DNA from: Epilithonimonas xixisoli | Lineage (GTDB): Bacteria > Bacteroidota > Bacteroidia > Flavobacteriales > Weeksellaceae | DNA length: 64,000 nt | Reading direction: 5' to 3' | NCBI RefSeq assembly: GCF_004365655.1 | Contig: NZ_SOEO01000001.1 | Span: 1,116,001-1,180,000, forward strand | Shown: positions 1 to 64,000 of the stretch, piece after piece | How positions within the stretch are numbered: the first letter of the stretch is position 1 | Layout: every line of letters starts with the position of its first letter | Notes under the pieces: generated by a model | Databases searched by the model: none | Told to the model about the DNA's origin: nothing | What the model saw: the letters and a program-made list of their open reading frames with translations, nothing else | Position numbers and translations under genes: made by a program

Positions 1-28
1 AAATGTTTTCAATTAATTTAAAAAAAAA

Positions 29-51
29 TCTTAGCGAACTTTGCGTTAATT
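29..51. repeat. Short intergenic motif resembling a common flavobacterial repeat
   Basis: The string CTTAGCGAACTTTGCGTTAA lies in the non-coding stretch before the first gene. Its reverse complement resembles a short sequence I recall from many flavobacterial intergenic regions. No second copy was noticed in this window, so the call rests on recollection only. Confidence 0.25.
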
Positions 52-113
52 TTTTTATTCAGCTTCAGCATATCAAAAATTTATCTCCCTACTATTTTTA
101 AAATTAAAACAAT

Positions 114-512
114 ATGAAAATAGAACACCTCGGCATCGCTGTGAAGTCTCTCTCAGATTCAGATGATTTGTTTACCCGACTTTTGGGAAAATCAAACTAC
201 AAACAAGAATCTGTAGAAGGAGAAGGCGTTACCACCTCTTTTTATGAACTTGGCGAAAGCAAAATAGAACTTCTGGAAGCTTCAAACCCCGAAAGTCCAA
301 TCGCCAAATTCCTCGACAAAAAAGGGGAAGGAATCCATCATATTGCCTTTGGTGTAGAAAATATCCAAACCGAAATCGAAAGATTAAAACAAGAAGGCTT
401 CACTTTCATCTCCGAAGAACCGAAACAAGGTGCTGATAACAAATTAGTTGTCTTCCTTCACCCAAAATCGACCAACGGTGTCTTGATAGAATTGTGTCAA
501 GAAAAACCCTAA
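114..512 (+). CDS. mce: Methylmalonyl-CoA epimerase
   Basis: This 132-residue protein is of normal length for the vicinal-oxygen-chelate family enzyme that interconverts (2R)- and (2S)-methylmalonyl-CoA in the propionate/succinate route. The N-terminal MKIEHLGIAVKSL strand carries the first metal-ligand histidine. GIHHIAFGVENI in the middle starts the second half-domain with its metal histidine. The C-terminal VLIELCQ carries the final glutamate ligand. The enzyme is cytosolic. The gene stands alone, with a tRNA gene and its own promoter following. No methylmalonyl-CoA mutase gene is present in the window. Confidence 0.93.
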   Translation: MKIEHLGIAVKSLSDSDDLFTRLLGKSNYKQESVEGEGVTTSFYELGESKIELLEASNPESPIAKFLDKKGEGIHHIAFGVENIQTEIERLKQEGFTFISEEPKQGADNKLVVFLHPKSTNGVLIELCQEKP

Positions 513-518
513 AACGTT

Positions 519-547
519 TTGTAGATAGAGAAATTTTGCTATTTTTG
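519..547 (+). promoter_or_regulatory. Bacteroidota-type promoter of the CAT tRNA
   Basis: A -33 TTG (519-521) is followed after 18 bases by the -7 box TATTTTTG (540-547), matching TTG-N17-19-TAnnTTTG. The box lies 28 bases before the tRNA 5' end at 576, leaving a short 5' leader for RNase P. Confidence 0.7.
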
Positions 548-575
548 CAAACACAAAATTTAACCAATTTTACGC

Positions 576-649
576 GGTCCTATAGCTCAGTTGGTTAGAG
601 TCCCTGACTCATAATCAGGTTGTCCCTGGTTCGAGCCCAGGTGGGACCA
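576..649 (+). tRNA. tRNA with CAT anticodon (elongator Met or lysidine-modified Ile2)
   Basis: A complete 74-base cloverleaf is visible. The acceptor stem pairs GGTCCTA with TGGGACC. The D-arm contains GCTCAGTTGGTTAGAG. The anticodon stem CCTGA/TCAGG encloses CTCATAA with CAT at 610-612. The T-arm is CCTGG-TTCGAGC-CCAGG and the discriminator base is A649. CCA is not encoded. CAT can mean elongator methionine or, after lysidine modification, isoleucine; the sequence alone does not settle which. The D-stem GCTC/GAGT has one G-T-type weak closing pair. Confidence 0.93.
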
Positions 650-654
650 CTACG

Positions 655-692
655 AACCCTTGAATACGCTGATATTCAAGGGTTTTGTTTTG
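655..692 (+). terminator. Intrinsic terminator of the CAT tRNA
   Basis: A perfect 12-bp stem (655-666 with 673-684) encloses the 6-base loop CGCTGA and runs into TTGTTTT. It starts five bases after the tRNA 3' end. Confidence 0.85.
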
Positions 693-867
693 ATTAAATA
701 CAACACATATTACTAATTTAACAAAATAAAACTTTTCCAAAAGAATGGATTTTAAAAAAAACTATTTTAAGATCCTTTTGAAATTAAAATAGCAGTTTAG
801 TGTTTTTAATTATAAATAAATACCTCTACTTAATGAAGTTGGTCGTATTTTAAATTTGTGATCACAA

Positions 868-935
868 CAGGACTCTATCCAAACCATTCATTAGCAGATA
901 CAAATAATATTCTGAAGGTATTTAATGGAGTATAA
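868..935 (+). pseudogene. Orphan 3' gene tail, copy 1 (GLYPNH type)
   Basis: From 870 one frame reads GLYPNHSLADTNNILK and a few more residues to TAA at 933-935, 21 codons in all. The same tail, with 21 identical bases at its start and mostly conservative residue differences after that, recurs at 12717-12782. An in-frame stop lies a few dozen bases upstream in this copy, so only the 3' end of a former gene remains. I do not recognise the family. The rest of 693-1381 holds one short minus-strand ORF and the sigma gene's promoter region; nothing else is evident. Confidence 0.5.
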
Positions 936-948
936 ACTTCTAATTGTC

Positions 949-1101
949 TTAATTTGATCTGATTACAATAACTAATACGCGTGTAATAAAACCTCTGTTT
1001 TTCTCCACCAGAACACCGTTTCCCATTTTTCTGAGATTATTGTAAGTATTGTTTAAAATCTCATTGATCATTTTATCAATGATAAGTTCTTTAAAATGCA
1101 T
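949..1101 (-). CDS. Short ORF of unknown function (50 codons), possibly a remnant
   Basis: Reading leftwards from ATG at 1101-1099, the frame stays open for 50 codons to TAA at 949. The start reads MHFKELIIDKMINEIL and the middle reads MGNGVLVEKNRGF. The composition looks protein-like rather than random: lysine- and asparagine-rich, with a hydrophobic VLVIVI stretch near the end. It lies between the orphan gene tail and the sigma-factor promoter, on the opposite strand. No family is recognised. It could equally be the 5' remnant of a decayed gene. Confidence 0.25.
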   Translation of the reverse strand: MHFKELIIDKMINEILNNTYNNLRKMGNGVLVEKNRGFITRVLVIVIRSN

Positions 1102-1331
1102 TTTCAAATATATTATCTATAACAATTTGAAAATGTTATTTGTCATATCTTGATTGATAGACCTGTTAGGTATAATTATACAAAACTCAAGACAAAGTTC
1201 ACACTAATTTTATTATTTTAAAAATTCACTTCTACAAGAGTCATAAAATGGAAACTTAAAATTTATAATTAAATTTTATTTGTTTGATTTTTAAAGTTTT
1301 ATATTAAATTATCCCAATTCTTTTTTTTTGA

Positions 1332-1339
1332 TATATTTG
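1332..1339 (+). promoter_or_regulatory. Possible -7 box before the ECF sigma gene
   Basis: TATATTTG matches TAnnTTTG and lies 42 bases before the GTG start at 1382. No TTG is seen at the expected -33 position (a T-tract lies there instead), so the match is partial. Confidence 0.4.
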
Positions 1340-1381
1340 AGAGCTTAGTATATACATAGACGTTAAAAATATATTCTCCAA

Positions 1382-1897
1382 GTGCAATCTCAATTTGAAA
1401 AACTATATTCTGATTACAAAAATCAGGTTTATTTTTTCGTGAAAAAATACGTTCACGGGCAGGATGATATTGAGGATATCGTTCAGGATATTTTTGTTCA
1501 TCTGTGGAAATATAGAGATTCTCTGGAAAAAAATAAAGAAGCCATTGTTTTCAAAACTGCTAAACAGGAAATTGCCAATTTCTATAGAAAAAATAAACTG
1601 TCTTTCTCAGATTTCAAGGAAGAATCTCATCTCAGCATTGTGAAGGACGAATATGACGAGGAAGAGTTCAAATCATATTCTGAACAAGCAGAAAAATTAC
1701 TTAAACTAATTCCTGAAAAAAGCAGGTCTTTCTTCCTTAAGCATAAAATAGACGGACTTAGTTATTCCGAAATTGCAAAAGAAAACAGTATTTCCAAAAA
1801 CGCTGTAGCTAAGCACGTTAATAAGGTGCTTCACATCCTAAAAACAAACATTAATCTATTTTTTCTGCTGCTGATTTTCATTAAAAAACTTTTTTAA
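1382..1897 (+). CDS. FecI-like ECF RNA polymerase sigma factor
   Basis: The 171-residue protein has the two ECF regions. Region 2 covers about residues 5-70 and includes DDIEDIVQDIFVHLWKY. Region 4 covers about 105-155, with GLSYSEIAKENSISKNAVAKH as the helix-turn-helix. The hydrophobic, basic tail ending FFLLLIFIKKLF is typical of the Bacteroidota FecI-type sigma family. The start is GTG; an in-frame TAA sits just upstream and no ATG is available. It heads a locus with phosphatase, fecR, susC and susD genes, and its likely partner is the FecR protein at 3318. A promoter-like box begins at its own stop codon. Confidence 0.88.
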   Translation: MQSQFEKLYSDYKNQVYFFVKKYVHGQDDIEDIVQDIFVHLWKYRDSLEKNKEAIVFKTAKQEIANFYRKNKLSFSDFKEESHLSIVKDEYDEEEFKSYSEQAEKLLKLIPEKSRSFFLKHKIDGLSYSEIAKENSISKNAVAKHVNKVLHILKTNINLFFLLLIFIKKLF

Positions 1898-1926
1898 GGT
1901 TGACGATTTCGGTAGGTCTGCGTAAT
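1896..1926 (+). promoter_or_regulatory. Predicted ECF-sigma promoter before the phosphatase gene
   Basis: AAGGTTGACGATTT at 1896-1909 is followed by CTGCGTAAT at 1918-1926. The same two words recur before fecR at 3281-3310. GTTGAC and CGTAAT are separated by 16 bases here, as expected for an ECF -35/-10 pair, and the site does not match the housekeeping TAnnTTTG type. It lies 45 bases before the phosphatase ATG. Autoregulation by the upstream sigma factor is inferred. Confidence 0.6.
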
Positions 1927-1970
1927 TAATCGTAAGACAGAAATCAATCTGAAACTAAAATAAGTTTATA

Positions 1971-3233
1971 ATGAAGAAATCATTTTCTATTCTGCTACTC
2001 GCAGCTTCCTTTTTTTATCAGGGACAAACTACCAAGGAAGAAATCCTCTCAAACCTGAATCAAACAGGAGGTGTTTACTACGCTTATCCAACTCCGACAA
2101 AAAAACTGACTGCAGTTCCGTCCGAATATCAGCCGTTTTATATCAGTCATTATGGGAGACACGGTTCAAGATGGCTCATCAATGACAAAGATTTTTCCGG
2201 CGTGATGGACATCCTCAAAAAAGCTAATGAGAATAATACCTTAACAGAAACCGGAAAATTAGCATTACAACGATTGGAAAAAATCTGGAAAATTGCTGAA
2301 GGACACAATGGAGATTTGACGGAACTAGGAGCAATACAACATAAGCAGATTTCGCAAAGAATGTTCAAAAATAATCTGCAGGCTTTTGGTAATAATGCGA
2401 TTGTTACTGCAAAATCAACTGTTGTTCCGAGATGCATAATCAGTATGGCTTATTTTACCAATGAATTGACAGCGAATAATCCGAAGCTGAACATCAGCAT
2501 AGAATCTTCAGATAAGTATATGAAATATCTGAATCATCATACCAAAGAATCTATCGATTTCAAAAGTCAGGATAACTTCTGGCAGGAAGAAAAGCGGAAA
2601 ATGAAACAAGATGCATTGCGCTCAGACCGATTTATCAAAAATCTATTCAATAATGAAGACTATGTTTACAAAAATGTGAACCCTGAAAAAGTAGTGGAAT
2701 CTTTCTATTGGATTGCCAGCGATATGCAGAATCTGGAAACGGATATTTCTTTCTATGATTTGTTCACGAAAGATGAATTGTTCAATATTTATCAGGCAAT
2801 CAATTATCAATTCTATGTGAACGACGCTGCATCGCCTTTGAGTAAAGGATTGGTGAAAGATAATGCAATTCCGTTAGTCAAAAATATTCTTGAAGAAGCC
2901 GAAGATTATATTAAAAATAATAAAAGTGGAGCATCGCTAAGGTTTGGTCACGATGGAAATATTGCACCATTACTCGCCTTTATGAGAGTTGAAGGAATGG
3001 ACAAAGAAGAAATCAATCCTAGAAAAGTCTATAAAGTTTGGAATACTTTTCAAGCTGCACCAATGGCTGCCAATCTCCAGATGATTTTTTATAAGAATAA
3101 AAAAAGTGATGTTTTGGTGAAATTTCTTTTGAATGAAAATGAAGTCAGCATTCCTGTTGAAACCAAAAGTTTTCCTTACTACCAATGGAATGATGTCAAA
3201 ACTTATTTGGAAAAAATAACCAAATCAAATTAA
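1971..3233 (+). CDS. Secreted histidine-type acid phosphatase (clade 2, phytase/MINPP-like)
   Basis: The protein has 420 residues and an N-terminal signal peptide (about 1-19). The catalytic phosphohistidine motif RHGSR is at residues 63-67. A C-terminal GHDGN near residue 326 supplies the HD proton-donor motif of clade-2 histidine phosphatases, the branch that includes acid phosphatases, phytases and MINPP. The substrate is a phosphate monoester; inositol phosphates are a reasonable guess but not shown by sequence. It sits between a sigma gene and its anti-sigma gene, behind a box shared with fecR. The processed enzyme should be periplasmic or surface-exposed. No lipobox cysteine is seen. 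Confidence 0.85.
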   Translation: MKKSFSILLLAASFFYQGQTTKEEILSNLNQTGGVYYAYPTPTKKLTAVPSEYQPFYISHYGRHGSRWLINDKDFSGVMDILKKANENNTLTETGKLALQRLEKIWKIAEGHNGDLTELGAIQHKQISQRMFKNNLQAFGNNAIVTAKSTVVPRCIISMAYFTNELTANNPKLNISIESSDKYMKYLNHHTKESIDFKSQDNFWQEEKRKMKQDALRSDRFIKNLFNNEDYVYKNVNPEKVVESFYWIASDMQNLETDISFYDLFTKDELFNIYQAINYQFYVNDAASPLSKGLVKDNAIPLVKNILEEAEDYIKNNKSGASLRFGHDGNIAPLLAFMRVEGMDKEEINPRKVYKVWNTFQAAPMAANLQMIFYKNKKSDVLVKFLLNENEVSIPVETKSFPYYQWNDVKTYLEKITKSN

Positions 3234-3280
3234 TATCAATTTTTTTGAATTAAAATTAATTTTAAAAAACTTTAGAAAAA

Positions 3281-3310
3281 AAGGTTGACGATTTAGAAAT
3301 CCTGCGTAAT
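3281..3310 (+). promoter_or_regulatory. Predicted ECF-sigma promoter before fecR (second copy)
   Basis: AAGGTTGACGATTT (3281-3294) and CTGCGTAAT (3302-3310) repeat the box found at 1896-1926. The spacer is one base shorter, with 15 bases between GTTGAC and CGTAAT. The -10-like word ends only 7 bases before the fecR ATG at 3318. Transcription from it would therefore begin at or beside the start codon and give a leaderless or nearly leaderless mRNA. Confidence 0.55.
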
Positions 3311-3317
3311 ACTGAAT

Positions 3318-4145
3318 ATGAATAACATAGACGACGAAAATTTTAAAAAGAATTGGGAAAAAACCTACGAAGAAAACCAGCGAATGGATTCGGAAACCGA
3401 TGCACGAATCCAAGCGGGAATTCAGAGTAAGATAAAATCAAGTAACAAGTTCAAAAAATTATATTGGGTTGCTGCAGCTGCGGTAATCACAGGATTTGGT
3501 CTTCTTTTTTATACATCTCCTTCGTCGGCTTCTACTGAGGCTGTTCAGTCTCAATTTTACTCCAGTGTGGATTTTACAAAAAAGATTAATCTTCCCGATG
3601 GAAGTGAAATTATCTTAGAACCTCATAGTACAATTGAATTAGCAAAGGATTTCGGAAAATCTGACCGTAAAATCATATTCACAGGAAAAGCAACTTTCGA
3701 TATTGCAAAAGATAAGACAAGACCTTTTAGAATCAATGCAAAAGATTTCACTGTACAGGTTTTAGGAACTAAATTTTTCCTTGACCAAACAATCGGAAAA
3801 GAAAAAGTAGAACTTTTTGAAGGGAAAGTAAAAGTCAATCATCAGGGAAAAATCACTTATTTGCTTCCAAACGAATCTTGGAACAAAAATGTGGAAGAGA
3901 AGCCTCAAACTTATATTGTTGCAAATGTGAAAAGGAATTTCTCCTTCGATGATGAAAATTTTGAAAATATCATCAATGAACTGGAAGTAGTTTATAATGT
4001 TAAAATCGATTATCCTCAAGAATATTCCAAAAAGAAAATCAAAGGTTCGTTCTCTGGCGATATGAACGAGGTTTTGTTCGCAATCTGTTATCCATTCAAT
4101 CTTAAAGCTGAAAAAAAATCTGAAAATCAAATACAATTAAAATAA
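3318..4145 (+). CDS. FecR-family anti-sigma factor
   Basis: This 275-residue inner-membrane protein has a short cytoplasmic N-terminus, which should bind the sigma factor. One transmembrane helix follows at about 48-66 (YWVAAAAVITGFGLLFYTS). The periplasmic FecR domain at about 80-185 includes LPDGSEIILEPHSTIEL and FTVQVLGTKF. A C-terminal STN-like DUF4974 domain occupies about 205-275. It should receive the signal from the STN domain of the SusC protein downstream and control the sigma factor at 1382. Met23 is an alternative start and would leave room for a short 5' leader. Confidence 0.9.
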   Translation: MNNIDDENFKKNWEKTYEENQRMDSETDARIQAGIQSKIKSSNKFKKLYWVAAAAVITGFGLLFYTSPSSASTEAVQSQFYSSVDFTKKINLPDGSEIILEPHSTIELAKDFGKSDRKIIFTGKATFDIAKDKTRPFRINAKDFTVQVLGTKFFLDQTIGKEKVELFEGKVKVNHQGKITYLLPNESWNKNVEEKPQTYIVANVKRNFSFDDENFENIINELEVVYNVKIDYPQEYSKKKIKGSFSGDMNEVLFAICYPFNLKAEKKSENQIQLK

Positions 4146-4148
4146 AAA

Positions 4149-4176
4149 AGCACCGATAATGACGGTTATCGATGCT
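4149..4176 (+). promoter_or_regulatory. Hairpin between fecR and susC
   Basis: AGCACCGATAA (4149-4159) can pair with TTATCGATGCT (4166-4176) with one mismatch around a 6-base loop. No T-run follows, so it is not a classical terminator. An mRNA stabiliser or processing site that separates fecR from susC expression is possible. Confidence 0.4.
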
Positions 4177-4224
4177 ATAAATGATTCGACTCGCTAAAGT
4201 ATAATCAAATTAATCCTCAAATTT

Positions 4225-7212
4225 ATGAAAAAAACAGTAATGTCCGTAATCTTATTGGTTGCCACAGGTCTTCCAATCGCTTACGGGCAGTCCGGACAAA
4301 CACCACCGGTCGCTATGAAAAAAGAGAATCGGGTGTCTATTATCAAAGTTTTTGATAAGCTCAGCAAATCTTCCAAGATTCCGTTTCTCTATTCCAGCAC
4401 AGATTTCAAAGATGTTTTTGTGAATGATAATGCTATCAATTATTCATCTTTGGAATCATCATTAAAATATCTCAAAAAATTCTATCCGATAGAATATGAC
4501 ATAAAAAATAATACGGTTGTTCTTAGAAAAACCAGTGTCAAATTGATTTCCCAATCAGAAAATTTTCCCATTCCCAAAGACACTATTGCGGTTCAGGAGA
4601 AAAAGATTGATGAGGTTGTCATTATAGGTTATGGTAAAATTAAAAAATCTGATGCAACAGGTTCTCTCACAACCGTTAAAATCGATAGTGAGAATGACGG
4701 AAGCCCAGTTTCTGCACAAGATGCTTTGACGGGAAAAGCGGCCGGAGTTAACATCATTTCTCCCGGCGGAGCGCCAGGTGCGGGTTCAACTATCAGAATC
4801 AGAGGTGGTTCTTCTTTGTCCGCCAGTAATGACCCACTTATCGTGATTGACGGAATTGCGATTGACAACTCTTCAACCTCAGGTTCCAGTAATATTCTTG
4901 GGATGATAAACCCGAATGATATCGAAACTTATACGGTTCTGAAAGATGCCTCTTCAACAGCAATCTACGGTTCCAGAGCTTCAAATGGTGTCATTATCAT
5001 TACAACTAAAAAAGGAAGTAAAAAGACAAGATTCCAATATTCTTCCAATACAAAAGTGAGCTACAATCCCAAGATGCTGGACGTTTTGAGTGGCGATGAA
5101 TACAGAAGTTTTATCAAGGATTATTACGCAGGAAATAATACAATTATCAACGGTCTTGGAACGGAAAACACCGATTGGCAAAAGGAAATCTACAGAACGT
5201 CTGTCAGTAATGACCAAAACTTCAGTATGACTGGAGCAATTAAAGATATTCCTTATCGATTATCTTTAGGATATACGGACCAGCAAGGGATTATCAGGAA
5301 AAATTCTTACGAAAGAATGAATGCGAGTTTGGCAATCAATCCTTCATTTTTTGACAAGCATTTGAACATTAATCTTAATTATAAACCAAGTATAGAGAAT
5401 AATGATTTTATTTCCAATCCGGCAAGTTCGGCTGTGGGATTTGACCCGACTCGTCCTGTTTATGACAATTCTTCTCAGTATGGTTTAGGTTATTTTATAT
5501 GGAAAGATGCGTCTGGAAAACCGATTACGATTGCAAGTGCCAATCCTGTTTCTGTCCTTAATCTAAGAAAAGATGAGTCAAAAGTCGTTCGTCATATTGG
5601 GAACATTCAGTTGGATTATAAAATTCACGGTTTCGAAGATTTGAAATTAAATGCCAATGCTGGTTTTGATATTTTGAAAAGTAATGGAGATATTTTTGTT
5701 CCGGATAATGCACCTTTGGCTTGGACTTCCATTGGAAATGACGGGCAAGGTCTGATTGAAAATTATACTCAGAAGAAAAATAATACGCAGTTAGACTTAT
5801 ATGCGAATTATACAAAGACGCTTTCCAATCATAAAATTGATGTAATGGGAGGTTATTCTTGGCAGAAGTTCTGGCAAAGTTATGATGATAATCAAACCAA
5901 TATTTCTGGAAATAAAGTCTATCAGAATATCATTTCGAAGTCAGAATATTATCTGGTTTCATTTTATGGACGTTTGAATTATACTTTCAAAGACCGTTAC
6001 CTTTTCACAGCTACAATTAGAAATGACGGTTCTTCGCGTTTTTCCAAAGACAACCATTGGGGACTTTTCCCATCGGCAGCGTTTGCTTGGAAAATCAATG
6101 AAGAAAGTTTTCTGAAAGATGGTGGTTTTTTCTCTGATTTGAAATTAAGATTAAGTTATGGAAAAACTGGTCAGCAAGATATTGGTGGAGATTACGAATG
6201 GATGCAAACCTATACCTACAGCCAATCCAATGCTTTGTATCAATTGGGGAACCAGTATTACCAGACCATTCGTCCCAACGGTTACGACCCGAACCTGAAA
6301 TGGGAAACAACTTCTACTTATAACGTGGGTTTAGATTTTGGAATTCTTAAAAATATAATTTCTGGTTCTGTCGAAGTTTATAAAAGAACAACAGATGATT
6401 TGTTGAATAAAATTTCAGTAGCGGCAGGTTCCAACCTTACCAATATGATTTTTACGAATATTGGTTCTATGGAAAATAAAGGTGTCGAAGTTTCATTAAA
6501 TACTATTCCAATCAAAACAACTGACTGGCAATGGACTTTGGATGCAAATATTACATTCAATGAATCAAAAATTACCAAACTTACGCTTGTTGATAGTCCA
6601 AATTATGGTGTGAATATCGGGAATGTTTCTGGTTCAACAGCAGGAACAATTCAGACACATTCTGTTGGATATTCTCCTTACACTTTTTATTTGTATCAGC
6701 AGGAATATGATGAAGCCGGAAAACCGATTGAAGGAAAATATAAAGGTGGTCTCGTAAAAGATAAAAACCCGATGCCAAAATCTTTCCTCGGAATCTCTTC
6801 TAAATTGAGTTATAAAAATTGGTATTTAGGATTCAATGGTCACGCTAATTTTGGGAACTATGTTTATAACAATGTGAAATCCAAAGATTATAAGACCAAA
6901 GCGACTTTAGGAAACGGAACTTATTCCAATCTTTTGAGTTATACAGCTGAACAAGGTTTTGATAATCTGCAGCTTTACTCTGATTTTTTCCTTGAAAAAG
7001 CTTCTTTTTTCAGAATGGACAATATCACGCTGGGACATAATTTCAAGAATATCAGCGACAAGTTCGATCTGGGTGTTAATCTATCTGTACAGAATGCTTT
7101 TGTGATCACAGGATATAGCGGACTTGACCCGGAGGTTTATCTTGGAATCGATAATAATATGTATTCCAGACCTCGTTCATTCCTTTTCGGACTTAATGTT
7201 AACTTCAAATAA
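4225..7212 (+). CDS. SusC/RagA-type TonB-dependent outer-membrane transporter with STN signalling domain
   Basis: The protein has 995 residues and a signal peptide (1-21). An STN secretin/TonB short N-terminal domain spans about 36-108. A TonB-box-like DEVVIIGYG lies near 130, followed by the plug with the SusC hallmarks GKAAGVNI, IRIRGGSSLSA, DPLIVIDGIAID and LKDASSTAIYGSRASNGVIIITTKKG. The rest is a beta-barrel ending in an aromatic-rich strand. No carboxypeptidase-like domain lies between STN and plug, although many SusC proteins have one. The STN domain marks it as the sensor of the FecI/FecR pathway encoded upstream. It imports an unknown ligand together with the SusD protein 7 bases downstream. 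Confidence 0.93.
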   Translation: MKKTVMSVILLVATGLPIAYGQSGQTPPVAMKKENRVSIIKVFDKLSKSSKIPFLYSSTDFKDVFVNDNAINYSSLESSLKYLKKFYPIEYDIKNNTVVLRKTSVKLISQSENFPIPKDTIAVQEKKIDEVVIIGYGKIKKSDATGSLTTVKIDSENDGSPVSAQDALTGKAAGVNIISPGGAPGAGSTIRIRGGSSLSASNDPLIVIDGIAIDNSSTSGSSNILGMINPNDIETYTVLKDASSTAIYGSRASNGVIIITTKKGSKKTRFQYSSNTKVSYNPKMLDVLSGDEYRSFIKDYYAGNNTIINGLGTENTDWQKEIYRTSVSNDQNFSMTGAIKDIPYRLSLGYTDQQGIIRKNSYERMNASLAINPSFFDKHLNINLNYKPSIENNDFISNPASSAVGFDPTRPVYDNSSQYGLGYFIWKDASGKPITIASANPVSVLNLRKDESKVVRHIGNIQLDYKIHGFEDLKLNANAGFDILKSNGDIFVPDNAPLAWTSIGNDGQGLIENYTQKKNNTQLDLYANYTKTLSNHKIDVMGGYSWQKFWQSYDDNQTNISGNKVYQNIISKSEYYLVSFYGRLNYTFKDRYLFTATIRNDGSSRFSKDNHWGLFPSAAFAWKINEESFLKDGGFFSDLKLRLSYGKTGQQDIGGDYEWMQTYTYSQSNALYQLGNQYYQTIRPNGYDPNLKWETTSTYNVGLDFGILKNIISGSVEVYKRTTDDLLNKISVAAGSNLTNMIFTNIGSMENKGVEVSLNTIPIKTTDWQWTLDANITFNESKITKLTLVDSPNYGVNIGNVSGSTAGTIQTHSVGYSPYTFYLYQQEYDEAGKPIEGKYKGGLVKDKNPMPKSFLGISSKLSYKNWYLGFNGHANFGNYVYNNVKSKDYKTKATLGNGTYSNLLSYTAEQGFDNLQLYSDFFLEKASFFRMDNITLGHNFKNISDKFDLGVNLSVQNAFVITGYSGLDPEVYLGIDNNMYSRPRSFLFGLNVNFK

Positions 7213-7219
7213 TCCAATT

Positions 7220-8830
7220 ATGAAACGTATATATATAACCCTTATATTTTCTATTTTCACATTAAGCTCTTGTGTCAACGACCTTGATACATCTCCAATA
7301 GACCCCAATATCGTAACGACAGATCAGGTCTATTCCAATCTCGATAATTACAAAGGTGTGCTTGCAAAATGTTACGCAGCATTATGTCTCAGCGGACAAC
7401 AGGGACCGACCGGAGACCCAGACATCAGTAATTTTGATGAAGGTTACAGTTCATTTATTCGTTTGGCTTTTTATGTTCAGATTTTATCAACGGATGAGGC
7501 AATAATGGGCTCGCAAACGAACGGATTGAGACAAATGGCGACAAATACTTGGGATTCCAACACGGCTATCCTGAATGGCTATTACGCAAGATTATATCAA
7601 ATTATCGGATATACTAATGAGTTTCTAAGACAAACAACCGATGCCAAACTACAGGAGAGAGGACATACAGATGCCAGCTTCAAACAACAGGTTGCTTATT
7701 TCCGTGCCGAAGCTAGATTTCTAAGAGCTTATTCTTATTGGGTTTTGTTGGATACTTTTGGTAAAGTTCCATTCGTAACAGATTCTGATAAATTAGATCC
7801 ACAGTTTTTACCAAAACAGATATCAAGAACCGATCTCTATTCTTATGTAGAAAATGAACTTAAAGAAATTGAAGCTGCACTTCCTGATACTAATGAATAT
7901 GGAAGAGTTGATAAAACGGCAGCTGACTTTTTATTATCAAGGCTTTATCTGAATGCGCAAGTTTATACCAATTCGCCACAATGGGATAAAGCGGCCGAAT
8001 ATGCTGAAAAGGTAATCCAAAGCCATTACAGCCTTGCTCCAAAATACCTTTACAATTTCCTGGCTGACAATAATACTTCTCCGGAGATCATCTGGTCTCT
8101 GAATTTGGATGGCGTACAGTCCAAAACCTACGGAGGGACTACATTCTTTATTTTAGCGCAGACAGGAGGAACAATGCTCAATTATTTGAATCTGGGTATA
8201 GCCGGAGGTTGGGGCAATATCCGTCTTCGTCCGGAATTTGTCAATAAGTTTCAAACGTCAGATCAGAATTTTGTGACCACAGATCCAAATGCATTTTCAA
8301 AAAATGACAGTAGAGCTTTATTCTTCAACATCGGGCATAAGAAAGAAATTGCCACGCTTCCGGGAACCTTTCAGGATGGTTATGCTTTCACGAAATGGAG
8401 AAATGTAACCAAGAATGGAGTAGCAGGTTCTGATGCAGCTTATGTAGATACTGATTTTCCAATGTTCCGTCTTTCAGAAGCTTATTTGACCGCTGCCGAA
8501 GCAAACTTTAGATCGGGGAAATCCTCAGAAGCACTTAATTATATTAATGTCGTTAGAAACAGAGCTTATAATAATGGAAACGGAGCAATTGCCCTTTCTG
8601 ATTTGAATTTGAATTTTATTCTTGATGAAAGGTCTAGAGAATTATCTTGGGAGCTTGTCAGAAGGACAGATCTTATAAGGTTTAATAGATTCACAACTGC
8701 TGATTACGTCTGGAGCTGGAAAGGTAATGCTCAAGCAGGCAAAGCTGTTGATTCCAAATTCAATATTTATCCGCTTCCATCAGCAGATATCACCGCCAAT
8801 CCGAATTTGACACAGAATGACGGATTTTAA
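7220..8830 (+). CDS. SusD/RagB-family outer-membrane lipoprotein
   Basis: The 536-residue protein starts MKRIYITLIFSIFTLSSC, a lipoprotein signal ending at Cys18, which also decides the start. An earlier in-frame start inside susC would destroy the signal peptide. The helical N-terminal half carries SusD traits such as the YFRAEARFLRAYSYWVLLDTFGKVPFVT region. The C-terminal ERSRELSWELVRRTDLIRFNRF is the conserved RagB/SusD block. It should cap the SusC barrel and bind substrate at the cell surface. No glycosidase gene accompanies the pair, so a polysaccharide substrate is not indicated; the local phosphatase fits an organophosphate better (inference). Confidence 0.93.
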   Translation: MKRIYITLIFSIFTLSSCVNDLDTSPIDPNIVTTDQVYSNLDNYKGVLAKCYAALCLSGQQGPTGDPDISNFDEGYSSFIRLAFYVQILSTDEAIMGSQTNGLRQMATNTWDSNTAILNGYYARLYQIIGYTNEFLRQTTDAKLQERGHTDASFKQQVAYFRAEARFLRAYSYWVLLDTFGKVPFVTDSDKLDPQFLPKQISRTDLYSYVENELKEIEAALPDTNEYGRVDKTAADFLLSRLYLNAQVYTNSPQWDKAAEYAEKVIQSHYSLAPKYLYNFLADNNTSPEIIWSLNLDGVQSKTYGGTTFFILAQTGGTMLNYLNLGIAGGWGNIRLRPEFVNKFQTSDQNFVTTDPNAFSKNDSRALFFNIGHKKEIATLPGTFQDGYAFTKWRNVTKNGVAGSDAAYVDTDFPMFRLSEAYLTAAEANFRSGKSSEALNYINVVRNRAYNNGNGAIALSDLNLNFILDERSRELSWELVRRTDLIRFNRFTTADYVWSWKGNAQAGKAVDSKFNIYPLPSADITANPNLTQNDGF

Positions 8831-8872
8831 CAAGAATTGATCTCACAATCAAGTTTTATATTATTTTCTATT

Positions 8873-8906
8873 AAACTTCCCATCAGTTTTGGTGGGAAGT
8901 TTTTTA
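8873..8906 (+). terminator. Terminator after susD
   Basis: AAACTTCCCA (8873-8882) pairs with TGGGAAGTTT (8893-8902) and continues into a T-run, about 45 bases after the susD stop codon. Confidence 0.85.
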
Positions 8907-9061
8907 TATGATTCTTTAAGATTAAACTATTGTATTTCTTGATTGTAAGTATTTTTTAGATAAAATAGAGCGATTAAGATGGTTATAAACTTAAAAGTAG
9001 CTACTTTAACCGTTTATCAGTAGATATAGATGATGTTTTGAAAGTATTAAATATTTTATTT

Positions 9062-10105
9062 TCAATTTACATTGATGTCATCATATAACTTATCAACTAC
9101 TTTTTCTAAAATTTCTCCTGTTTCATCAAAACTGGTGTTTGTCAATATAGATATTCCTATATTTTCTTTAGGATAAATCACAAACCAATTCTGCATTCCG
9201 TAAATACCTCCGTGATGTCTGTAAATTAATTGGTTATCATTTTCTATAATGTACCAATGATAGCCTTCCCAAAAATCAGAACCTTCTTTATGTAATTTTT
9301 TATGAGATTGGTTTACAATAGGATTTGACTGGTCAAGCTGTAATTTCATATATTTCACTAAATCCGGAGCTGTAGAATGCAATCCCGAAATTCCACCCCA
9401 TAGAGTTCTATTGAAATTAGGCATTAATTCATTTTTATCATTGTAGCCTTTTACCAATCTTGTTCTGTCATTTTCGTTTAGTGTAAATTTGGTTTGGTTC
9501 ATTTTATTGGGTTTCAAAACAAATTCAATGACCAATTCTTCAAAAGGTTTTTGATACACTTTTTCAAGGATATAGGCTGTCAACTCCGGAGCTGTATTTG
9601 AATAGGAGTATATTTCTCCGGGTTTTGTTTCAATTTTGATGAGTTTCAATCCTTCAAAAAAGGCCTTTTTATTTTCACTTTTTGGAGGCATATTAGGAAA
9701 TCCACTTGTATGTGTGATGAGATGTTTGATTGTTATAGGTTCACCTTTAAATTCTAAATTTGGATAAGCTTCATCAAGATAGATTCTAATATCATCTAAA
9801 TTTAGTTTTTTATCAAGGACAGCTTTAGCAGCTATATAGCCTGTAAACGTTTTAGTTACAGAAGCCAATTCATAGAGTGTAGAATTGTTGGGTTTGTTTC
9901 CTTTTCCAATCGTTAATTCTCCAAAATGTTTTATAGTGGATTTTCCATCTTTAAGAACAGCAATTGAAACAGAATGAAATCTTTTGTCCTCCAATAACTG
10001 AAGAGCATTTTTTGTAATCGCATTTTCAACCGTTTGTTTATTGATTTTCTGCACACTTTTACATCCAACTAAGACAAAAAGTAAAATAATGGCTAAGTAT
10101 TTCAT
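9062..10105 (-). CDS. Serine hydrolase lipoprotein of the beta-lactamase/PBP family
   Basis: The 347-residue protein has a lipoprotein signal (MKYLAIILLFVLVGC, Cys15). The penicillin-binding-protein fold motifs are SVTK at residues 82-85 (nucleophile Ser and general-base Lys), YSN at 168-170, and RHHGG near 293 replacing the KTG motif. This places it with the class C-like esterase/peptidase group (EstB, D-aminopeptidase, LACTB types) rather than with a resistance enzyme of known spectrum. Its substrate is unknown. It follows an alpha/beta hydrolase by 30 bases on the same strand, so the two are probably co-transcribed. Confidence 0.85.
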   Translation of the reverse strand: MKYLAIILLFVLVGCKSVQKINKQTVENAITKNALQLLEDKRFHSVSIAVLKDGKSTIKHFGELTIGKGNKPNNSTLYELASVTKTFTGYIAAKAVLDKKLNLDDIRIYLDEAYPNLEFKGEPITIKHLITHTSGFPNMPPKSENKKAFFEGLKLIKIETKPGEIYSYSNTAPELTAYILEKVYQKPFEELVIEFVLKPNKMNQTKFTLNENDRTRLVKGYNDKNELMPNFNRTLWGGISGLHSTAPDLVKYMKLQLDQSNPIVNQSHKKLHKEGSDFWEGYHWYIIENDNQLIYRHHGGIYGMQNWFVIYPKENIGISILTNTSFDETGEILEKVVDKLYDDINVN

Positions 10106-10135
10106 TGTAATGATTTTATAGTTTGATGGAATATA

Positions 10136-11038
10136 TTAATCTAATGTTTTAATGATTGTATTTTGAAATTTTTCAGATTCATCTTTATGAATTTGATGTC
10201 CAGAGTTTTCAAATAAAAACAAATCTTTCTTGGGAGCTTTCACTTGCTTGTAATATTCTTCTGTAATGGAAGTTAAAGTTTGTATATCATTTTTGCCAAC
10301 CAAGAAATAAACCGGACAGTTGACTTTCTTTAAAGTTTTTGGTAAATCAATTTTCATAACTTCATTCCACGCAGGAGACCAGGTTTTTGACCATTGAAGA
10401 AAACCTTTTTTGAAATCGTCACTTGTTACATATTGCTTTCCATCTTTGTAAAAAAGCCACTTTCTTAAGTAAAACATAGACTCGTCATTAGAAAAAGGAA
10501 AATGTACTTTTGACAATTCTTCCATCGCAACAGAGTTGTCTTTAAAATGAATTTTTAATGTTTTAAGCAATTCTTTCTCGCTTGCAAGTTGTCTGATTAC
10601 CGGATTGACAGCATAATAAGCGTGCAATAATTCGGGATGATTTCTAACAATATAAAACCCTAAAGCATTTCCCCAGGAACTGCCTAACAAATAAAGCTTT
10701 TTGTGATTCAGTTTCTTGAGCAGGAAATTAATAACTTCATACGTATCTTTTTCCATCATTTCTAAAGACGGTTGAATGGGTGAAGGGTTTAATTCTAATG
10801 TTTTTCCAGCGTCTCTTTGGTCCCATTGAACAATCGTAAATTTATTCTTTAAAATATTGGTAAAAGAATCCGCATTTTTCATCATTGAACTTCCGGGACC
10901 GCCTGATAAAAATAGCAGAATTGGTTTATTAACATCATCAGTTTTGATTTCTATGGCTTGTTTTATTCCACCAATTTCTACAGTTAGGAGAGTGTCCATT
11001 TTTACGGTTTGTAATTGTGATAAACAAAATACAGACAT
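10136..11038 (-). CDS. Secreted alpha/beta hydrolase (proline iminopeptidase-like), 5' end disrupted by a frame slip
   Basis: LLFLSGGPGSS forms the oxyanion-hole region and GSSWG at 119-123 carries the nucleophile Ser121. KNDIQTLTS supplies the acid region and NSGHQIHKDE near the end supplies the histidine. The GGPG signature suggests the S33 aminopeptidase family, though lipase-like activity is possible. The open frame begins with MSVFCLSQLQ, which is only the end of a signal peptide. Just upstream ATG-A6-TAAG (11070-11058) is out of frame by one base. One extra A would give MKKISLFVFLLMSVFCLSQ, a complete signal peptide. The gene's true 5' end is probably 11070. Confidence 0.8.
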   Translation of the reverse strand: MSVFCLSQLQTVKMDTLLTVEIGGIKQAIEIKTDDVNKPILLFLSGGPGSSMMKNADSFTNILKNKFTIVQWDQRDAGKTLELNPSPIQPSLEMMEKDTYEVINFLLKKLNHKKLYLLGSSWGNALGFYIVRNHPELLHAYYAVNPVIRQLASEKELLKTLKIHFKDNSVAMEELSKVHFPFSNDESMFYLRKWLFYKDGKQYVTSDDFKKGFLQWSKTWSPAWNEVMKIDLPKTLKKVNCPVYFLVGKNDIQTLTSITEEYYKQVKAPKKDLFLFENSGHQIHKDESEKFQNTIIKTLD

Positions 11039-11144
11039 CAGTAAAAAAACAAAAAGACTTATTTTTTCATTATTTCTAAGTTTTAATTTGCTTTAAATAT
11101 GTTGGTACAAATATGATATAGAAAGTTTTGAAAAAAGTCCGTGT

Positions 11145-11184
11145 AAAAAAAGTCGGACTCATTTTATTGATTAAAATGAGTCCG
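11145..11184 (-). terminator. Terminator after the AraC-family gene
   Basis: A perfect 13-bp stem (CGGACTCATTTTA at 11154-11166 with 11172-11184) and a 5-base loop are followed on the minus strand by a 7-base T-run (11151-11145). It separates the AraC gene from the hydrolase pair. Confidence 0.88.
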
Positions 11185-11228
11185 ATTATCTACAACTTGG
11201 AGTTCGAGTATTTACAATTATTTAATGA

Positions 11229-12353
11229 TCAGTTGTTTCTGAATTCTATTGGTGTTTGATTCGTGTATTTTTTGAAAGAGGTATGAAAAGAAGATTTTGA
11301 ATTGAAACCTACTTCATATAAGATTTCTAAAACGGTTAATTCTTTTTTTGTGGGGTCTTTTAGAATGGTCATTGCTTTTTTAATGCGGTATTCATTCACA
11401 AAATCAAAAAAATGCTGATTGATATGATGGTTAATTAAAACAGACAAATCACGAACAGGAATTTTTACCTGATTTGCCAATTCCTGAATGGTTAATGACG
11501 GTTCTAAGAAGGGCTCTTTTTCAACCATAAAATTTCTTAGCTGTTCAATTTGAAAACTTTTTGTTTCGTCGGTTTTATTTTCAGTTTCCAGAGTTTCAAC
11601 AAAATTTTCTGTTGGTTGTAAGGTAGAATCGATTCTGCGAAAAAGCTCAGGATGATTTAATGCCTTTAAAATAAACCAACAAGCAGTCAATAAAAATACT
11701 GTTCCCGCAACAATATTCAACCAGATAAATAAATCTCTATCCTGCGAGTATCTTACGATGTTTTTTATAATAATACATAAGTGGATGAATAGAAAGATTA
11801 TTGTAAGTTGAGACAGCCATTTGTACAATAAAGTATTTGGATTGGTATAATTTTCAAGGTAAATCTTCTTGTATTTTTTTAGGATAAGAAATACACCAAT
11901 GATATAAAAGAAATATTGCAGTTCTGCGATTGCCTGATATAAAAAGATTTCTGGGGAATTCCACATATCTTTAAAGAACGACTCTTTAGCAGCACCTTCT
12001 GCCAGAAAAAGTCGTGGAACTAAAATTAAATTGACAACAATAAAAGGAATAAGATGTAGTAAATGCTTTCTTTTTAAAGCAAAATCTGAATAACAAACGG
12101 CATTAACGTACAAATAAAAAAGAGGCATTACCAATAAGTAAGCAGATATTTTAAAAGCTTTAAGATTATAACTATCTGTAAAAAGATGCATAAAAAGTCC
12201 GCTGATATCAATGGCATTAATGATAAGAAACGCTGCGAATAATCTGTTTTCCAGTTTTCTTTCCGTTTTTACCGTTAATAAAAATACGGCAAGCAGCAGC
12301 GATACAAAAACAGCAATCGCAGCAATAACTTCCAGAAAATTGAGTTTGTCCAT
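11229..12353 (-). CDS. Membrane-bound AraC-family transcriptional regulator (7TM-HTH)
   Basis: This 374-residue protein has about seven hydrophobic helices in the first 235 residues, for example VIAAIAVFVSLLLAVFLL near the start. An AraC/XylS DNA-binding domain ends the protein at about 270-374. Its first HTH includes LTIQELANQVKIPVRDLSVLIN and its second includes TVLEILYEVGFNSKSSFHTSFKKYTNQTP. Such 7TM-AraC proteins are common in Flavobacteriia and probably sense membrane or periplasmic signals. The two secreted hydrolases downstream on the same strand are possible targets. A -7 box lies 14 bases before the ATG. Confidence 0.88.
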   Translation of the reverse strand: MDKLNFLEVIAAIAVFVSLLLAVFLLTVKTERKLENRLFAAFLIINAIDISGLFMHLFTDSYNLKAFKISAYLLVMPLFYLYVNAVCYSDFALKRKHLLHLIPFIVVNLILVPRLFLAEGAAKESFFKDMWNSPEIFLYQAIAELQYFFYIIGVFLILKKYKKIYLENYTNPNTLLYKWLSQLTIIFLFIHLCIIIKNIVRYSQDRDLFIWLNIVAGTVFLLTACWFILKALNHPELFRRIDSTLQPTENFVETLETENKTDETKSFQIEQLRNFMVEKEPFLEPSLTIQELANQVKIPVRDLSVLINHHINQHFFDFVNEYRIKKAMTILKDPTKKELTVLEILYEVGFNSKSSFHTSFKKYTNQTPIEFRNN

Positions 12354-12366
12354 TTAATCTTTTTTA

Positions 12367-12374
12367 CAAAAATA
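12367..12374 (-). promoter_or_regulatory. -7 box of the AraC-family gene
   Basis: On the minus strand TATTTTTG (12374-12367) matches TAnnTTTG and lies 13 bases upstream of the ATG at 12353, implying a very short 5' leader. Confidence 0.55.
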
Positions 12375-12647
12375 GGGTATAAGTGATGAAGAAAAATGGT
12401 TCTTAATAATGAATTTCATTGATGGACTGGAATTGCTATATTTAGTATCAAAAAGTTATAATAAACCGAAGGAGAAAAAATAGCAGAACCTTAATGAGAT
12501 TTCAAACCATACTTAAATACCGATGAAATCTCTGATGTAGCACTTTTAGGCTGTTTATTTTAGATATTCTGAGATTTCAACTGAAAAAATTCAAACCATA
12601 AAACATCAAGTTGTAACAGTTTGATAAATAATTTGTTATGTCTAGAA

Positions 12648-12702
12648 AAAAAAAGAAGAAAAAAAAAAAAAAATGAGACAACTAATAAATAGTTGTCTCA
12701 TT
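12648..12702 (-). terminator. Terminator with long T-tract after the small HTH genes
   Basis: AATGAGACAACTA (12672-12684) pairs perfectly with 12690-12702 around the loop ATAAA. On the minus strand it runs into about 24 bases of almost pure T (12673-12650, interrupted by two C). It would end transcription of the minus-strand cluster above 13047, about 345 bases after its last stop codon. The rest of 12354-13046 contains only the gene tail at 12715 and AT-rich sequence. Confidence 0.75.
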
Positions 12703-12714
12703 AAGTGAATTTGG

Positions 12715-12782
12715 CAGGACTCTATCCAAACCATTTATTAGAAGATATTGACAATATTTTGAAGTTGTTAACTGGTATTTAA
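12715..12782 (+). pseudogene. Orphan 3' gene tail, copy 2 (GLYPNH type)
   Basis: From 12717 the frame reads GLYPNHLLEDIDNILKLL and on to TAA at 12780-12782, 21 codons. It matches the tail at 870-935: 21 bases are identical (CAGGACTCTATCCAAACCATT), then the copies differ mainly by conservative replacements (S/L, A/E, T/I, N/D, V/L, V/I). An in-frame stop lies a few codons upstream. Both copies have the same orientation and bracket the 11.8-kb accessory block. Confidence 0.5.
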
Positions 12783-13046
12783 GTTATAAAAATGAAATCA
12801 GAAAATTGTTTAGCTATATCTGATAATTTTCTGATAAATAAAAACTTATCATAATATTTTCTTCTCATCAAAAGCCTATAGAAATTAAATTGGTACATTC
12901 AAATACATAATTGCCATAAATTTACTTAATATTTTATAATATAGTTTTATTGATTAGCCATTAAGATTAACAGAAATTGATTTTCAACGTTGGGAATAAA
13001 TAGAGTTGCTTTGTTTGTCTTTAGAGAATTTCGAAAAACTATGCTG

Positions 13047-13382
13047 TTAACTAAATAATTTTTTCCATTTCGCTACTGAATTCCTGCTCAATTTAAAGTG
13101 AAATGCAAGTTGCGAGTTATTTAATTGATGTTTTCTCTGGTAGTTTAATATATGTTTTATTGTGGCTTTGTCATAAGATCGATGTTTTTGATTAAAAGTC
13201 TCAGTCTCTTTATCCGATGTCCCGAAAATCTTCCAGTTTAATTCTAAAATATCCAATGATGATAATTTTTTCTTCTGAAGTAGTGTCTTACATTTTTCAA
13301 TTTTATGAGGAAAATCCCTGTTTAGAATGTCAGAATATATTTTTTTATAATTCGGTTCTATATTTTGTATTTTCTGATCCAT
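13047..13382 (-). CDS. Small helix-turn-helix protein, transposase-like HTH
   Basis: This 111-residue protein ends with ILNYQRKHQLNNSQLAFHFKLSRNSVAKWKKLFS, an HTH like those in IS3-type transposase OrfA proteins. The N-terminal part (residues 1-75) is helical, charged and unassigned. No catalytic DDE domain follows and no inverted repeats were found, so it is not a complete insertion sequence. It overlaps the preceding gene by 25 bases. I recall similar stand-alone pairs in Chryseobacterium genomes. The function is unknown; a domesticated DNA-binding role is possible. Confidence 0.65.
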   Translation of the reverse strand: MDQKIQNIEPNYKKIYSDILNRDFPHKIEKCKTLLQKKKLSSLDILELNWKIFGTSDKETETFNQKHRSYDKATIKHILNYQRKHQLNNSQLAFHFKLSRNSVAKWKKLFS

Positions 13383-13786
13383 TTGTATAGCGTTGTTTTT
13401 GGGATATTATAATCATTTATGACTTGTAAAACGGTTTTCTCTTTAGTTTCAATTAATTCTAATATAAAGTAGATTACTTCTCTTGTATAGATATTCTTGC
13501 GGAATTGAGGCATATTTGATTTCACTTTCTCGTTACTTTTTTCCGTGCTTAATTTTGCAATAGGGGCATGGAGAATCAAATGCTGAGAATATATTCTGAA
13601 GAAGTCATATTCCAGAAGTTTGCTCCATCGTAGCAAGATGCTAGTGTTAAGATTTTTGCATTTGAACATCTCATATATTTCTTTCTCAGAGGAATGTAGA
13701 AAAGAACAAACTCTGGAAATTTCTATCTTAGTTTCAGCAAGTCTTTTTTCTATTAACTCTCCAATATGTATATCTTTATAATTCAT
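13358..13786 (-). CDS. HTH protein with N-terminal regulator-like and C-terminal transposase-like domains
   Basis: Residues 1-75 (IGELIEKRLAETKIEISRVCSFL to LLRWSKLLEYDFFRIYSQHLIL) form a conserved block that I recall from many Chryseobacterium proteins of this size. Residues 100-142 (TREVIYFILELIETKEKTVLQVINDYNIPKTTLYKWIRKYKI, described here in outline only by its ends TREVIYF and YKWIRKYKI) form a second HTH of the OrfA type. The next gene overlaps it by 25 bases in another frame, so translation is probably coupled. It lies at the 3' end of the surface-protein cluster. No transposase catalytic domain is present. Confidence 0.6.
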   Translation of the reverse strand: MNYKDIHIGELIEKRLAETKIEISRVCSFLHSSEKEIYEMFKCKNLNTSILLRWSKLLEYDFFRIYSQHLILHAPIAKLSTEKSNEKVKSNMPQFRKNIYTREVIYFILELIETKEKTVLQVINDYNIPKTTLYKWIRKYKI

Positions 13787-13798
13787 AGAGTTAAGGGA

Positions 13799-14269
13799 TT
13801 AATAATGAATGAAGTTATTAACATTGATTTTCTTTTTATGCTCAAGAGATGAGATGAGCTTGTTTAATTGATTACGCCCAAATCCTGTAAGATAGAATTC
13901 TCTTTTTATTTCTTTCTTCTTAAAAGATTCAACAATCAATGCCACATTGTAACCCTGCAAAGTTTTTTTAATACCATAATCTTTAAGCTGTTTGGCAGGA
14001 AACTCTATTGTTTTACAATGATGTTTGTTTTCTAAGGGATGATAGAGTTTAATGGATATTACCTCCCCTGAATCTTCGTAAATAAACGTTTTCAATTTCA
14101 TAAAAACTATCGCCAACGTGATCATTATTAAGACCAAAACAATATAAATGATCTCTTGTGAAGGAATCTGAAGGAGAAATGTAATAATTGCTGCAGTTAC
14201 GCATGCAATCATCAATGCGCCAATGATGTACATAAATAATCTAATTTTCTTGTCATTTGAAACTTTCAT
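13799..14269 (-). CDS. Hypothetical two-helix membrane protein
   Basis: The 156-residue protein has two adjacent transmembrane helices: about 11-33 (LFMYIIGALMIACVTAAII) and about 40-57 (IYIVLVLIMITLAIVFM). A basic soluble domain of about 100 residues follows, rich in beta strands (GEVISIKLYHPL, REFYLTGFGRNQLNKLI). The layout resembles PH-like membrane-anchored domains, but no family is recognised. It lies 29 bases after the 599-residue surface-protein gene and 12 bases before the HTH gene, so it belongs to the same minus-strand transcript. Confidence 0.6.
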   Translation of the reverse strand: MKVSNDKKIRLFMYIIGALMIACVTAAIITFLLQIPSQEIIYIVLVLIMITLAIVFMKLKTFIYEDSGEVISIKLYHPLENKHHCKTIEFPAKQLKDYGIKKTLQGYNVALIVESFKKKEIKREFYLTGFGRNQLNKLISSLEHKKKINVNNFIHY

Positions 14270-14298
14270 TTGTAGAGAATTAAGTGTTGGATTTGATT

Positions 14299-16098
14299 TT
14301 AATTAGGACAGGTCTGCTTGGTAAAACACTTCCAGCTAAATGTTCCACCGTTATCATTTGTAGTATAGATTTTAAGACAATCAGCTTCTTCATCATAAAC
14401 AAGCATACCATCGATGGGATTTGGAATTGCGTTTACGTTTGAAGTAGTTAAAATTCTGTTGACAACAAACCCTTTTGTCTTTGATTCCAAGGCAGTCCAT
14501 GCTCCTTTCCTCACCATTGGCCAGCTATCGGCATTGTCACTGCCAGCTCTTCCCAATGAAGATATACCATGATTTGTATTTAATCTGATACCGATTGTAG
14601 CGCTAGGCTTATAGCAAAAATCTTCCACTCGGATAGAGATATTTGCAAGATTACTTGTTAGTCCGGCTACATCTTTTATAGTGTATTTTACAGTAGTAGC
14701 AATGCCGGAAAATCCTGTCGCAGGAGTGAATGTAAAAGTACCGCTATTATCTACGAACCAAGTTCCTTCCCCTACAACAGTAAATCCTTTGATATTCCCA
14801 TTATCATAAATTACATTGCCAGCGTTCGAAGGGGCAACCAAATTAATGGTACGAGGTACCACCGAGCCACTATTAGGGTCAATATCATTCGTAGAAATGT
14901 TAACCGAAACCGAAGTATTAAAAGTTGTGACTACATTATCATTGGTAGCGATCGGTGGCTGATTAATACCGAAGTTCTTGTTAATGACAGGCGTACCCGC
15001 AACACTCACAGATAATGTGTTGGCTGTATTCCCGTCCGAATTACCTACCACTACAAAACCTGTGGGAATTGATAACTGAACAGTATAAATACCCGCCGAG
15101 ACATTAGGAAAAACATAGATCCCATTGCTGTCTGTTGATGTAGAAGCAACAGTGGTTCCAGAAGAATCTTTCAGAACAACACTTGCTCCTGAATAGCCAA
15201 TCCCATTGGGAACGCCTGCATTGTTGTCATTGTATACCGTTCCACTGACAGACATTTTAAGTATGATAGAACTTTTATTGTAAGCTGTAAAAGCCATATC
15301 ACTTTGTCCGGAGAATACCTGAACCAGTCTTTTGACCTGTGAAATATTGGAAATGTTAAGTCCCAATTCGGACCAGTCAAAAGCTAATAATCTCAATTTT
15401 CTAGTAGGGCTACTGGATACACTCGCATTATAAGTAGGAGATGAAACATTGGCATTGTAGAATTTCCAGTCAGCATTCCCCAGATCTGGCACGCTTCCAA
15501 AATCCACAGCATACTGGCTACCGACAATATTATTTGTAGCATCTACAAAATAGTAATTATCCAGAACATTGCTAATATCGCCAATTTGTGTAATAATCAA
15601 ATCCGGAATTCCATCACCAATGGAGGTCGGGTTGATACTTGTAATATCGTATGAAATCTTGCTGGACTGTGGAAAGTTGAAGATTCCTGTTCCTAAATCA
15701 AGGCCACTCGTTCCGTCCGTAAGGTATTTTAGTAAGTTATTTTCTACTGGAATAGGCATTACATTACCTGCACCGCCATAATTACTTCCTACACCGATAA
15801 ATGTGTTTGATCCTGCATTTCCCACAGATGAAGCTACAGGAAATGAAGTATATTCCTGAGTCTGAAAACTGATTCCCTGAGAAACTAAAGATGCATCATT
15901 TACACCAGTAGAGTAGGTGTTGCCCTTCCAAGTAAAACCTAATAATAGATGACTGTTATTAGGTTTTACAGGATTTGGAGATGCTGCAGTTCCGCTTATC
16001 CAGTAACCGTTAAAATCAGTGTAAATCTTAGAAATGGGAAATTGTGAAAATCCCAAAATCCCAATGATCAAAAACCATAAGGTTAATAATTTTTTCAT
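14299..16098 (-). CDS. Secreted multidomain surface protein with Cys-containing C-terminal module
   Basis: The 599-residue protein has a signal peptide (1-18, MKKLLTLWFLIIGILGFSQ). A unique N-terminal region (20-280) is followed by an SdrD_B/carboxypeptidase-like beta-sandwich at about 285-375 (SGTVYNDNNAGVPNGIGYSG, GIYVFPNVSAGIYTVQL). A cadherin/CshA-like domain covers about 380-490 (PPIATNDNVVTTFN, GSGTFTFTPATGFSG-like sequence). The last ~105 residues, from CYKP, contain NHGISSLGRAG, AWTALESKTKGFVVNR and a closing CP pair. The same module ends the 1736-residue protein. Neither a type A T9SS domain nor a lipobox is seen. A 38-codon leader ORF ends 16 bases upstream. Confidence 0.75.
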   Translation of the reverse strand: MKKLLTLWFLIIGILGFSQFPISKIYTDFNGYWISGTAASPNPVKPNNSHLLLGFTWKGNTYSTGVNDASLVSQGISFQTQEYTSFPVASSVGNAGSNTFIGVGSNYGGAGNVMPIPVENNLLKYLTDGTSGLDLGTGIFNFPQSSKISYDITSINPTSIGDGIPDLIITQIGDISNVLDNYYFVDATNNIVGSQYAVDFGSVPDLGNADWKFYNANVSSPTYNASVSSSPTRKLRLLAFDWSELGLNISNISQVKRLVQVFSGQSDMAFTAYNKSSIILKMSVSGTVYNDNNAGVPNGIGYSGASVVLKDSSGTTVASTSTDSNGIYVFPNVSAGIYTVQLSIPTGFVVVGNSDGNTANTLSVSVAGTPVINKNFGINQPPIATNDNVVTTFNTSVSVNISTNDIDPNSGSVVPRTINLVAPSNAGNVIYDNGNIKGFTVVGEGTWFVDNSGTFTFTPATGFSGIATTVKYTIKDVAGLTSNLANISIRVEDFCYKPSATIGIRLNTNHGISSLGRAGSDNADSWPMVRKGAWTALESKTKGFVVNRILTTSNVNAIPNPIDGMLVYDEEADCLKIYTTNDNGGTFSWKCFTKQTCPN

Positions 16099-16114
16099 CG
16101 TATTAATTTGTATT

Positions 16115-16231
16115 TTAAATAAATTCTAAACTGTTATTCAAAATTATTTTAAGTGAAGTAATGTCTTGGTTTATAGGGTATTGATTGGTATTTATTTTTA
16201 GAAAATAGCCCCCTTTTATTATTCTCATCAT
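16115..16231 (-). CDS. Leader ORF A (38 codons) starting at the ACACAAATGATGA element
   Basis: On the minus strand the frame opens with ATGATG at 16231-16226 (MMRIIKGGYFLKINTN) and closes with TAA at 16117-16115, 16 bases before the 599-residue gene. The start sits inside ACACAAATGATGA (16237-16225). AGCCCCCT at 16207-16214 and AGGGGGCT at 16262-16269 form an inverted repeat around this start. It could be a translated leader peptide or a by-product of the repeated 5' element. Confidence 0.35.
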   Translation of the reverse strand: MMRIIKGGYFLKINTNQYPINQDITSLKIILNNSLEFI

Positions 16232-16429
16232 TTGTGTTGTTGAAAAATAATCTAACAAGTAGGGGGCTAAAAAATTAATGGATATTGAATTTGTGTTTAC
16301 TAATTAAGAAGACAAAAAGATTTTTGATAATAAAATCAATATCCTTTTTTCCCTTCTCTCTCTTTGAATTGATCAGAGAGAAAATTGTGAACATGTATTT
16401 TTAAAAAGCTTATTCATAGCTATTGAAAT

Positions 16430-16467
16430 GATCACAGAATCGGAAACGGATTCCACTTTCTGTGATC
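16430..16467 (-). terminator. Hairpin after the 173-residue gene, possible terminator
   Basis: GATCACAGA (16430-16438) pairs with TCTGTGATC (16459-16467), with an inner GGAA/TTCC helix. It begins 18 bases past the stop codon at 16485. The T-run on the minus strand is weak, so termination may be partial or factor-dependent. The remaining gap up to 16231 shows a second inverted repeat, TTCTCTCT (16354-16361) with AGAGAGAA (16375-16382). Confidence 0.45.
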
Positions 16468-16484
16468 TATATAAAAACATAACT

Positions 16485-17006
16485 TTAAGGCTTCCAAAAG
16501 GACCAGACTTTTCCGTTGTACACTGCCAGCATCTTATTGAAGGTATCATAGACCATCATTCCAGCAGAAGGATTTATAATATTGAGATGAGGACTTGCTA
16601 CTTTAGGAAGAATCATTGCCTTATCGGTATCAGTCAGCACAAGTATACCGGGAGTAGTATCGGTTGCACCGTCTTTTCCGATTGCCACTTTGGCTGTTGG
16701 GTTTTCTGTCAACGAATCCTGAAGAGACGTATCTACAATGCCTGTTGTATCTACGCTGAGGTCGAACCATGCATTATTCTTTCTATATTTTACCTTTTTA
16801 TCGGCAGTGTCATAGATGATGGTTCCATCAACAGCTCCCGAGACGGAAGCAGAAGAAGTTACCCACGGTAGCAAAAGGCCTCTATTTGCATTTCCAAATT
16901 CCAGGGAAACAGATGCATTCGTAACGGATGCCTTTCCAATGGCCACTTGTGAGTGGGCATTGGCAGCGATAGTAGTCAGTATTAATGTAATTATTATTTT
17001 TTTCAT
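16485..17006 (-). CDS. Small secreted protein with two GM-V-Y-D modules
   Basis: The 173-residue protein has a signal peptide (1-19, MKKIIITLILTTIAANAHS). The mature part contains two similar blocks. The first reads GNANRGLLLPWV...DGTIIYDTADKKVKYRKNNAWFDL in outline. The second reads TDKAMILPKV...GMMVYDTFNKMLAVYNGKVW. Each ends in an aromatic W, like the last half of the C-terminal modules of the 599- and 1736-residue proteins. This block is frequent in Bacteroidota surface and fibre-like proteins. The gene follows the 1736-residue gene by 19 bases, so the two are surely co-transcribed and may assemble together (inference). Confidence 0.7.
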   Translation of the reverse strand: MKKIIITLILTTIAANAHSQVAIGKASVTNASVSLEFGNANRGLLLPWVTSSASVSGAVDGTIIYDTADKKVKYRKNNAWFDLSVDTTGIVDTSLQDSLTENPTAKVAIGKDGATDTTPGILVLTDTDKAMILPKVASPHLNIINPSAGMMVYDTFNKMLAVYNGKVWSFWKP

Positions 17007-17025
17007 TTTAAGATGTGTTTTAAAA

Positions 17026-20000
17026 TTAATTTGTAGGACATGCTTGAGTTGTTAAACAAGACCAGCCTGTAGCTGTACCTGTTGTATTAATCTGCAAACA
17101 GTTGAGCGTAACGTTATAAATCATCATACCTTCTACAAGATTACCTGCAGGAATAGCGGATATCTGTGATGAGGTAAGTCTGTTAACTACAAAACCTTTG
17201 GTTTTTGACTCGAGGGCCGTCCATGCACTTTGTCTTACCATCGGCCAATTACCATTTTCAACACCAGCTCTTCCCAATGAAGAGATACCATGATTCACAG
17301 GTAAACCTGTACCGGCAATTCCTGGCTTGTAGCAAGCTCCTGCTCCTGTGTCTGTATCTGTTGCAGTATTATTGGCAGCATTAGTATCCGTAATGTTTAT
17401 TGGTGGAGTAACGGTGACCGTATTGACCAAATCTCCGGTAAAGCTACTTGGAATAGCTAGGGTGATAGTATATGTCACAGTACCACCAACCGGAAGACCA
17501 ACAAGGTCATTGATAGCACCTGTTTGTGTACCCGAAACGCCTGTTGTAGAACCACTGGATGCAACTGCTGTATAACTTACGTTTGCTGCAGGAATTCCTG
17601 CTGGAACGGCATCCTTAACTTCTGCATTCACTACACCAAATGGTCCATTGTTTCTAACGATGACCGTATAAGTTGTGGTTGACCCTGGAATGTATGTCGT
17701 CCTGTTGTCGGTTTTCGTTACCGCTAGATCGGCACTGAAAGTAATAGGCTTTGTGATACAATGTGCTCCGTCATTATTGGAACTCGCAGGGGCAGGTGAG
17801 ATCAAAACTCTCTGGCCTGTCGTAAGATTGAATTGATAGAAGCCTCCATCATTTCTAACTCCGAAAACTTCTCCTGTACTTGAGGTGTAAATAGCTCCAT
17901 AATGGGCTTCTGTGTAGAGTCCACCTGTAGGACTAACTATCCCAGTAGCTGGATTGATAGCAATAAGTTGCCGACTGGTAGATGTGCTGGTAGAACTACT
18001 TACTCCATAAAGAAGTCCTGTAGTGATGCTATAGCCCAAGTCCGGAAGATAAACTACAGCAGCAGTGTTATTTTGATATTTCAATGCGATCGTTGTTGCT
18101 GTTTTAGTGGCAACGTTGATTTTGTACATCGTACTGGTTCCATTTGTTACATTAGCCATCACATAAAAGTTTCCAGCAGGATCAAATTCCCCTGAGAAAT
18201 AGGTTGCCAACGGCAATCCAGAAATACTTCCCAGACTTGTAACGCTGCCGTTTGTATTGATGACCAACAATGTGTTGGATCCTCCTGCAGCCTGCTGTAT
18301 CGCATACATCTTGCCGTCCTGAGGGTTGATTCCGATTGAGTTGTAGTTAACAGGTGCAGCAGTACCTATTGCAGTATAGGTAAATGGACTTGTGGAAGTA
18401 TCTATCATATACAGTGTGTTGAGCTGAGACAAATACATTCTGTCATCACAACCGAAGGCTGTCGTATTTGTAACATAGAAATCTTCAACTTCCCCACCGC
18501 CTGCTGATGCAAAAGGTCTTTTGATAGCATCACTATCCAGAGATGTCCTTAATCTAACATAACTGTTGGGTGCCATTGTTAAATTGGTAGGTACAGTAAA
18601 ATTGATATTGTAGGTATTTGTTCCTGAATTTGCAGGAACATTAACTACAATTCCTGTTTCATTGTCATCCAAAAAGTCACCGTCAGCATTCCAGTCGATG
18701 AAAGCGTTGGCATAGGCTGCTCGTGCTGAAGTATTGGTTACGATCACAGGCAAGCTGTAAGTTGAGCCCGCAGATGGAATTGTTAAAACTAAAGATGATA
18801 AACCATCTTCTTCTGCACCGTCCAAATCAGCTGCTGCAGAAGGTTGGTTTTGTATTTCTGCATCTGGTGCTGATGCTCCTAAATATAAGCCTGCAAACAA
18901 AGAGTGCGCTGCCGCAACAGGTATCGATCTTTCATTAAGATCATAGGTAACCGGTGCATCTCCATAATCTCTCTGTACCCCTGAAATATTGACACGGCAA
19001 GGGATAACGGTTTCACAACCTATTGATGAGTAAGCGGTAAGTACAAAGTCAATATAACCATTCGCATAATCCTGTGGATTTATAGTATACGTCGTTATTG
19101 GATTGGTACTATTTGCAAAAATACCATTGGTTCCGGAAGACCATTTGTAGCTGGCTGCTCCCGTGAAAGTATAGCTAAGATTAATTGTAGTTGCTGCGGA
19201 AGTTACAGATGAAGGACAAGTTCCTGCTGTACGTACCGGTGCTGCAACTCCTGTTACATTAGAACTAACAATTGGCGTTGTTGCCGAATTGTTATTGTAA
19301 GCAGGATCTATATTGGTCAATTGTGCCGTAAACGCTGTCGTTCCTGTTGCTGCACTCACGTCAACAGTGAAGGAATTAACGCCCGGAGCCAGTGAATAAA
19401 CTGTAAAAGTTTTTGCGCCTGTGGTATTAGTAAAACCTAAATTACTTGGTAAAACAATATTGCTCACATTATAAGGCTCAGAAACATACAGAGAAGCATT
19501 GTTCAGATTAAGATTGAGCTCTGTATTATAAATAGCTACAGGATAAGGGTTTGTAATGGTAATTGTAGCAGCGGTAAAGTCTCCTGCACACACCGATGTC
19601 GGATTTAGTTTTACAGCAACATCTATCGTATGTGTTGTAGCACAGAATGTATTATCGAATAAGGTTATATTATCCTCCAGATGGTTGGAACCATCATAGC
19701 CATCCCCCGTGGTAGCAGTGTTTTGTGCTGTGAAGTTTTTATCAGGGTTGATGATGGGATTGGAATGTGCGGCATTTGTTTTTGTAGCCTGTACGATGGC
19801 ATCAAAATCATAGGTCCCTGCTGCTGCATTGGTTACATCGTAGGTGTAAGTATAGGTAGCACAAGCGCCTGGTGCCAAAGGTGGACAAGATAAATCAAAT
19901 TTAAATACTCTAACATGTCCTGCATATGCACCACCAGCGTTATTGTCCTTTGCACTACCAGCAACAACTTGTCCATTCGCGGATATTGCCAAATAAGTTC

Positions 20001-22236
20001 CCCAACCATCTGACGGTTGCTCCTGCGGTATAGAGTTTCTTAACACCCATGCACTTCCAGAATAATCATATACACGTAAAGATCCACTAGCAACAGCTGC
20101 ACAAAGCACTGTATTGCCGGAAGATGACAATGCGACATCATAACCAAAGCCATCATAACCTCCTCCGGTTGTAAGGGTAGAACCCTTTTGTATCCATTGG
20201 CTGGTTGCAGAGTCCCATGTATATAATTTCACAGCACCCCCCACTGAAGTATAAGCATTTGCGCCTGCCGCAAAAGTATTGCCATCATCTGATATATCAA
20301 CACTATGACCTAAATATTGATCAGCTGTAGTTCCAACGATTGTCTGACCGCGCTGTACCCATTGTGATGTTGCAGCGTTCCAAGCATAAGATTTAAGCAG
20401 ACCTGCTTGTCCTGTTCTTATATTACCTCCTACCAATAAAAAATTTCCATCAGCTGACATAGCAACACGCGAAAGATAGTTGTTTGCCGCACCAGTAATA
20501 GTGGCTCCTTTCAATACCCATGCTGTTCCGTTCCATTGGTAAACTGATATGCTACCAGTGGTGGTACTAACTCCTCCTATAAGAGCCACTGTGTTTCCAT
20601 CGTCAGAAAGACTTACTTGATCTGAATAAGATGAGGATGTATTTGAAATATTCAACCCACGTTGCTGCCATGTTGTTCCATTCCAGTCAAATATTTGTAA
20701 GACGTTAGTACCAATATCAACCAAGGCTATAGTATTGCCATTTCCAGATAAACTTACACTACGTACATCATCATCAATAAAATCTGAACCTTTCTGTACC
20801 CAGTTGGTTCCATTATAACTATAAACTCTGGATTTTTTATAAGCACCAGCTAGCATGGTTAAACCATCATTAGACAGGCAAATATTATCAGAACCAAAAG
20901 AATCTGCAGGGAATCCGTCAATATCAGTCCCTATCTGTGTAAAAGTACTTCCAATTACATCACAAGCGGGCGATGTGCTCCCCGTCAATACAAAGTTAGG
21001 AGCAGCAAATGGTAAAACACCCGTAACATTTGCAGGTTGTGGACCGCTATTACATACTTGTACGGTGTAAGTGATTTCATCATCACACGCACCTCCTTTA
21101 GAAGTTACAGATGTGTTCAATATCGCCATATTACATCCAGTGCCACTTATTAAATTGGTTCCGGAAGAGAAATTGTTTTGAGCATTTAACTCCGGCGATA
21201 CAGAAAGTTGTGTTTGGCTTATAGAAGATGATACAGGAACCTGGTTACCCGCTGTAGTACCATTAAAATTAACCAAAGCAAATAAAGTCTTTGCCGTTTT
21301 CAGGTTCGGTATATTAACGCCGGTAATAGTTCCCGAAGATGATGAGCCTGCTGCGATATTTGCGACACCAGCATTATAAACACCTAATAAATTAGTCCCG
21401 GGAATACGCGGGTCTGCATCGTATAACGATATATACAAGTTTCCTGAAAAGGCTGCATTTCCTATATTGTTTGCTATATAATTTACGCTGTATTCTGCCG
21501 AAGTGGTACAGTTTTTCACTGTAAAAGCAGACAATGTAACCGTTAAATCCGACAATGGAGTAGGTGGAACATAAGTACACACATTTTCTGCTACAGCCTT
21601 TGCGCGAGCGATAACATTGCTGGCCAAAGATTGATAATCTGTAGAACTAAAGTAACCACCAGGTGAGGCCACTGCCGGTAATTTGGGGTCAGACGACGCC
21701 TCATCTATTGCCATTACAATAACACTGAAGCCTTTGCTTTTAAGTGTAGCTGCCGTATTAAGAATGGACTGCGGTATTTGCGAAGGATATGCATCTGTAA
21801 GAATGACTAATACCTGAGCTACATTACGTCCCGGTATTTGGGGCAACCCGGCTACTATGCTGGCGGCGCTCATTCCGTAACCTACATTGGTGCCTCCGGA
21901 AAGCACTCTGGGAGTGTTTTCGTAGCTGACAATATCACTTAATAGGGTGGTGTAATTGTTGGTTGAGCCGGGAAAATCGTATTGTAAATATTGATTGGTA
22001 TTAGAAAAATCTCCTATGGCAATTCTTGTCTGAGTGGTTGCTGTGCCTAATGGCGACATTTCTATAGCCAATCGAGTGACAAATTGCTTGCTCTGTCTGA
22101 ATTCTGTGGCATCCACAGAACCGGAGTTGTCGTTCAGTATAAAGATATCTGCACCGCATTGTGCAGATAATGATTGGATGAATAAAATCATCAAACCCAC
22201 TATATACAATCGAACTTTAAGTTGTTTTAATTTCAT
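17026..22236 (-). CDS. Giant secreted vWA / beta-propeller / GEVED / DUF11 surface protein
   Basis: The 1736-residue protein has a signal peptide (1-25). A von Willebrand A domain spans about 28-215 with MIDAS motif DNSGS. CARDB/DUF11-like sandwiches cover about 225-420. A repeat region at about 430-790, whose units contain SLSGNGNTIALVD, SLSDDGNTVALIG or ISANGQVVAGS, looks like a beta-propeller. A GEVED domain (DWNADGDFLDDNETG) lies near 1170. A second propeller-like part spans 1265-1480 and a DUF11 domain spans about 1495-1615. The C-terminal Cys module from CYKP is shared with the 599-residue protein. The architecture suggests a cell-surface adhesin. No classical T9SS domain was recognised, so the end module may be the sorting or anchoring signal (inference). 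Confidence 0.85.
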   Translation of the reverse strand: MKLKQLKVRLYIVGLMILFIQSLSAQCGADIFILNDNSGSVDATEFRQSKQFVTRLAIEMSPLGTATTQTRIAIGDFSNTNQYLQYDFPGSTNNYTTLLSDIVSYENTPRVLSGGTNVGYGMSAASIVAGLPQIPGRNVAQVLVILTDAYPSQIPQSILNTAATLKSKGFSVIVMAIDEASSDPKLPAVASPGGYFSSTDYQSLASNVIARAKAVAENVCTYVPPTPLSDLTVTLSAFTVKNCTTSAEYSVNYIANNIGNAAFSGNLYISLYDADPRIPGTNLLGVYNAGVANIAAGSSSSGTITGVNIPNLKTAKTLFALVNFNGTTAGNQVPVSSSISQTQLSVSPELNAQNNFSSGTNLISGTGCNMAILNTSVTSKGGACDDEITYTVQVCNSGPQPANVTGVLPFAAPNFVLTGSTSPACDVIGSTFTQIGTDIDGFPADSFGSDNICLSNDGLTMLAGAYKKSRVYSYNGTNWVQKGSDFIDDDVRSVSLSGNGNTIALVDIGTNVLQIFDWNGTTWQQRGLNISNTSSSYSDQVSLSDDGNTVALIGGVSTTTGSISVYQWNGTAWVLKGATITGAANNYLSRVAMSADGNFLLVGGNIRTGQAGLLKSYAWNAATSQWVQRGQTIVGTTADQYLGHSVDISDDGNTFAAGANAYTSVGGAVKLYTWDSATSQWIQKGSTLTTGGGYDGFGYDVALSSSGNTVLCAAVASGSLRVYDYSGSAWVLRNSIPQEQPSDGWGTYLAISANGQVVAGSAKDNNAGGAYAGHVRVFKFDLSCPPLAPGACATYTYTYDVTNAAAGTYDFDAIVQATKTNAAHSNPIINPDKNFTAQNTATTGDGYDGSNHLEDNITLFDNTFCATTHTIDVAVKLNPTSVCAGDFTAATITITNPYPVAIYNTELNLNLNNASLYVSEPYNVSNIVLPSNLGFTNTTGAKTFTVYSLAPGVNSFTVDVSAATGTTAFTAQLTNIDPAYNNNSATTPIVSSNVTGVAAPVRTAGTCPSSVTSAATTINLSYTFTGAASYKWSSGTNGIFANSTNPITTYTINPQDYANGYIDFVLTAYSSIGCETVIPCRVNISGVQRDYGDAPVTYDLNERSIPVAAAHSLFAGLYLGASAPDAEIQNQPSAAADLDGAEEDGLSSLVLTIPSAGSTYSLPVIVTNTSARAAYANAFIDWNADGDFLDDNETGIVVNVPANSGTNTYNINFTVPTNLTMAPNSYVRLRTSLDSDAIKRPFASAGGGEVEDFYVTNTTAFGCDDRMYLSQLNTLYMIDTSTSPFTYTAIGTAAPVNYNSIGINPQDGKMYAIQQAAGGSNTLLVINTNGSVTSLGSISGLPLATYFSGEFDPAGNFYVMANVTNGTSTMYKINVATKTATTIALKYQNNTAAVVYLPDLGYSITTGLLYGVSSSTSTSTSRQLIAINPATGIVSPTGGLYTEAHYGAIYTSSTGEVFGVRNDGGFYQFNLTTGQRVLISPAPASSNNDGAHCITKPITFSADLAVTKTDNRTTYIPGSTTTYTVIVRNNGPFGVVNAEVKDAVPAGIPAANVSYTAVASSGSTTGVSGTQTGAINDLVGLPVGGTVTYTITLAIPSSFTGDLVNTVTVTPPINITDTNAANNTATDTDTGAGACYKPGIAGTGLPVNHGISSLGRAGVENGNWPMVRQSAWTALESKTKGFVVNRLTSSQISAIPAGNLVEGMMIYNVTLNCLQINTTGTATGWSCLTTQACPTN

Positions 22237-22258
22237 CAGTATTGTGTTGATTAATTTG

Positions 22259-22351
22259 TTAAGCTAAATGTGATTTTGCAATCCCTGCGATTTTTACATT
22301 TGCTAAATCATATCGTTCTGATATGAAATTGTGTATTTTAATTTTCATCAT
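22259..22351 (-). CDS. Leader ORF B (30 codons) before the giant surface-protein gene
   Basis: ATGATG at 22351-22346, within ACAAATGATGA, opens a frame starting MMKIKIHNFISERYDLAN that ends with TAA at 22261-22259, 22 bases before the 1736-codon gene. Its position matches leader ORF A before the 599-codon gene. Translation is not proven. Confidence 0.35.
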   Translation of the reverse strand: MMKIKIHNFISERYDLANVKIAGIAKSHLA

Positions 22352-22405
22352 TTGTCATTTTTTGATTTTGATCTGCAGGTCTTATATTAATTTCAAATTT
22401 TGTTT

Positions 22406-22963
22406 TTAAATTATATATGGCGGTGGGCGAACTCTTTGGCTATTTAAATGATAACTGAGATTGTAATCGGAAGTAGAGGGAGTTGTTTTCTCGCCTGATT
22501 TTAAGAATGTTTGAACTAACGTCCAATTTGTAAGAAGATGAGAGAATTTATAATTGAGATTGTTTGTGTTCGGACAGGTTGTCTTGGCGGTTGGAGTAGA
22601 AAAAAAAGTATCAGCATCTTCTTTGGGGAAGTATTGATAATCAAATCTGTACTTTTTGGCTTTTAGTTTTGAGGCAATTGGAAATTTTACTTTTTTATTT
22701 GCTTTGGAAGTGATTTTTCTAAACTTTTTTGAAAGAGCTTTCTTTTTGAAAGTGGTTTTTCCAGAATCAAAAACATACGTACCAGATGTGATATAAGTTG
22801 GTGAGATGTTGGAATTGTCAATGATTTTTACATTGCCAATAGCTGTGATCTGGGCATAAGAAAAGATATTGACTGCAAACAGAAAAAAAAGCCCAAAAGC
22901 TCTTCTAAATAAATAGAAAAGCTCTGGTCTTTCAATTTTCATCATTTGTGTTTTGCAGATCAT
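22406..22963 (-). CDS. Small secreted protein of unknown function
   Basis: The open frame has 185 codons. A start at the repeated element (ATGATG at 22945, giving MMKIERPELFYLFRRAF) is at least as likely as the first Met and places the hydrophobic segment FGLFFLFAVNIFSYA as a signal peptide. The mature part is short and very basic (KKALSKKFRKITSKANKKVKF in its centre), with a few serine/threonine-rich stretches and a single Cys. I recall similar small proteins encoded near TPR/HTH regulators in Chryseobacterium. It lies upstream of the giant surface-protein gene on the same strand. No enzymatic motif is visible. Confidence 0.6.
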   Translation of the reverse strand: MICKTQMMKIERPELFYLFRRAFGLFFLFAVNIFSYAQITAIGNVKIIDNSNISPTYITSGTYVFDSGKTTFKKKALSKKFRKITSKANKKVKFPIASKLKAKKYRFDYQYFPKEDADTFFSTPTAKTTCPNTNNLNYKFSHLLTNWTLVQTFLKSGEKTTPSTSDYNLSYHLNSQRVRPPPYII

Positions 22964-22987
22964 AACTCTTTAAATTACTAATACCTA

Positions 22988-23074
22988 CTAGGGCATTGTG
23001 CTAAAAAAAGAATCACTGCTGGCTGAAAATTGACCTTCTATGAAAAGGATTTGGCATTTAGTAAAAATCATCAT
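22988..23074 (-). CDS. Leader ORF D (28 codons)
   Basis: ATGATG at 23074-23069, in the sequence ACACACAAATGATGA, opens a frame reading MMIFTKCQILFIEGQF that ends with TAG at 22990-22988. It lies 25-43 bases before the small secreted-protein gene, depending on that gene's start. The rest of the 390-base gap up to 23355 shows no gene or clear terminator. Confidence 0.3.
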   Translation of the reverse strand: MMIFTKCQILFIEGQFSASSDSFFSTMP

Positions 23075-23354
23075 TTGTGTGTGTTTTTATTAAAAGACAT
23101 TATGGTCTTTTCGAAAATCTTATGCAAAAGAATAAAAGATTCTTTTTTTATGAAGAAAATACATACCTAACATGTACCCCTCATTTTTGTAACCTTCTCA
23201 TTATCAATTTAATTAATGTTTTTATTAGTTATTGTGGAACTAAAAATAATATTCCATCTCTGGACTTTATTTGATACACATTCTGGGGAAATCGCTTCAA
23301 TTCATTAAGAATTTTTCCTGGATTTTTGATGGATTAATTTAGCGACACTAACGT

Positions 23355-23924
23355 TTAAAATTTATCAATCCAGATGTACAGATTTTCTTCTGAAGATATG
23401 TTCATCTTTTTTCTGAATCGGTTTTTCCGTAGTTCAATGGCTTTGTGAGTTACGAAGGTGTAGCTGGCAATTTCTTTGGATGTTAAATTTAGTTTGAGAT
23501 AGGCGCAAAATGTCATTTCTGAATTAAGAAGTTGGGGATATTGGCTAAGAAGATTTTGATAAAACTCAGGATAAACTTCCTTAAATCTTGCAAGAAATGC
23601 AGGATTATTTGTTTTTGCTAACTGCAAAACCTCTTCAAAAGCATCGTTTATTTTATGTTCAAGCTCTTTTTTTTCAAGCTCTCTTTGCAAAATAATTTCC
23701 TGTTTCCGAATTAATTCCCTTTCAGCATCTTGCAACGCTTTTTTCTTGATTGTGTTTTTTCTTTTCAACCGCGCATTGATAATGATGACAAGCAATATAG
23801 AACTTAGAAGAATTGAGAAAATAATCAAGACGTTGCTTTCTTTGAAGAAAGAAATCTCTTGCATATTTTGAATGTATCGTCCGTTGGCACTGAAGAATAT
23901 AAAGGTAAAAAGTAACTTCATCAT
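23355..23924 (-). CDS. Membrane-anchored HTH regulator without TPRs (short paralogue)
   Basis: The protein has 189 residues. A hydrophobic start (MMKLLFTFIFFSA) and one transmembrane helix at about 31-49 (VLIIFSILLSSILLVIIIN) lead into a coiled-coil linker (KKKALQDAERELIRKQEII). The output domain at about 95-189 includes FLARFKEVYPEFYQNLL and IELRKNRFRKKMNISSEEN. That domain is plainly homologous to the ends of the two regulators at 24332 and 25850, a LuxR-like HTH. The whole periplasmic TPR sensor of about 300 residues is missing. It may act without the periplasmic signal or modulate its larger relatives (inference). Confidence 0.75.
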   Translation of the reverse strand: MMKLLFTFIFFSANGRYIQNMQEISFFKESNVLIIFSILLSSILLVIIINARLKRKNTIKKKALQDAERELIRKQEIILQRELEKKELEHKINDAFEEVLQLAKTNNPAFLARFKEVYPEFYQNLLSQYPQLLNSEMTFCAYLKLNLTSKEIASYTFVTHKAIELRKNRFRKKMNISSEENLYIWIDKF

Positions 23925-24075
23925 TTGAGATGTATTGACAAAAATTTGAAAGGATTCTTAGGTGCTCCGCCAATTATTGTAAATCAGAGGTACAGAATCC
24001 TTTTTTCTAAAAAAACTTTAAGTTGAATATCCAAGCTTATGACATCACTTGTTATTAGCATTGTTTTTCAAATGC

Positions 24076-24138
24076 CTACTTACGCTTTTTCGGAGGTTGT
24101 ATACGGAAGTTGCTTTTTTGTTTGTCGAGATTTATCAT
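24076..24138 (-). CDS. Leader ORF F (20 codons), basic peptide
   Basis: The single ATG at 24138-24136 in ACACAAATGATAA opens a 20-codon frame, MINLDKQKSNFRIQPPKKRK, ending with TAG at 24078-24076. It lies about 150 bases before the short HTH regulator gene and immediately after leader ORF I. The basic end PPKKRK is striking, but such a short frame could be accidental. Confidence 0.25.
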   Translation of the reverse strand: MINLDKQKSNFRIQPPKKRK

Positions 24139-24150
24139 TTGTGTGTGTGT

Positions 24151-24252
24151 TTAAAATTGTAAGTCAATAGGTCTATTGCTTAAAATTAAATCCAAATGAA
24201 AAGAAAATAGAGTAATTGCAAAGAAAATTTGCCCCCAACACAGCCCCCTCAT
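24151..24252 (-). CDS. Leader ORF I (33 codons)
   Basis: ATG at 24252-24250 in GCACAAATGAGG opens a frame beginning MRGLCWGQIFFAITLFS that ends with TAA at 24153-24151. The start is embedded in TCATTTG-TG-CAAATGA, a 7-bp inverted repeat. It lies 79 bases after the stop of the TPR/HTH regulator gene. It resembles a small hydrophobic peptide. Its status as a gene is uncertain. Confidence 0.25.
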   Translation of the reverse strand: MRGLCWGQIFFAITLFSFHLDLILSNRPIDLQF

Positions 24253-24331
24253 TTGTGCAAATGATTGATTGTGAGGGTTTAAAAGTGGAAGTGATATTTA
24301 ATTCACAGTAATGTGATTTGTATCAGATTGC

Positions 24332-25816
24332 CTAAATATTGCCAATCCAGACGTAGAGATTTTCATCCGAAGCAATATTCATTTTTTTTCTGAATCGGTT
24401 TTTGCGCAGTTCTACAGCTTTTGGAGTTACAAAAGTGTAGTTGGCAATTTCTTTGGATGTGAAATTGAGCTTAAGATAGGCGCAGAAAGTCAGCTCCGAG
24501 TTTAGCATATCCGGATATATCTCTAGGAGATTTTCACAAAAATCTGGATACACTTCCTTGAATCTTGTAAGGAATGAAGGGTCATTTTTTCGTGCCAGTT
24601 CAATCACTTCGTCAAAAGCATCGTTTATTCTATGTTCCAGCCTTCTTTTTTCATCATCCTTTTGGATAATGATTTCTTTTTGTGCTATAAGTTCGGTTTT
24701 AGCTTCCAGCAAGGCTTTTTTCTTGATCTTGTTAATTTTTTTTGAGCGTCGATTAATTAATATGATAATTAATATAGCTACTGCAATAATTGCAATGATA
24801 GTTTGAGTGCCCCTCTTTCTAAGGAATGATATTTCTTCCGTCTTTGTGTTCAGTATCGATTTGATTGAGGCTTGGAAATCCTCTTTTCTTTCCTTTTGAA
24901 AGATTTCGTTCCTTTTCTGATATTCTTTAAGATATTCTTTTTCTTTTTCGCTGTTTTTTAATATGCCATATATTTCTGAAATGTTTTTAAAAATATCCAA
25001 AGAGGATTCGTTCTTGTCCAAATTGAATTTTTTGAGGTCTTCAAGAGTTTTCAAATAATAGTTCAGAGCGTTATTGTAATCTTTGATCTGATAGTAATAG
25101 TCCCCCAAAGCAATGTATTGTACATATTTGCTGATAGAATTATCTTTTTCAATTTCGGCGAAGCTTTTCTTGAAATAGATGTATGCAGAATCTGTTTTCT
25201 GGTCATACAGGCATAGATATCCTTTAATATTATAGAGATCGGCACGTTCAAAGATGTGACCCTTGACAGAAACTTTCATATTGGTCTTAATGGCTTTATC
25301 CAAAAAGGGATGTCCAGCTTTATAGTTGTTTTGGTTGAGATAGATAGCGCCAACCGTCGCATAGGTTCTTGATAGAATTCTTATTGATTCTTCATCCGTA
25401 TTCGATTTGATAAGATTGATGATATCGAAGTATTCTTTGAGACCTTGCTCTTCAAAACCTGTGGCAAAATAGTCCAACGCCAAGACTTCTTTGAAACTAC
25501 AAGCCAAGACTACGTCATTCTTCACCGCATCCTCTTTTTGTCCTTTTTGAATATATTCCAGACTTTCCTTGTAACTGTCTAAAACATATAGGCATTTGGC
25601 AATAAAGAGATATGATTCCGCTTTTTTTTCAGAATGGTTTATTTTTTCAGCTATTAGGCTGGCTTTCTTTGCGTATTCCAAGGATTTGAGATTATCAATC
25701 CCGGAAAATTCATTTGACTTGTCGAGGTAGTGCAAAGCTTGATCAATCTCTTTTTGCTGGGAGCTGAATCTATTCCACCAAATAAGGCATAAGAAAATAA
25801 AAAATAATTTCATCAA
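24332..25816 (-). CDS. TPR-containing membrane HTH (LuxR-like) transcriptional regulator
   Basis: The open frame has 494 codons; the likely ATG is at 25813, just after TTG at 25816. A signal peptide or membrane anchor (MKLFFIFLCLIWWNRFSS) precedes roughly six tetratricopeptide-type helical pairs at about 25-320 (for example YNALNYYLKTLEDLKKFNLD). A transmembrane helix follows at about 334-352 (TIIAIIAVAILIIILIN), then a coiled-coil linker and the LuxR-like HTH output domain at about 395-494. The output domain is nearly the same as in its neighbours. The TPRs should lie in the periplasm and the HTH in the cytoplasm, so it is a one-protein signal transducer. The gene follows 25850-27301 by 33 bases. 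Confidence 0.82.
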   Translation of the reverse strand: MMKLFFIFLCLIWWNRFSSQQKEIDQALHYLDKSNEFSGIDNLKSLEYAKKASLIAEKINHSEKKAESYLFIAKCLYVLDSYKESLEYIQKGQKEDAVKNDVVLACSFKEVLALDYFATGFEEQGLKEYFDIINLIKSNTDEESIRILSRTYATVGAIYLNQNNYKAGHPFLDKAIKTNMKVSVKGHIFERADLYNIKGYLCLYDQKTDSAYIYFKKSFAEIEKDNSISKYVQYIALGDYYYQIKDYNNALNYYLKTLEDLKKFNLDKNESSLDIFKNISEIYGILKNSEKEKEYLKEYQKRNEIFQKERKEDFQASIKSILNTKTEEISFLRKRGTQTIIAIIAVAILIIILINRRSKKINKIKKKALLEAKTELIAQKEIIIQKDDEKRRLEHRINDAFDEVIELARKNDPSFLTRFKEVYPDFCENLLEIYPDMLNSELTFCAYLKLNFTSKEIANYTFVTPKAVELRKNRFRKKMNIASDENLYVWIGNI

Positions 25817-25849
25817 TTGTGGATTTTTTAAGGTTGTCAGATTATTAAC

Positions 25850-27301
25850 TTATATCTTGTTGATCCAAACATAGAGATTCTCATCAGATGGGATATTCAT
25901 TTTTTTTCTGAATCGGTTTTTGCGAAGCTCGACAGCTTTTGGAGTTACAAAAGTGTAATTGGCAATTTCTTTGGTAGAAAAATTAAGTTTTAGGTGGGCG
26001 CAAAAGCTTAGTTCAGAATTGACGAGGTCTGGATATTTATCAAGAAGGTTGTGACAAAATTCAGGATATACTTCTTTGAATCTCGCTAAAAATGATGGAC
26101 TGTTTTTTTTTGCCAAAACCACTATTTCTTCAAAAGAATCGTTTACTTTGATTTCAAGATTTCGCTTTTCAATAATTCTTTGCTCAATCTCTTTCTTCTG
26201 ATTTTGAATAAGCACTTCTTTTTGCCTTTTCTTTTTGCTGTAAAAAAAATATGCCGCAAGTACTGATAATAAAGCGGTTCCTGCTGTGAGAGTGATGATC
26301 CAATTATTTCTGTTTCGTAATCGGATTTTTTCTTTTTCTTTCTCATCATCTTTATCCTTAATTATTTTTTCGACTGACACATTTAGGGCTAAATTGTTTA
26401 CAGTCTTTAAACTATCGCTTAATTCGATATATTTTTGTAAAAATTCATTCGATTCTTTATTTCTGTTAAGTTTTGCATAAGTCTTTGAAAGAAGATTGTA
26501 GATATTTACTCTTTCATCAACTCTCTTCATCTGCAAACTTAATTCGTGAGATTCGTGATACTTTTCTAAAGCTTTATCAAATTCTTTTTTCTGAAAGTAA
26601 TAATTGCCATATTCCATAAGGACACCCAGTTTATTCAAAGGATCATATGTTTTTTTCTTTAAAGTTTCGGTAGCAATTTTAAGATAGTAGTCTGCAGAAT
26701 CTATTTGATCTTTTTTGTAATTGATAAAATAATGGGCAATATTTGAACCTGTTATAGGATCAGCATCCAATCTATACGCTTTTTTAAAGTACACGTACAT
26801 CGAATCGTAGCGTGAAAGAAATTTTGAACACTCCGCCTTGCATGCAAAGGCGATCTGGAGAGTTATTTTTTGTAGTTTTTTATTCTGAATTTTTTTACTT
26901 GCTACAATAGCTTTGTCAAAATACTTTAGCGATACTTGTTGAAGATTTAAAAATCCATAAACTTTGCCATATTCAATAAAAATCATTGATGTTATATCAT
27001 ATTCATTTCCCTCAATATTCCTTTCGGAGATTTCAAGATATTTCAGGCTTTCTTTATAATGCCCGGAATTGGTCAAAAAGTTGGCGATATATAGCGCTCC
27101 CTGTCCAATGCCTTTTTTGTAACCAATTTGCTCACTTTTTATTACAAGCTTTTTGGTTTCTGCAATTCCATTTTTAAAGTCAAAGTTATTGATGCTTTTT
27201 ACATAAGTTTTTGATAAGGCGCTATCGATTTCCGAATATAATTTTTCCTGGCTCATAGAGAGAATTGGAATAATGACAAGAATATAGAACCAATTACGCA
27301 T
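25850..27301 (-). CDS. TPR-containing membrane HTH (LuxR-like) transcriptional regulator, first of the pair
   Basis: The 483-residue protein has a signal peptide (MRNWFYILVIIPILSMS) and TPR-like repeats at about 40-305 (for example FDKALEKYHESHELSLQMK). A transmembrane helix lies near 330-350 (WIITLTAGTALLSVLAAYFF), followed by a charged coiled coil and the HTH output domain (FLARFKEVYPEFCHNLL, TKEIANYTFVTPKAVELRK). It heads the minus-strand cluster, with a -7 box 23 bases before its ATG. Its position at the head of the cluster, next to genes for secreted proteins, suggests that it regulates them (inference). Confidence 0.82.
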   Translation of the reverse strand: MRNWFYILVIIPILSMSQEKLYSEIDSALSKTYVKSINNFDFKNGIAETKKLVIKSEQIGYKKGIGQGALYIANFLTNSGHYKESLKYLEISERNIEGNEYDITSMIFIEYGKVYGFLNLQQVSLKYFDKAIVASKKIQNKKLQKITLQIAFACKAECSKFLSRYDSMYVYFKKAYRLDADPITGSNIAHYFINYKKDQIDSADYYLKIATETLKKKTYDPLNKLGVLMEYGNYYFQKKEFDKALEKYHESHELSLQMKRVDERVNIYNLLSKTYAKLNRNKESNEFLQKYIELSDSLKTVNNLALNVSVEKIIKDKDDEKEKEKIRLRNRNNWIITLTAGTALLSVLAAYFFYSKKKRQKEVLIQNQKKEIEQRIIEKRNLEIKVNDSFEEIVVLAKKNSPSFLARFKEVYPEFCHNLLDKYPDLVNSELSFCAHLKLNFSTKEIANYTFVTPKAVELRKNRFRKKMNIPSDENLYVWINKI

Positions 27302-27324
27302 TGTTTATTTTAATGTAATATATG

Positions 27325-27332
27325 CAAAAATA
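27325..27332 (-). promoter_or_regulatory. -7 box of the TPR/HTH regulator operon
   Basis: TATTTTTG on the minus strand (27332-27325) matches TAnnTTTG and lies 23 bases before the ATG at 27301. No TTG is evident at -33. Confidence 0.55.
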
Positions 27333-27937
27333 AAAATAATATGTTATGAATTATTAAAAATTGTAGAGATATGTTTGTGTAATGTATTGATTTTTTTTGT
27401 TAGTTTAATTATTAATATTTATTCGATTCATCGGTTTTCAGTTTCTCCTTAAGGATTTTTTTTCTTCCTATAATTGAGTATTTAGTATAGCTCTTTCTAG
27501 TAGTAGTTTCAAGCCTTTATTGCAAGATTTAAACACGCAGAATTCGAATTCGAAGTAGTATAATCTCCGCTATTTATAAAAAGTGAGTTATTATACACCA
27601 CAATAAATGTTTTTGAAATGGACAATAGTCACTTAAGGAGACAACTATTTTTAGTTGTCACTTTTTTAACAATAAATCTCTCTTTATCAAACTTTTGTTG
27701 TCTGATTTATTTTGTTTGACTGCTTTTCCATTTTACTTTGGCAACTATATAGTTTGAATGTACCAGGAGAATCTTAGTAAATATGTAAGAGGTATCATTT
27801 ACTTAAAAATTATTATTTTTTTATGTTTAAAACCTAAATGTTTTAAAACAGTAAAAAAATGATGATCCGGCTTATTCTGGAATCAAAAACAAAAAAATGG
27901 CTCAATTTGGATTAAATTGGAGCCATTTGGGTGTTTG
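27333..27937. other. Gene-free intergenic stretch with one hairpin
   Basis: About 600 bases of AT-rich DNA contain no convincing gene on either strand. The one clear structure is GACAACTA (27640-27647) paired with TAGTTGTC (27652-27659) and followed by CACTTTTTT, a terminator-like hairpin on the plus strand with no plus-strand gene upstream. Its GAGACAACTA arm is identical to part of the hairpin at 12672-12702. Confidence 0.4.
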
Positions 27938-28011
27938 TGACCTCGACAGGATTCAAACCTGTAACCTTCTGAGCCGTAATCAGATGCGCTATTCAGTTGC
28001 GCCACGAGGCC
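27938..28011 (-). tRNA. tRNA-Arg (anticodon ACG)
   Basis: On the minus strand a 74-base cloverleaf begins GGCCTCG and closes with CGAGGTC (one G-T pair). The anticodon arm is TCTGA-TTACGGC-TCAGA with anticodon ACG. The T-arm contains GGTTTGAATCC. The discriminator is A and CCA is not encoded. A TATATTTG -7 box precedes it. Confidence 0.92.
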
Positions 28012-28026
28012 TTTTTTATTGGTTTG

Positions 28027-28034
28027 CAAATATA
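28027..28034 (-). promoter_or_regulatory. -7 box of tRNA-Arg
   Basis: TATATTTG on the minus strand (28034-28027) matches TAnnTTTG and lies 15 bases before the tRNA 5' end. It overlaps the leader of the divergent lipoprotein gene at 28059. Confidence 0.55.
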
Positions 28035-28058
28035 GTACTTTTTTGCTTTCTTTGGAAG

Positions 28059-29111
28059 ATGAAACGCATTTTTTTACTCTTAATTTTATTTCTTTTTTCA
28101 ATTTCCTGCAAAAAAGAAAATACTCAAAAATCAAATGACAATATAACCATCTCATCACGAGTTAATTATGTTAAAAATTCCAATAACTTGACTTTGACCT
28201 CAGGAAAATTCAAAAATGTAATTCCGTACAAAAATCTGCCTTTCAAAAAAGCAATGTTGCTAAATTCTAGCTTGATTGGCTTCTTTTCTGAACTTAATTT
28301 AGAAAATAAAATCACTGGCGTCTCCAGTCCGGAATATATTTTCTCAGAAAAAATCCACCACCTAATCAACGAAAATAAAATCCTCAACATCGGAAACGAA
28401 CAAAAATACGACATCGAAAAAATCCTTTCCAACAAACCGGATGTCATTTTCACCAATTATGTTCCCAACTTCGCCAACACGTACGAAGTCCTGAAAAACA
28501 ACGGAATCGAACTTATTTTCCTCGATGACTTTATGGAGCAGAATCCATTAGAAAAAGCAAAATACCTTTTGCTCTTCGGAAAGTTGTTCGGAAAAGAAAA
28601 AGAAGCCGAAAAAGCCTATCTAAACATCGAAGACAATTACAAGAAAATCCAGGCCTTAAGCAAAAATTCAAAATCAAATTCCTTGGTTCTCTGCAACGAA
28701 ATGTACGGAAGCCAATGGTTTCTACCAGGCGGAAATTCCTTCGTAGCCAAACTCATCAATGATGCCGGCGGAAATTATATTTTACAGGACAACAAAGAAT
28801 CCACCTCGGTTCCACTAAGTTTCGAGGAAGTTTTCATCAAATCAAAACAAGCCAATTTTTGGATTAACATCAGTCCGCACAAAAACAAAAAAGAACTTCT
28901 AACGCTCAATCCAAATTACTCCAAAATGGACGTTTTCAATTCCGGCAAATTATATATGATAAACAACCGCGAAAAAGACCAGGCCAACGACTATTTCGAA
29001 AGTGGCGTTGTCCGGTGCGACGTGGTTTTGAGAGATTATTTCAAGATTTTTCATCCAGAAGACGTAACTTTCCAGTCAGAACCGTTGGTCTATCTCAAAG
29101 AACTTAAATAA
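28059..29111 (+). CDS. ABC-transporter substrate-binding lipoprotein (BtuF/FepB-like)
   Basis: The 350-residue protein begins MKRIFLLLILFLFSISC, with lipobox Cys17. A longer in-frame opening would read through the tRNA-Arg gene and is rejected. The two-lobed periplasmic-binding fold of the helical-backbone class is visible: ITGVSSPEYIFS and ILSNKPDVIFTNYVPN in lobe 1, a long helix near 165-190, and WINISPHKNKKELLTLNPNY in lobe 2. The class binds cobalamin, haem or siderophores; the ligand here is undetermined. No permease or ATPase gene is nearby. The next gene overlaps by one base (TAATG). Confidence 0.82.
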   Translation: MKRIFLLLILFLFSISCKKENTQKSNDNITISSRVNYVKNSNNLTLTSGKFKNVIPYKNLPFKKAMLLNSSLIGFFSELNLENKITGVSSPEYIFSEKIHHLINENKILNIGNEQKYDIEKILSNKPDVIFTNYVPNFANTYEVLKNNGIELIFLDDFMEQNPLEKAKYLLLFGKLFGKEKEAEKAYLNIEDNYKKIQALSKNSKSNSLVLCNEMYGSQWFLPGGNSFVAKLINDAGGNYILQDNKESTSVPLSFEEVFIKSKQANFWINISPHKNKKELLTLNPNYSKMDVFNSGKLYMINNREKDQANDYFESGVVRCDVVLRDYFKIFHPEDVTFQSEPLVYLKELK

Positions 29112-29926
29112 TGCAGGAACAAAATTACAAAGTCGATTTTTTCATTGGAATCATCCTCGTGGTAGGGCTTTTCATCGGGCAATCATTCGCTTACGCCATC
29201 GGTTTGGGATTATCGGCGTTATTCGACCAGGACATCAGCGAATCTGGCGGTTTCAACATCTTTATGTATTGTGCAACAATGCTAACGCCTGTTTTATTCT
29301 TCGACCTTTTAGTCGTTAGAAAAGAAAAAAAGAAACTTAATTTCGATTTTTCCACCAAACCATTTCGCGTCTATTTATTGATTTTCCCGATGATGTTCGG
29401 AATGATGCTCGTCGCCGATTACACCACGCAACTCATCCCGACAACAGGTGGAATTCTCGGTCCTATTTACGAACTCTACACCAAAGAATTCGCAAAACTC
29501 CTCAAAGACCCAGTTGCATTGGTCATTATGACCGTCATCCTCGCACCAATCCTGGAAGAAATCCTTTTCCGAGGCATCATAATGAAAGGAATGATAAACA
29601 ACAAAGTCGCTCCAGTCACCGCGATTATCGTCTCCGCCTTGATTTTCGGCGCCGTCCATTTCAATCCGTGGCAATTTGCGGGCGCATTTTTGCTCGGTTT
29701 GGTATTAGGTTTGGTGTACTACAAAACGAAATCTCTGCTGATGCCGATATTGTTGCACGCCTTCAATAACTTACTGTCCGCATTGATGATGATGTACTCG
29801 GATTTAGAAACTTTTTCCGGATTATTCAACATAAACAAAGAACTTCTTCTTGTCGCTGGCGTGGTAATTTTCGCAATTCCATTTTATTTTTTCGCCATCC
29901 ACAAGAATATTATTTATAAAGATTAA
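29111..29926 (+). CDS. CPBP-family intramembrane metalloprotease (CAAX/Abi type)
   Basis: This 271-residue protein has about eight hydrophobic helices. The Rce1-like signature EEILFRGIIMKG at about 139-150 supplies the glutamate pair and arginine. The downstream motifs LIFGAVHFNPWQFAGAFLLG (His near 178) and LLHAFNNLLSAL (His and Asn near 218) complete the active site. Members process membrane-associated peptides or proteins; the bacterial substrates are mostly unknown. It starts within the stop codon of the substrate-binding lipoprotein gene, so translation is coupled. A functional link with that protein is uncertain. Confidence 0.9.
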   Translation: MQEQNYKVDFFIGIILVVGLFIGQSFAYAIGLGLSALFDQDISESGGFNIFMYCATMLTPVLFFDLLVVRKEKKKLNFDFSTKPFRVYLLIFPMMFGMMLVADYTTQLIPTTGGILGPIYELYTKEFAKLLKDPVALVIMTVILAPILEEILFRGIIMKGMINNKVAPVTAIIVSALIFGAVHFNPWQFAGAFLLGLVLGLVYYKTKSLLMPILLHAFNNLLSALMMMYSDLETFSGLFNINKELLLVAGVVIFAIPFYFFAIHKNIIYKD

Positions 29927-30090
29927 AATTATGGCAACTTATCCGCCCTCCGTTCCCGCTATTTTTTGCCAAGGCTTTTCCCACAGCAAAAAAATGAGCT
30001 CCACTCAGGTCGGGTTGCGCTTCGCAAGGTTCAACATTTGTCATCCGTTCAAACTTTGTCAAAGTTTCGAACTTTCAAAAATTAAATCAT
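29927..30090. repeat. Intergenic element of the flavobacterial GC-richer repeat type
   Basis: The sequence is clearly richer in G and C than its surroundings and contains CCGCCCTCCGTTCCCGCTATTTTTTGCC and CTCCACTCAGGTCGGGTTGCG (given in parts). These phrases match a dispersed intergenic sequence I recall from Chryseobacterium and Flavobacterium. It is followed by a short AAACTTTG/CAAAGTTT inverted repeat. No second copy lies in this window, so the repeat status rests on recollection. Confidence 0.35.
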
Positions 30091-30129
30091 AATCATTTAT
30101 CACTTATCAACTATCATTTATAACAACAT

Positions 30130-30714
30130 ATGGAAATCCTAATCGCCACACATAACCTACACAAAAAAGAAGAAATCCAGCAAATCCTCGGACCAGAATT
30201 CATCGTGACATCACTTACAGATTACGACCTGAACGACGAAATCATCGAGGACGGAAACACCTTCCAGGAAAACGCCCTCATCAAAGCAAAATACTGCTTT
30301 GAAAAAACAGGAAAGGGAAGTGTTGGCGACGACAGCGGATTGGTTGTTGAAACCTTGGACGGAAGACCTGGGATTTACTCCGCACGTTACGCAGGAAATC
30401 ACAACTTCAAAAAGAACATCGAGAAAGTTTTGGAAGAACTGAAAGACGAACCAAACCGTCGCGCCTACTTCATCACCGTTCTATGTTTCAAAGACAAAGA
30501 CGGCGAACATTACTTCGAAGGCAGAGTTTACGGAAATATCACGACAGAAGTTTTCGGCGAAGACGGTTTCGGTTACGACCCGATTTTCATTCCAGACGAC
30601 CACAATATGACTTTCGCTCAGATGTTACCGGAAGAAAAAAATAAAATTAGCCACAGAAGCGAAGCTTTGAAAAAATTCTTAGAGTTCCTCAATTCCAAAG
30701 GGGGTCTGTTGTAA
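30130..30714 (+). CDS. rdgB: XTP/dITP diphosphatase (non-canonical purine NTP pyrophosphatase)
   Basis: The 194-residue protein is a Ham1/RdgB family member, which hydrolyses dITP, XTP and similar damaged nucleotides to monophosphates. The N-terminal ILIATHNLHKKEEIQQIL binds the triphosphate and GDDSGLVVETLDGRPGIYSARYAG carries the catalytic Asp and metal site. The C-terminal FGYDPIFIPD and KNKISHRSEALKKF are also diagnostic. The length is normal. It is followed 55 bases later by the ribonuclease Z gene on the same strand. Confidence 0.95.
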   Translation: MEILIATHNLHKKEEIQQILGPEFIVTSLTDYDLNDEIIEDGNTFQENALIKAKYCFEKTGKGSVGDDSGLVVETLDGRPGIYSARYAGNHNFKKNIEKVLEELKDEPNRRAYFITVLCFKDKDGEHYFEGRVYGNITTEVFGEDGFGYDPIFIPDDHNMTFAQMLPEEKNKISHRSEALKKFLEFLNSKGGLL

Positions 30715-30769
30715 TTTTTATGATGTTTTCATATATTTACCCTTTTAATTTTCAATACAAGCAAGAAAA

Positions 30770-31687
30770 TTGAGTACATATCTTACCATTTTGGGATTCA
30801 ACTCCGCAATTCCAACCATTAATTCCTCTCCAACTTCACAGTTTTTGGAAATGGAAGAACGTCATTTCCTCATCGATTGTGGAGAAGGAACTCAGGTTCA
30901 AATGCGAAAAGCAAAAGTGCGGTTTTCCAAAATCAATCATATTTTCATTTCCCATCTTCACGGTGACCACTGTTTTGGTTTGCCGGGATTGGTTGCCTCT
31001 TTCCGACTTCTGGGAAGAAAAACCCCATTGAATATCTACGGCCCAAAAGGCATCAAGAAAATGATGGACACGATTTTCGAAATCACGGAAACGTACAAAG
31101 GTTTTGAAGTCATCTATCACGAACTGGAAGGAAAAGAATCGGTAAAAATCTACGAAGACAAAAGGGTAGAAGTCTTCACCATTCCGCTCAATCACAGGAT
31201 TTATTGCAACGGTTATCTATTCAAAGAAAAACCAAAAGAACGCCACCTGAATATGAAGGAAATCTCAAAACACAAAGAAATTGAGATTTGCGATTTCCAG
31301 AATTTGCGTTTAGGAAAAGACTTCGTCTCAGAAGATGGAAACGTCATCGATAATGCATCACTGACAACCGACCCTCAACCTTCCGTTTCTTATGCATTTT
31401 GCAGTGACACCAAATACAAAGAAGACATCATCCCAATAATAGAAAACGTCGACGTCCTCTACCACGAATCAACTTTCCTGAATAATCTAAAAGAAATGGC
31501 AGATTACACCGGACATTCCACAGCTTTGGAAGCCGCGACGATTGCCAAAAAAGCACAAGTTGGAAAACTGATTTTAGGTCACTTCTCAAACCGCTACAGT
31601 GACTTGAGTGTAATGACAGATGAAGCCAGACAGATTTTCCCGAATAGTTTTTTGCCTAAGGCTTTGGAGACGGTAAAGATTGGGTAA
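30770..31687 (+). CDS. rnz: Ribonuclease Z (tRNA 3' endonuclease)
   Basis: The 305-residue enzyme trims tRNA 3' trailers. That suits this genome, because both tRNA genes in the window lack encoded CCA. The metallo-beta-lactamase motif HLHGDHCFGLPG is near residues 63-74, and DCGEGTQVQMRKAKVRFSKINHIFISH precedes it (in outline). AFCSDTKY, HESTF and LGHFSNRYSD supply the remaining metal ligands. The only suitable start is TTG at 30770 (STYLTILGFNSAIPT); no in-frame ATG precedes the conserved N-terminus. Confidence 0.93.
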   Translation: MSTYLTILGFNSAIPTINSSPTSQFLEMEERHFLIDCGEGTQVQMRKAKVRFSKINHIFISHLHGDHCFGLPGLVASFRLLGRKTPLNIYGPKGIKKMMDTIFEITETYKGFEVIYHELEGKESVKIYEDKRVEVFTIPLNHRIYCNGYLFKEKPKERHLNMKEISKHKEIEICDFQNLRLGKDFVSEDGNVIDNASLTTDPQPSVSYAFCSDTKYKEDIIPIIENVDVLYHESTFLNNLKEMADYTGHSTALEAATIAKKAQVGKLILGHFSNRYSDLSVMTDEARQIFPNSFLPKALETVKIG

Positions 31688-31692
31688 AGCTT

Positions 31693-32310
31693 TTATTTAG
31701 CTTCCTTATTAAGGAAAACCCATTCTTCTGTTTCTGGGAACATTTTAAACATTTCTATAAACTCAATAAACCATTTAGATTTTTGGAATTTAGAGATATT
31801 TATTGTTGAAGGAAGTGAATTTGAATAATAGACTTGATTATTTAATCGAAGTTTAAATCGGATTTTTGTCGAAAAATCTCCTTTATATTTTGGAGAATCT
31901 AATTCAATAATTTGATTTGGGTTAAAGTTAATTTTTCTTTCATAACTATTTCCACAAGTCGAAAAACCCCAAAACTCAATTGGTTTCCAATTACCTTTCT
32001 TGTCAATTGCTTCCTGAATTAAATATAAACTATTGTCTTGTGGAACTAAAACTAGATTTTCATTTGAAGAATTTTTTATAAATATTGAAAATTTATTTTC
32101 GTCTTTTTGTTCAATTAAAACCTTAATATTTTCAGACTTATTTATTTTTTCAAAATTCTTATTAATCTTATCATCCATAACAGATTCATTGACAATACTG
32201 TTTTCATTGATGAACATTTCATTCTGCAAATCCTGAGAAAAGATTTGTGAGCTGAATCCTGTAATGCAAAAGATTAATAAATTTATAAAAGTGAAAAATT
32301 TCATTTTCAT
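31693..32310 (-). CDS. Secreted protein of unknown function
   Basis: The 205-residue protein has a hydrophobic signal peptide (1-25, FINLLIFCITGFSSQIFS). The mature part is probably beta-rich (NKFSIFIKNSSNENLVLVPQDNSLYLIQEAI, shown by its ends NKFSIFIKN and YLIQEAI; TKIRFKLRLNNQVYYS). A cysteine lies in GFSTCGNSYERK. No family is recognised. It may be a periplasmic or outer-membrane associated protein. It ends five bases from rnz, convergent with it. Confidence 0.6.
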   Translation of the reverse strand: MKMKFFTFINLLIFCITGFSSQIFSQDLQNEMFINENSIVNESVMDDKINKNFEKINKSENIKVLIEQKDENKFSIFIKNSSNENLVLVPQDNSLYLIQEAIDKKGNWKPIEFWGFSTCGNSYERKINFNPNQIIELDSPKYKGDFSTKIRFKLRLNNQVYYSNSLPSTINISKFQKSKWFIEFIEMFKMFPETEEWVFLNKEAK

Positions 32311-32349
32311 ACATTAGTTTATAATTCAAATATCGGAAAATTATTACCA

Positions 32350-32643
32350 TTAAACCACATCAATACTCACAATACAAACCGCCAGCGAAATACAAAGCAA
32401 AGCCGAAAAGAAAAGAATATCAGCAATATTCTCTAATTTGTCTGACAGTTTTTCTTTATCTGTTCTAATGGCAAGGAATGACAAAGTACAACTAACCATC
32501 AAACAGAAAATCGCTCCAACGGTAAATTCATCCAAATAGGAATGATGACTGAACTTCGTAATCTTCAGAGAAGTGATGATGACCAAACAAAATCCAAGCA
32601 GATTGGTCGATGCGTTCAATATATGTGGCGCAGTTTTTTTCAT
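32350..32643 (-). CDS. Small three-helix membrane protein of unknown function
   Basis: From Met at 32643 the protein has 97 residues with three hydrophobic segments: LNASTNLLGFCLVIITSLKI, FTVGAIFCLMVSCTLSFLAI and ILFFSALLCISLAVCIVSIDVV (in outline). A charged loop, RTDKEKLSDKLENIAD, lies between the last two. The longer start at 32664 would lie inside the -7 box TATTTTTG (32669-32662), which argues for the shorter form. No function is known to me. Confidence 0.6.
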   Translation of the reverse strand: MKKTAPHILNASTNLLGFCLVIITSLKITKFSHHSYLDEFTVGAIFCLMVSCTLSFLAIRTDKEKLSDKLENIADILFFSALLCISLAVCIVSIDVV

Positions 32644-32661
32644 TGGTTCAAATTGATGATT

Positions 32662-32669
32662 CAAAAATA
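32662..32669 (-). promoter_or_regulatory. -7 box of the small membrane protein gene
   Basis: TATTTTTG (32669-32662) on the minus strand fits TAnnTTTG, 18 bases before the ATG at 32643. It decides against the upstream in-frame Met. Confidence 0.5.
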
Positions 32670-32774
32670 TTCATTAATTCTGTGGAAAAAATATAATTGA
32701 TGAATTTTTATACTTTATAAAATTATCTTATTTTTACGAGATATCAAATCAATAAAAATTTCAGTAAAAAATTT

Positions 32775-32782
32775 TATATTTG
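32775..32782 (+). promoter_or_regulatory. -7 box of the E1 dehydrogenase gene
   Basis: TATATTTG matches TAnnTTTG and lies 15 bases before ATG 32798. Because the alternative TTG at 32780 is part of the box itself, the ATG is the real start. Confidence 0.6.
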
Positions 32783-32797
32783 TCAAAATTCAAAGTT

Positions 32798-35230
32798 ATG
32801 CAAACAACCTATATAGAAACTCAGCAAATCTCATTTAAGGATTTTAAAAACAGCATTTTGGAAGACTACCGCTTAGGTAGGATTTCCCGCGAGATGTCCT
32901 ACTTGGGAAGGCGCGAAGTTCTGACAGGTAAAGCAAAATTCGGTATTTTCGGAGATGGAAAAGAGTTGCCACAATTGGCGATGGCAAAGGTTTTTAGAAA
33001 CGGAGATTTCCGTTCTGGATATTATCGTGACCAGACTTTTGCGCTGGCAATCGATGCGGTTTCTGTCGAAAGTTTCTTTGCACAATTGTACGCTGACACC
33101 AGCGTGGAAAGAGAACCAGCATCTGCAGGAAGACAAATGAACGGCCATTACGCCACAAGAAGTTTAAACGCAGACGGAAGTTGGAAAAATTTGACTGAAC
33201 AGAAAAATATTTCATCTGATATTTCACCAACGGCAGGGCAAATGCCGAGATTATTGGGATTGGCTCAGGCTTCCAAAGTTTACAAATCAGTAAAATTTGA
33301 AGGTTCTGAGAAGTTTTCAAAAGACGGAAACGAAGTTGCTTTTGGAACCATTGGCGACGCTTCTACAGCTGAAGGTCATTTCTGGGAAACTTTGAACGCC
33401 GCTTGTGCATTGCAAGTCCCAATGATTGTTTCAATTTGGGATGACGGTTACGGGATTTCGGTTCCGACTCAAAACCAAAGAGCGAAAGCGGATATTTCTG
33501 AAATGCTTTCCGGTTTTCAAAGAAAAGCGGACGAAAAACAAGGTTGCGAAATCATCCAAGTGAAAGCTTGGGATTATCCGGCATTGATGGAAGCTTATGC
33601 AAAAGCAGAGCATTACGCAAGATATGAAAGCGTTCCAGTGGTCATTCACGTGACGGAAGTGACGCAACCACAAGGACATTCAACTTCTGGTTCGCACGAG
33701 CGTTACAAAAACGAAGAACGTTTGAAATGGGAATCTGAGTTTGACGGAATGTTGAAATTCCGTGAGTGGATTTTGGATTACAGCATTGAAATCGAAGGAA
33801 ATGAAGAATATCTGGCTTCAGTTGAAGAATTGGATGCCATCGATTCTGAATCTAAAAAATTGGTAAAAGACGGTCAGAAAAAAGCTTGGGAAGCTTATCA
33901 AAAAACGATTTCAGATTTAAAAAATGAAGTTTTACCATTTGTAGAATCCATTAAAAATCAAAACATTGAAGTTTCTCAATTAATTGAAAACTTCAATAAA
34001 ATTATTTCTAAAAGCAAAAGAGATATTTTCCATTTGGTAAGACAGTCTTTATTGGTTACAAGAACTCAAAATTCTGCTGAAAGAACTGCTTTGAAATCGA
34101 AATACGAAGAAATTTTCAAAATCGAAAAAGATAATTATTCATCGCATTTATATTCCCAATCCGAGTGGAAAGCAACGAATGTAAAAGAAATCAAACCAAT
34201 CTATTCAGATGCATCGGAAGAAGTGGATGGTAGAGTTGTGGTTAGAAATAACTTCGATAAAATCTTTGCAAAATATCCTCAAGCTTTGGTTTTCGGAGAA
34301 GATGCAGGAAATATCGGTGATGTGAATCAAGGCTTGGAAGGACTTCAGGAAAAATATGGAGAGGTGAGAATCGCTGACACAGGAATCCGTGAAGCAACAA
34401 TCCTCGGGCAAGGTATCGGAATGGCGATGCGAGGTTTGAAACCGATTGCTGAAATCCAATATTTAGATTATATTCTGTACTGTTTGCAAGGAATGAGCGA
34501 TGATTTGGCAACCGTTCAATACAGGACAAAAGGTGGTCAAAAAGCGCCAGTAATCATTAGAACAAGAGGACACAGATTGGAAGGCGTTTGGCATTCCGGT
34601 TCGCCAATGGCGGGAATCCTTAACCTATCAAAAGGAATTAACATTTTGGTTCCAAGAAGTCTAATGAAAGCCGCAGGTTTTTATAACACAATGCTTCAAA
34701 GTGATGAGCCAGCCGTGATTGTAGAATGTTTGAATGGCTATAGACTTAAAGAAAAACAACCGGATAACTTAGGCGAATTCACGATTCCAGTTGGAAAAAT
34801 CGAAGTAACTAAAGAAGGAAAAGATGTGACTTTGGTAACTTACGGTTCCACTTGGAGAATTGTTTCCGAAGCGGCGAATGAATTAGAAAAATTAGGAATT
34901 TCTGCAGAAGTGATTGATGTTCAGTCCTTAATTCCATTTGATTTGACTAATGAAATAGCTGAAAGCGTGAAGAAAACAAATAGATTGGTTGTAATCGATG
35001 AAGATGTAGAAGGCGGAACTTCTGCTTTTATTCTTCAGCAAATTTTGGAAAAACAAAAAGCTTTCAAATATTTGGATTCTGAGCCGTTGACAATTTCTGC
35101 AGAGAATCACAGACCAGCGTTTGCGAGTGACGGCGATTACTTCAGCAAACCATCAGCGGATGATATGGTGGAGAAAATCTATGCGATGTTTACGGAAATT
35201 AATCCTGAGAAATACCCAGCGATATATTAA
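32798..35230 (+). CDS. Fused E1 alpha/beta subunits of a 2-oxoacid (probably branched-chain) dehydrogenase
   Basis: The 810-residue protein joins the alpha and beta parts of a thiamine-diphosphate E1. The alpha half (about 20-400) contains FGDGKELPQLAMAKVF, GTIGDASTAEGHFWETLNAA and SIWDDGYGISVP. The GDG-type thiamine motif is present as GDA, with WDD in the usual NN position. The beta half (about 475-810) contains VFGEDAGNIGDVNQGLEGL, RIADTGIREATILGQGIGMA and VVIDEDVEGGTSAF. The enzyme decarboxylates 2-oxoacids and passes the acyl group to a lipoyl E2. The lipoamide dehydrogenase at 40999 could be its E3; no E2 gene is in the window. Substrate assignment is by family resemblance. Confidence 0.88.
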   Translation: MQTTYIETQQISFKDFKNSILEDYRLGRISREMSYLGRREVLTGKAKFGIFGDGKELPQLAMAKVFRNGDFRSGYYRDQTFALAIDAVSVESFFAQLYADTSVEREPASAGRQMNGHYATRSLNADGSWKNLTEQKNISSDISPTAGQMPRLLGLAQASKVYKSVKFEGSEKFSKDGNEVAFGTIGDASTAEGHFWETLNAACALQVPMIVSIWDDGYGISVPTQNQRAKADISEMLSGFQRKADEKQGCEIIQVKAWDYPALMEAYAKAEHYARYESVPVVIHVTEVTQPQGHSTSGSHERYKNEERLKWESEFDGMLKFREWILDYSIEIEGNEEYLASVEELDAIDSESKKLVKDGQKKAWEAYQKTISDLKNEVLPFVESIKNQNIEVSQLIENFNKIISKSKRDIFHLVRQSLLVTRTQNSAERTALKSKYEEIFKIEKDNYSSHLYSQSEWKATNVKEIKPIYSDASEEVDGRVVVRNNFDKIFAKYPQALVFGEDAGNIGDVNQGLEGLQEKYGEVRIADTGIREATILGQGIGMAMRGLKPIAEIQYLDYILYCLQGMSDDLATVQYRTKGGQKAPVIIRTRGHRLEGVWHSGSPMAGILNLSKGINILVPRSLMKAAGFYNTMLQSDEPAVIVECLNGYRLKEKQPDNLGEFTIPVGKIEVTKEGKDVTLVTYGSTWRIVSEAANELEKLGISAEVIDVQSLIPFDLTNEIAESVKKTNRLVVIDEDVEGGTSAFILQQILEKQKAFKYLDSEPLTISAENHRPAFASDGDYFSKPSADDMVEKIYAMFTEINPEKYPAIY

Positions 35231-35491
35231 TTAGAAATTAAATAAACCTAAAAAGCCTTTTGAAGACTCGATTTTCAAAAGGTTATTTTTTTGTAAATCT
35301 TCTACAAAATCATTTTCGTCTCTGTACCTGATTTGCATCTTCTCAAATGTCGATTTTCGATAAGCATAACCTTCCATAAAATCTTCGTTACTTTCCCAAT
35401 TTTGCAAATCCATCTTTCGCATCCAACGGATAAAATCTGAATTAGAATCAGTCTGTAAGCTTTTGTTACGTTTTAGGAGAATATATTTCAT
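35231..35491 (-). CDS. Small hypothetical protein (86 residues)
   Basis: The protein starts MKYILLKRNKSLQTDSN, is highly charged and contains two tryptophans (FIRWMRKMDLQNWESNED) and a helical C-terminal half (DENDFVEDLQKNNLLKIE). There is no signal peptide or membrane segment, so it is probably cytosolic. Its stop codon abuts the end of the E1 gene, and its last codons overlap that gene's terminator hairpin. I do not recognise the family. Confidence 0.55.
   Translation of the reverse strand: MKYILLKRNKSLQTDSNSDFIRWMRKMDLQNWESNEDFMEGYAYRKSTFEKMQIRYRDENDFVEDLQKNNLLKIESSKGFLGLFNF
35250..35292 (+). terminator. Terminator after the E1 gene, inside the convergent small gene
   Basis: CCTTTTGAA (35256-35264) pairs with TTCAAAAGG (35274-35282) and a T-rich tract follows on the plus strand. 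The hairpin lies within the 3' coding part of the convergent 86-residue gene. Confidence 0.65.
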
Positions 35492-35854
35492 TAGTTTTTT
35501 TATGTAAATTTATTAATAAAAAGCGATTATTATTATTAATTTTAAATTAATTTTATGCGAATATCTGCATTGTTTATAACGATTGAATCGTAGAATCACC
35601 AAGTGTAATTGTGATTTTAAATAAAGGAATATTGGAATAATTGTTTTTAAGTATTATTAAACCAATCAAAAAATTATTGACAAGTAAATTTTTAACTATT
35701 AGATGAATTTATTCCATCATTTTGAAATCTAATTTTCAATAATTTTTGAAAGTTTAGAAAATTTAATTATATTTGTACAAAAATTAAAAGCATTACAAAA
35801 ATGAAACGTTGAAAAACGTTATTTTTGATAATATAAAAACAATAGAAATTACAA
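35492..35854. other. AT-rich intergenic region with one promoter
   Basis: This region of about 360 bases between divergent genes shows no ORF, repeat or RNA structure except the promoter of the GbsR-type gene at 35746-35775. Confidence 0.5.
35746..35775 (+). promoter_or_regulatory. Bacteroidota-type promoter of the GbsR-family gene
   Basis: TTG (35746-35748), 19 bases, then TATATTTG (35768-35775) give a full -33/-7 pair, 80 bases before the ATG. Confidence 0.68.
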
Positions 35855-36355
35855 ATGAAACTCGACGAAGCCAAAGAAAAATACATTCAAACTTGGGGAA
35901 CTTTTGCCACCAATTGGGGAATCAACCGAACAATGGCGCAGGTTCATGCTTTGCTTTTGGCAGAAGGAAAACCTTTGTCAACAGATGAAGTGATGGAGCT
36001 TTTGCAAATCTCGAGAGGCAACGCGAATATGAACCTTAGGGCTTTGATGGATTGGGGAATTGTGAAAAAAGAATTTGTGAAAGGGGATAGGAAAGAATAT
36101 TTCATTGCTGAAAAAGATGTTTGGTTTCTCTTCAAACAAATCACGAAAGAACGCAGAAAACGTGAAATAGAACCGGTTGTAGCATTCTTGGAAGAGCTTA
36201 AAAATGTAGACGATGATTCTGAAGAAGCAAAAGAATTCATCAAATTAATGGATGATTTTGGAAACGTGACCAACAAAATCAATAACATAATGGACTTAGC
36301 CATCAAAAGCGATGACCATTGGCTGGTTGGGAAGATTACCAACTTACTGAAATAG
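35855..36355 (+). CDS. GbsR/MarR-family transcriptional regulator
   Basis: The 166-residue protein has a winged helix-turn-helix at about 20-90. Its recognition part is LSTDEVMELLQISRGNANMNLRALMDWGIVKK (in outline: STDEVMELLQISRGN, then LMDWGIVKKEF), followed by the wing KGDRKEYFIAE. A helical C-terminal dimerisation tail carries an acidic stretch, KNVDDDSEEAKEF. The GbsR group regulates osmolyte and membrane genes in other bacteria; the ligand here is unknown. It is the first gene of a plus-strand run that includes two 4-TM proteins, two micro-ORFs and an SRPBCC protein. Those genes are its likely targets or partners. Confidence 0.85.
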   Translation: MKLDEAKEKYIQTWGTFATNWGINRTMAQVHALLLAEGKPLSTDEVMELLQISRGNANMNLRALMDWGIVKKEFVKGDRKEYFIAEKDVWFLFKQITKERRKREIEPVVAFLEELKNVDDDSEEAKEFIKLMDDFGNVTNKINNIMDLAIKSDDHWLVGKITNLLK

Positions 36356-36378
36356 AAGGAAATTCATTTTCCTTTTTT
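36356..36378 (+). terminator. Weak hairpin after the GbsR-family gene
   Basis: AAGGAAA (36356-36362) can pair with TTTCCTT (36368-36374), followed by TTTTA. The stem is short, so termination is probably partial and some read-through into the following genes is expected. Confidence 0.4.
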
Positions 36379-36428
36379 ATTTCAGATTAAGTTTCAAAAA
36401 TTTCTGAAAATATAAAAATTACAATACT

Positions 36429-36848
36429 ATGAAAACTATTTTAAAATATGATTCTCAAATTCAAAGTTTCACGATTGCATTGTTTCTTCTGTCTTTTATT
36501 TTCATTAAATTTTTTAGTGATGATATTATTTCTAAATTAATAGTAGGCGAATTTTTCCTCATTGCCATTGTTCAATACACAAATAATTTGATTAAGTTTT
36601 TTTCTAAAGAATATATCAGAACCGATTCAAGATATGTATATATTTTTCTCTCAAGTTATGTGGTAATTGGTTTTATAATCTTGATATTATTATCAATTTT
36701 TGATATTGCCAAAGGAAATATTCCTCTTCGCCATTTTTTCGAATTACTTGTTATTTCTTGGATGATTCTTTCTCCAATACTTATTATTCAATCTCTATTA
36801 ATTAGTTATTCAGATAAAAATTTGAACAATGAAAAACCTAATATTTAA
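36429..36848 (+). CDS. 4-TM membrane protein of unknown function, copy 1
   Basis: This 139-residue protein has four hydrophobic segments: about 16-32 (FTIALFLLSFIFIKFF), 37-57, 70-90 (YIFLSSYVVIGFIILILL) and 105-125 (LLVISWMILSPILIIQSLLI). It ends NEKPNI. Topology and both ends (MKT...K start, EK-x-NI end) resemble the 136-residue protein at 36924, although overall identity looks low. The last 20 bases, including the stop codon, also encode the start of a 27-codon micro-ORF. No family is recognised. Confidence 0.65.
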   Translation: MKTILKYDSQIQSFTIALFLLSFIFIKFFSDDIISKLIVGEFFLIAIVQYTNNLIKFFSKEYIRTDSRYVYIFLSSYVVIGFIILILLSIFDIAKGNIPLRHFFELLVISWMILSPILIIQSLLISYSDKNLNNEKPNI

Positions 36849-36912
36849 AATCATAATGTTCTTCCTTTTCAGAACAAACCGAAGAACAAAAGGCGACTTT
36901 CTCAATCTTTAA
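36829..36912 (+). CDS. 27-codon micro-ORF, copy 1
   Basis: ATG at 36829 overlaps the last 20 bases of the 4-TM gene in another frame. The frame reads MKNLIFKIIMFFLFRTNRR and ends GDFLNL at TAA 36910-36912, 12 bases before the next gene. A hydrophobic N-terminal half is followed by a basic stretch. A second copy at 37315 has 24 of 27 identical residues. Five of its eight differing codons are synonymous. The repeated overlap with a host stop codon and the short spacing to the next ATG argue for a real small protein, probably membrane-associated. Confidence 0.55.
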   Translation: MKNLIFKIIMFFLFRTNRRTKGDFLNL

Positions 36913-36923
36913 AATCAAACACA

Positions 36924-37334
36924 ATGAAAACGTTTTTTAAAATAGATTTTTATGCTCAATTATTAATATTTTTTGGAATGATTAGTTATTTGATTTTTGA
37001 ATATATAACTACACATTTTGTAAGAAACCTTTTCTACTTCTATTATATCGTTGGAGGATTTCAGATTTTAAGTTTTTTTATAAGAGCATTTCTCAATTAT
37101 AAAAAGTCAAAATCATACAAGTTTTATGGAATTCTTTTGATTCCTATCTGGATAACATTCATTCTTTCTATGTTTTTACAAGGTAAAAATATAGACTTAG
37201 GTATCTTCAATCAATTGGGAATAATATTTTATCTAATGCTTTATAGTGCATTCTTTTATGCTCCAATTTTGTCCTTGATTTACATATTTGATATAAAGAA
37301 AACATTAGAAAAATATGAAAAATCTAATATTTAA
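36924..37334 (+). CDS. 4-TM membrane protein of unknown function, copy 2
   Basis: The 136-residue protein starts MKTFFKIDFYAQLLIFFGM and has four hydrophobic segments: about 11-30, 36-54 (LFYFYYIVGGFQILSFFI), 67-84 (YGILLIPIWITFILSMFL) and 97-120 (GIIFYLMLYSAFFYAPILSLIYIF). It ends KYEKSNI, like copy 1's NEKPNI. It is a diverged relative of the protein at 36429. Its stop codon is overlapped by the second micro-ORF in the same way as in copy 1. Function unknown. Confidence 0.65.
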   Translation: MKTFFKIDFYAQLLIFFGMISYLIFEYITTHFVRNLFYFYYIVGGFQILSFFIRAFLNYKKSKSYKFYGILLIPIWITFILSMFLQGKNIDLGIFNQLGIIFYLMLYSAFFYAPILSLIYIFDIKKTLEKYEKSNI

Positions 37335-37398
37335 AATCATATTGACTTTTCTTTTCAGAACTAATAAAAGAACAAAAGGCGACTTTCTCAACCTTTAA
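37315..37398 (+). CDS. 27-codon micro-ORF, copy 2
   Basis: ATG at 37315 overlaps the last 20 bases of the preceding 4-TM gene, exactly as in copy 1. The frame reads MKNLIFKIILTFLFRTNKR and ends GDFLNL at TAA 37396-37398, 10 bases before the SRPBCC gene. It differs from copy 1 only at residues 10, 11 and 18 (M/L, F/T, R/K). About 73 of 84 bases are identical, far more than in the host genes. Confidence 0.55.
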   Translation: MKNLIFKIILTFLFRTNKRTKGDFLNL

Positions 37399-37408
37399 AA
37401 TCAGAAAA

Positions 37409-37873
37409 ATGATGACTAAAATTTATCTAGAAACATTGATTGATGCAAACATTCAAACGGTTTTCGACCTATCCCGAAATATAGATTTTCACCAAAAGTC
37501 AACTTCTAAAACCAACGAAAAAGCAATTGCGGGAAAGACAAGCGGATTGATAGAGTTAGGCGAAACGGTAACTTGGCGAGCCAAACATTTGGGATTTTAT
37601 CAAACGCTCACAACGAAAATCATTGAAATGGAAAGTCCGAAAATGTTCACCGATGTAATGATACAAGGCGCTTTCAAATCGATGAAACATCAACATATTT
37701 TCAAAGAAAAAGAAGGAAAAACTTTGATGATTGATATTTTCGAATTTGAATCGCCTCTTGGAATTATCGGAAAAATAGTCAATCAAATCTTTCTGAAAAA
37801 TTATCTCAAAAAATTTATACTCGAGAGAAAACGAATGATAAAAGAAATTGCTGAATCACCTATTAATAATTAA
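37409..37873 (+). CDS. SRPBCC-family (START-like) ligand-binding protein
   Basis: The 154-residue protein has the helix-grip pattern. An initial strand (IYLETLIDANIQTVFDLSRNIDFHQKST, shown in outline) is followed by GLIELGETVTWRAKHLGFYQTLTTKI and the long C-terminal helix FLKNYLKKFILERKRMIKEIAES. SRPBCC proteins bind hydrophobic ligands in a deep pocket; the ligand is unknown. It starts MMTK, so either Met could be used. It lies 10 bases after micro-ORF copy 2 and completes the plus-strand run that starts with the GbsR-type gene. Confidence 0.75.
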   Translation: MMTKIYLETLIDANIQTVFDLSRNIDFHQKSTSKTNEKAIAGKTSGLIELGETVTWRAKHLGFYQTLTTKIIEMESPKMFTDVMIQGAFKSMKHQHIFKEKEGKTLMIDIFEFESPLGIIGKIVNQIFLKNYLKKFILERKRMIKEIAESPINN

Positions 37874-37959
37874 TTTTCAAATCAAATAATTTTCATAAAT
37901 TTTCAAAATATTTCCAACCTTTTTTAAACTATTGCATCTTTCCTTATAAATGCCAGAAT

Positions 37960-38484
37960 ATGGAACACGAATTATACATAAGATGCAAAAATAAAGATCG
38001 CAACGCACAGCGGAAACTTTATGAAGAATACGCAGGCCGATTCTTCGCAACCTGCAAACGTTACCTGAAAAACGACAAAGATGCGGAAGAAGTTTTGGCA
38101 GATTCTTTCTACCTGATTTTCACAAAACTGGAGCAACTCAAAGAACTTCAGGTCTTCGATGCTTGGGCAAAGAAAATTGTGGTGAATCAATGTCTTCAGA
38201 AACTTCGTAAGAAACAGCCATTTTCGATTTCGATTGAAGAGAATTTTGTGGATTTGGCAGAAGCTGAGCCCGAGAATGTTTCCGAGGAAAGAGGAATTTT
38301 ATCTCTTCTCAATTTCCTTCCGGAAGGTTGTCGCACGATTTTCAATCTGTTTGCGATGGAAGGTTATCCGCACAAGGAAATTGCACAAATGCTTTCTATT
38401 TCGGAAGGCACGTCCAAATCTCAGGTGAATTTCGCCCGCAAAAAATTGCAGGAACTGGTGAGACTTCAAACAATTAATTCTTAA
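37960..38484 (+). CDS. ECF RNA polymerase sigma factor
   Basis: The 174-residue protein has sigma region 2 at about 10-75 (RKLYEEYAGRFFATCKRYLKNDKDAEEVLADSFYLIFTKL, in outline from RKLYEEY to YLIFTKL). Region 4 at about 115-165 includes LPEGCRTIFNLFAMEGYPHKEIAQMLSISEGTSKSQ (in outline). The stop is only 11 bases from the next gene, which encodes a single-TM protein in the anti-sigma position. By analogy with other Bacteroidota sigma/anti-sigma pairs, that protein's N-terminus should restrain this factor. No TAnnTTTG box is seen upstream. Confidence 0.88.
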   Translation: MEHELYIRCKNKDRNAQRKLYEEYAGRFFATCKRYLKNDKDAEEVLADSFYLIFTKLEQLKELQVFDAWAKKIVVNQCLQKLRKKQPFSISIEENFVDLAEAEPENVSEERGILSLLNFLPEGCRTIFNLFAMEGYPHKEIAQMLSISEGTSKSQVNFARKKLQELVRLQTINS

Positions 38485-38495
38485 AGTTTAAAAAA

Positions 38496-40895
38496 ATGGA
38501 AAATCAAGATATCGATAAAATGTTCAGCGAAGCCGGAAAATCGGCGGAAGAAAAACCGACTTTCCCAAATTTCGAAAAAGTATGGCAAAACGTTGAAGAG
38601 AAATTAGATAAAAAAGAAGAAAAGAAAAGAATCATTCCACTTTGGTTGCCTTACGGAATGGTTGCTGGATTGGCTTTAACGTTTGGAGTTTTATATTTTG
38701 TGAATGATAAAGACACGAAAATAGAACCTCAAATCACATCAAACGATTACGGAAAACCAATCAATCCAAATCAAACAGAAACGCCAAAAAAAGTTGAGGA
38801 AATCAATAAAGCTTTTCAAGAGAATTTGGCGAAAAGTCCAGTCAAACCAGCTGAAGGAAAAGATATTATGGCTTATCAGAAAACTCCAAGTGCGATTGTT
38901 GCTCCACCAATGATTTACCATAATTCTTCTCCTGTGGCAGATGCAATTGCTCCAACAGTTCAGTACGAAATAAAAGCTGAAACAAATTCTTTAGCTGATG
39001 AGAAAAGAATTAGAGTTGAACAAGAAATGAGAAATAATATTGCTTCTCAGCAAAGACAGAAAGATATTGAAAGTTTTGTGGTTGTTGGCTATTCAACAGC
39101 AAAAAAGAAAGATAAGATAAGTTCTGTTAATCAAATTGAGAATCGTTCTAATTCAAGTTTTCTAAATGCAATACAAGGAAATGTTGCTGGTGTTCAAATC
39201 GCAACAGGGAAAGCAATTCCTGGAAGTTCTCCTAATATTAAAATCCGAGGAACAGCTTCATTAACTTCAAACAATCAACCATTATATGTGATTGATGGAA
39301 TTCCTTACGAGAAAGCAAGTTTGGCCAATATTGACCCAAATAAAATTAAAGATGTTCAGGTTTTAAAAGACCTTTCTGCAACTTCACTTTACGGAACTAG
39401 AGGCGCAAATGGAGTAGTTGTAATCAAAACTAAAGGTTTGTCCAAAAAGGAAATTGATTTGCTTAATAACCCAAAACCTATTCAAAATCAAGAATCTTAC
39501 GACGAGTGGAAAGAAAATAAATTCGAGTTGGCAAAGGCAGAACCACTTTCTACTTTCTCAATTGATGTGGACAAAGCATCATATTCCAACGTGAGAAGAA
39601 TGATAAACAATGGCGAATCTGTGGACAAAAACGCTGTGAGAATCGAGGAAATGATTAATTATTTTAATTACAATTATCCTCAACCAAAGAACAATCAGCC
39701 TTTTTCCATCAATACAGAATACAACGATTCGCCTTGGAATCCAAAACACAAACTTCTGAAAATCGGGTTACAAGGTAAAATTCTGAATGAAAAAGAATTA
39801 CCGGCTTCCAATTTGGTTTTCTTAATCGATGTTTCAGGTTCAATGAATCAGCAAAATAAATTGCCTTTGTTGAAAACTTCATTCAAGATTTTATTAGAAA
39901 AACTTCGTCCACAAGATAAAGTGGCGCTCGTAACTTATGCCGGAAGTGCAGGCGTTGTTTTGGAACCGACTTCTGCAAAGAACAAAGAAAAAATTCTTTC
40001 AGCTTTAGAAAATCTTAGTGCTGGCGGAAGTACAGCTGGAGGACAAGGAATTGAATTAGCTTATAAATTGGCTCAGGAAAATTTGGTCAAAAACGGAAAT
40101 AATCGTGTGATTCTGGCAACTGATGGCGATTTTAATGTTGGAGTTTCCGATAATTCCGAACTTCAAAAATTAATTGAACAAAAAAGACAATCTGGAATTT
40201 TCTTGACTTGCCTAGGTTTCGGAATGGGAAATTACAAAGACAATCGTTTGGAAATGTTGGCTGACAAAGGCAATGGAAATTATGCTTACATCGATAATAT
40301 GCAGGAATCTAACAAGTTTCTTGGAAAAGAATTTGCTGGAAGTATGTATGCGATTGCGAAAGATGTAAAGATTCAAATTGAGTTTAATCCGAAGTTCGTA
40401 AAATCCTATCGATTAATTGGTTATGAAAATAGAAAATTAAGAAATGAAGATTTTAAAAATGATAAAATTGATGCGGGAGAACTAGGAATTGGTCATACGG
40501 TGACAGCGATTTATGAAATCATTCCAACTGGTTCAGACTCAGAATTTGCACCTCAAGATATTGATTTGAAGTATTCTAAAAATGAATCTCAAAATGAATT
40601 TGGAGACGAATTAGCAACAGTTAAATTCCGTTACAAAAATCCGGATGAAGATGTAAGCAAAGAATTAATTCAGACTGTAAAAGATTCTAAAAATCAATTG
40701 AATAGCGCTTCGTCAGATTTCAAATTTTCATCGTCTGTCGCTTGGTTTGGATTGGTTTTAAGACAATCGGAATTCATCAAAGATAAAGACCTTGATAAAA
40801 TCATCAATCTTGCAAAACAGGGAAAAGCAAACGATGAAGATGGTTATCGTTCAGAATTTATCAGACTGATTGAAAGTTACAAGCAGATAAAGTAA
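38496..40895 (+). CDS. Chimeric protein: cytoplasmic anti-sigma-like tail, TM helix, TonB-plug domain and YfbK-type vWA domain
   Basis: The 799-residue protein has a charged cytoplasmic N-terminus (1-46) and one TM helix (about 47-69). A disordered stretch follows, then a SusC-like plug at about 195-318 (FVVVGYSTAKKKDK, GNVAGVQIATGKAIPGSS, PLYVIDGIPYE, LKDLSATSLYGTRGANGVVVIKTKG). No beta-barrel follows. Instead the YfbK/DUF3520 arrangement appears: PLSTFSIDVDKASYSNVRRM and EEMINYFNYNYPQP near 350-400, the vWA MIDAS motif DVSGS near 445-449, ATDGDFNVG near 545, and a C-terminal YfbK domain to 799. Position directly behind a sigma gene suggests an anti-sigma or sensor role (inference). Confidence 0.82.
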   Translation: MENQDIDKMFSEAGKSAEEKPTFPNFEKVWQNVEEKLDKKEEKKRIIPLWLPYGMVAGLALTFGVLYFVNDKDTKIEPQITSNDYGKPINPNQTETPKKVEEINKAFQENLAKSPVKPAEGKDIMAYQKTPSAIVAPPMIYHNSSPVADAIAPTVQYEIKAETNSLADEKRIRVEQEMRNNIASQQRQKDIESFVVVGYSTAKKKDKISSVNQIENRSNSSFLNAIQGNVAGVQIATGKAIPGSSPNIKIRGTASLTSNNQPLYVIDGIPYEKASLANIDPNKIKDVQVLKDLSATSLYGTRGANGVVVIKTKGLSKKEIDLLNNPKPIQNQESYDEWKENKFELAKAEPLSTFSIDVDKASYSNVRRMINNGESVDKNAVRIEEMINYFNYNYPQPKNNQPFSINTEYNDSPWNPKHKLLKIGLQGKILNEKELPASNLVFLIDVSGSMNQQNKLPLLKTSFKILLEKLRPQDKVALVTYAGSAGVVLEPTSAKNKEKILSALENLSAGGSTAGGQGIELAYKLAQENLVKNGNNRVILATDGDFNVGVSDNSELQKLIEQKRQSGIFLTCLGFGMGNYKDNRLEMLADKGNGNYAYIDNMQESNKFLGKEFAGSMYAIAKDVKIQIEFNPKFVKSYRLIGYENRKLRNEDFKNDKIDAGELGIGHTVTAIYEIIPTGSDSEFAPQDIDLKYSKNESQNEFGDELATVKFRYKNPDEDVSKELIQTVKDSKNQLNSASSDFKFSSSVAWFGLVLRQSEFIKDKDLDKIINLAKQGKANDEDGYRSEFIRLIESYKQIK

Positions 40896-40917
40896 TCTTC
40901 CCAATATTAAATTTTTG

Positions 40918-40944
40918 AAAAGCAACTCCAAGAGTTGCTTTTTG
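40918..40944 (+). terminator. Terminator after the plug/vWA gene
   Basis: AAAAGCAACTC (40918-40928) pairs perfectly with GAGTTGCTTTT (40932-40942) around a 3-base loop. Confidence 0.85.
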
Positions 40945-40998
40945 TCATATTATGCTTTCAATAATTTTCCGTAAATTCGCTAAAATTTTTTAATCACA

Positions 40999-42390
40999 AT
41001 GAATTACGATATTATTGTTATTGGAAGTGGACCTGGCGGTTATGTGACTGCAATCAGAGCTTCTCAATTGGGTTTCAAAACAGCCATCATCGAAAAAGAA
41101 AATCTTGGAGGAATCTGCCTTAACTGGGGTTGTATCCCAACCAAAGCATTGTTGAAATCTGCTCACGTTTTCAATTATTTGAAGCACGCAGAAGACTATG
41201 GTCTTAACAAAGTGGAAAATCCAGGATTTGACTTTGCCAAAGTTATCCAAAGAAGTAGAGGTGTAGCTTCTAAAATGAGCGGTGGAATTTCTTTCTTGAT
41301 GAAGAAAAACAAAATCGATGTCATTATGGGAACTGCAACAGTGAAAGCTGGTAAAAAAGTTTCTGTGGTAGATGCTGAAGGAAAATCAACTGAATATTCT
41401 GCGAGCAATATCATCATTGCAACAGGAGCGCGTTCTAGAGAATTGCCAAATCTTCCTCAAGATGGTAAAAAAGTAATCGGATACAGACAGGCATTGTCTC
41501 TTCCTGAGCAACCAAAATCTATGATTGTTGTAGGTTCTGGCGCTATCGGAATTGAGTTTGCTGATTTTTATAACGCAATGGGAACTAAAGTTACTGTTGT
41601 AGAATTCTTGCCAAACATCGTTCCTTTGGAGGATGAAGACGTTTCAAAACACGTAGAGAAATCTCTGAAGAAAGCGGGAATTGAAATAATGACCAATTCT
41701 TCTGTAGAATCTGTGGATACTTCTGGAAACGGCGTAAAAGCAAAAGTAAAGACCGAAAAAGGTGAAATCACGCTTGAAGCTGATATTCTACTTTCTGCAG
41801 TTGGAATTGCTTCTAATGTTGAAGGAATCGGACTTGAAGCAGTTGGAATTAAAACTGAAAAAGGAAAAGTTTTGGTTAATGAATGGTATCAGACTTCTGT
41901 TCCTGGATATTACGCAATCGGTGACATCATCCCGACTCAGGCTTTGGCTCACGTGGCTTCTGCAGAGGGAATTACTTGTGTTGAGAAAATCAAAGGAATG
42001 CACGTTGAAGCAATTGATTACGGAAATATTCCGGGTTGTACTTATTGCCACCCAGAAATTGCTTCTGTTGGTTTAACTGAAAAACAAGCGAAAGAAAAAG
42101 GTTACGAAATCAAAGTTGGTAAATTCCCTTTCTCAGCATCTGGAAAAGCGACAGCTAATGGTGATGTTGATGGATTTATCAAAGTAATCTTTGATGCGAA
42201 ATATGGCGAGTGGCTTGGTTGTCATATGGTTGGTGACGGCGTTACCGATATGATTGCGGAAGCTGTTGTTGCAAGAAAACTTGAAACGACTGGACACGAA
42301 GTTCTAAAAGCAATTCACCCGCATCCAACCATCTCAGAAGCAGTGATGGAAGCTGTTGCTGCTGCTTATGGCGAAGTGATTCATATTTAA
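40999..42390 (+). CDS. lpdA: Dihydrolipoyl dehydrogenase (E3)
   Basis: The 463-residue flavoprotein reoxidises dihydrolipoamide with NAD+ in 2-oxoacid dehydrogenase complexes and the glycine cleavage system. The FAD motif IIVIGSGPGGYVTAIRASQLG is at 4-24. The redox disulfide lies in GGICLNWGCIPTK near 37-49 (C-x4-C). The NAD motif IVVGSGAIGIEFADFY is near 176-191. The C-terminal active-site AIHPHPTISEAVMEA carries the His-Glu dyad. The length is standard. It stands between two terminators as a single-gene unit. Confidence 0.96.
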   Translation: MNYDIIVIGSGPGGYVTAIRASQLGFKTAIIEKENLGGICLNWGCIPTKALLKSAHVFNYLKHAEDYGLNKVENPGFDFAKVIQRSRGVASKMSGGISFLMKKNKIDVIMGTATVKAGKKVSVVDAEGKSTEYSASNIIIATGARSRELPNLPQDGKKVIGYRQALSLPEQPKSMIVVGSGAIGIEFADFYNAMGTKVTVVEFLPNIVPLEDEDVSKHVEKSLKKAGIEIMTNSSVESVDTSGNGVKAKVKTEKGEITLEADILLSAVGIASNVEGIGLEAVGIKTEKGKVLVNEWYQTSVPGYYAIGDIIPTQALAHVASAEGITCVEKIKGMHVEAIDYGNIPGCTYCHPEIASVGLTEKQAKEKGYEIKVGKFPFSASGKATANGDVDGFIKVIFDAKYGEWLGCHMVGDGVTDMIAEAVVARKLETTGHEVLKAIHPHPTISEAVMEAVAAAYGEVIHI

Positions 42391-42417
42391 TAGGATTAAC
42401 ATAATATTCATATTATA

Positions 42418-42446
42418 AAACCACAGAATTTTCTGTGGTTTTTTTA
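42418..42446 (+). terminator. Terminator after lpdA
   Basis: AAACCACAGAA (42418-42428) and TTCTGTGGTTT (42431-42441) form an 11-bp stem followed by a T-run, directly before the patatin gene. Confidence 0.88.
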
Positions 42447-42456
42447 ATTTTACTTA

Positions 42457-43260
42457 ATGGAAAATTCGAAGATTGGATTGGTTTTGTCCGGAGGTGGAAC
42501 ACGTGGATTAGCCCACGCAGGGGTTTTGAAATTTCTGAAAGAAAAAAATATAGAACCCGATGTTCTGTCTTGTTGCAGCGCAGGTTCAATCGTTGGCTCT
42601 TTGTATGCAGTCGGGAAAACGCCGGAAGAAATTTTGGATTTTTTCCAATCCATCTATTTTTTTCATTGGAAACATTTTACTTTCAACCAGCCGGGATTTG
42701 TTTCATCTGCAATTTTCACTACTTATCTCAATCCCATTTTTCAAGAGATGACTTTGGGAGATTTGGACAAAGATGTGAGGATCGTCGCTACAGAATTGAT
42801 TACTGGACAACAAAAAGTTTTCGAAAAACATTACAAAATAGTTGATGCGATTATCGCTTCTTCCTGTATTCCTGGGATTTCCACACCATATTTCATTGAT
42901 GGAGAAATGTACAGCGATGGCGGTGTTTTGAACAATTTCCCAGCCGATGTCATCAATAATGAATGTGAAAAAATAATTGGCGTTTATGTCACGCCACCTC
43001 AAGATGTGGAAGCGAAAGACCTTAAAACCATCAAAGCTGTCACCACACGAGCTTACGAGTTGGCATCACACCGGACCGAGATTTATAAGTTTGCGTATTG
43101 CGACTGGTTTATGACATCCAAAAAATTATCCAAATACGGCATATTCGAAAGAAATCCTCAGCGATTGGTTGAGATTGTTGAAATAGGATACGACGAGGCC
43201 AAACGTTCGTTTTCAGAAAACGAAGAAGAATTTACCTTAATGTTTTCAAAAAAGGAATAA
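42457..43260 (+). CDS. Patatin-like phospholipase
   Basis: The 267-residue protein has the patatin fold. The glycine-rich oxyanion hole is GLVLSGGGTRGLAHAGVLKF. The nucleophile block is SCCSAGSIVGSLYA with the Ser near residue 47, and the catalytic Asp is in YSDGGVLNNFPAD. In the usual GxSxG elbow the first Gly is Cys here (C-C-S-A-G), an uncommon variation. It should hydrolyse acyl groups from lipids. There is no signal peptide, so it is probably cytosolic or injected into the inner leaflet. Its last 29 bases overlap the 3' end of the convergent hydrolase gene. Confidence 0.88.
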   Translation: MENSKIGLVLSGGGTRGLAHAGVLKFLKEKNIEPDVLSCCSAGSIVGSLYAVGKTPEEILDFFQSIYFFHWKHFTFNQPGFVSSAIFTTYLNPIFQEMTLGDLDKDVRIVATELITGQQKVFEKHYKIVDAIIASSCIPGISTPYFIDGEMYSDGGVLNNFPADVINNECEKIIGVYVTPPQDVEAKDLKTIKAVTTRAYELASHRTEIYKFAYCDWFMTSKKLSKYGIFERNPQRLVEIVEIGYDEAKRSFSENEEEFTLMFSKKE

Positions 43261-44029
43261 TTGCCTGCCAGTTTTCTTCCGCATCATCGTGGAAGGCAGA
43301 CAACGCCATTGTTCCGTGATGACCTTTGGTTTTGGATGGAAGATAAAATTCTTTTCTCGCAGAAACCGAATTATAGATTGATTTCCACTGTGCTTCTTCG
43401 TTTCTTGCCGAGGAAGTAAAGACTGGGATCTTTACATCTTTAGCGTATTCTGCAATGTTTTTATTTTCGATTTTAAAATATTCTCCCGGAGAGTAGGCGA
43501 TGAGCGCTTTGTAGTCCTTGGGATACTTTGCAGCCATATAAAACCCTAGAGAAGCCGAGTAAGAACTTCCCCAATAGATTATTTTTCGCGATTTGATTTC
43601 ATTTTTAGCATAATCGAAAGACGCTTCCAAATCAGGAATTACGTCTTGGAAAGATGTCGACATGCCTTGTTTCAGAGCTTCTTTTTTGGTAAGATTAGTG
43701 ACTTGATTCAAGATATCTCCAGAGCGAAGATCTACCGCAAGCACATTGAATCCCAATTCTACAAGTCTAGGAGCAATGTGGCGAAATTCACCGCGACTAA
43801 AACCTGCCTGATGATATAATATAATTAGCGGACCGCGTTTGTTGTGGCTAGAGTAGTAATCTGCATAAACCTTAAGCCCATCGGAAGTTGGAAAATTTAC
43901 GGTTTTATAGGTGTGGTGTTTTACACTTAATACTTCAGAAGTGTTGTAATCTGAAAGTGAGGCGCTCGAGGAACAACCAGTTAAACAATTAATCAGAATG
44001 ATCCAAGGTATGAAATAAAGTTTTTTCAT
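43232..44029 (-). CDS. Alpha/beta hydrolase lipoprotein (dienelactone-hydrolase-like)
   Basis: The 265-residue protein has a lipoprotein signal with a lipobox ending at Cys19 (INCLTGC). It shows the alpha/beta-hydrolase core: LIILYHQAGFSRGEFRHIAPRL near the oxyanion hole, FNVLAVDLRSGD, and the nucleophile elbow IYWGSSYSASLGFY. The elbow is G-S-S-Y-S, with Ser in place of the last Gly. PVFTSSARNEEAQ and KGHHGTMAL supply the acid and histidine. The substrate is unknown. The gene is convergent with the patatin gene and overlaps it by 29 bases. Confidence 0.8.
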   Translation of the reverse strand: MKKLYFIPWIILINCLTGCSSSASLSDYNTSEVLSVKHHTYKTVNFPTSDGLKVYADYYSSHNKRGPLIILYHQAGFSRGEFRHIAPRLVELGFNVLAVDLRSGDILNQVTNLTKKEALKQGMSTSFQDVIPDLEASFDYAKNEIKSRKIIYWGSSYSASLGFYMAAKYPKDYKALIAYSPGEYFKIENKNIAEYAKDVKIPVFTSSARNEEAQWKSIYNSVSARKEFYLPSKTKGHHGTMALSAFHDDAEENWQAIIPFLKTLR

Positions 44030-44134
44030 AGTGAGGAATTTAAATTATTATCTTAATTGTATTTGATATTTATTTAATATTCCTCAAATTTAAATGTTTA
44101 TTTTTAATTATTCAATAAGTTATATTAATTATTT

Positions 44135-44962
44135 TTAAATTATTTTCTCTCCACATATTTTGCAGAAACGCGCATTCTCGTCGTTGTCGTCATTGCCACA
44201 TCTTTTGCAATTGAAGTTGTTTTTCTTTTGTTTTCGGAACTCAGAAGTCACAATTCCGGTTGGGACGGCAATAATACTGTAACCACAAAGCATTACAATA
44301 ATTGATAACATTTTACCTAAAGGTGTCGCAGGAGAAATATCGCCATAACCAACCGTTGTAATCGTAACAACGGCCCAATAAACACTTTGCGGAATACTGC
44401 TAAATCCATTTTTTCCACCTTCCACAACATACATCAAAGACCCAATAAGTACGATGAAAATCACCATAAACAAAAGGAAAATATAAATTTTTCTAGAACT
44501 GTGTTTTAAGGCCGAAACGATAAATCTACCATCGTGCATATAATCTGCCAGATTGAAAATCCTAAAAATCCTTAGCATTCTCAGCATCCTGATAATCGCC
44601 ACAAAATGCCAAACCGGAAAAAACAGACTGATATAAAATGGAATTATTGATAAAAAATCTATCACTCCCAAAGGGCTGAAAATATATTCCTCTCTGTCTT
44701 TTACACAAATGATTCGCAATATATATTCTATTGTAAAAATTAAAGTGATGAAAAATTCAGCATAATAAAACTCTGTGCGATATTGTAAATTTATAATGGG
44801 AATCGTCTCTACCATTAGCAAAACCGTACTTATCAAAATAAGTGACAATAAAAAAATATCAAAGGTTTTTCCCGCTTTGGTATTGGATAAATAAACAACT
44901 TCGTAAATTTTTTTTCTCCAACCATCTTCCGGAATCAAATCAAACTCAGGCTTAATTTTCAT
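44135..44962 (-). CDS. Voltage-gated-type potassium channel with C-terminal zinc ribbon
   Basis: From Met at 44962 (MKIKPEFDLIPEDGWRKK) the protein has 275 residues. It has an S1-S4 region with arginine-rich S4 (IRMLRMLRIFRIF) and a pore with selectivity filter TTVGYGD. S6 is MLSIIVMLCGYSIIAVPTGIV, and the cytoplasmic tail ends in a zinc ribbon with two CxxC pairs (CKRCGNDD and CKICGEKII). A longer open frame from 45115 would begin beyond the -7 box and operators of the divergent toxin-antitoxin genes and is rejected. It should conduct K+ across the inner membrane. Confidence 0.88.
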   Translation of the reverse strand: MKIKPEFDLIPEDGWRKKIYEVVYLSNTKAGKTFDIFLLSLILISTVLLMVETIPIINLQYRTEFYYAEFFITLIFTIEYILRIICVKDREEYIFSPLGVIDFLSIIPFYISLFFPVWHFVAIIRMLRMLRIFRIFNLADYMHDGRFIVSALKHSSRKIYIFLLFMVIFIVLIGSLMYVVEGGKNGFSSIPQSVYWAVVTITTVGYGDISPATPLGKMLSIIVMLCGYSIIAVPTGIVTSEFRKQKKNNFNCKRCGNDDNDENARFCKICGEKII

Positions 44963-45022
44963 AACTTTAAAATAAAAAATGAAGGTAATAAAAATTAAAT
45001 CGCATAAGAAATAAAAATAATT

Positions 45023-45063
45023 AGACAAAAGTCTTTTTTTTAAAGACAAAAGTCTTACCTTTG
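45023..45063 (+). promoter_or_regulatory. Promoter and paired operator of toxin-antitoxin module 1
   Basis: Two identical 12-base palindromes AGACAAAAGTCT (45023-45034 and 45044-45055) are spaced 21 bases start to start, two helical turns. The second abuts the -7 box TACCTTTG (45056-45063), 20 bases before the antitoxin ATG. Binding by the HTH antitoxin as a dimer pair would block transcription (inference). Confidence 0.65.
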
Positions 45064-45082
45064 TGGGAGATAAAGTAAAAAG

Positions 45083-45538
45083 ATGAAAAAATATAAAACA
45101 ACAGACGAAGCACATTCTGTATCAGAACCAATGGCAGTGTATGGATATCAGAATTTTGATGATGGCGGTATTTTCAGAATGATAGAAATCGCAGAACGAG
45201 GGATTTCTTTTAAATTCTTCGATAATCTTGTAAAAAAATTCCCTTTTAGTTTTCAAGATTGGGCGGGTTTTCTTCATATCTCTGGGAAGACATTATCCCG
45301 TTATCAAAAAGAAGAAAAAACCTTTGATACATTGCAGTCAGAGAAAATATTGCAAATAGAAATGCTTTACAAAAGAGGAGAGGAAGTTTTTGGGTCGTCA
45401 GATTATTTTTTGATTTGGTTGCAGGCAGAGAATCTCGCATTAGGAAAGACAAAACCACAAGACCTCATTGGAAGCAACTTCGGAATCTCACTTCTGATGG
45501 ATGAGCTTACAAGATTGGAACACGGTATTTTAGCGTAG
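45083..45538 (+). CDS. Xre/MbcA/ParS-type antitoxin of a RES toxin module (module 1)
   Basis: The 151-residue protein has an N-terminal Xre-like HTH at about 40-95 (FSFQDWAGFLHISGKTLSRYQKEEKTFDTLQSEKI in outline) and a C-terminal toxin-binding DUF2384 domain at about 95-151 (RGEEVFGSSDYFLIWLQAENLALG, LIGSNFGISLLMDEL). Such antitoxins bind and neutralise the RES toxin encoded next and repress their own promoter. The first 30 residues are probably flexible. The toxin gene starts five bases after the stop codon. Confidence 0.88.
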   Translation: MKKYKTTDEAHSVSEPMAVYGYQNFDDGGIFRMIEIAERGISFKFFDNLVKKFPFSFQDWAGFLHISGKTLSRYQKEEKTFDTLQSEKILQIEMLYKRGEEVFGSSDYFLIWLQAENLALGKTKPQDLIGSNFGISLLMDELTRLEHGILA

Positions 45539-45543
45539 CATTA

Positions 45544-45996
45544 ATGATAGTTTTTAGATTATCAAAAGAAATTTATGCTAACGATCTCTCCGGAAAAGGC
45601 GCAGAAATAGCTGGCGGAAGATGGAATAGCAAAGGCAATGCAGCTTTGTACACGGGGCAATCTATTGCACTTTGCGTTACCGAGATTGCTGTTCACATTC
45701 CACTTGGCATTATTCCAAAAGATTATCGATTGGTTCACATTGAAATTCCTGATATTGAAGTTTTTGAGCCGAAAAGATTTCCTAAAGATTGGAATACTTT
45801 TCCACATCTCGACGCAACTCAGAAGATGGGAGACAAATTTCTGAAAGAAAACAAATTCCTGACGATGAAAGTTCCTTCTGCAGCGGTTCAAGGGGAATTC
45901 AATTATATTATTAATCCTCGAAATAATAATTTTAACAAAGTTCAAATCAAGAAAGTAGAGAAGTTTACTTTTGATGACCGATTGTTTGTTAGATAA
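45544..45996 (+). CDS. RES-domain toxin (NAD+-degrading, module 1)
   Basis: The 150-residue protein is a RES-domain protein of normal length. The signature Arg-Glu-Ser-type residues appear in GGRWNSKGNAALYTGQSIALCVTEIAVH (in outline: GGRWNSKG, ALYTGQSIAL, TEIAVH) and in the C-terminal KVPSAAVQGEFNYIINPRN. RES toxins such as MbcT and the Pseudomonas/Photorhabdus Res act by NAD+ phosphorolysis or hydrolysis or by ADP-ribosylation; which of these applies here is not settled by sequence. It is a partner of the antitoxin upstream. The next gene, nif3-like, starts 14 bases later. Confidence 0.88.
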   Translation: MIVFRLSKEIYANDLSGKGAEIAGGRWNSKGNAALYTGQSIALCVTEIAVHIPLGIIPKDYRLVHIEIPDIEVFEPKRFPKDWNTFPHLDATQKMGDKFLKENKFLTMKVPSAAVQGEFNYIINPRNNNFNKVQIKKVEKFTFDDRLFVR

Positions 45997-46009
45997 AAAA
46001 AGTAAATCA

Positions 46010-47107
46010 ATGAAAATCAAAGAGTTTATAAATGAATTTGAAAAAATAATTCCGGTAAGGCAAGCTGAGGATTTTGATAATGTTGGTTTGCTTTGTGGAA
46101 ATCCTGATAGAGAAATTTCGGGAATTTTGATTGCTCACGATGCTTTGGAATCTGTAGTTGATGAAGCGATTGAAAAGGATTTAAATTTTATATTTTGTTT
46201 TCATCCAATCATTTTTTCGGGATTAAAATCAATTACTGGTAAAAATTATGTGGAGCGAGCTGTTCTGAAAGCTTTAGAAAATAAAATTGCAATCTATGCG
46301 ATTCACACCGCTTTTGATAATGATTATTTTGGTGTTAATTATAAAATATGTGAAGTTCTTGGATTGAAGAATCAAAAAGTATTAATGCCGAAACAGAATC
46401 AATTAAAAAAACTAGAAGTTTATGTTCCTGGTGATTCTGCTGAAAAATTAAAAAATTCACTTTTCGAAGCTGGAGCCGGAAATATTGGTTTCTATGACGA
46501 ATGCAGTTTTTCGATTGATGGAAACGGAACTTTTCGCCCGCTGGAAGGTTCAAATCCTGTGACTGGAACTCACAATGAAAGAGAAAACGCCAATGAAGTT
46601 CTGCTTTCTGTGATTTTTGAAGATTATAAAAAGCATCAGATTCTCTTTGCGATGAAACAAAATCATCCTTATGAAGAAGTTGCTTATCAATTAATTTCGC
46701 TCGAAAATGAAAATCAATATACAGGTTTGGGAAGATTCGGAGACTTGGAAATCGAAATGGATGAGGAGGATTTTCTGAAATTCGTAAAAGAGAAATTTAA
46801 TCTTAATGTTATCAGATACAATTCATTAACTCAGAAAAAAATCAAAAGAGTAGGCGTTTTGGGTGGAAGCGGAGCAAGTGGAATCAAGTCTGCAATTTCT
46901 GCAAAATGTGATGCTTATCTCACTGGTGATGTGAAGTATCACGATTTCTTTTCAGCGGAAGACAAAATGTTGATTTGCGATATTGGACATTTTGAGTCAG
47001 AACAATTTGTAACTCAACAATTATTTGAAATTTTGTCCAAAAAATTCACTACATTTGCAATCGCTAAAACGACAATAAAAACAAATCCTGTTAATTATTT
47101 TATATAG
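46010..47107 (+). CDS. Nif3-like dinuclear metal-centre protein
   Basis: The 365-residue protein belongs to the NIF3/YbgI family. Conserved features are DFDNVGLLCGNPDREISGILIAHDA (in outline), FCFHPIIFSGLKSI with metal histidine, AIHTAFDN, and the C-terminal KCDAYLTGDVKYHDFF and CDIGHFESE. A PII-like inserted domain (about 130-240) gives the longer family form. Family members are hexameric with a two-metal site; their cellular reaction is debated, so the annotation as GTP cyclohydrolase type 2 is not relied on. The ATG at 46010 is preferred to an upstream in-frame Met that lies inside the toxin gene. Confidence 0.88.
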   Translation: MKIKEFINEFEKIIPVRQAEDFDNVGLLCGNPDREISGILIAHDALESVVDEAIEKDLNFIFCFHPIIFSGLKSITGKNYVERAVLKALENKIAIYAIHTAFDNDYFGVNYKICEVLGLKNQKVLMPKQNQLKKLEVYVPGDSAEKLKNSLFEAGAGNIGFYDECSFSIDGNGTFRPLEGSNPVTGTHNERENANEVLLSVIFEDYKKHQILFAMKQNHPYEEVAYQLISLENENQYTGLGRFGDLEIEMDEEDFLKFVKEKFNLNVIRYNSLTQKKIKRVGVLGGSGASGIKSAISAKCDAYLTGDVKYHDFFSAEDKMLICDIGHFESEQFVTQQLFEILSKKFTTFAIAKTTIKTNPVNYFI

Positions 47108-47109
47108 AT

Positions 47110-47889
47110 ATGGCTAAAGTAAACGAAATTTCTGTTGAAGAAAAATTAAGAGCTCTTTACGATTTGCAAATCATCGATTCCCGTCTGGATGAGATCCGCA
47201 ATACAAGAGGCGAATTGCCGATTGAAGTAGAAGATCTTGAGATAGAAATTGAAGGTCTTGAAAAAAGAGCCCAAAAATTCGAAGCTGAAATTGCTGAGCA
47301 AAATGCTGAAATCAACAGCAAAAAAGACTTGATGAAACAAGCTCAAACTCTTATTGATAAATATAAAACGCAACAAGACAACGTTAGAAATAACAAAGAA
47401 TTCGAAGCTTTATCAAAAGAAGTAGAATATCAGGAATTAGAAATCCAATTGGCTGAAAAGAGAATCAAAGAATTCGGTGGAAAGATAGATCACAAAAAGG
47501 AAACTTTGGCAGATTTGACTTCTAAAATCGATGAGTTGAAAAACCACCTTTCTCACAAGAAAAACGAATTGGAAAACTTGGTTTCTGAAACGCAAAAAGA
47601 GGAAGATTATCTATTAGAAAAATCTAAAGAATTTGCTGAGAAAATCGATAACAGATTGTTGGTTTCTTACCAAAGAATCCGTCAAGGTTCTTCTACAGGA
47701 CTTGCAGTTGTAGGTTTGGAAAGAGGAGCACCGAAAGGTTCTTTCTTCACAATCCCACCACAAAAGCAAATGGAAATTGCTCAGAGAAAAAAGATTATTA
47801 TCGATGAGCATTCTGGAAAAATCTTGGTAGATGACGAGTTGGTAAACGAAGAAACTGCTAAAATGGAAAGCATTATCAAATTCAACTAA
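47110..47889 (+). CDS. Coiled-coil protein of the CT398/zinc-ribbon family, metal site lost
   Basis: The 259-residue protein is a long antiparallel coiled coil (about 10-180, typical heptads EIRNTRGELPIEVEDLEIEIEGLEKRA in outline). A C-terminal domain corresponds to the family's zinc ribbon: GLERGAPKGSFFTIPPQKQMEI and IIIDEHSGKILVDDEL. Where relatives carry two CxxC-type pairs (Cys before and after the IPPQ block), this protein has none: there is no Cys in the whole sequence. The gene starts two bases after the nif3-like stop codon, an arrangement I recall as common in Flavobacteriia. Function in the cell is unclear; flagellar or secretion roles have been proposed for distant relatives. Confidence 0.8.
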   Translation: MAKVNEISVEEKLRALYDLQIIDSRLDEIRNTRGELPIEVEDLEIEIEGLEKRAQKFEAEIAEQNAEINSKKDLMKQAQTLIDKYKTQQDNVRNNKEFEALSKEVEYQELEIQLAEKRIKEFGGKIDHKKETLADLTSKIDELKNHLSHKKNELENLVSETQKEEDYLLEKSKEFAEKIDNRLLVSYQRIRQGSSTGLAVVGLERGAPKGSFFTIPPQKQMEIAQRKKIIIDEHSGKILVDDELVNEETAKMESIIKFN

Positions 47890-47909
47890 GAAGCTGATAA
47901 TCAAAATAT

Positions 47910-47949
47910 AAAAAAAAGAGATTCCGAATTTTCGGAATCTCTTTTTTTT
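47910..47949. terminator. Bidirectional terminator between convergent genes
   Basis: A long perfect stem (AAAAAAAGAGATTCCGAA at about 47911-47928, pairing with 47931-47948) is flanked by A- and T-runs on either side. It can end transcription of the coiled-coil gene and of the opposing lipoprotein gene. Confidence 0.9.
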
Positions 47950-47967
47950 GTGAGAAAATAATATGAT

Positions 47968-48795
47968 TTAACGGATATTGACAGATCCGGAACTGCTTTC
48001 GTTTTTGGTCACCTTATTCAGCTCGCCTCTTTTGATGACATTGATGTCTCCGCTGGAAGATGCGCTGGCTGTAAGACTTGTACGAACACCAATCGTAATA
48101 TCTGCCGAGGAAGAAGTGGTAAGAACTGCACTTTCTGTAGTGAAATTCTCAGCCTTTATATCGCCTGATGACGATGATTGAGCGCTCACATTTTCCGCTT
48201 TTCCAGTGATCCTAATATCTCCGGAAGAAGAAGTTTGAAGATTCAGATTTTTCGCATTCACATCTCCATTGTAATCGCCACTGCTGGAAGCTTGGATGTT
48301 GACATTGTTTCCGCTGATGTTTCCTTTGATATTTCCAGAGCTTGAAACTTTCACGTCCAAATCCGCGAATTTGAAATCATCTTTCAACAGAATACTTCCG
48401 CTGGAGCTGGCTAGCAATCTATCAAAATCTCTGGCATAAACCTTAATTTTAATTCTGTCAGTCGATATGCTCAGTTTTTTTTGAGATTCAATTTTTACGT
48501 GCACTTTTCTTCCTTCTTGTTTCACAACCACATATTGCATCAAGTCAGAAGGCGCATAAACCACGATTTTCTCTTCATTAGATTTATAAACTTCTGCATT
48601 GAGACCAGTAGAAATCTGCAATTCATCAAAATCAACAGCGTAGGATTTATCAATCACCTCGCCTTTTCCAGAATCAGACAAAAGATTAGAAAACATAATG
48701 TCCGAGCCGTTTGCGCCATCGCTCCCTTTGCTTTGTATGCAAGAAAAATTACCAACAGAGGCTAATAAAATTAAAGATAAAAGTTTTATTTTCAT
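47968..48795 (-). CDS. GIN-domain (DUF2807) lipoprotein with SSSG repeats
   Basis: The 275-residue protein has a lipoprotein signal ending at Cys19. The DUF2807 beta-solenoid is visible as a regular series of SSSG turns (ASSSGSIL, VSSSGNIKG, ASSSGDYNG, TSSSGDIRI, SSSSGDIKA, ASSSGDINV), one per 20-odd residues. The N-terminal part YAVDFDELQISTGLNAEVYKSN is the usual opening of the family. The fold is a right-handed parallel beta-helix, and the role is unknown. It should sit in the outer or inner membrane facing the periplasm or surface. A second relative is encoded at 56165. Confidence 0.85.
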   Translation of the reverse strand: MKIKLLSLILLASVGNFSCIQSKGSDGANGSDIMFSNLLSDSGKGEVIDKSYAVDFDELQISTGLNAEVYKSNEEKIVVYAPSDLMQYVVVKQEGRKVHVKIESQKKLSISTDRIKIKVYARDFDRLLASSSGSILLKDDFKFADLDVKVSSSGNIKGNISGNNVNIQASSSGDYNGDVNAKNLNLQTSSSGDIRITGKAENVSAQSSSSGDIKAENFTTESAVLTTSSSADITIGVRTSLTASASSSGDINVIKRGELNKVTKNESSSGSVNIR

Positions 48796-48916
48796 AATAA
48801 TAGATTTTAATAATGATAAGACAACTGAAAACTAAATTCTGTTACATCCAAAAATTATTTTTTCTGATTCTAAATAATTTTCTAAATTTACAACATTAAA
48901 AAAATAAAATTTTAAA

Positions 48917-49408
48917 ATGAAAAATATACTATTCGCATTCGTATTGATTGGATTATCCGTTTCCGCATTTGCACAATCTGGTCCGCCGGCAGGTGACGCA
49001 AAAGTAGGAGAGTTCTACGGTCAGGATGTTTCCGCAAAAACTGTAAAGAAAGCCATTTCCGCAGATGAACTCAACAAAGAATTAAAAACCAAAAACAAAA
49101 TCGCAAAAACTACTGTCAAAGGAAAAGTGACTGGCGTTTGCCCGAAAAAAGGATGCTGGGTAAGCATTGCAACGGACAACGGCGAATCTTTCTTCGTGAA
49201 GATGAAGGATTACGCATTCTTCGTTCCGACTGCTTTGGAAGGGAAAACCGTCGTTTTAGAAGGCAGTGCAGAGAGCAAAACCACATCTGTAAAAGAATTA
49301 CAACATTACGCAGAAGACGCTAAAAAATCCCAAGCAGAAATCGATGCGATTACAGAACCAAAAACAGAAACCAGATTTTTGGCAAGCGCCATCAAAGTTA
49401 TAGAGTAA
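48917..49408 (+). CDS. DUF4920-family secreted protein
   Basis: The 163-residue protein has a signal peptide (MKNILFAFVLIGLSVSAFA). An OB-fold-like central part (KTTVKGKVTGVCPKKGCWVSIATDNGESFFVKMKDYAFFVP in outline: VTGVCPKKGCWVSI, FFVKMKDYAFFVP) contains the conserved Cys pair C-x4-C that can bind a metal. Its role is not established. The gene is monocistronic with a terminator hairpin 20 bases past its stop codon. Confidence 0.85.
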   Translation: MKNILFAFVLIGLSVSAFAQSGPPAGDAKVGEFYGQDVSAKTVKKAISADELNKELKTKNKIAKTTVKGKVTGVCPKKGCWVSIATDNGESFFVKMKDYAFFVPTALEGKTVVLEGSAESKTTSVKELQHYAEDAKKSQAEIDAITEPKTETRFLASAIKVIE

Positions 49409-49429
49409 TTTTACGTCAAAATAGATTAT

Positions 49430-49464
49430 AATAAAGCTGATTTTAGGGTCAGCTTTATTTTTTT
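49430..49464. terminator. Terminator after the DUF4920 gene, shared with the convergent T9SS gene
   Basis: AATAAAGCTGA (49430-49440) pairs with TCAGCTTTATT (49449-49459) and runs into a T-run on the plus strand. The stop codon of the convergent leucine-rich-repeat gene (49455-49457) lies inside the right arm. Confidence 0.85.
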
Positions 49465-50858
49465 GTAAATTTTAAGCTTGTTTTGTTACTGTCCGAGGAA
49501 ACTTCTAAGATATAAACTCCACTTCTTAAACTTGAAACATCAAAAGTATTGGCATTAATTTTTTTATTTAAAATCAATCTACCTTGTGTGTCTAATATTT
49601 TTATAGATTCGATTTTTTGACTGAAATTTAAAAGGTCAGAAGTTGGATTAGGATATATTTTAAAGTCAGATAACGATTTGTTTTCCCGAACTGCGAGTAA
49701 ACAATCTGTAACTACGGTCTGTATATTTTTAGCTTGAAAATAGGCTTTTTCTGAGTCGTCGCAACAAACATATGTTAGTTTTGGACATTCTAAAAATCCT
49801 TCACCAAATGTTTGCTGTTTCCCATTTTTTACAGATATATTTGAAAGATTGGATAATCTGAAAACATTGAACATTTCCAGATTGATATTATTCGAGACAT
49901 CCAGATTGGTGATGGAATTAGAATCGGATACTGTAAATTGTTTTAATTTAATGTTTCTACTTAGGTCAAGGCTAGAAATAATGTTACTTGAAAAATTAAA
50001 ATATTCTAAATTAAGACTTTTGGAAAGGTCTAATGAACTGATTTTTGAATGAGGAATACTTAGACTCTTAAGATTAGAATTTTGAATGGGTAGTAAAATT
50101 GAACTTAAATTTGAAGCATCATACCAAAAGCTTATATGTGTGACAGGTGATGAACTGAAGTTTATTGAAGACATTTTTGTAGTTGCAAAAACAATGCTTT
50201 GCAGCCCAGCTAGCTGAGAGAAGTTAAAAGCTGATAGATTGTCATTATCGATTCTGATTTGGCTTAATTTGTTGCAATTATCAAGATTTAGAGAGGCCAA
50301 ATTGTCAGATCCTATTCTTATTTGTTCGAGTTGTGTGTTTTTACTTAGGTTTAATGAAGCGTAATTTCCAGTAACAACTAGGTTTTTCAATTTCAAATTC
50401 TGAGAAACGTCAATAGAATTGATTTTTGTTGAAAATAAATCAATATCTTCTAGTGATAAACAGTTATTGATATTGATCTCCTCCAAGGATTGATTGTAAA
50501 GACCTTTAATCTTTTTTAATTTTGTATTGCTTGATAATTGCAAACTTTTAAGTTTTGTAGTCTGTTCGATGTTTAATTCCGTAAGATTTTTAAAGGCTTC
50601 GATTCCTGTAATATCTGTAAGATTATTTTCGTAAGCGGTTGAAAGGTAACTAATATTCTCAGCTTCAGAATTTTGAATTTCTCCATCTCCATTCGCATCA
50701 ACTTTAGTATAATTTCCGTTCAGATCTTTGGCGTATTGGTCCGAAATTTTAATTGAAATTAATAGTTCTTTAAAATAAGCATCAGGAATATTTACATTCT
50801 GAGAAAATGAAAAAGCGAATAGATTCAGAAAAATAAAAGAAAGTATTTTTTTTGTCAT
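49455..50858 (-). CDS. Secreted leucine-rich-repeat protein with T9SS type A sorting domain
   Basis: The 467-residue protein has a signal peptide (MTKKILSFIFLNLFAFSFS). Leucine-rich repeats span about 85-370 (NLTELNIEQTTKLKSLQLSSN, LNLDNCNKLSQIRIDND, LDLSKSLNLEYFNFSSN). The C-terminal Por/T9SS domain at about 395-467 shows FKIYPNPTSDLLNF, IKILDTQGRLIL and LRSGVYILEVSSDSNKTSLKFTKK (last in outline). It is exported by the type IX system, so the organism has that system. The Met at 50888 is ruled out because it lies beyond the -7 box at 50883-50876. Confidence 0.9.
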   Translation of the reverse strand: MTKKILSFIFLNLFAFSFSQNVNIPDAYFKELLISIKISDQYAKDLNGNYTKVDANGDGEIQNSEAENISYLSTAYENNLTDITGIEAFKNLTELNIEQTTKLKSLQLSSNTKLKKIKGLYNQSLEEININNCLSLEDIDLFSTKINSIDVSQNLKLKNLVVTGNYASLNLSKNTQLEQIRIGSDNLASLNLDNCNKLSQIRIDNDNLSAFNFSQLAGLQSIVFATTKMSSINFSSSPVTHISFWYDASNLSSILLPIQNSNLKSLSIPHSKISSLDLSKSLNLEYFNFSSNIISSLDLSRNIKLKQFTVSDSNSITNLDVSNNINLEMFNVFRLSNLSNISVKNGKQQTFGEGFLECPKLTYVCCDDSEKAYFQAKNIQTVVTDCLLAVRENKSLSDFKIYPNPTSDLLNFSQKIESIKILDTQGRLILNKKINANTFDVSSLRSGVYILEVSSDSNKTSLKFTKK

Positions 50859-50875
50859 AATGGTAAAAGTTTTAT

Positions 50876-50883
50876 CAAATATA
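50876..50883 (-). promoter_or_regulatory. -7 box of the T9SS/LRR gene
   Basis: TATATTTG on the minus strand (50883-50876) lies 17 bases before ATG 50858 and fixes that start. Confidence 0.55.
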
Positions 50884-50980
50884 ATCATTAATAAGATTTG
50901 TTTTTGAAAATATTTTAATGTCCTAATTCATTGTTAAAGCCATCAATTCTGCTTATATTTACACTCTAAATTTTCAAAAA

Positions 50981-51817
50981 ATGGCAGACTGGAAAATCGT
51001 CAAAGAATACGAAGATATTACCTATAAAAAATCAAATGGCGTAGCAAGAATCGCCATCAACAGACCAGAAGTCAGAAACGCTTTCCGACCAAAAACAACC
51101 TCAGAACTTTACGATGCTTTTTACGACGCTTACGAAGATTCGTCCATCGGAGTTGTATTATTGACGGGAGAAGGTCCAAGTCCAAAAGACGGTGGTCACG
51201 CATTCTGTAGCGGTGGCGACCAGAAAGCTCGTGGACATCAAGGTTATGTTGGCGAAGACGGAAGACATCGTTTGAATATTTTGGAAGTTCAACGTTTGAT
51301 TCGTTTTATGCCAAAAGCTGTGATTGCTGTCGTAAATGGTTGGGCAGTTGGCGGTGGACATTCGCTTCACGTAGTTTGCGATTTGACTTTGGCCAGTGAA
51401 GAACACGCAATTTTCAAACAAACCGATGCAGATGTCACAAGTTTCGACGGAGGTTACGGTTCTGCTTATTTGGCTAAAATGGTTGGTCAGAAAAAAGCGA
51501 GAGAAATATTCTTTTTAGGAAGAAATTATTCAGCAAAAGAAGCGGAAGAAATGGGAATGGTAAATGCCGTAATTCCTCACGCAGAATTGGAAGATACTGC
51601 TTACGAATGGGCGCAGGAAATCCTTGCAAAATCTCCAACATCCATTAGAATGCTAAAATTCGCAATGAATTTGACAGACGACGGAATGGTTGGACAACAG
51701 ATTTTTGCAGGTGAAGCAACACGTTTGGCTTATATGACAGAAGAAGCGAAAGAAGGTAGAAATGCTTTCTTGGAAAAGCGTAAGCCAAACTTTGGCGATG
51801 ACCAGTGGATTTCTTAA
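50981..51817 (+). CDS. menB: 1,4-Dihydroxy-2-naphthoyl-CoA synthase
   Basis: The 278-residue crotonase-superfamily enzyme closes the second ring in menaquinone synthesis (o-succinylbenzoyl-CoA to DHNA-CoA). Diagnostic parts are RPEVRNAFRPKT, the oxyanion and substrate loops FCSGGDQKARGHQGYVG, AVVNGWAVGGGHSLHVVCDLTLAS, and QTDADVTSFDGGYGSAYLAK with the conserved Asp. The C-terminal KRKPNFGDDQW fits the family. The length is normal. menA follows after one DUF2461 gene, supporting a small menaquinone operon. Confidence 0.95.
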   Translation: MADWKIVKEYEDITYKKSNGVARIAINRPEVRNAFRPKTTSELYDAFYDAYEDSSIGVVLLTGEGPSPKDGGHAFCSGGDQKARGHQGYVGEDGRHRLNILEVQRLIRFMPKAVIAVVNGWAVGGGHSLHVVCDLTLASEEHAIFKQTDADVTSFDGGYGSAYLAKMVGQKKAREIFFLGRNYSAKEAEEMGMVNAVIPHAELEDTAYEWAQEILAKSPTSIRMLKFAMNLTDDGMVGQQIFAGEATRLAYMTEEAKEGRNAFLEKRKPNFGDDQWIS

Positions 51818-51852
51818 AAATATACATCTAAATATTTATTGACATCTGCTTT

Positions 51853-52542
51853 ATGCCAAACAAAAACATCTCACTTGAAACAGGATTCGAATTTCTGAAA
51901 CAATTAAGCAGAAATAACAATCGTGTTTGGTTTTCTGAGCATAAAAAAGAATATGATGCGATTGCAAAGGAAAACAAGAAATTCGTAGAAGAAATTTTTT
52001 CTGAAATGGAATTTCACGATAGTTTGGGGCAAATTCATATTTTAAGAATTAACAGAGATATTCGTTTTTCTAAAGATAAAACACCTTATAAAACTAATTT
52101 CGGAGCTGGTTTATCTCGAAAAAAACCAATGCTGAGAGGTGGTTATTATATGCATTTGGAGCCTGGTAACACTTTTGTTGGAGGCGGTTTTTGGGGTCCG
52201 AATAATGAGGATTTATTAAGAATCCGAAAAGAATTTGAAATTGATGATTCTCAAATTAAGAAAATAACTTCAGATAAAACCTTTATAAAATATTTTGGAG
52301 AACTGAAAGGCGAAGATGGTGTAAAGACTGCACCAAAAGGTTTTGGCAAAAATCATCCTGCAATTGACTTGATAAAGAAAAAGCAATACGTGGTAATGAG
52401 GAAATTTTCTGACAAAGAAGTTTTTTCAGACAGTTTCCAGAAAGAGATTATCGCTACTTTTTTGGCAATGCGTCCTTTTTTCGATTATATGAGTGAGGTT
52501 CTGACAACTAATTTAAATGGCGAATCTGTATTTAAAGATTAA
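51853..52542 (+). CDS. DUF2461 (TIGR02453) family protein
   Basis: The 229-residue protein has the conserved family features: FLKQLSRNNNRVWFSEHKKEYD at the N-terminus, RINRDIRFSKDKTPYKTNFGAGLSR in the middle, and YYMHLEPGNTFVGGGFWGPNNEDLLRIRKEF (in outline). The reaction is unknown. It sits between menB and menA with 35 and 9 bases of spacing, so co-transcription with menaquinone genes is likely, though that does not prove a shared role. Confidence 0.9.
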   Translation: MPNKNISLETGFEFLKQLSRNNNRVWFSEHKKEYDAIAKENKKFVEEIFSEMEFHDSLGQIHILRINRDIRFSKDKTPYKTNFGAGLSRKKPMLRGGYYMHLEPGNTFVGGGFWGPNNEDLLRIRKEFEIDDSQIKKITSDKTFIKYFGELKGEDGVKTAPKGFGKNHPAIDLIKKKQYVVMRKFSDKEVFSDSFQKEIIATFLAMRPFFDYMSEVLTTNLNGESVFKD

Positions 52543-52551
52543 AAAAATAAA

Positions 52552-53481
52552 ATGACCGATTGGATACAAGCAGCACGTCTGCGCACATTACCACTTTCTA
52601 TGAGTGGGATTATTATGGGAGCTTTCATTGCAAAATGGAGGATTTCCCAAGAAGGCGGATTTTGGGATTGGAGAATTTTCGGATTGGCACTTTTAGTAAC
52701 ATTATTGTATCAAGTTCTTTCCAACTTTGCCAACGATTATGGCGACGGTGTGAAAGGAACTGACAAAAACAGAATAGGAGAGGCGGAACAAAGAGCTGTG
52801 GCTTCTGGAAGAATTACTGCTAATCAAATGAGGAATGCTGTAATTTTATTATCAATATTATCTTTAGTAGCAACTGTCGCATTGTTATACGTTGCTTTTT
52901 ATCCGGATTACACTAAAGAGTTTTGGATTTTCATCGGATTAGGAATTGCTTGTATTTTGGCTGCGATTGGTTACACAGTTGGTAAAAAGCCTTATGGCTA
53001 TTTAGGTTTGGGCGATATTTTTGTGTTTATCTTTTTTGGATTAGTTTCGGTTTGTGGGAGTTATTTTCTATTTACCAAATCGTTCAGTTGGGATTTGTTA
53101 TTTCCTGCAACAGCCGTCGGAATGCTAAGTATGGCTGTTCTCAATTTGAATAATATGAGAGACATCGTCAATGATGAATTGGCCGGCAAGAAAACTTTGG
53201 CATTGAGATTAGGTTTCAAAAATGCGATGATTTACGAGATTATTTTGTTACAATTACCAATTCTATTGATGTTGGCTTTTTTGATGTACAATGGTTTTCA
53301 GGAGCGAGGTTTGTATTATCCATTCATTGTGATGATTTTGATTTTCCCATTTATGAAATTGAGGAGAAGCGTAATGGCTGTGAAAGAGCCAAAAGACTTA
53401 GACCCATTCCTAAAACAAGTTGGGATTTTGACTTTTCTAATGTCAATATTGACAGCTTTCGGACTGAATTTTTTTAATTAA
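52552..53481 (+). CDS. menA: 1,4-Dihydroxy-2-naphthoate polyprenyltransferase
   Basis: The 309-residue UbiA-family integral membrane enzyme has about eight TM helices. The first Asp-rich motif is NFANDYGDGVKGTDKNRIGEAEQRAVASG (N-D-x-x-D type, in outline). The second is LNNMRDIVNDELAGKKTLALRLG. It attaches the polyprenyl chain to DHNA to give demethylmenaquinone in the inner membrane. Length and topology are normal. It starts nine bases after the DUF2461 gene and is followed by a metallo-hydrolase gene after 14 bases. Confidence 0.94.
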   Translation: MTDWIQAARLRTLPLSMSGIIMGAFIAKWRISQEGGFWDWRIFGLALLVTLLYQVLSNFANDYGDGVKGTDKNRIGEAEQRAVASGRITANQMRNAVILLSILSLVATVALLYVAFYPDYTKEFWIFIGLGIACILAAIGYTVGKKPYGYLGLGDIFVFIFFGLVSVCGSYFLFTKSFSWDLLFPATAVGMLSMAVLNLNNMRDIVNDELAGKKTLALRLGFKNAMIYEIILLQLPILLMLAFLMYNGFQERGLYYPFIVMILIFPFMKLRRSVMAVKEPKDLDPFLKQVGILTFLMSILTAFGLNFFN

Positions 53482-53495
53482 TTAAATAAAAAAAA

Positions 53496-54179
53496 ATGAA
53501 AATAAAATTCCTCGGACAAAACTGTTTTTTGTTCACATACAACGGAAAAACAATTCTTTCCGACCCTTTTTATAATTATCAAAAAGAAAAATCTGGTTTT
53601 GACATCAAAGCACAGAAAATTGATTACATTCTAATAACTCACGCACACGGAGATCATACAGCGGATGTAAAAGAAGTTCTTGAAAATCATCCGGAAGCAA
53701 CGGTAATCGGACAACCTGAGATTTGTGGATATTTTGGACATTCCAATAATATCGACATTAATTTTGGCGGTTCTGCAAAAATTGATGATTTGAAGATTTC
53801 TATGGTTCCTGCATTGCATACGAGCTCTTTTCCAGACGGAACTTACGGTGGATTGGCTTCTGGCTATATTTTTAGATTTGCGGATGGGAGAAACCTTTAT
53901 TTGGCAGGAGATACAGGTGTGAGTTCGGAAATGAGCTTATTTCCTCAGGTTTTCGGAACATTAGATTTATCAATTCTTCCGGTTGGGAAACATTACACGA
54001 TGTGTCCTAGAAAAGCCGCTTTCGCCGCATCAGAATTATTAAAAACGCCAAAAGTTATTGGTTGTCATTTTGATACATTTGCGCCGATAGAAATCAATCA
54101 CGAAGAAGCAAAGAAGTATTTTTCAGATAAGAACATCGAATTTGTTTTGCCAAAATTGGGACAAGAATTTGAGTTCTAA
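53496..54179 (+). CDS. Metallo-beta-lactamase-fold hydrolase (UPF0173 / UlaG-like)
   Basis: The 227-residue protein shows the metallo-beta-lactamase metal motif THAHGDHTADVKEV and further ligands in MVPALHTSS, LAGDTGVSSEM and GCHFDTF. The N-terminal MKIKFLGQNCFLFTYNGKTILSDPF is typical of the UPF0173 group. The substrate is unknown. It is the last gene of the menB-DUF2461-menA run. The minus-strand SRP RNA transcript converges on it, with only a hairpin between. Confidence 0.88.
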   Translation: MKIKFLGQNCFLFTYNGKTILSDPFYNYQKEKSGFDIKAQKIDYILITHAHGDHTADVKEVLENHPEATVIGQPEICGYFGHSNNIDINFGGSAKIDDLKISMVPALHTSSFPDGTYGGLASGYIFRFADGRNLYLAGDTGVSSEMSLFPQVFGTLDLSILPVGKHYTMCPRKAAFAASELLKTPKVIGCHFDTFAPIEINHEEAKKYFSDKNIEFVLPKLGQEFEF

Positions 54180-54181
54180 AT

Positions 54182-54235
54182 AAAAAAAATTAAGAGATCA
54201 AGTAGTTTAAAATTAAAACCGTCTTGATCTCTTAA
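54182..54235 (-). terminator. Hairpin between the metallo-hydrolase gene and the SRP RNA gene
   Basis: TTAAGAGATCAAG (54190-54202) pairs perfectly with 54223-54235 around a 20-base loop. On the minus strand it runs into an A/T tract with eight T (54189-54182). It backs up termination of the SRP RNA. On the plus strand no T-run follows, so its effect on the preceding gene is less certain. Confidence 0.65.
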
Positions 54236-54255
54236 CTTAAAAAAAAATAAAAAAT

Positions 54256-54348
54256 GGCAAGCTACCTAAATCACACCGCTACGACCAATTACCTTTGCTG
54301 TGTTCCCACCCTGGAGGATTCTCAGGAGCTGGTTGTTTAGGACTTGCC
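54256..54348 (-). ncRNA. ffs: Small bacterial signal recognition particle RNA (4.5S-like)
   Basis: Read on the minus strand, the ~93-base RNA has terminal arms GGCAAG and CTTGCC. TCCTAAA pairs with TTTAGG and CAACCAG with a TTGG/CTGG-type partner. The apical domain is CCAGG-GTG-GGAA-CAC-AGCA: a 3-bp helix with the GGAA tetraloop and the asymmetric loop that binds Ffh protein. A TATCTTTG box ends five bases before the 5' end. The RNA's own closing helix is followed by a long T-rich tract. The RNA guides ribosome-nascent chain complexes to the membrane with Ffh. End points are accurate to a few bases. Confidence 0.88.
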
Positions 54349-54352
54349 GGTG

Positions 54353-54360
54353 CAAAGATA
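54353..54360 (-). promoter_or_regulatory. -7 box of the SRP RNA gene
   Basis: TATCTTTG on the minus strand (54360-54353) matches TAnnTTTG and ends five bases before the predicted 5' GGCAAG, as expected for a stable RNA that starts at its mature end. Confidence 0.65.
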
Positions 54361-54482
54361 GGAAAATTCAGAAAAAAGAAAAGAGAAATAAGAGAAAAGA
54401 AATATATTAAGATGTAGGAGATTGATAGTCAGTTTCAAATATTTTCATTAAACTCTCATTTCAAAAAAATAAAAATTAGATT

Positions 54483-55073
54483 ATGACAAAAAACCCTTTG
54501 AAAGTAGGTTTTATTTTATTCGCAATTACAATGTTGACTTTCTTCATTGTTTATTACTTTTTCGCAAACGCCAACTATTGGAACACCACGATGCAAGTCA
54601 ATGCATTTGGGATGACTTTTCTTTATGTAGCTGCTGGTTTTATTTCAACTTATTGGTTAAGACAAGGTACGAGAATCACTTACCCTCAAGCATTTAAACA
54701 AACATTTGTAACGCTTTTTACGGGCGGAATTTTATCAATGTTGTCTATCTTTTTGTTTCTCAATTATGTGGATACAGATGCGAGAGATATGCTGAATCAT
54801 CAATATATTCAAACCGAACTCAAAAATCTAGACGAAGCTTACGCTCAGAAAAAGGTAGAAGTTGCCAATCACATAGACCGAAACAAAATCACGGAGTTGG
54901 AAACTGATTATAAAAATGCAAAAATCGGAAGAGAAGCAGCTTTGAAGGAGAATAGAAATTATTTTTCATTCAAGTTTATGTCTGCAATTTTTGGAGGTTT
55001 CTTATTGTTTTATTTGATGTTGTCTATCATTATTGCCGGATTTATGAAGAATAAAAAACGTTATGAAGAATAA
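54483..55073 (+). CDS. DUF4199 family membrane protein
   Basis: The 196-residue protein has four TM helices: about 8-26, 41-58 (NAFGMTFLYVAAGFISTYWL), 74-93 (FVTLFTGGILSMLSIFLF) and 163-187 (KFMSAIFGGFLLFYLMLSIIIAGFM). A long soluble helical segment (95-155) lies between the third and fourth and is charged and coiled-coil-like. It is characteristic of DUF4199, common in Bacteroidota and often next to a GT2 glycosyltransferase gene, as here (100 bases downstream). The function is unknown. Confidence 0.85.
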   Translation: MTKNPLKVGFILFAITMLTFFIVYYFFANANYWNTTMQVNAFGMTFLYVAAGFISTYWLRQGTRITYPQAFKQTFVTLFTGGILSMLSIFLFLNYVDTDARDMLNHQYIQTELKNLDEAYAQKKVEVANHIDRNKITELETDYKNAKIGREAALKENRNYFSFKFMSAIFGGFLLFYLMLSIIIAGFMKNKKRYEE

Positions 55074-55135
55074 AATTTGACTTTATAAATTTTGGCTTTA
55101 TACCAGATGAAACCTTAAATCTCATTCAAAAGAAA

Positions 55136-55143
55136 TATCTTTG
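55136..55143 (+). promoter_or_regulatory. -7 box before the glycosyltransferase gene
   Basis: TATCTTTG matches TAnnTTTG, 29 bases before ATG 55173. No clear -33 TTG. Confidence 0.45.
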
Positions 55144-55172
55144 ACCTTTAAAATTACATCCAAAAAATATCA

Positions 55173-56126
55173 ATGAATCTCTCTATAATAATTCCTTTGC
55201 TAAACGAGCAAGACTCTTTGGAAGAGCTGTTCACAAGGATTGACACTGTTTGCCGTTCTAATAAATTGTCTTACGAAGTTTGGTTCATAGATGACGGAAG
55301 CACCGACCTTTCTTGGTCCATCATCGAGAATTTGAAGATTCAAAATCCACAAATTCACGGGATCAAATTTTCCAAAAACTACGGAAAATCACAAGCTCTT
55401 CACGCGGCTTTCGAAAAGGTAAACGGCGATGTCATTATCACGATGGATGCTGATCTACAGGACTTTCCCGAGGAAATACCAGAACTTTATGAAATGGTAA
55501 AAGTAGGAAATTATGACATCGTTTCTGGTTGGAAAAAGAAGCGTTTTGATAATGTGATGACCAAAAATATTCCTTCAAAATTATTCAACGGTGCTGCTAA
55601 AAGAGTTTCTGGAATTTCGCTTCACGACTTCAATTGTGGACTGAAAGCTTATAAAAAACAAGTTGTAAAATCTATTGATGTTTATGGTGATATGCACAGA
55701 TATATTCCAGTTCTGGCAGCCAATGCAGGATTTAGAAATATTACGGAAAAACCAGTTCGACACCAGGCAAGACCTTATGGAACTTCGAAGTTTGGGACGG
55801 AAAGATTTGTTCGCGGGTTCTTAGATTTGGTAACGCTTTGGTTTGTCAGCAGATTTGGTGGAAGACCGATGCATTTCTTTGGCGCAGCGGGAACTTTGAC
55901 GTTCATCATCGGATTTTTGTCAGCCATTTGGTTGGGAATTTCGAAACTGATTGATGTTTATATTTTCAAAATTTATGGTAATTTGATTACAAATAATCCT
56001 TGGTTTTTCATTGCTTTGACGATGATGATTATGGGAAGTTTGCTTTTCGTAGCTGGATTTTTAGGCGAGTTGATTATCCGAACAAACCGTGAACATAAGA
56101 ATTATCATATTGAGGAATTGATATAA
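55173..56126 (+). CDS. GT2 glycosyltransferase with two C-terminal TM helices (polyprenyl-phosphate type)
   Basis: The 317-residue protein has the GT-A fold: NLSIIIPLLNEQDSLEEL, the metal-binding VWFIDDGSTDLSW, MDADLQDFPEEIP with DxD, and RHQARPYGTSKFG. Two TM helices lie at about 235-255 and 267-295 (NPWFFIALTMMIMGSLLFVAGFLG). It resembles polyprenyl-phosphate glucosyl/mannosyl transferases such as GtrB and ArnC, which load sugars onto a lipid carrier for envelope glycans. The sugar and acceptor are not determined. It follows the DUF4199 gene and precedes a GIN-domain lipoprotein gene. Confidence 0.9.
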   Translation: MNLSIIIPLLNEQDSLEELFTRIDTVCRSNKLSYEVWFIDDGSTDLSWSIIENLKIQNPQIHGIKFSKNYGKSQALHAAFEKVNGDVIITMDADLQDFPEEIPELYEMVKVGNYDIVSGWKKKRFDNVMTKNIPSKLFNGAAKRVSGISLHDFNCGLKAYKKQVVKSIDVYGDMHRYIPVLAANAGFRNITEKPVRHQARPYGTSKFGTERFVRGFLDLVTLWFVSRFGGRPMHFFGAAGTLTFIIGFLSAIWLGISKLIDVYIFKIYGNLITNNPWFFIALTMMIMGSLLFVAGFLGELIIRTNREHKNYHIEELI

Positions 56127-56164
56127 ATAAGATAATTTTTCTAATTTGGTAAATCAATAATCTT

Positions 56165-56866
56165 ATGAAAAATCTACTTTATTTAATTCTAATTTTCACA
56201 GCAGTTTCCTGTGGTAAAGTGACTCCAAAAGGCGAAATTCAATCGAAAGATGTTGAATTGGCTGAGTTTTCAAAACTTAATCTGAAAGGGAAGTTCCGCG
56301 TGTTTTACGTACAAAGTCCACACAATTTTGTGAATGTGGAAACATATCCAAATGTCTTTGAAAATCTGCATATTGAAATTAAAGACAAACATCTTTATAT
56401 CACGGAAAACAGTGAGACTGAGAAAGTAGATTTCTACAATATCACTATTTACGGCAAAAATGCTTTTGATGACATTAAAATGGCTGATTCCGTAGAACTT
56501 AACATTTCCAGCCAGATGAAAGTGGAAAATTTCTCCCTCAATTTAAAAGATAATGCTAAATTTATCGGTTCAGTGATTTCAGAAAAATCGAATATCGAAA
56601 TGACGAATAAAAGTAGGGCTAATCTGTTGGGAAAAACTACTTTAGCAAAACTAAATATTAAAGATACAGCGAGCATCATTGCGCCATATTGGTACATCAG
56701 AGATTTGGAAATCGAGTCTCAAAACGGAAATTATGCGGAATTAAATGTGGATGAAGAAATCAAAGGAAAATTGAAAAATACTTCGAAACTGGTTTATTAC
56801 GGTGAGCCTTCCAAAAAAGTGAATCTCACCGAACAAGCCACGATCGAAAAGAGAATAATAAAATAA
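56165..56866 (+). CDS. GIN-domain (DUF2807) lipoprotein
   Basis: The 233-residue protein has the lipoprotein signal MKNLLYLILIFTAVSC (Cys16). It continues with AEFSKLNLKGKFRVFYVQSPHNFVNVETYPNVFENL (in outline), the standard opening of the DUF2807 family. Beta-strand turns follow (ADSVELNISSQMKVENF, LKDNAKFIGSVISEKSNI). It is smaller than the relative at 47968 and lacks the regular SSSG turns. Function unknown. It lies 38 bases after the glycosyltransferase gene, probably in one transcript with it. Confidence 0.8.
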   Translation: MKNLLYLILIFTAVSCGKVTPKGEIQSKDVELAEFSKLNLKGKFRVFYVQSPHNFVNVETYPNVFENLHIEIKDKHLYITENSETEKVDFYNITIYGKNAFDDIKMADSVELNISSQMKVENFSLNLKDNAKFIGSVISEKSNIEMTNKSRANLLGKTTLAKLNIKDTASIIAPYWYIRDLEIESQNGNYAELNVDEEIKGKLKNTSKLVYYGEPSKKVNLTEQATIEKRIIK

Positions 56867-56883
56867 ACAAAAACTATAAATAA

Positions 56884-58605
56884 ATGTCTGACACATCAAC
56901 ATTGGATAAAGCAAAACTTTGGCTTTCAGAAACATTTGACAAAGAAACAAGAAATAAAGTTCAAACTTTAATCGATTCTGAATCTCCAGATCTGGAAGAT
57001 TCTTTTTACAGAGAATTAGAATTTGGAACAGGCGGAATGCGCGGCATAATGGGCGTTGGGACTAATCGTCTTAATAAATATACTTTAGGTCAAGCGACTC
57101 AAGGTCTTGCCAATTATCTTCATCAGCAATTTTCTGGCGAGGAAATCAAAGTGGCAATTGCTTATGATGTGAGACATAATTCTAAGGAATTTGGGAAAGT
57201 GGTGGCTGATGTTCTGACAGCCAACGGAATCAAGGTTTTGTTGTTCAAAGATCACCGTCCAACGCCAGAATTGTCTTTCACAGTTCGTGATAAAAAATGT
57301 AACGCAGGAATCGTGTTGACAGCTTCTCATAATCCGCCAGAATATAATGGTTATAAGGTTTATTGGAATGACGGAGCGCAAATTGTTCCGCCGGATGACG
57401 AAAATATCATCAGAGAAGTTTATTCAACCAAATTCGAAAATATCAAATTTGATGGAAACGATGATTTGATCGAATGGATTGGTGAAGATCAAGATGACGT
57501 TTACGTTGACGCTTGTATGGAAAATTCGCTGTATCAGAATGTTGGTAGAGATAATTTGAATATCGTTTTCACATCCATCCACGGTACAACCTACACAACT
57601 GTTCCAAAAGCACTTAAAAAAGCTGGATTCACAAAAGTGGATTTGGTGCAGGAACAAATGATTCCAAGTGGAAACTTTCCAACTGTTTCTTCGCCGAATC
57701 CAGAAGAGCCAGCAGCACTTTCTATGGCGATGGATCTTGCAGAGATTACCAATGCTGACATCGTGATCGGAACAGATCCGGATGGCGACAGATTGGGAAT
57801 TGCTGTGAGAAATCTTGAAGGCGAAATCCAATTGCTAAACGGAAATCAATGTAATACAATTCTTACTTATTATATATTGGATCAATGGAAAAAAGCAGGG
57901 AAAATTACCGACAAAGAATTCATTGGTTCTACGATTGTGACGTCTGATATTTTCTTTGATGTAGCTGAAAAATTCGGAGTTGACTGCAAGGTTGGATTGA
58001 CAGGTTTCAAATGGATCGGGAAAATGATCCGTGATTTTGAAGGTCAGGAAAAGTTCATTTGCGGAGGCGAGGAGAGTTTCGGATTTATGACCGGAGATTT
58101 CGTGAGAGACAAGGATTCTTGTGGTTCTATCTTGACGGCTTGCGAAATTGCTGCTTGGTGTAAAGCTAACGGAACGACTGTTTATCAATATATGATTGAC
58201 ATCTACAAGGAAGTTGGATTCTACTATGAAGGTTTAATCAACGTAGTGAGAAAGGGAAGAAGTGGTGCAGAAGAGATCCAAGAAATGATGAAAAATTTCC
58301 GTGAGAATCCTCCGAAAGAAATCGCTGGTTCTCCTGTGGAAGAAGTTAAAGATTTCAAAGAGCAGACTTGTTTTGTGGTTTCTAAAAACGAGAAAAAAGT
58401 GATGGACGATATTCCAAAATCTAATGTTTTGATTTATTATACCCAAGACGGAACCAAGGTTTGCGTGCGTCCTTCTGGAACGGAACCGAAGATTAAATTC
58501 TATGTTTCTGTGAAAGATTCTATCGCTTCTGAGCAAGATTTCGTAGAAAAACTTCCTAAGTTGGAAGAGAAGATCAATAAAGTAAAACAGGATCTCAACC
58601 TGTAA
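56884..58605 (+). CDS. Phospho-sugar mutase (phosphoglucomutase/phosphomannomutase)
   Basis: The 573-residue alpha-D-phosphohexomutase has the catalytic serine loop in LTASHNPPEYNGYKVYWNDGAQI (Ser near 145). The metal loop is TDPDGDRLGIAV (near 297-308), and the sugar loop is GGEESFGFMTGDFVRDKDS near 400. The phosphate-binding C-terminal loop is RPSGTEPKIKFYV near 535-548. FGTGGMRGIMGVGTNRLNKYT at the N-terminus fits the longer bacterial PgcA-type group. It interconverts 1- and 6-phosphosugars for glycan precursor synthesis or glycogen. The precise sugar is not determined. Confidence 0.92.
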   Translation: MSDTSTLDKAKLWLSETFDKETRNKVQTLIDSESPDLEDSFYRELEFGTGGMRGIMGVGTNRLNKYTLGQATQGLANYLHQQFSGEEIKVAIAYDVRHNSKEFGKVVADVLTANGIKVLLFKDHRPTPELSFTVRDKKCNAGIVLTASHNPPEYNGYKVYWNDGAQIVPPDDENIIREVYSTKFENIKFDGNDDLIEWIGEDQDDVYVDACMENSLYQNVGRDNLNIVFTSIHGTTYTTVPKALKKAGFTKVDLVQEQMIPSGNFPTVSSPNPEEPAALSMAMDLAEITNADIVIGTDPDGDRLGIAVRNLEGEIQLLNGNQCNTILTYYILDQWKKAGKITDKEFIGSTIVTSDIFFDVAEKFGVDCKVGLTGFKWIGKMIRDFEGQEKFICGGEESFGFMTGDFVRDKDSCGSILTACEIAAWCKANGTTVYQYMIDIYKEVGFYYEGLINVVRKGRSGAEEIQEMMKNFRENPPKEIAGSPVEEVKDFKEQTCFVVSKNEKKVMDDIPKSNVLIYYTQDGTKVCVRPSGTEPKIKFYVSVKDSIASEQDFVEKLPKLEEKINKVKQDLNL

Positions 58606-58802
58606 TTGAAAATTTTATTTGAATTAAATATTATCTAAAATATTTTAATAGAAAAGTTCTCAATTGTTAAAGTCATTTAATTTTTGGGATTTTTTTTTTT
58701 GATGTAAGTTGAATTAGTCGGCTACATTTAAGACCTTTGTAAAACTATAAAAGAATAAAATCAGATCCTAAGTCTGAATAATAACATCTAAAACAAAATA
58801 AA

Positions 58803-60056
58803 GTGAAAGTATCAAAACTAGCATCTAACCTCGTTGGTTCAGAGATCATCAAAATCGGAAATGAAGTGAATGACCTGAAAGCGAAAGGTGCACAAATCTC
58901 AAACCTTACAATTGGTGACCTTAATTCCAATATCTATCCAATTCCACAAGAATTAAAAGATGGAATCCAGAAAGCTTATAAGAACAATCTTACAAATTAC
59001 CCACCAGCAAACGGTTTGCAATCTCTTCGAACTTCCGTGAGCAATGATCTTAAAAAACGTTGGAATCTGGATTATTCAGCTAATGATATTTTAATAACTG
59101 CAGGTTCCAGACCTTTGATTTATGCAATTTTCAAAACAATTGTAGATGAAGGCGATAAAGTGATTTACCCAATCCCATCTTGGAACAACAATCATTATTC
59201 TTATTTGACGACTGCAAATGCGGTTGAAGTTCAAACTCAGGAATCCAATAATTTCTTGCCAACAGCTGAAGATTTGAGACCACATTTGGAAGGCGCTGTT
59301 CTGCTTTGCCTTTGTTCTCCGCTTAACCCGACTGGAACAATGTTCACAAAAGAACAATTATCTGAGATTTGCGAATTGGTTTTGGAAGAAAATAAAAAAA
59401 GAGGCGAGGACGAGAAACCGCTTTATTTGATGTACGATCAGATCTATGCGATGCTGACTTTTGGTTCTGATCATCACGATCCGGTAAGTCTTTTTCCAGA
59501 AATGAAAGATTACACCATCTATGTTGACGGAACGTCTAAATGTTTCGCTGCAACTGGCGTAAGAGTTGGTTGGGGATTTGGACCAAGTTTGGTGATTGAT
59601 AAAATGAAAGCATTGTTAACTCACGTTGGCGCTTGGGCACCAAAACCAGAGCAGGAAGCCGTTGCCGAGTTTTTAGCTGATAATTCTGCAGTAGATACTT
59701 TCTTAGAAGATTACAAAGAAAAACTTAATAACAGCTTGAAAGAACTTCACGCCGGAATCCAAGATTTGAAAACTAAAGGTTTTGCGGTCGAAAGTATTTC
59801 GCCAATGGGTGCACTTTATTTGACAATCAAATTGGATTATCTAGGGAAAACTGCGCCAGACGGTAAAGTGATTGAAAATTCTACAGATTTAGTTTTCTAT
59901 CTGATCAATAATGCAGGAATGGCTTTGGTTCCGTTTTCAGCGTTTGGAAATGACAAGTTAGTGCCTTGGTTCAGAGCATCTGTAGGCGGTTGTTCTTTAG
60001 ATGATATCAAAGATTGTCTTCCAAAATTAGAAAAAGCTTTGGGTGATTTGAAATAA
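58803..60056 (+). CDS. Pyridoxal-phosphate aminotransferase, class I/II
   Basis: The 417-residue fold-type I enzyme has NPTG in CLCSPLNPTGTMF. YDQIYAMLTF carries the PLP-phenol-binding Asp/Tyr. The Schiff-base lysine is in YVDGTSKCFAATGVRVGWGFGP (SK-x-F-x-x-T-G-x-R-x-G pattern, Lys near 243). The C-terminal carboxylate-binding Arg is in VPWFRASVGG. It transfers an amino group between amino and keto acids; the preferred substrate is not clear. The start is GTG at 58803. A stretch of about 200 bases before it holds no other feature. It stands alone before toxin-antitoxin module 2. Confidence 0.88.
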   Translation: MKVSKLASNLVGSEIIKIGNEVNDLKAKGAQISNLTIGDLNSNIYPIPQELKDGIQKAYKNNLTNYPPANGLQSLRTSVSNDLKKRWNLDYSANDILITAGSRPLIYAIFKTIVDEGDKVIYPIPSWNNNHYSYLTTANAVEVQTQESNNFLPTAEDLRPHLEGAVLLCLCSPLNPTGTMFTKEQLSEICELVLEENKKRGEDEKPLYLMYDQIYAMLTFGSDHHDPVSLFPEMKDYTIYVDGTSKCFAATGVRVGWGFGPSLVIDKMKALLTHVGAWAPKPEQEAVAEFLADNSAVDTFLEDYKEKLNNSLKELHAGIQDLKTKGFAVESISPMGALYLTIKLDYLGKTAPDGKVIENSTDLVFYLINNAGMALVPFSAFGNDKLVPWFRASVGGCSLDDIKDCLPKLEKALGDLK

Positions 60057-60060
60057 ATTG

Positions 60061-60100
60061 GAAAAAATTCGCTTTTATAATTGAAAAAATTCTATCTTTG
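60061..60100 (+). promoter_or_regulatory. Promoter and paired box of toxin-antitoxin module 2
   Basis: GAAAAAATTC occurs twice (60061-60070 and 60083-60092), 22 bases apart start to start. Each is a GAA-N4-TTC half-palindrome. The second abuts the -7 box TATCTTTG (60093-60100), 17 bases before ATG 60117. The layout matches module 1 although the box sequence differs. Confidence 0.6.
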
Positions 60101-60116
60101 TGTAAAGGAATTAGAG

Positions 60117-60590
60117 ATGGAAAATTATAAACAAAAAGGAAATCAACAAAAATCAAAAATAGAAGAGCCAATTGCTGCATACGGAGCAAGACCTTCTATC
60201 TTCAATCGATTTTCAATTCAAGACGATTATAAACTCCTGAAAAAAGCAAGAGAAGGTGTGAAAACGGATGTTTTTTATTCACTTGCTGATGCCATCAAGA
60301 TGCCAGAGAAAGCTTTGGCATCTGTCATCAATCTTTCGCCAAGAACCCTTAGCAATTATAGAGATCAGGAAAAAGGGTTGGATCCGATTTATAGCGAGCA
60401 TCTATTAAAACTGATCAATCTGTACAGTTTTGGAAAAGAAATCTTTGGAAATCTAGACGAGTTTACTCTATGGATGAACCGTCCATTTTGGAATTCTAAT
60501 GACAAACCGATAGATTTTATTTCCACTTCTGGAGGTGTAGATCTGATCTACGAAGAAATAGAAAAACTAGCACAAGGTTATCCTGTATAA
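60117..60590 (+). CDS. Xre/MbcA/ParS-type antitoxin of a RES toxin module (module 2)
   Basis: The 157-residue protein has an N-terminal extension and then an Xre-like helical region at about 45-95 (VFYSLADAIKMPEKALASVINLSPRTLSNYRDQEKGLD, in outline VFYSLADAIK and LSPRTLSNYRDQEKG). A DUF2384 toxin-binding part follows at about 95-157 (FGKEIFGNLDEFTLWMNRPFWNSND, then GGVDLIYEEIEKLAQG). It is the cognate of the RES toxin that begins in its stop codon. A longer reading from TTG 60081 contains the -7 box and is rejected. It is only distantly similar to the module 1 antitoxin. Confidence 0.88.
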   Translation: MENYKQKGNQQKSKIEEPIAAYGARPSIFNRFSIQDDYKLLKKAREGVKTDVFYSLADAIKMPEKALASVINLSPRTLSNYRDQEKGLDPIYSEHLLKLINLYSFGKEIFGNLDEFTLWMNRPFWNSNDKPIDFISTSGGVDLIYEEIEKLAQGYPV

Positions 60591-61057
60591 TGCTGGTTTA
60601 CAGAATTGTTCATAAGCGATATTCAGATTCTCTCTTTGCGAGTGGTCTGGAAGGAAGATGGAACTCCGAAGGAAAAAAAGTGCTTTACACGGCGGAGAGT
60701 ATTTCTCTTGCCTATCTGGAAACATTGGCACATCGGAAAGGATTGGGATTTAATAGAGACTTTCGGATTATGGTCATTAAAATTCCGAATAATGCCGAAT
60801 TTCAAACGGTTGAATCTTCAGAATTATCAAAAAGCTGGAGAGATTTCCGTAACTATTCCGATTGTCAAAAGATTGGAGATGTTTGGTTTGATGCTGATGA
60901 AAAATTGTGTTTGAAAGTTCCTTCCGCAGTTGTTCCCGAAAATTGGAATGTTGTGATCAATACATTTCATCAAGATTTTAAAAAAGTAAAGCTAATTGAT
61001 GTTCTCGATTTTGAGCCGGACGATCGATTGGAACAAATCATAAAACAATACAAATAG
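60590..61057 (+). CDS. RES-domain toxin (module 2)
   Basis: The 155-residue RES-domain protein has the family features GRWNSEGKKVLYTAESISLAYLETLAH (in outline GRWNSEG, VLYTAESISLAYLETLAH) and LCLKVPSAVVPENWNVVIN. The activity is NAD+ depletion in studied relatives (MbcT, Res toxins), or ADP-ribosylation in ParT; the choice here is open. The start codon shares one base with the antitoxin stop (TAATG), so translation is tightly coupled. It is a second, sequence-divergent RES module in the window, 15 kb from the first. Confidence 0.88.
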   Translation: MLVYRIVHKRYSDSLFASGLEGRWNSEGKKVLYTAESISLAYLETLAHRKGLGFNRDFRIMVIKIPNNAEFQTVESSELSKSWRDFRNYSDCQKIGDVWFDADEKLCLKVPSAVVPENWNVVINTFHQDFKKVKLIDVLDFEPDDRLEQIIKQYK

Positions 61058-61104
61058 TGAAACCTTAGAGGTACGTGAATTCCTAAAAAAAATCATAAAA
61101 ATCT

Positions 61105-61830
61105 ATGAACAAAATCATCGCAGTGATTCCTGCTCGCTACAATTCCACGAGATTTCCCGGGAAAATGATGGAAATTTTGGGAGATAAAACCATCATTATA
61201 ACCACTTATCAAAACGTAGTAGAAACTGGTCTGTTTGATGAAGTGTTTGTTGCTACAGATTCCGAGATTATTTTTGATGAAATTTCAAAAAATGGTGGAA
61301 AAGCGGTAATGACAGGCGAACACGAAACAGGAAGTGACAGAATTGCAGAAGCTGTTCAAAACATTGATTGTGATATTGTTATCAATGTTCAAGGTGATGA
61401 ACCTTTTCTCAAGAAAGAACCTTTGAAGCAACTGATTGATATTTTTTCTAATGATAATAAAAAAGAAATTTCTTTGGCTTCATTGAAAATTCAATTAAAA
61501 GAATCAGAGGAGATTGAAAATCCTAATAATGTGAAAGTTATTACTGATAATCAAGGTTTTGCATTGTATTTCAGTCGTTCTATGATTCCTTTTCATCGCG
61601 AATTATCCTATGATGTCAAGTATTACAAACATATTGGTGTTTATGCTTTTAGAAAGGAAGCTTTGATTAAATTTTCTTCTCTGGAAATGACACCAATGGA
61701 AATTTCGGAAAAATTAGAACAATTGCGCTATTTGGAAAATGGGATGAAAATCAAAATGGTGGAAACAGATTTTGTGGGAATTGGGATTGATACACCCGAA
61801 GATTTGGAAAAAGCCAAATTGCTGATATAA
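61105..61830 (+). CDS. kdsB: 3-Deoxy-manno-octulosonate (KDO) cytidylyltransferase
   Basis: The 241-residue enzyme activates KDO with CTP for lipopolysaccharide inner-core synthesis. Conserved features are [16 protein letters not shown] (nucleotide binding), [37 protein letters not shown] and [23 protein letters not shown] at the C-terminus is also typical. It shows that the organism makes a KDO-containing envelope lipid. There is no obvious operon partner in the window. Confidence 0.96.
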
Positions 61831-61893
61831 TGATTAATATCTTTTTTAGCACTTTTTAATATTTCCACGGAATCGAAAACTTAATAAAAATCC

Positions 61894-61901
61894 TATCTTT
61901 G
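61894..61901 (+). promoter_or_regulatory. -7 box before the lipoprotein-sorting-like gene
   Basis: TATCTTTG matches TAnnTTTG, 19 bases before ATG 61920. No -33 TTG is seen. Confidence 0.5.
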
Positions 61902-61919
61902 GATTCTTAAAAATTCTGA

Positions 61920-62582
61920 ATGAAAAAAATAGTTCTCATATTCTCCATTATATTTTCCATTTTCATTTCTGCCCAAACTGCCACAGAAATCATCGATAAA
62001 AACATCGAAAATTCTGGAGGTCTTACCAATTGGAAACTTCTAAACACCGTTCAAATCCAAGGAAGAGTAACTTTGGGAATCAATGATGAATATCCGATAA
62101 AGATCTATCAGCAACGTCCGAATCTTAGCAAAACAGCAATGGTTGTAGGCGGAAAAGAAACGCCCGTTGAAGGTTATGATGGCAAGAATGGATATGCGAT
62201 GAATTATGCTCAGAACAAGCTTCAGCAATATAATGATTACATTCCTGAAAACTTCGACAACGACTTTATCGATTGGGAAAACAAAGGTTTTGAAGCTAAA
62301 TTTCTTGGTAAGGAAAAAATAGGAGAGTTGTATTATTTCAAAGTTGAATTGACGAAAAATGTGAACAAAACAATTTATTTTTTCGACACAAAAAGTTATA
62401 TGCTTTTCCGTGAAATTAAAAAAGATGAAATCTTGACTTACTCTGATTACAAAAAAGTGGGACAATTGCTAATGCCTTACAGAATCGAATCGTCTTCACC
62501 AAAAAAAGACAGCGATTATGTAATGACAATCAACAAGATAGAAATCAACAAAGAATTACCAAAGAATACTTTTAAGTTTTAA
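61920..62582 (+). CDS. LolA/LolB-like outer-membrane lipoprotein-sorting family protein
   Basis: The 220-residue protein has a signal peptide (MKKIVLIFSIIFSIFISA). A LolA-like half-barrel pattern follows: ATEIIDKNIENSGGLTNWKLLNTVQIQGRV, KIYQQRPNLSKTAMVVGGKETPVEGYDGKNGYAMNY (in outline), and the C-terminal strand VMTINKIEINKELPKNTFKF. A periplasmic hydrophobic-ligand carrier is likely. Relatives of this type accompany envelope genes in many Bacteroidota and need not be true LolA. It is followed five bases later by the MmcQ-like gene. Confidence 0.75.
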   Translation: MKKIVLIFSIIFSIFISAQTATEIIDKNIENSGGLTNWKLLNTVQIQGRVTLGINDEYPIKIYQQRPNLSKTAMVVGGKETPVEGYDGKNGYAMNYAQNKLQQYNDYIPENFDNDFIDWENKGFEAKFLGKEKIGELYYFKVELTKNVNKTIYFFDTKSYMLFREIKKDEILTYSDYKKVGQLLMPYRIESSSPKKDSDYVMTINKIEINKELPKNTFKF

Positions 62583-62587
62583 ATTCT

Positions 62588-62941
62588 ATGGAAGCTGAGG
62601 AAATCCGCGAATATTGTTTGAGCAAGAAAGCCGTGACGGAAAGCTTTCCTTTTGACTTGGAAACCTTGGTTTTCAAAGTTGGTGGGAAGATGTTTCTCTT
62701 AATTTCCTTGGAACAACATCCTGCAACATTTTCTGCAAAAGCCAATCCTGAATGGAGTGAGGAATTACGAGAAGAATATTCTCAAATCAATGGTGCTTAT
62801 CATATGAACAAAACCCACTGGAATTCTGTGGTTTGCGAAGGATTGAAACAAGATTTAATCTTTAAATTGATTGACCATTCTTACGATTTGGTTTTCAAAT
62901 CTTTGACCAAGAAATTGCAAGCGGAAATCAATAATTCTTAA
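62588..62941 (+). CDS. MmcQ/YjbR family protein
   Basis: The 117-residue protein has the MmcQ/YjbR double-wing fold signature: LSKKAVTESFPFDLETLVFKVGGKMFLLISLE (in outline, LSKKAVTESFPFD then TLVFKVGGKMF), KANPEWSEELREEY, GAYHMNKTHWNSV and LIDHSYDLVFKSLTKK. The family is sometimes labelled DNA-binding; the function is not established. Its last four bases overlap the 3' end of the convergent ribF gene. Confidence 0.88.
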   Translation: MEAEEIREYCLSKKAVTESFPFDLETLVFKVGGKMFLLISLEQHPATFSAKANPEWSEELREEYSQINGAYHMNKTHWNSVVCEGLKQDLIFKLIDHSYDLVFKSLTKKLQAEINNS

Positions 62942-63864
62942 AATTGAAATTCCTCAGTCAATCCTTTATCCAAATCCAGCTTTTCAATTAATTTTTCCAT
63001 CCCCTCAAATTTGATCTCATCGTGAAGATAATCTCTGAATTTCACAGTGATTTCTTTATCATAAATATCTTGGTCGAAATTCAAAATATAAACTTCGGTG
63101 TGTAAAGTCTGATTTTCATTATCGACGGTTGGATTCGTTCCGATGCTCAACATTCCTTTATAAAATTGACTATCAATCCAAACTTCCACAATGTAGGCGC
63201 CACTTTTTGGAAGCAGTTTATTAATAGGAACATCAATATTTGCAGTTGGATAGCCAATAGTTCTGCCTAATTTTTTTCCATGGATTACTTTTCCGGTCAA
63301 AGGATAAATGTAACCCAACATTTGGTTCGCATCCTTGATTCTACCTTCTGACAAAGCGATTCTAATTTTCGTAGAACTAATGTTAAGGTCGTTCTGTTGA
63401 ACTGCTTGTAATTGATTCACTTTAAAATCTAACTCAGTAGAAAGTGATTTAAGCAATTCGAAATTACCACTTTTATTTTTTCCAAATGTATGGTCGTGAC
63501 CGATGATGATGTGCTTTACATTCAGTTTGTCAACTAAAACTTGTTCACAGAATTCAGTACCAGTCAGATTACGGAACTCCTCATCAAAAGTTTTAAGGAA
63601 AATATTTTGGATTCCACTTTTTTCGAGCAATTCCAGCTTTTCTTCCAATGTGTTGAGCATTTTTACATCATCATTCGGATTCAGGAATTTTCTTGGATGC
63701 GGCCAGAAACTTAGAATTGCGGATTCTAAGTTTTCATTTTTGGCAATCTCATTTAACGTATTAATAATAGATAAATGCCCGAGATGAACACCGTCAAACA
63801 TACCTAATGACAATGCCAATGGCGTTTTGGAGTGATAATCGTTGAAATCTGTGATGATTTTCAA
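62938..63864 (-). CDS. ribF: Bifunctional riboflavin kinase / FAD synthetase
   Basis: The 308-residue enzyme has an N-terminal FMN adenylyltransferase half (about 1-180) with the nucleotide-binding LSLGMFDGVHLGHLSII and IIGHDHTFGKNKSGN. The C-terminal riboflavin kinase half (about 185-308) has VIHGKKLGRTIGYPTANIDV and IGTNPTVDNENQTLHTEVYILNFDQDIYDKEITVKFRDYL (in outline). It makes FMN and FAD for the many flavoproteins, including the lipoamide dehydrogenase here. The length is normal. The 136 bases upstream to the window end hold no identifiable feature. Confidence 0.95.
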   Translation of the reverse strand: MKIITDFNDYHSKTPLALSLGMFDGVHLGHLSIINTLNEIAKNENLESAILSFWPHPRKFLNPNDDVKMLNTLEEKLELLEKSGIQNIFLKTFDEEFRNLTGTEFCEQVLVDKLNVKHIIIGHDHTFGKNKSGNFELLKSLSTELDFKVNQLQAVQQNDLNISSTKIRIALSEGRIKDANQMLGYIYPLTGKVIHGKKLGRTIGYPTANIDVPINKLLPKSGAYIVEVWIDSQFYKGMLSIGTNPTVDNENQTLHTEVYILNFDQDIYDKEITVKFRDYLHDEIKFEGMEKLIEKLDLDKGLTEEFQF

Positions 63865-64000
63865 AAGCTGAAATATTTTGACAAAAAGTGATGCGTTTTG
63901 TCCGGCTAAAAATACACCTAAAAATGGTGTTGTTAATTGTTATGCAAATATGATAAAAATCTTTTTTTCTGACAATGCAGAATTGCAAACTTTTATTATC

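Follow-up and report, generated by a model that had tools for sequence, protein, structure and literature searches.

A candidate microprotein gene in a GbsR-linked membrane-gene cluster of Chryseobacterium and Epilithonimonas

CydX, CydY, and CydZ are small subunits encoded in cytochrome bd operons. CydX is 37 aa long, is often left unannotated, and is thought to have arisen in one lineage; related operons without it have other small proteins (PMC4325964). Some cyd operons adjoin a gene for a GbsR-type regulator (CydE), and a survey of GbsR proteins reports no consistent gene neighbourhood for the Bacteroidetes members and leaves their role unassigned (PMC6207618). In Bacillus subtilis, GbsR is described as acting by a road-block mode of repression (PMC7396694).

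The DNA analysed here (the window) is a 64,000-nucleotide stretch of the 3.39-Mb genome of Epilithonimonas xixisoli. It contains a run of genes that begins, as an earlier note on this DNA had stated, with a GbsR-like regulator, and in which each of two membrane-protein genes (the ‘hosts’) is overlapped at its 3′ end by a micro-ORF. The ORF coordinates and lengths of the hosts (139 and 136 aa) and micro-ORFs (27 aa each) given in that note were reproduced, as were the 20-base overlap at both copies and the spacing from micro-ORF to next gene (11 and 10 bases; 10–12 had been claimed). The order is palindrome 1, gbsR, hairpin, palindrome 2, host A, micro-ORF 1, host B, micro-ORF 2, and SRPBCC-like gene:

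35734–35751, no strand assigned: palindrome TTTCAATAATTTTTGAAA, predicted GbsR operator 1, 5′ of gbsR, conserved
35768–35775, plus strand: TATATTTG, predicted −7 type element of the gbsR promoter, of the kind described in PMC6847099
35855–36355, plus strand: gene for a gbsR-like regulator, 166 aa, with matches to CudC (NCBIfam) and MarR_2 below cut-off
36354–36380, plus strand: hairpin followed by a T-run, terminator-like, directly 3′ of gbsR (−7.9 kcal/mol, z = −2.78)
36392–36409, no strand assigned: palindrome TTTCAAAAATTTCTGAAA, predicted GbsR operator 2, situated after gbsR and before the operon, conserved
36429–36848, plus strand: gene for host A, a membrane protein of TM2 family A with 139 aa, from ORF and hydropathy
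36829–36912, plus strand: microprotein gene copy 1, type 1, 27 aa, predicted from ORF, conservation, and pN/pS
36924–37334, plus strand: gene for host B, a membrane protein of TM2 family B with 136 aa, distantly homologous to host A
37315–37398, plus strand: microprotein gene copy 2, type 1, 27 aa, predicted from ORF and conservation
37409–37873, plus strand: gene for an SRPBCC-like protein, 154 aa, final gene of the run, Polyketide_cyc2 match below cut-off

The earlier description of the last gene as encoding an SRPBCC protein is right as to likeness, but the label comes from a sub-threshold match: the product scores 16.2 bits (E = 0.013) against Polyketide_cyc2 (Pfam), short of the gathering score of 27.4, and a relative (L037, 6098–6562) reaches 25.5 bits against the same cut-off. 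Beyond the run, window positions 38496–40895 encode a 799-aa protein with TonB-receptor Plug, vWF_A/VWA, and YfbK_C domains, an unusual-looking fusion whose N-terminus, judged by eye, has one likely membrane helix and is anti-sigma-like; its gene starts 11 bases behind that of an ECF sigma factor (37960–38484). On the minus strand, 35231–35491 holds an 86-aa ORF with a sub-threshold match to Imm27 (E = 0.0029, 17.9 against 27.3 bits), and in relatives a cluster of six similar-looking minus-strand ORFs lies upstream of gbsR.

The micro-ORF recurs well beyond the window. With a single micro-ORF as tblastn query, 14 of the 23 genomes of the genus were matched, as were 112 of the 320 genomes of the family (Weeksellaceae) at E ≤ 0.1, the weakest of these being doubtful; a scan of the genome collection gave 63 micro-ORF loci, from Epilithonimonas, Chryseobacterium, and a few other isolates and MAGs. 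The predicted products fall into two types. Type 1, to which both window copies belong, is 27–29 aa long and ends in KRTRGDFLNL. Type 2 is 17–25 aa long and consists of MKNLIIHLFLIFYF and a basic tail that is variable and can be almost absent (17 aa); it was recognised in 20 loci that have gbsR and gave no type 1 match (19 picked for that, plus one from genome G207), mostly in the same slot as type 1, before a TM2 or DUF393 gene. The types are homologous (hhalign probability 93.5, E = 2.4e-7, 19 columns), and sequences resembling intermediates between them occur, such as MKNLIIHLFLILYFGNSKRSFLNF from another genus.

That the micro-ORF is a real, selected small gene, with a hydrophobic-then-basic product as the earlier note proposed, is well supported in silico by intact frames, pN/pS below 1, and an initiation signature. 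Open frame, ATG, and stop are kept in all 63 loci of the scan, the ATG lying three to four codons ahead of the aligned part in two of them (L087 and L096). Substitutions were analysed in 87 unique type 1 DNA sequences, comprising 63 of Chryseobacterium type, 21 of a 27-aa MKN type (mostly Epilithonimonas), and 3 in neither group, and in 62 unique type 2 sequences. Amino-acid changes are fewer than silent ones, with a type 1 pN/pS of 0.242 (0.151 for the Chryseobacterium type and 0.329 for the MKN type) and a type 2 pN/pS of 0.111 (codons 2–14). The remaining two forward frames yield ratios of 0.97–1.85 for type 1 and 0.56 (frame +1) and 5.7 for type 2; one reverse-strand frame also falls below 1 (0.34, 0.51, and 0.21, the first two for type 1), which is expected where third positions line up.

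In Flavobacterium johnsoniae, A at −3 and at −12/−13 promotes initiation, and A at −6 is another determinant (PMC6847099). The micro-ORF starts bear part of this Flavobacterium initiation signature: A at −3 is found at 81% of overlapping type 1 starts (n = 43), 85% of non-overlapping ones (n = 20), and 89% of type 2 starts (n = 62), and A at −12 at 100%, 85%, and 71%, respectively (70%–100% for A−12/−13), in samples that are related by descent and hence not independent. Among 2143 control ATGs, out of frame in the same operons, A occurs at 37% (−3) and 35% (−12), or 37%, 35%, and 41% where −12/−13 is included. A at −6 is enriched at type 2 starts (94%) but not at type 1 starts (7% and 30%, against 35% in controls).

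Within the window, the two copies agree at 24 of 27 residues (counted by eye from the translations) and 73 of 84 bases, as had been reported. Recent gene conversion, which the earlier note offered as one explanation of this likeness, is unlikely: when type 1 genes of equal length are ranked by their DNA, copy 1 shares 80/84 bases with its nearest counterpart, that of E. hispanica, and 79/84 with that of E. caeni, against 73/84 with copy 2, and copy 2 is nearest to the gene of locus L042 (74/84). Divergence between the copies extends to 6.5 of the 16.2 synonymous sites. Host A with its micro-ORF occurs singly in L043 and L045, and host B with its micro-ORF in L040 and L042. Copy distances and single arrangements together suggest that the tandem is old or was assembled by recombination, and is no fresh duplication; two arrangements of membrane gene plus micro-ORF, each single in relatives, would now stand in tandem as two diverged copies.

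The hosts had been taken to share only topology and ends. Direct BLASTP of host A against host B gave no match (E = 1.7); at family level they prove to be distant homologues (hhalign probability 95.1, E = 3.3e-8, 120 columns). Different hosts have common C-terminal ends because the first 20 bases of the micro-ORF are read there in another frame. Of the four membrane segments assigned to each host, host A shows four in its hydropathy profile, but host B only three above threshold. Host A matches nothing in PADLOC, and nothing in Pfam or NCBIfam above cut-off. The exactness of the 20-base overlap, read earlier as a sign of coupling, is that of the first stop available in that frame: Phe6-Lys7 is encoded by TTTAAA, giving TAA in the frame that runs past the ATG and thus an overlap of 20, and the third frame stops at ATGA, giving an overlap of 4, in 2 of the 63 loci. 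Translational coupling may still occur. TTT at codon 6 (84 of 87 sequences) is not taken as a mark of dual coding, since it is equally common where the 20-base overlap is lacking (19 of 20 loci).

The much stronger conservation claimed for the micro-ORF relative to its host is borne out in the two host families of the window. In locus pairs that share the host-A family, identity averages 0.47 between the hosts and 0.81 between the microproteins (microprotein higher in 120/120); for the host-B family the means are 0.45 and 0.79 (higher in 250/250 sampled pairs). It does not extend to TM0b, the commonest overlapping gene elsewhere (0.84 against 0.80, microprotein higher in 88/250 pairs), or to GbsR (0.90 against 0.77, 28/250 pairs). 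Nor is the unit tied to a host with four membrane segments, as had been thought. The gene called 5′ of the micro-ORF in the 63 loci is TM0 in 40 (39 with an overlap of 20), gbsR in 11, TM2 in 6 (4 with an overlap of 20), TM16 in 2, DUF2071 in 2, and another in 2; one of the last two, L070, also has the micro-ORF after gbsR and is the twelfth such locus. An ORF is visible upstream of 58 type 2 genes, and in no case do the two overlap. A membrane-protein host is optional.

The wider operon is variable. In the 63 micro-bearing loci, simple ORF calling, on contigs some of which end early, detected TM0 in 40, TM2 in 44, SRPBCC in 47, SDR in 44, DUF2071 in 43, and DUF393 in 39; the sole constant operon gene is gbsR, which lies upstream of the micro-ORF on the same strand, 76–1932 bases away, in all 63. 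TM0 is a small membrane protein family without a model, usually occurring as a pair, one member of about 114 aa and the other of about 133 aa. Related operons encode DCC1-like/DUF393, DUF2071, TIGR01777, and SRPBCC-like genes, and a fatty-acid-desaturase-type gene occurs in 9 of the 63 loci; a lipid- or membrane-related module is plausible. Profile searches of the PDB were uninformative for TM0, TM2, and the microprotein alike (a single TrwH match, E = 0.34), and Rfam, PADLOC, PHROGs, and plasmid searches returned nothing relevant.

Across the family, gbsR is present in 203 of 320 genomes. Counting full-length type 1 matches at E ≤ 6.8e-5 and type 2 matches at E ≤ 2e-5, type 1 occurs in 106 genomes, type 2 in 90, and both in 4, so that 192 of the 203 gbsR-positive genomes carry a microprotein of either type and none of the 117 gbsR-negative ones does; these figures describe co-occurrence within genomes, gene neighbourhood having been read in the fetched loci. 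In two of the 11 gbsR-positive genomes without a microprotein (G057 and G172), gbsR lies at the end of a contig; the other nine come from genera g3, g11, g24, and g26. Most Chryseobacterium and Epilithonimonas genomes carry the microprotein in one regulator-linked membrane-gene cluster.

Certain matches were set aside. Apparent fusions, in which the type 1 profile (model positions 6–27, E 7e-5 to 1e-3) matched frames of 243–257 aa, came from seven genomes (G051, G091, G168, G128, G103, G175, and G207), all of which were omitted from the type 1 count; the four such loci that were fetched (L102–L105) have no operon gene alongside and were treated as chance. L106–L108 and L116 were likewise treated as chance matches. 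Order-wide searches with the type 1 profile (296 genomes) and the type 2 profile (148), some family genomes included, gave only partial, weak matches outside the family (the best being G550, E = 1.7e-4, and G392, E = 8.4e-4), and these were set aside. Over the 1.5 kb read in each of fourteen gbsR loci of other Flavobacteriales families (L207–L220), no microprotein could be recognised, but TM0-like genes are found in 9 of the loci; the same core operon without a recognisable microprotein occurs in other genera and families.

Two loci record decay. In G155 (C1:1032751–1033250), gbsR is in two pieces with internal stop codons, and the downstream type 2 ORF is intact. In L109, near 5591 (genome G201), a decayed second copy of the micro-ORF lies behind a TM2 gene, with its start lost and its tail readable; extra copies can therefore die while the main copy stays intact.

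The regulator gene product matches CudC (NCBIfam) with E = 1.1e-17 and 64.4 bits, without reaching the cut-off of 218, and MarR_2 with 26.4 bits against a cut-off of 27. Judged by these scores, the GbsR-like protein is a predicted CudC relative that falls outside the CudC equivalog. The palindrome TTTCAAWAATTWYTGAAA, searched as TTTCA-N7..9-TGAAA, lies within 200 bases 5′ of gbsR in 98/98 in-group loci (window included) and 18/19 outgroup loci, and 3′ of gbsR in 93/98 and 17/19, respectively. In the whole window genome, TTTCAAWAATTHYTGAAA occurs in two places only, window positions 35734 and 36392. Within the window alone the pair is unremarkable (0.92 expected; at least two in 24 of 100 shuffles), and its significance lies in its conservation, not in the window count.

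The element TANNTTTG follows operator 1 within 45 bases in 94/98 in-group loci (at offset 16 in 91 of the 94) and 15/18 outgroup loci, and a −7 element was found within 45 bases behind operator 2 in 0/93 and 0/17, respectively. Operator 1 overlaps a TTG 19 bases ahead of the −7 element, which we take to correspond to the TTG/−33 promoter rule. From these positions we infer a predicted pair of GbsR operators, one over the promoter and one acting as a road-block. Ahead of palindrome 2, a hairpin with T-run is found in 82/98 in-group loci and 1/19 outgroup loci, and thus goes with the lineage that has the microprotein, although no terminator was called in this region by a generic scan.

The microprotein is probably a lineage-specific, membrane-associated accessory component of this GbsR-controlled membrane operon, a role read from sequence features. 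It begins Met-Lys, continues with hydrophobic residues at positions 3–14, and ends in a basic tail, with a net charge of +4/+5 and a tail charge of +3 (six examples). This composition suggests membrane association, although 12 hydrophobic residues are short for a complete membrane span. GbsR would bind the palindrome over its own promoter and the second palindrome before the operon, there as a road-block. Upon its release, the microprotein would be made together with the small membrane proteins and with the lipid- or redox-type enzymes encoded further downstream; ribosomes ending on the upstream gene may aid translation of the micro-ORF, but would not be required for it. The microprotein would then insert into the inner membrane and there serve the membrane machinery that the operon encodes, either as a small accessory subunit or by modulating it, in the manner of CydX with cytochrome bd. 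That TM0, TM2, SRPBCC, SDR, DUF2071, and DUF393 each go undetected in some micro-bearing loci speaks against a single partner among the operon proteins.

Translation of the short ORF might instead matter for its own sake, with the ORF as a translational leader or coupler that controls the next gene downstream irrespective of its product. The close spacing is consistent with this, the next detected gene starting 4–21 bases past the micro-ORF stop in 56 of the 63 loci, as are the 11 loci in which the micro-ORF comes first behind gbsR and operator 2. The amino acids are, however, conserved while synonymous sites differ widely (pS 0.52–0.67), and the micro-ORF also stands behind TM0, TM2, TM16, or DUF2071 genes and so is not always first. 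The gene that it would control varies (TM2 in 38 loci, DUF393 in 16, SRPBCC in 8, another in 1), two different microproteins, types 1 and 2, follow one another 10 bases apart in L221 (2588–2756) and L222 (2641–2809) (genomes G141 and G186, two of the four with both types), and neither window copy folds better than shuffled RNA (z −0.39 and −0.44). A leader function is accordingly considered unlikely.

A direct tie to GbsR fits best with the co-occurrence. Under such a tie the microprotein could be the regulator's own peptide partner, binding GbsR and tethering it to the membrane, or sensing the inducer, in a feedback. It is gbsR alone that accompanies the microprotein in 63/63 loci and in all 192 bearing genomes, and the micro-ORF stands directly 3′ of it in the 11 loci noted above. 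The tie is weakened by GbsR proteins with the same palindromes, in operons of other genera and families, that have no recognisable microprotein, and a dedicated GbsR partner is held to be quite unlikely. A small hydrophobic toxin of type I-like kind, or a bacteriocin-like peptide with the four-TM proteins as its immunity, would account for a hydrophobic, cationic peptide of 17–29 aa beside small membrane proteins; purifying selection, near-constant presence with one regulator, the failure of the type 1 query to match any of 72,556 plasmid records, the lack of a PADLOC match, and the frequent non-detection of the four-TM neighbours make this very improbable. A non-coding repeat, or a C-terminal frameshift extension of the host, would suit the way the micro-ORF straddles the host end in another frame, the 88%-identical direct repeat (36829–36917 and 37315–37403) that encloses the window copies, and the decayed copy in L109, but can be given almost no weight against an ATG of its own where gbsR and no membrane gene precedes, selection specific to one frame, and the initiation signature at the starts.

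For the accessory microprotein favoured here, origin is a further matter. The gbsR tree shows about 20 changes of microprotein state, a count that is only indicative, as rows L221–L223 hold both types yet are labelled type 2; rows marked as having none include duplicates of microprotein-bearing loci (L005, L120, L178, and L225), and support for the tree is weak (33 of the 116 inner branches starred). One scenario, advanced tentatively and thought unlikely as a whole, is that the family was born in an ancestor of the Chryseobacterium group within an older, order-wide GbsR–TM0 operon and split into two types that replace each other in the slot, the product being an exchangeable membrane peptide with which the operon under GbsR control is tuned, perhaps through binding to GbsR. 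Because the microprotein seems confined to one lineage, and its operon occurs elsewhere without it, it is a candidate case for the study of how microprotein genes are born in bacteria. The gene is tiny (down to 17 codons) and sharply defined, with very strong evidence of co-occurrence and selection, and its product probably has a specific job in the regulator-linked membrane-gene cluster. Small proteins are little charted in the phylum, as far as literature searches show.

A literature search returned nothing on the microprotein or the operon, which is no proof of their being unpublished, and one paper on small membrane proteins does not mention the genera Chryseobacterium or Epilithonimonas. 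The family seems to be undescribed, and small operon-encoded membrane-type proteins are, as a kind, already known. CydX is similar in being a tiny protein of a membrane-gene operon; the present microprotein is smaller (17–29 aa), has no Pfam or NCBIfam model (the window copies also match none in PADLOC or PHROG), and is accompanied by no cytochrome bd family (cydA/cydB) among the operon proteins scanned. With the GbsR/OpcR/CudC regulators of glycine betaine genes, the regulator shares a MarR-like character; its predicted operators would, like theirs, be A/T-rich inverted repeats, and the one behind the promoter would fit a road-block (PMC7396694, PMC6207618), but no betaine-synthesis or Opu transporter gene occurs among the operon proteins scanned, a further palindrome lies over the regulator's own promoter, and the half-sites, as far as they are comparable, are arranged as TTTCA-N8-TGAAA rather than 4 bp apart as described in B. 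subtilis (PMC7396694). The Bacteroidetes GbsR homologues belong to the same regulator family and phylum (PMC6207618). In contrast to the survey of these homologues, a recurring neighbourhood is found here, in which gbsR is accompanied by differing selections from a TM0 pair and DUF393, SRPBCC-like, DUF2071, and TIGR01777 genes, and which offers, for homologues of unassigned role, a concrete regulatory unit of regulator, candidate operators, and operon.
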